A stretch of DNA of 8,799 nucleotides, taken from assembly GCA_003520455.1 (NCBI GenBank), contig DOUV01000006.1, positions 1 to 8,799 of the forward strand. Reading direction: 5' to 3'. This DNA comes from Chloroflexota bacterium (lineage in GTDB: Bacteria; Chloroflexota; Anaerolineae; Ardenticatenales; Ardenticatenaceae). The notes beneath the pieces were generated by a model. It was given only the letters and a program-made list of their open reading frames with translations, made no database searches and was not told where the DNA came from. Shown here one piece after another: positions 1 to 8,799 of this stretch (the stretch's first letter is position 1; each line of letters starts with the position of its first letter). A program made the position numbers and the translations under genes.

Positions 1-1
1 A

Positions 2-73
2 GCTGCCTCGGCCGCGGGCGAGGGCGCCACCGCCGCGCTGATGATCCGGGAGTATCTGAAGGAGGTCGGCTAA
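2..73 (+). CDS. Thioredoxin-reductase-like flavoprotein, C-terminal end (partial)
   Basis: Only the last 23 codons are inside the window; the gene starts to the left. The visible tail contains AAGEGATAALMIREYL followed by KEVG and a TAA stop. An A-x-G-E-G-A-x-A-A tract followed by a short amphipathic helix is the usual C-terminus of thioredoxin reductases and related FAD/NAD(P)H-dependent disulfide oxidoreductases, where it forms the last FAD-contacting segment and helix. The neighbours support this: the next gene is a peroxiredoxin-like protein that would need a reductant, and the stop lies about 60 bp before it, so both probably belong to one operon. The catalytic CxxC region is not visible, so a ferredoxin-NADP reductase-like or other member of the family cannot be excluded. 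Confidence 0.72.
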   Translation, partial: AASAAGEGATAALMIREYLKEVG

Positions 74-132
74 GATTGCAGGCATGCACCCAGCCAGTCG
101 ATGGTTCACGGGAACGGGGCTTCGGAGAGACG

Positions 133-693
133 ATGATCGTGCAACCAGGTGAGACGGCACCGGATTTCACCCTGAAGTCGGTCGAGGGACCACCGATCGC
201 CCTGGGCGAGATACTGTCTGGCGGGCGGAATGCCCTGCTGGTCTTCTTGCGCCACCTGGGCTGACTGCCCTGCCGCGAGCATGTGGCGCAGTTGCGCCAT
301 CGGCAGGAAGAACTCACCTGGCTGAACGCCCAGGTGCTGCTCATCTCCTTCGGTACCAACGCCTGGGCCCGAGCCTGGCTGCGGGAGACCGGGGCCCCCT
401 TTCCGTTGCTCATCGACCCGCAGCGGCGTGTCTATCGCGCCTACGGCCTCAAGCGCTCGATCCTTCGCGTGTGGAGCCTCAAGGTGTTGTGCCACTACCT
501 GCGCTTGATGCGCGCTGGCCGCCGCTTGCGCCCGATCCAGGGCGATCCTCACCAACTCGGCGGAGACGTTATCGTGGATACATACGCTGTGGTCCGCCTG
601 GCTCACCAAAGCAGCGACCCCACCGACCGGCCGCCGGTGGAGACCCTGCTGGCGGTGCTGCGCGAGATTGAGAAGGAAAGGAAAAGGTCGTGA
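133..693 (+). CDS. Peroxiredoxin-like selenoprotein (AhpC-TSA_2 / SelU-like), Sec at TGA 262-264
   Basis: Predicted 186-residue thioredoxin-fold protein, probably a cytoplasmic thiol/selenol peroxidase or reductase. The frame is interrupted only by TGA 262-264, which would be Sec44. The surrounding peptide is FLRHLG-U-LPC-REHVAQLR. Family members normally read FLRH-x-G-C-x-x-C-REH there, so the TGA replaces the first catalytic Cys of a CxxC pair (U44, C47). Family features continue beyond it: WARAWLRETGAPFPLLIDP, VYRAYGL, then GDPHQLGGDVIVD and SSDPTDRPPVETLL near the C-terminus, as expected for AhpC-TSA_2 proteins. The ATG at 133 is preceded by GGAGAG and leads directly into the family start (GETAPDF); a TTG at 76 would add 19 unlikely residues. 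The TGA stop overlaps the next gene's GTG by 4 bp (GTGA). The family is clear; the substrate is unknown. Ordinary gene callers would split this into two fragments. Confidence 0.88.
270..306 (+). promoter_or_regulatory. Candidate bacterial SECIS element for Sec44
   Basis: A hairpin lies just downstream of the in-frame TGA 262-264. The upper stem pairs 284-289 (TGGCGC) with 294-299 (GCGCCA) and closes an AGTT loop, with G in the second loop position. A lower stem pairs 270-275 (CTGCCG) with 301-306 (CGGCAG). The apical loop begins 25 nt after the TGA. Bacterial SECIS elements recognised by SelB are coding-region hairpins directly after UGA, with a G early in the apical loop and a loop distance of roughly 16-37 nt; this one fits. 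The structure was paired by eye and no folding energy was computed. Confidence 0.7.
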
Positions 694-1652
694 CGCTGGG
701 AGACATGCTTGTTGGGGCACGCGAGAGAACTTTGAACCTGGCGCTGGGGGTGCGACCGGGCGAAATCCTCAATCCGGCCATCTCGGAGCCGGCCCTCCAG
801 GAGAGTCAAGACATTGCGGCAGAGTTGAAGCAAGCCATCACCGCCTTCAAAGCAAGCGCCTTCGACGGTCATCAGGGAAACGACACAATCCTGCGCCAGA
901 GCGCGGCCTACATCACCTACCGCACCACCTGCTCGCCACAACTGCGTGAGCTTGACTTGACGACGCTCACCACCCGCGAGGAGCGGCTGGCGTTCTGGAT
1001 TAACCTGTACAATGCCCTCGTGATCGATGCCGTCATCGCATTGGGGGTGCAACACAGTGTGACCGAGGGACGCGCCGGGGTGCTCACGTTTTTCCGCCGC
1101 GCGGCCTATATCGTAGGCGGGCAACGCTTCAGTTGCGAGGACGTCGAACATGGGATCTTGCGGGCCAATCGCGGCCATCCCATCCTTCCAGGCCCGCAGT
1201 TCGGACCCTCCGACCCGCGGCGTGCCTCTGTGATCGCGCCCGTCGATCCTCGAATCCATTTCGCGCTCAACTGTGCCAGCCGCTCGTGCCCGCCCATCGG
1301 TGTGTACAGCGCCGGGCAGATTGATGCGCAGCTCGATCTGGCGACCGCCAACTTCCTGGCCGCCGATGTCGCTGTTGACCCGGCCTCCGGATCGATGCAC
1401 CTCTCGTCGATCTTCCGCTGGTACGCCGGCGACTTCGGTGGCCGCGCAGGCCTGATCGCCTTCCTGCTGCGCCACCTGCGCGACGACGAGCACCGCGCCT
1501 GGTTGCTGAAGCACCGGGAATCGGCCCGTTTCGTCTACCGGCCGTACGACTGGTCCTTGAATGTTTGGGGCTCTTCACAGTACAATGACCGGCGTATGGC
1601 TGCCAACAAACGTACCGATACCGAGGTGAGGCCGAAACATGAACGACCCTGA
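690..1652 (+). CDS. DUF547 domain protein
   Basis: Predicted 320-residue protein of the DUF547 family, whose biochemical function is not established. Recognisable family blocks are RLAFWINLYNALVIDAVI (about residues 99-116), HFALNCASRSCPPIGVYSA (190-208, with conserved Cys195 and Cys200), SSIFRWYAGDFGG (239-251) and the terminal YDWSLN (286-291). No signal peptide or membrane segment is evident, so it is probably cytoplasmic. It starts with GTG at 690, overlapping the stop of the selenoprotein before it by 4 bp, behind a purine-rich AAGGAAAGG ribosome-binding region. Its end overlaps the next selenoprotein gene by 14 bp. Being sandwiched between two thioredoxin-fold selenoproteins, and having the NCASRSC cysteine pair, suggests a thiol-linked role; that is inference from context. 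About 29 residues after YDWSLN look like an unconserved tail. Confidence 0.88.
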   Translation: MTLGDMLVGARERTLNLALGVRPGEILNPAISEPALQESQDIAAELKQAITAFKASAFDGHQGNDTILRQSAAYITYRTTCSPQLRELDLTTLTTREERLAFWINLYNALVIDAVIALGVQHSVTEGRAGVLTFFRRAAYIVGGQRFSCEDVEHGILRANRGHPILPGPQFGPSDPRRASVIAPVDPRIHFALNCASRSCPPIGVYSAGQIDAQLDLATANFLAADVAVDPASGSMHLSSIFRWYAGDFGGRAGLIAFLLRHLRDDEHRAWLLKHRESARFVYRPYDWSLNVWGSSQYNDRRMAANKRTDTEVRPKHERP

Positions 1653-2340
1653 CCTGCTGTCGCGCTACAACTACGCCGAGTTCGTTCCCGAGAAATTCGA
1701 GCCCTGGCTCAACTTTGAAGCCAGTCCTCCGCTCGGCCGGCCAGCGCCCGACTTCCCTCTGTGGGAGTTGGACGGTAGCGAGACGCGCCTGAGCGCCATC
1801 TGGTCGCAACATGCTTACACCATCGTTGAGTTCGGCAGTTTCACCTGACCATACTGTGGGATGGCGGCGCCATCCATGAATGCCATCGCCGAGCGCTTTG
1901 CAAGACAAGGGGTCGGGTCGATCTTCCTCTACACGCATGAGGCCCATCCCGGTGAGTACTACCCGCACCTTACCTCGATGGAACAAAAATCCCGCCACGC
2001 CCGCGCCTTGCGGGACGTGTTGGGCGTCACGCGACCGATTCTACTCGATTCGCTGGACGGCGCGTGCCACCGCACCTACGGGTCGATGCCCAATATGAGT
2101 TGGATTTTCACTCGCGCGGGGGTCCCAGTCTACAAATCCGACTGGACCGACGCCCGGAGCGTTGCCAACGCTGTCGAGTTTTTCGTGGATGTCCTCGACC
2201 GGCGGAAGAGTGGGGAACGGCTGGCACCCTTTCGGGTGGAGCGGCTCGACTTCCGGACGCAGGACCGAGAGGCATTCTACCGGGGGCTCGAGCGCAACGG
2301 TCCCAAGGCAGTGCGGGAATATCGGGCGGCGTTTGGTTAG
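1639..2340 (+). CDS. Deiodinase-like thioredoxin-fold selenoprotein, Sec at TGA 1846-1848
   Basis: Predicted 233-residue protein. The frame is open from ATG 1639 to TAG 2338-2340 except for TGA 1846-1848, predicted Sec70. The local peptide VEFGSFT-U-PYC-GMAAPSMN resembles the FGSCTUPPF active site of iodothyronine deiodinases and their bacterial relatives. Downstream, GSIFLYTHEAHPGE (deiodinase family: YIEEAHPSDG-like) and ILLDSLDGACHRTYGSMPN also match that family's thioredoxin fold. The U-x-x-C arrangement (U70, C73) resembles redoxins more than vertebrate deiodinases, so a general selenol-disulfide or peroxide-reducing activity is more likely than deiodination; substrate unknown. The ATG at 1639 has a GAGGTGAGG ribosome-binding site 8 nt upstream and overlaps the DUF547 gene by 14 bp. 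No signal peptide is visible. Without Sec decoding the product would be a 69-residue stub lacking the catalytic motif. Confidence 0.87.
1859..1875 (+). promoter_or_regulatory. Candidate bacterial SECIS element for Sec70
   Basis: A perfect 7-bp stem, GGATGGC (1859-1865) with GCCATCC (1869-1875), closes a GGC triloop. The loop starts 17 nt after TGA 1846-1848, the same spacing I count from memory for E. coli fdhF, and has G in its first two positions. It lies inside the coding sequence, as bacterial SECIS elements do. The pairing is plain in the sequence; recognition by SelB is inferred. Confidence 0.72.
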
Positions 2341-2383
2341 TTCGGCTCCACGGCCGAGACCCGGCGCCAGGAAGTGGTCTCAT

Positions 2384-2644
2384 ATGGCTGGCATAATCCG
2401 TTCACTGTGGGAGATGTTGGTTGCTCCGGGAGACTCCGATCGCGCCACGGCGCCAACCTGCGATGAGTGCTTCGCGATTTTAGAGTATCTGGCGGATACA
2501 GCCGCCGCCGGGGGTGACTCAGAGGCTCTCCGGCAGGCAGCACGGCGCCACCTCACCCAGTGCCCGAACTGCCGCAAGCACCACCTGCGTCGCTTGCAGG
2601 AATTGGAGTCGGAACTGGCGAACTCGAGCCCTCGTGATACCTGA
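2384..2644 (+). CDS. Small zinc-ribbon / zf-HC2-like protein
   Basis: Predicted 86-residue hypothetical protein and the last gene of the + strand redox operon. It carries Cys26-x2-Cys29 and a His56-x3-Cys60-x2-Cys63 motif (HLTQCPNC), the H-x3-C-x2-C pattern of zinc-binding anti-sigma (zf-HC2-like) domains. Two further His follow at 66-67, then a charged, probably helical tail. No membrane segment is seen, so it would be a soluble zinc or redox-sensing protein; whether it binds a sigma factor is unknown. The ATG at 2384 was chosen over an upstream one because the earlier part would overlap the selenoprotein gene by about 180 bp and looks out of frame; AGGAAG lies about 10 nt upstream. The start is 43 bp after the selenoprotein stop. 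It is convergent with the large regulator gene, only 4 bp separating the stops. Confidence 0.72.
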   Translation: MAGIIRSLWEMLVAPGDSDRATAPTCDECFAILEYLADTAAAGGDSEALRQAARRHLTQCPNCRKHHLRRLQELESELANSSPRDT

Positions 2645-2648
2645 GGGG

Positions 2649-5588
2649 TCAAGAAGATGCGAACTGGCGCACCAGTTCGTCGAGTCTTCGCGCTTTCCCC
2701 CGCTCCTGAGCCGCGGCCGCCTGCTGCGCGGAAAGTTGGAGGGCCAACTCAGAGAGAAGATGTTCGGCCCGATCTCGAGTCGTCTTTGAATTGGCCGGGT
2801 GGTGAAGGACAAGCACCAACATTTCGATTGCCCGCGCTTTTTCCCCGTCCTGCGCCAGGAGCGCAGCGATCGAGGTCACTATGTGCAGGACCGCATGGAC
2901 CGTCTTTATATTCGCCATGATTTTTAAGGCTTCCCGGAAGTAGTGCCCGGCGGGCCGATATTCTCCCAGCGCATACGCGACCTCGCCCAGATTATTGAGG
3001 CAGGCGCCAATTCCAAGCTGGTCATTGAGCCTGGTACGAAAGGCGAGGCTCTCCTGATAAAATTGTTTGGCTTCAGCATACTCTTTCAGAAAATACGCCA
3101 CATTGCCCAGGTTATTGAGAACCCGCGCCATCAGGAGTTGTTCTTCCATCGCCCGGCAAATCGCGAGACTGTCCTGGAAGAGTTGTTTCGCCTCCAGATA
3201 CTCTCCCGTCCACGTAGCCACAGTGCCCAGGTAGAGGAGGGCTCGGGCTGTTCCGTATCGATCACCGACCTCTCTCGAAATCGCAAGACTCTTTTGATGA
3301 TACTGCCTGGCCTCTGCATACTCTCCCCGGCTAAATGCCAGACTGCCCAGGTAGAGAAGCGGGAAGGACAGCCCTGGCCGGGCACCCCAATGGCGCAAGA
3401 GAGACAGACTCGTCTGCAGAAACTCCCCGGCTTGCGCATATTGACCGAGTTCGATACAAAATGCGCCCCGTCGCGCCAGAATCTGACCGAGGAGGAGGCC
3501 CGTTGGTCTTTGAAGCTCCTCCACCTGTTCGATCTGCCCGCGCAGTTTCTCCACGGCGCGCCCGAAGGTTTCCTCTCCCTCCTGAAACCACCCGCGCACT
3601 TCGTAGAAGTGCCGAAGGCTTTCCAGGGATTTCGCGATTTCCGCTTCCTTTCCCCTGGCGATCGCCCACCGCCAACTCGCCCGAACATTGTCAATCTCCG
3701 CGCCGATTTCCTCCAGCGCCGCCTCGCATCGTGACCCCGTCAGGTCACTTTCCCGTTGCTCGAGAAAGGCCGCGTAGTAGCCGCAGTGCAGCTCCTGGAT
3801 CATCTCCTCTTCCCCAGGCACCGCCTGGAGTTTCTGCTGCGCGTACTGCCTGAGGACCTCGTGCACCTCAAACCGTCCCGCGGCGTCGCAGCGCAACAGC
3901 GATTTGCGCTCCAACGCCGAAAGGACGAGACGAGAGGCGGCCGCCACGCGTGCGGCCGCCTCTTGCCGAAAGCCACCCCGAAAGACCGACAGCCGCCGGA
4001 AGACACGCTGCTCCTCGTCCGAAAGCAACGCCCACGAGTGGTCGAACGCTGCCCGCAGGCTGCGGTGGCGGGGAGGCACATCTCGGAGGGTCGTGCGCAG
4101 GAAGTCCAGGTTGCGTTCAAGCGCCTCGGCGATCTCACGGCACGACCGCTCCCCCACCTGCGCCGCCGCCAACTCAATCCCCAGCGGCATCCCCGACACC
4201 AGCTTGCAGATGCGAACCACGAAGGATTCTTCTTCTGAAGGCGAGAACCGCCAGTCAAGCTGCCGTGCGCGCTGCAGAAACAACTGCACGGCGCTGTACC
4301 TCACCCCACTCCCCCCGCCCCCCTCTCCCCTCTCCTGGCAGGAGAGGGGAGAGGGGGCTACGGTGGTGCGGGATGAGGTCGGATACGCCAACCCTTCGAT
4401 CGCGAAGAGCCATTCGGCCCGCAGGTTCAGCCGCTCGCGAGACGTGACCAGCAGTTTCACCTCCGGTGCCCCCTCCAGGAGATCCACAATCAGGTCTGTC
4501 CCCTCCAGGAGATGCTCGAAATTGTCCAGCACCAGGAGTAGCTCCTTCGCCCCCAGGTACTTGAGCAACTGCACTTTGGGCTCTTCGCGGCCGTAGAAGG
4601 AGCAGCCCAGGGCGTCGGCGACGGCGGGAATCACGTGCTCGGGTGAACTGACCGGGGTCAGGGGAACAAAGGTGACCCCATGCAGGAAGGCATCAACATG
4701 CTGTGCCGCCGCCTGGATGGCCAGACGCGTCTTGCCGATTCCGCCGGGCCCCACGAGGGTCACCAGCCGGCAGCCCGGATCCGCCAGCCGCCGGGCCAAC
4801 GCTTCCAGTTCTGCTTCCCGGCCGACGAAGCTCGTGGGTTGCAGTGGCAGATTGTGCCGGCGCACCGGCGCCACCAGAATGCGCTCGTAGAGCGCCTGCG
4901 TCTCCTGCGAGGGCTCCGCCCCGAATTCTTCGGCCAGCACCCGCCGGCACGATTCGTACTGCGCCAGGGCGGCGCCACGCTGCCCAGTCCGGGCCAGCAG
5001 CCACATCACCTGCCGGTGGGCCTCTTCGCGCCAGGGGTCCAACGCCAGCAGGCGCATGGCCCAGCGGAGGCCTGCCCGGTACTCACCGCGGCCGGTGTGG
5101 TAGGCGATGAGTTCCTGCAACACCCGGGTGGCCCGCTGGTACCAGCTCTCGCGTTGCACCACCAGCCAGGTCTCGAACTCGGGACACCCCTCCAGCTCGA
5201 GCCCCGCCAGGAATTCCCCGCGATACAACTCGGCCGCCGCGGCGAGGGCAGCGGGCTCCCCCTGGGCCACCAGGTCCACGAAGGCCACCGTGTCCAGCCA
5301 AAAGCGGGGGCCGGGGCGGAATTGCACGCTGTGGCGATCAACCTGGAGGCAGCCAGGCAGCAGGGTGGCCAGTCTGTGCAGCACCCAACTGAGGTTGGCC
5401 CGGCCGCGAGCTTCTGTCTTCTCGCCCCAGAACAAATCCGCCAGGTGGCTGCGGGAGACGGGGCGAGCCTGCAGCGCGAGGTAGGAGAGCACCGCCAGCG
5501 CCTTGCGGGACTTGAAGCCGCGCACGGGCTTTCCCTCGCGCTCCACCTGCACGGCTCCGAATAACCGCAGATGGAAGATGGCTTCCAT
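2649..5588 (-). CDS. AfsR/SARP-type regulator: BTAD + NB-ARC ATPase + TPR
   Basis: Predicted 979-residue cytoplasmic transcriptional regulator. Domains in order: an OmpR-like winged helix (about 1-100, starting FHLRLFGAVQV), a bacterial transcriptional activation domain (about 100-245, with LALDPWREEAHRQVMWLLA), an NB-ARC/STAND ATPase (about 253-590) and TPR repeats (about 690-890, G-Y-A-E-A type units). ATPase motifs visible are Walker A GPGGIGKT (280-287), Walker B LLLVLDNFE (350-358), the LLVTSRE sensor (379-385), GMPLGIELAA (466-475) and an MHD-like VHEVLRQYA (575-583). SARP proteins bind heptamer direct repeats upstream of -10 boxes and activate RNA polymerase; STAND ATPase and TPR parts usually sense a ligand or partner. 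A strong AGGAGGGG site precedes the ATG. Residues 404-430 are encoded by an inserted palindromic repeat. Its likely targets are the divergent promoters at 5783 and 7159. The effector is unknown. Confidence 0.9.
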   Translation of the reverse strand: MEAIFHLRLFGAVQVEREGKPVRGFKSRKALAVLSYLALQARPVSRSHLADLFWGEKTEARGRANLSWVLHRLATLLPGCLQVDRHSVQFRPGPRFWLDTVAFVDLVAQGEPAALAAAAELYRGEFLAGLELEGCPEFETWLVVQRESWYQRATRVLQELIAYHTGRGEYRAGLRWAMRLLALDPWREEAHRQVMWLLARTGQRGAALAQYESCRRVLAEEFGAEPSQETQALYERILVAPVRRHNLPLQPTSFVGREAELEALARRLADPGCRLVTLVGPGGIGKTRLAIQAAAQHVDAFLHGVTFVPLTPVSSPEHVIPAVADALGCSFYGREEPKVQLLKYLGAKELLLVLDNFEHLLEGTDLIVDLLEGAPEVKLLVTSRERLNLRAEWLFAIEGLAYPTSSRTTVAPSPLSCQERGEGGGGSGVRYSAVQLFLQRARQLDWRFSPSEEESFVVRICKLVSGMPLGIELAAAQVGERSCREIAEALERNLDFLRTTLRDVPPRHRSLRAAFDHSWALLSDEEQRVFRRLSVFRGGFRQEAAARVAAASRLVLSALERKSLLRCDAAGRFEVHEVLRQYAQQKLQAVPGEEEMIQELHCGYYAAFLEQRESDLTGSRCEAALEEIGAEIDNVRASWRWAIARGKEAEIAKSLESLRHFYEVRGWFQEGEETFGRAVEKLRGQIEQVEELQRPTGLLLGQILARRGAFCIELGQYAQAGEFLQTSLSLLRHWGARPGLSFPLLYLGSLAFSRGEYAEARQYHQKSLAISREVGDRYGTARALLYLGTVATWTGEYLEAKQLFQDSLAICRAMEEQLLMARVLNNLGNVAYFLKEYAEAKQFYQESLAFRTRLNDQLGIGACLNNLGEVAYALGEYRPAGHYFREALKIMANIKTVHAVLHIVTSIAALLAQDGEKARAIEMLVLVLHHPANSKTTRDRAEHLLSELALQLSAQQAAAAQERGKARRLDELVRQFASS
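4299..4379. repeat. Palindromic interspersed repeat inside the regulator gene
   Basis: An 81-bp palindrome-like element. The core is a perfect 19-bp inverted repeat, 4319-4337 against 4339-4357, around a single G at 4338, rich in CCCCTCTCC/GGAGAGGGG. Imperfect outer arms (ACCTCACCCCAC on the left, GATGAGGT on the right) continue the symmetry. Its 81 bp is a multiple of 3 and is read in frame as residues 404-430 (Ser/Gly/Arg-rich), which resemble no part of the NB-ARC fold. It looks like a MITE or REP-type insertion tolerated in the linker between the nucleotide-binding and helical subdomains. Other copies in the genome cannot be checked here. Confidence 0.75.
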
Positions 5589-5652
5589 GGCCCCTCCTTG
5601 CTACCTGGCAAGAACCTGGACGGGGTTTTTCTCAAGCCTGGCGGAATGCCCT

Positions 5653-5681
5653 ACCTTAACACACTCTCATGGCGAGAGCAA
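5653..5681 (-). promoter_or_regulatory. Possible sigma70-type promoter of the regulator gene
   Basis: On the - strand, TTGCTC (5681-5676) is followed after 17 bp by TAAGGT (5658-5653), a plausible -35/-10 pair about 65 bp before the regulator's ATG. A small inverted repeat, CTCTC/GAGAG (5664-5678), falls between the boxes and could be an operator. Matches to consensus are modest and this is a weak prediction. Confidence 0.3.
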
Positions 5682-5734
5682 GAAGGGAAACGGTCTCACG
5701 GGCGAACACCTCTTCAGCGACCTGCTCTGAAGTT

Positions 5735-5841
5735 TTGCTTGTGCACGCAGGAAGAATTTCAAGACCCGGTATGCGAAGAAGTCTAAGAGTAGCCTAAGAG
5801 TCGCGCTGTAGATTGGGTGCGGAAGCAGGTCGAGAGGGCGC
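5735..5841. repeat. Direct repeat, copy A (~107 bp)
   Basis: Aligns with 7110-7217 with about 9 mismatches and one 1-nt indel (roughly 91% identity by eye). The conserved stretch starts near TTGCTTGTGC, includes GGAAGAATTTCAAGACCCGG and the tandem heptamers, and ends at CAGGTCGAG followed by GGGCGC. The flanks on both sides are unrelated, so this is a discrete duplicated unit that carries a promoter rather than part of a longer duplication. Confidence 0.85.
5783..5814 (+). promoter_or_regulatory. Candidate SARP-dependent promoter, copy A
   Basis: CTAAGAG (5783-5789), a 4-bp spacer TAGC, CTAAGAG (5794-5800), 8 bp, then a -10-like TAGATT (5809-5814). SARP activators such as AfsR and ActII-ORF4 bind 7-bp direct repeats with 11-bp periodicity ending 8 bp before the -10 box, and this layout matches exactly. 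The bases that would form a -35 box (about 5786-5791) do not resemble TTGACA, consistent with activator dependence. Transcription would start near 5821 and run towards the small gene at 5952. The site lies divergently upstream of the SARP gene. Confidence 0.62.
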
Positions 5842-5846
5842 CCCTG

Positions 5847-6572
5847 TCACCGGGCAGTGGCCGGCTGCCAGTGCGCCCCCCCTTGCGGGCTGCGCCGTTG
5901 CCCGATCGGACGCAGCGGGGCGGCCGCATCTCGGAAAGCGACGGAGGCACTGTGGCCGCAGGCAAGGCAGACCCATCCCGCGCCTACCTGCCACGCTGCT
6001 GGCGGGAAGGGCGTTCCGCCGAGGACGGCGAAGCCCTCTGGCGCTTCTCGCTCGAGGAAGTGGGCGGGGCGCGACGCCGGCTTGGCTTGACGACCCTGGA
6101 AGCGTTTCTCGCCCTTGTCTCGGCCAAGCCTTCGCCGGGCGCCCGCACCGAGGCGGGCGGGATTGTCACTCCCAGCCGGCGGTACGCCTAGTCCCAGCCA
6201 GCCCTCTATCTCGGCAAGGACCTGATTCAAACGCGGCTGGTCGGTGGGGGCAAGACGATCTGCTGCTCCAATGTGCTTGTGGTGAGGGTGGGTTGCGATT
6301 TCAGGATGGTGGGGAGCGTTGTCGTAGCGAAAGACGCGTTTCCCCGCGCGGAGGTACCTATACGCATAATGCACGCGGACAGGATAGCCCAACTCAGTGC
6401 TGACGACCTCATAAATGTCGAGGGAAGAACCATCCCAGAAATAGACTCGACAACGTACAAGCCCGTTGTAGTTATCCGAGGCAAGGAACGTGATGGGTTC
6501 CTCGACTTGACCAACGCGGATATTCTGCCGCAAGCTGCGTTCGATGGAGGCAAAGTAGTCGTCAATCGTCAA
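5847..6572 (-). CDS. TumE-like toxin (DUF6516 family) with run-on C-terminal extension
   Basis: Putative toxin of the TumE/DUF6516 type-II toxin-antitoxin family; its cellular target is not known to me. Residues 1-126 (6572 down to 6195) carry the family pattern: TIDDYFASIERSL at the start, CRVYFWDGSSLDIYE in the middle, then HYAYRYL, FRYDNAPHHPE, HPHHKH and a final LAEIEGWL, where such proteins usually stop. The start chosen is TTG 6572-6570, which overlaps the antitoxin's TGA by 4 bp (TTGA); an in-frame ATG at 6650 would overlap the antitoxin by 82 bp. The frame has no stop after EIEGWL and continues for about 115 codons antisense to the small gene at 5952. The extension is low-complexity and probably not native: a TAG lies one base out of frame just after the domain (6190-6188). 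The domain is confident; activity of the extended product is doubtful. Confidence 0.72.
   Translation of the reverse strand: MTIDDYFASIERSLRQNIRVGQVEEPITFLASDNYNGLVRCRVYFWDGSSLDIYEVVSTELGYPVRVHYAYRYLRAGKRVFRYDNAPHHPEIATHPHHKHIGAADRLAPTDQPRLNQVLAEIEGWLGLGVPPAGSDNPARLGAGARRRLGRDKGEKRFQGRQAKPASRPAHFLEREAPEGFAVLGGTPFPPAAWQVGAGWVCLACGHSASVAFRDAAAPLRPIGQRRSPQGGAHWQPATAR
5952..6191 (+). CDS. Small 'CWREG...WRFSLEEV' protein, copy A
   Basis: Predicted 79-residue hypothetical protein of unknown function. It begins with GTG at 5952 behind GGAGG at 5943-5947. Residues 1-58 match the product of 8365-8574 at about three quarters identity, including the shared stretches SRAYL, RCWREG, WRFSLEEVG and TLEA. 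A matching reading frame and conserved start context in two divergent copies support real coding. After residue 58 the two proteins part company: this copy ends in an unrelated Pro/Gly/Arg-rich tail, suggesting its natural 3' end was replaced. No membrane segment is visible; a charged helical protein is likely. It lies about 130 bp downstream of the candidate SARP promoter. Unlike copy B it is not followed by the membrane-protein gene but by a convergent toxin gene. Confidence 0.65.
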   Translation: MAAGKADPSRAYLPRCWREGRSAEDGEALWRFSLEEVGGARRRLGLTTLEAFLALVSAKPSPGARTEAGGIVTPSRRYA

Positions 6573-6790
6573 GCGCCCGCTGGCTCCGAACGCTGCATAA
6601 ACTGGCGGACAGGCAAGGAGGTCAAGTACAAATGATACAGTCCTGCCCACATCATCAAATCGTCATCATCACCCCATTCGCCGTTTTGGAAACGGCGATA
6701 GAACTCGATGGTCGAGCAGCCATACTTGTCCTCGAATTCGCGCAGGCGTTCGCTCAGTTCATCAAAAGATAGCCGTTGCGCTTTGAACAT
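6569..6790 (-). CDS. TumA-like antitoxin
   Basis: Predicted 73-residue acidic protein directly upstream of, and overlapping, the TumE-like toxin gene. The central segment, with LSERLREFEDKYG, EFYRRFQNGEWGDDDD and WAGLYHLYL, is the pattern of small proteins usually paired with DUF6516 toxins, where they neutralise the toxin and often autoregulate. The start ATG (6790-6788) has GGAG 8 nt upstream on the - strand; in-frame ATGs at 6832 and 6856 lack a well-placed ribosome site and lie before the conserved part. Stop TGA (6571-6569) overlaps the toxin's TTG, giving tight translational coupling. No classical DNA-binding domain is evident by eye. Confidence 0.72.
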   Translation of the reverse strand: MFKAQRLSFDELSERLREFEDKYGCSTIEFYRRFQNGEWGDDDDLMMWAGLYHLYLTSLPVRQFMQRSEPAGA

Positions 6791-7109
6791 ACTGCTTGCT
6801 CCATCATTGATTACATTACGGTTCTTAATCATTCCTTCCGCCAACGATTCTAGCATGGACTGCAGGCACGCGTCAAACGCTCCCCCGCCTACCTGACTGT
6901 GTGACTGTGTGACTGTTCACAGTTGGGCAATCGGTCAATCAGGCAAAGGACGAATGCAACTTCCTCCGTCCCACTACCACCTTCGCCAGCGCCGCCGGCA
7001 CGGAGGCCAGCCCGGCCTCGGCCAGCGCCAGCAACACAATGATCAACTGCACCACGCTCACGCCCACCCCAACCAACGCGGCCTCGGCGACAGCCACGCA
7101 TCTGGGCTC
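6791..7109. other. Intergenic stretch upstream of the antitoxin
   Basis: No convincing gene. The antitoxin promoter should lie in the first part, but no strong -35/-10 pair was found. One + strand frame over about 6954-7120 is very rich in Thr, Ala and Ser (for example TLTPTPTNAASATATH), recalling the Thr/Pro linkers of secreted Chloroflexota proteins. It has no start codon or recognisable domain, so at best it is a gene remnant. Confidence 0.4.
6894..6917. repeat. Short tandem repeat, 3 x 8 bp
   Basis: TGACTGTG (6894-6901), TGACTGTG (6902-6909) and TGACTGTT (6910-6917) stand head to tail. The last unit is followed by CACAGT, which can pair with ACTGTG. It lies about 100 bp upstream of the antitoxin start, so an operator role is possible but unsupported. 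Confidence 0.6.
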
Positions 7110-7217
7110 TTGCCTGTGCCGGCAGGAAGAATTTCAAGACCCGGTAGGCGAAGAAAGTCTAAGAGTCGCCTAAGAGTCGCGCTGTAGACTGGATGCGGAA
7201 CCAGGTCGAGCGGGCGC
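7110..7217. repeat. Direct repeat, copy B (~108 bp)
   Basis: Second copy of the unit at 5735-5841, same orientation, about 91% identical by eye with one extra A in the AAGAAAG run. Together the copies bracket about 1.27 kb holding the small gene and the toxin-antitoxin pair. Confidence 0.85.
7159..7190 (+). promoter_or_regulatory. Candidate SARP-dependent promoter, copy B
   Basis: CTAAGAG (7159-7165), spacer TCGC, CTAAGAG (7170-7176), 8 bp, then TAGACT (7185-7190) as a -10 box. Both heptamers and the 8-bp spacing to the -10 are identical to copy A, while bases around them vary, which suggests the heptamers are under selection. The expected start point is near 7197, and the first good gene downstream is the secreted protein at 7518. 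Confidence 0.6.
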
Positions 7218-7517
7218 GCAGGCTACCACACTGGCCCTCATTGTTAACGTGCAGCAAACCAGATCCCGTTCCAAAGCCTCGTCATCCAACCAGTAGGGGC
7301 TTTCGCGGTTGAATGCGGCGGTCTCGCTGGTAATAAGGCGAGTGAAAATGCACGAGTCGAAGCAGGAGGTGAGTCGAAATGGCAGAATAGTCTACCTGAT
7401 CACGCAACACGCGAGCGAGGTTCGTGGTGAGCCACGCCGCAAAGCGGAGTCGCCTCGGACAGCACCCCACCCCGTCCTATGCCTGACTACGAACAATATT
7501 CTACGAGGAGGAAAATT
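7218..7517 (+). other. Long leader between promoter copy B and the secreted-protein gene
   Basis: No gene is supported in this 300-bp stretch. Short open frames exist on both strands (7309-7521 +, 7282-7470 -), but neither has a ribosome-binding site or a motif I recognise. One small hairpin is visible, CTCGC (7323-7327) with GCGAG (7338-7342). The last bases hold the strong GAGGAGGA ribosome site of the next gene. If copy B is the active promoter, this is an unusually long 5' untranslated region of about 320 nt. Confidence 0.4.
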
Positions 7518-8132
7518 ATGAAACGCTCACTCTGTCTCTTCATGTTGGCAGCTATGTTGATGGTGCTGACAACCACTATCGCACTGGCTCAACAACCGGA
7601 TTATGACGCGGTCAAGGCCAAGTTCGCTGGCACCACCCTGGCCGACTGGCCGGACTACGTGAAGGCGGAGCCCTTCTGTATAGATGCCAGCCTCATCGGT
7701 CAGCCGCAGTTGGGCGCAATGGGCTTTCACGCCGGCAACATGGCACTGTTCGACCTCGAGGTCAACGCTCTGGAGCCCGAGTTTCTGCTGCTGGATGGTG
7801 ACGACAACGTGGTCGGAGTGGAGTACATGGTGGTCTCCAAGGAGCAAGGACGGCCAGAGCTCCTTGGGCAACCCTTCGAAGAGTCGGACCCCCACCCGCC
7901 GGCAGTCCCGCAGCCCCACTATGACCTGCACGTCTGGTTCGTAGGCGACCCGGCGGTCCGCTTCGCGCCCTTCAACCCGGCGGTGACGTGCCCGGCAGGG
8001 ACGATGCCGCCTATGGAGATGCCCACCACGGGCGGCGAAGGCACGAATCGGCCTCTGGTCAGTGGCCTGTTGGCCCTGGTGGGTGTGTTGGCGATTCTAG
8101 CGGGTCTCAAACAACGTCATCGAGTTGCCTAG
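7518..8132 (+). CDS. Secreted protein with C-terminal MPTTG-type anchor
   Basis: Predicted 204-residue exported protein of unknown function. Residues 1-25 form a classical signal peptide (KR, hydrophobic core, ALA-QQ cleavage site). The mature domain (about 26-160) contains MGFHAGNMALFD, EPEFLLLDGDDNVVGVEYMVV and HYDLHVWFVGD, then FAPFNPAVTCP. This resembles a widespread bacterial family of small secreted proteins without assigned activity. The conserved histidines (71, 134, 138) could bind a metal, and Cys54 and Cys158 could form a disulfide. The C-terminus has MPTTGG (168-173), a hydrophobic stretch (about 179-197) and a basic end (KQRHR), the layout of a sortase-type sorting signal with Met instead of Leu. 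The ATG at 7518 follows GAGGAGGA by 5 nt. It lies downstream of promoter copy B and before a palindromic element. Confidence 0.82.
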   Translation: MKRSLCLFMLAAMLMVLTTTIALAQQPDYDAVKAKFAGTTLADWPDYVKAEPFCIDASLIGQPQLGAMGFHAGNMALFDLEVNALEPEFLLLDGDDNVVGVEYMVVSKEQGRPELLGQPFEESDPHPPAVPQPHYDLHVWFVGDPAVRFAPFNPAVTCPAGTMPPMEMPTTGGEGTNRPLVSGLLALVGVLAILAGLKQRHRVA

Positions 8133-8225
8133 AGCGCCGGTCAAGTAGTCGCTGGGCACGCGTGATCGGAGACTTCCGAAGTCTCGGAAGACTTCGGAAG
8201 TCTGACTACTTGACCGATGCTCTAG
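8129..8225. repeat. 97-bp palindromic element (MITE/REP-like), possible terminator
   Basis: Outer arms 8129-8150 and 8204-8225 are inverted repeats matching at 20 of 22 positions (CTAGAGC, then CGGTCAAGTAGTC). Inside is a perfect 14-bp inverted repeat, AGACTTCCGAAGTC (8170-8183) with its complement at 8190-8203. The left arm begins inside the stop region of the secreted-protein gene. As RNA it would form a long hairpin and could act as a bidirectional terminator, though no U-tract follows. The nested symmetry is more like a palindromic mobile element. Confidence 0.75.
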
Positions 8226-8364
8226 CATCACGAGAGATAGCCGGTCACATCGGATAACGCGGCGTTGGTGAAGTCGTGGGCCGCCGAAGAACGCCGCTCG
8301 TCGCTTCATCAACGCCGGGCCCGTTCGCCGCAATCACAAGGCATCTTGGAAAACAGGGGGCACC

Positions 8365-8574
8365 GTGGCCGAAGGCAAGGCAGACCTATCCCGCGCTTAC
8401 CTGCTGCGCTGCTGGCGGGAAGGGCATTCCGCCGAGGAGGGCGAAGCCGCCTGGCGCTTCTCGCTCGAGGAAGTTGGTGAGGAGCGGCGCCGGCGGGGGT
8501 TCATGACCCTGGAAGCGCTCCTTGCCTTCCTGCGGTCCGAGTTGGGGGGCGCGCAGGCGGAGTTGAGTCAATGA
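8365..8574 (+). CDS. Small 'CWREG...WRFSLEEV' protein, copy B
   Basis: Predicted 69-residue hypothetical protein, paralogue of the product at 5952-6191 over its first ~58 residues. GTG start with a G-rich AGGGGG site just upstream; DNA similarity to copy A extends about 25 bp before the start (GCATCT-GGAAA). The protein is highly charged, with RCWREG, WRFSLEEVG, RRRRGF and LEALLAFLRSEL, suggesting a helical cytoplasmic adaptor, but no function is known to me. The C-terminus (RSELGGAQAELSQ) looks natural. Its TGA overlaps the ATG of the membrane-protein gene by 4 bp (ATGA), so the two are probably translated together. This arrangement suggests copy A lost such a partner. Confidence 0.72.
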   Translation: MAEGKADLSRAYLLRCWREGHSAEEGEAAWRFSLEEVGEERRRRGFMTLEALLAFLRSELGGAQAELSQ

Positions 8575-8799
8575 GGAAGATTTCCATGCGTTCTCTTATC
8601 AGCAGGCTCTTCATTCCATCTGGTCTTGCTGTCGGGCTACTTATCCTGGCCCTGGGGCTGCTGCAAGGGGCCACGATCTGGAGCGTGGCCGGCCTGGCGG
8701 TCCTGGCAGGACTCTCTGCCTGCGGATGGTGGATTGCACGCTTCGGGCCGCGCCGTGTCGCCACAATCCGCAATCCGGGTAGTGTCACCCGGTATTCGC
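8571..8799 (+). CDS. Membrane protein, N-terminal part (cut by window end)
   Basis: About 76 codons are visible and the frame is open at the window end. The N-terminus is basic (MRKISMRSLISR), followed by a hydrophobic segment (about residues 17-35, GLAVGLLILALGLLQGA) and a second one (about 38-57, WSVAGLAVLAGLSACGWWIA), then the Arg-rich FGPRRV. It could be a two-helix membrane anchor or an uncleaved signal followed by a large domain; the family cannot be told. The ATG at 8571 overlaps the preceding stop and has GCGGAG 8 nt upstream; an in-frame ATG at 8586 is an alternative start. Confidence 0.65.
   Translation, partial: MRKISMRSLISRLFIPSGLAVGLLILALGLLQGATIWSVAGLAVLAGLSACGWWIARFGPRRVATIRNPGSVTRYS

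Follow-up and report, generated by a model that had tools for sequence, protein, structure and literature searches.

The window analysed here is a stretch of 8,799 nucleotides from a Chloroflexota bacterium. Close to its start, three genes follow each other in tight order on the forward strand, coding for a SelL-related protein, a DUF547 protein and a deiodinase-like protein. The genes and the predicted elements of their translation are:

133..693, +, gene for a SelL-related redox protein of 186 aa, with a UGA predicted to be read through (NF040769, 166.1 bits, cut-off 120)
262..264, +, in-frame UGA of that gene, the second such codon of the locus, predicted to encode Sec44 within the motif ULPC
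269..307, +, SECIS-like hairpin belonging to that gene, with inner stem 283-300 and AGTT loop (folding z -2.65)
690..1652, +, gene for a DUF547 protein (PF04784, 134.8 bits), overlapping its neighbours by 4 and 14 bp
1639..2340, +, gene for a deiodinase-like selenoprotein of 233 aa, with a UGA predicted to be read through; its homologues span the full length
1846..1848, +, in-frame UGA of that gene, predicted selenocysteine 70
1859..1875, +, SECIS-like hairpin with 7-bp stem and GGC loop at 1866-1868, marked by covariation and the lowest synonymous entropy

Translating 1639-2340 with TGA as U yields a protein with the segment FGSFT-U-PYC, in which the TGA is the only one and the frame is otherwise open to a terminal TAG. 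The original prediction had placed the TGA within this segment and had located EAHPGE and LLDSLDGACHRTYG in frame downstream of it. The translation agrees on all of these points: the UGA is residue 70, and LLDSLDGACHRTYG covers residues 135-148 (nt 2041-2082). Judged from the sequence and its relatives, 1639-2340 is very probably one gene broken by an in-frame UGA that is read as selenocysteine.

How well is this UGA kept among relatives? A scan limited to one genome for each species gave a first set of 39 loci, and in 36 of them the best match crosses an in-frame TGA aligned with residue 70. A TGA followed directly by a frameshift is present in L034, a frameshift lies near the site in L035, and L033 lacks the larger part of the N-terminal third. 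The second sample was drawn from the class to which G023 belongs and comprised 396 genomes. Of these, 29 carry a near-full or long strong match (in G217 in two pieces), each with exactly one TGA; nine of the 29 were already part of the first set. Short high-identity pieces that end before the site (G405, G188) were left out of the counts. At E <= 0.001 as many as 154 of the 396 genomes are matched, the weaker ones mostly through stretches of the wider fold that are 25-40% identical. Both sources together gave 67 genes at E <= 1e-40, 66 from the loci plus the window gene. TGA occupies the site in 64 of these, and the remaining three are the truncated or frameshifted L033, L034 and L035; TAA, TAG and Cys are absent from the site throughout. 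Once nine second copies are removed, 55 distinct TGA genes remain.

A large protein set adds further forms. Cysteine stands at the Sec place in P0003, P0009 and P0025, whose reading frames are uninterrupted, and P0003 is 81% identical to the window protein and its nearest row. In the best tree of 43 rows these Cys forms are split between two branches nested among the TGA genes; its bootstrap had not converged, and the well-supported branches alone allow a single origin. P0005, P0006 and P0007 have retained Cys73 and Cys143 but carry Leu or Phe where Sec would stand. By sequence they appear to be a small lineage of natural active-site variants, which a strict UxxC mechanism leaves unexplained. 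Among viral contigs, 40 pattern matches included no relative, and the plasmids searched gave one distant place only, 26.7% identical. A Mycolicibacterium plasmid gene annotated as deiodinase-like (L071:2318-4288) lies between genes of the carboxymuconolactone-decarboxylase family and for a glutaredoxin.

The second line of evidence is the hairpin. The structure proposed, a perfect stem of 7 bp closed by a GGC loop, is indeed found at 1859-1875, and it is preserved with covariation across the 55 distinct genes. Over seven pairs in these genes, 374 of 385 cells hold a standard pair and 13 double changes occur, with A-U to C-G, G-C to C-G and G-C to U-A exchanges in several lineages. Not one of 2000 column shuffles, a procedure that is lenient with related sequences, matched the observed number of paired cells or of double changes, and sliding the partners by 1-3 bases lowers the paired cells to 110-236. 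The minimum of synonymous entropy over runs of seven degenerate codons coincides with the hairpin as well (codons 73-81, 0.54 bits vs a gene mean of 1.31). The apical loop is GGC in 35 genes, GTC in 17, GGG in two and TGC in one. The element thus has the features looked for in bacterial SECIS elements, namely a small hairpin just 3' of the UGA with a G in the apical loop. Relatives of the UPPF type, here called delta, form a different stem at the same place, for example GUGGGGGA-GGU-UCCCCCAC in L036.

The window sequence by itself is uninformative in terms of minimum free energy, so that the support for the hairpin is comparative: the folding energy of the 55 nt from the UGA is unexceptional (z +1.01), and 172 of 200 shuffled sequences are equally or more stable. 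Perfect hairpins with 7 bp and a 3-nt loop occur only five times on the forward strand of the whole window, which together with the covariation speaks against a chance occurrence. An Rfam scan of the window returned zero matches at the gathering score, and a scan of 200-2400 with E up to 5 returned three matches to unrelated families (E 0.47-2.4). The distance from UGA to loop had been described as the same as in Escherichia coli fdhF. The 17 nt claimed for the window hold, but fdhF of strain MG1655 has 18 nt to a GGTC loop, and the same spacing becomes a similar spacing.

Decoding of the UGA calls for the selenocysteine machinery. In the genomes of the 39 relatives, tRNA-Sec scores over the Rfam cut-off in 37 (absent in G003 and G009) and SelB over its cut-off in 33 (absent in G003, G005, G006, G009, G012 and G038). 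Along the same lines, tRNA-Sec is detected at E <= 1e-11 in 292 of the 396 genomes of the class sample and in all 29 gene carriers, an enrichment with a hypergeometric p of 1e-4 on counts read by eye off the match lists. G003, labelled as a Planctomycetota chromosome, holds a TGA-type gene (L003) yet neither tRNA-Sec nor SelB over the cut-off; it is either a genuine counter-example or a binning fault.

Two other readings of the codon have to be weighed. If the UGA were a true stop, the halves would be separate genes or a pseudogene. Database annotation could be taken to favor this, as 112 of the best 120 matches listed have a length of only 154-161 aa, cover 66-68% of the query and, judged by that length, start after the UGA (sequences were viewed for P0008 and for P0010, a partial protein, 97% identical, named as from an Ardenticatenaceae bacterium). 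We consider a stop extremely improbable, because both halves are conserved jointly with TGA and never with TAA or TAG in the 64 genes, the Cys forms run through uninterrupted and the hairpin covaries. By their length, these 112 entries are instead annotated without the N-terminal third and hence without the active site. Decoding as one of the standard amino acids such as Trp, which the listing of P0004 and P0013 as protein entries with Trp at the site might suggest, is hardly conceivable: three other predicted genes of the window end on UGA as their normal stop (691-693, 1650-1652, 2642-2644), indicating that there is no code change, the relatives have tRNA-Sec, and three of them carry Cys. 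Plain stop and Trp were rejected on the strength of the TGA in relatives, the UGA stops in the window and the covariation. With selenocysteine as the favored reading, SelB with Sec-tRNA, acting at the hairpin 1859-1875, would read the UGA 1846-1848 and insert Sec70, a step strongly supported by the comparison.

The overlaps between the three genes suggest that the deiodinase-like gene is probably co-expressed with those for the SelL-related selenoprotein and the DUF547 protein. Upstream SelL-related genes with a TGA occur in L042 (75 bp away) and L008 (2.4 kb), the only two among 57 distinct loci of relatives with a SelL-related gene within 4 kb. Both have their TGA at the same place as the window gene, and in their hairpins after the UGA the AGTT loop is kept while the inner stem has changed yet still pairs. 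For the DUF547 protein, a structure model of moderate quality (pLDDT 81.8) found no PDB match at E <= 0.001, and among the papers listed, titles and opening lines of abstracts yielded none on a bacterial function of this family. DUF547 occurs within 4 kb only in L033, where the deiodinase-like gene is the truncated one. A fixed operon of SelL-related, DUF547 and deiodinase-like genes was thus not found in the 57 loci, and neighbourhoods vary.

Raw counts of families within 4 kb in these loci, which are low since flanks in the class sample reach about 1.5 kb or less, are 12 for VTT-domain proteins, eight each for FAD disulfide reductases and DUF3179, five for G6PD, three for GrdB-like proteins, two each for 6-phosphogluconolactonase and SelL-related proteins, and one for DUF547. 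A DUF3179 gene just upstream has an in-frame TGA within W-U-P-(L/I)-C at the place of a CxxC in L006, L007, L013, L020, L024 and L043, and in L035 and L067 that Sec place is held by Cys. Short GrdB-like genes with an in-frame TGA within V-U-P-(V/I)-C follow directly downstream in three loci (L029:2951-3916, L030:2431-3393, L031:6716-7678). Together with the SelL-related adjacency, these examples indicate that other UxxC selenoprotein genes accompany the deiodinase-like gene in some loci. A role of the VTT neighbours in selenium uptake was also considered and dropped, as nothing among the literature matches listed points to it.

What kind of protein does the gene encode? Profile search and structure comparison both ranked mouse Dio3/Dio2 first. 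The closest structures to the model (pLDDT 96.2) are Dio2/Dio3, followed by thiol-disulfide reductases and peroxiredoxins. With the conserved UGA and the covarying hairpin, these top matches support the original prediction of a bacterial deiodinase-like selenoprotein, including the deiodinase resemblance that it had drawn from the active-site segment. In terms of Pfam families, the protein scores 24.9 bits against PF00837, just under the cut-off of 27, and 31.8 bits against PF00578 (AhpC-TSA), above the cut-off of 26, with Redoxin also over its cut-off. At E <= 3e-6, PF00837 matches 18 of the 39 rows of alignment A2 (33 close and 6 delta rows), the window row not being among them. The positions that bear on the active site are:

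1855..1857, +, codon of Cys73, predicted resolving Cys of UxxC (Cys in 33/33 close and 2/6 delta rows)
1939..1956, +, EAHPGE motif, residues 101-106 (Glu101 and His103 correspond to Glu160 and His162 of Dio2)
2065..2067, +, codon of Cys143, the third and last redox-capable residue (Cys in 32/33 close and 0/6 delta rows)
2089..2091, +, codon of Pro151, at the predicted thioredoxin cis-Pro position before strand 153-158 (Pro in 33/33 close and 5/6 delta rows)

U70, C73 and C143 are the only Sec/Cys residues of the protein. In the model, a helix (71-88) begins directly after U70, which puts the redox pair at the N-terminus of the active-site helix. Alignment and modelled secondary structure place Pro151 at what would be the cis-Pro position of thioredoxins; the aligned residues of Dio3 and Dio2 are not Pro. 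The only N-terminal helices modelled are 4-10 and 17-23, and inspection by eye found no hydrophobic N-terminal stretch that could serve as membrane anchor.

An excerpt of PMC11592359 gives the proton relay of Dio2 as Ser127, Thr129, Tyr157, Glu160, His162 and His182. Ser67, Thr69, Tyr98, Glu101 and His103 align with the first five and are conserved in 31-33 of the 33 close rows. The equivalent of His182 is Leu111, with Leu in 28 and His in three of the 33 close rows and His in all six delta rows. In DIO1, a proximal cysteine, Cys124, forms a selenenyl-sulfide, according to an excerpt of PMC9141512. Phe68 occupies this DIO1/DIO3 place, so there is no Cys two residues before Sec, and the sequence suggests Cys73, three residues after it, as the natural partner of Sec70.

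Proteins of this kind have been described before. An excerpt of a 2005 study on the Sargasso Sea contains four Sec-containing deiodinase-like sequences with a suggested redox function (PMC1088965), and a table excerpted from work on GOS data counts 22 such sequences without giving a motif (PMC2398784). Excerpts of two tables list the motif as UxxC, next to DUF3179 proteins with UxxC/T and Prx-like proteins with UxxC (PMC9312934, PMC13188914). UxxC deiodinase-like proteins as such are therefore already known. In the literature collection searched, no paper joins selenoprotein, deiodinase-like and Chloroflexota. What is added here is comparative depth for the clade, a structure-level link to Dio and the gene clusters.

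With the PF00837-related bacterial selenoproteins the window protein shares a bacterial host, an in-frame UGA, a bacterial-type SECIS, the UxxC motif and the existence of Cys forms; it differs in the score just below the family cut-off, and tabulated representatives were compared by motif. Dio1-3 have in common with it the thioredoxin-like fold, being the closest solved structures, the FGSxTUP core, EAHP and five of six relay residues. In contrast to them it has UPYC for UPPF, lacks the proximal Cys (Ala in DIO2) and a visible membrane anchor, and combines a Pro at the cis-Pro position with a shorter loop after EAHP. ResA/TlpA-type thiol-disulfide oxidoreductases resemble it in fold, in the redox pair at a helix start and in the Pro before a strand, whereas the window protein shows no secretion signal by eye and has an extra N-terminal YNY segment, C-terminal helices and a deiodinase-type EAHP. 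AhpC/TSA peroxiredoxins share the fold and the Pfam match, but the redox residue of the window protein sits in UxxC and not in TxxC/TxxU, TxxU being the Sec-Prx form in the literature excerpts. The neighbouring SelL-related protein is likewise of the UxxC form, while scoring above its curated cut-off. Aquatic SelL has the form UxxU.

Taken together, the deiodinase-like protein is likely a soluble, thioredoxin-fold bacterial selenoprotein that acts as Sec-dependent thiol reductase or peroxidase. Its thioredoxin-style Sec/Cys pair makes redox chemistry the most plausible task, not thyroid-hormone work, and UxxC, Cys73 as partner and the position of Pro151 would favor a reductase/peroxidase cycle. 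The AhpC-TSA and Redoxin matches fit such a role, and so do redox genes near the gene in some relatives, among them those for FAD disulfide reductases, G6PD and 6-phosphogluconolactonase as well as the UxxC selenoproteins. In such a cycle, Sec70, placed at the N-terminal end of the active-site helix, would be the attacking selenolate and Cys73 would close a selenenyl-sulfide with it. A cellular thiol system, ultimately driven by NADPH, may then re-reduce this bond, and Ser67, Thr69, Tyr98, Glu101 and His103 could pass a proton to the leaving group. As natural substrate, a peroxide or a disulfide, whether of a protein or of a small molecule, would be most likely, and more so than an iodothyronine.

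Other functions deserve consideration. The protein might be a dedicated peroxiredoxin-type peroxidase for which disulfide reduction is a side activity. This is unlikely in our view: the TxxC/TxxU spacing given for peroxiredoxins in the excerpted literature is absent, T69 standing immediately before U70, and UxxC with Pro151 in its position is reductase-like. Reductive dehalogenation of small compounds is another candidate activity, in which Sec70 would take a halogen as the animal enzymes take iodine and use the same relay. This reading gains from Dio2 and Dio3 being the nearest solved folds and from the five matching relay residues. It appears improbable given Phe68 at the place of the proximal Cys, Leu for the second relay His in most close rows, and a Dio loop after EAHP that is 9-12 residues longer in profile alignments. 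UxxC and Pro151 point to disulfide chemistry instead, and the 20 typed neighbour proteins of relatives include zero dehalogenation families. Handling of metal or metalloid ions such as mercury or selenium through the U/C pair could be read from the FAD disulfide oxidoreductase and VTT-domain genes near the gene in some relatives' loci. We regard this as very improbable, since neither family was found among the scanned window proteins and a cis-Pro is generally considered an obstacle to metal binding in the thioredoxin fold.

The clade is now well sampled, its Sec site comparatively validated and its structural tie to animal deiodinases clear. With a soluble bacterial protein, this makes two old questions testable: what do bacterial deiodinase-like proteins do, and how does a redox enzyme become a dehalogenase? 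A bolder idea, which we consider quite unlikely, is that this Chloroflexota-centred Sec clade carries most of the deiodinase relay on a UxxC/cis-Pro chassis close to the state before animal deiodinases lost the resolving Cys and the Pro, and that it is a dedicated Sec redox relay in UxxC clusters with SelL-related, DUF3179 and GrdB-like proteins.

Beyond this cluster, the window holds a 979-aa SARP-type regulator with BTAD, NB-ARC/AAA and TPR parts (2649-5588, -), inside whose frame a C/G-rich inverted repeat is visible by eye at about 4310-4360. It is followed by an ORF matching TumE, a toxin family of toxin-antitoxin pairs (5847-6650, -; PF20126, 72.2 bits), and an adjoining ORF of 95 aa (6569-6856, -). 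Two pairs of very similar stretches were noticed by eye, about 5733-5820 with 7118-7204 and 5951-6070 with 8365-8490, the latter holding a small paralogous ORF (69 aa at 8365-8574). An ORF of 217 aa (7479-8132, +), with weak matches only, combines a signal-like start with a C-terminal PTTGG...hydrophobic tail that resembles a sortase-type anchor.
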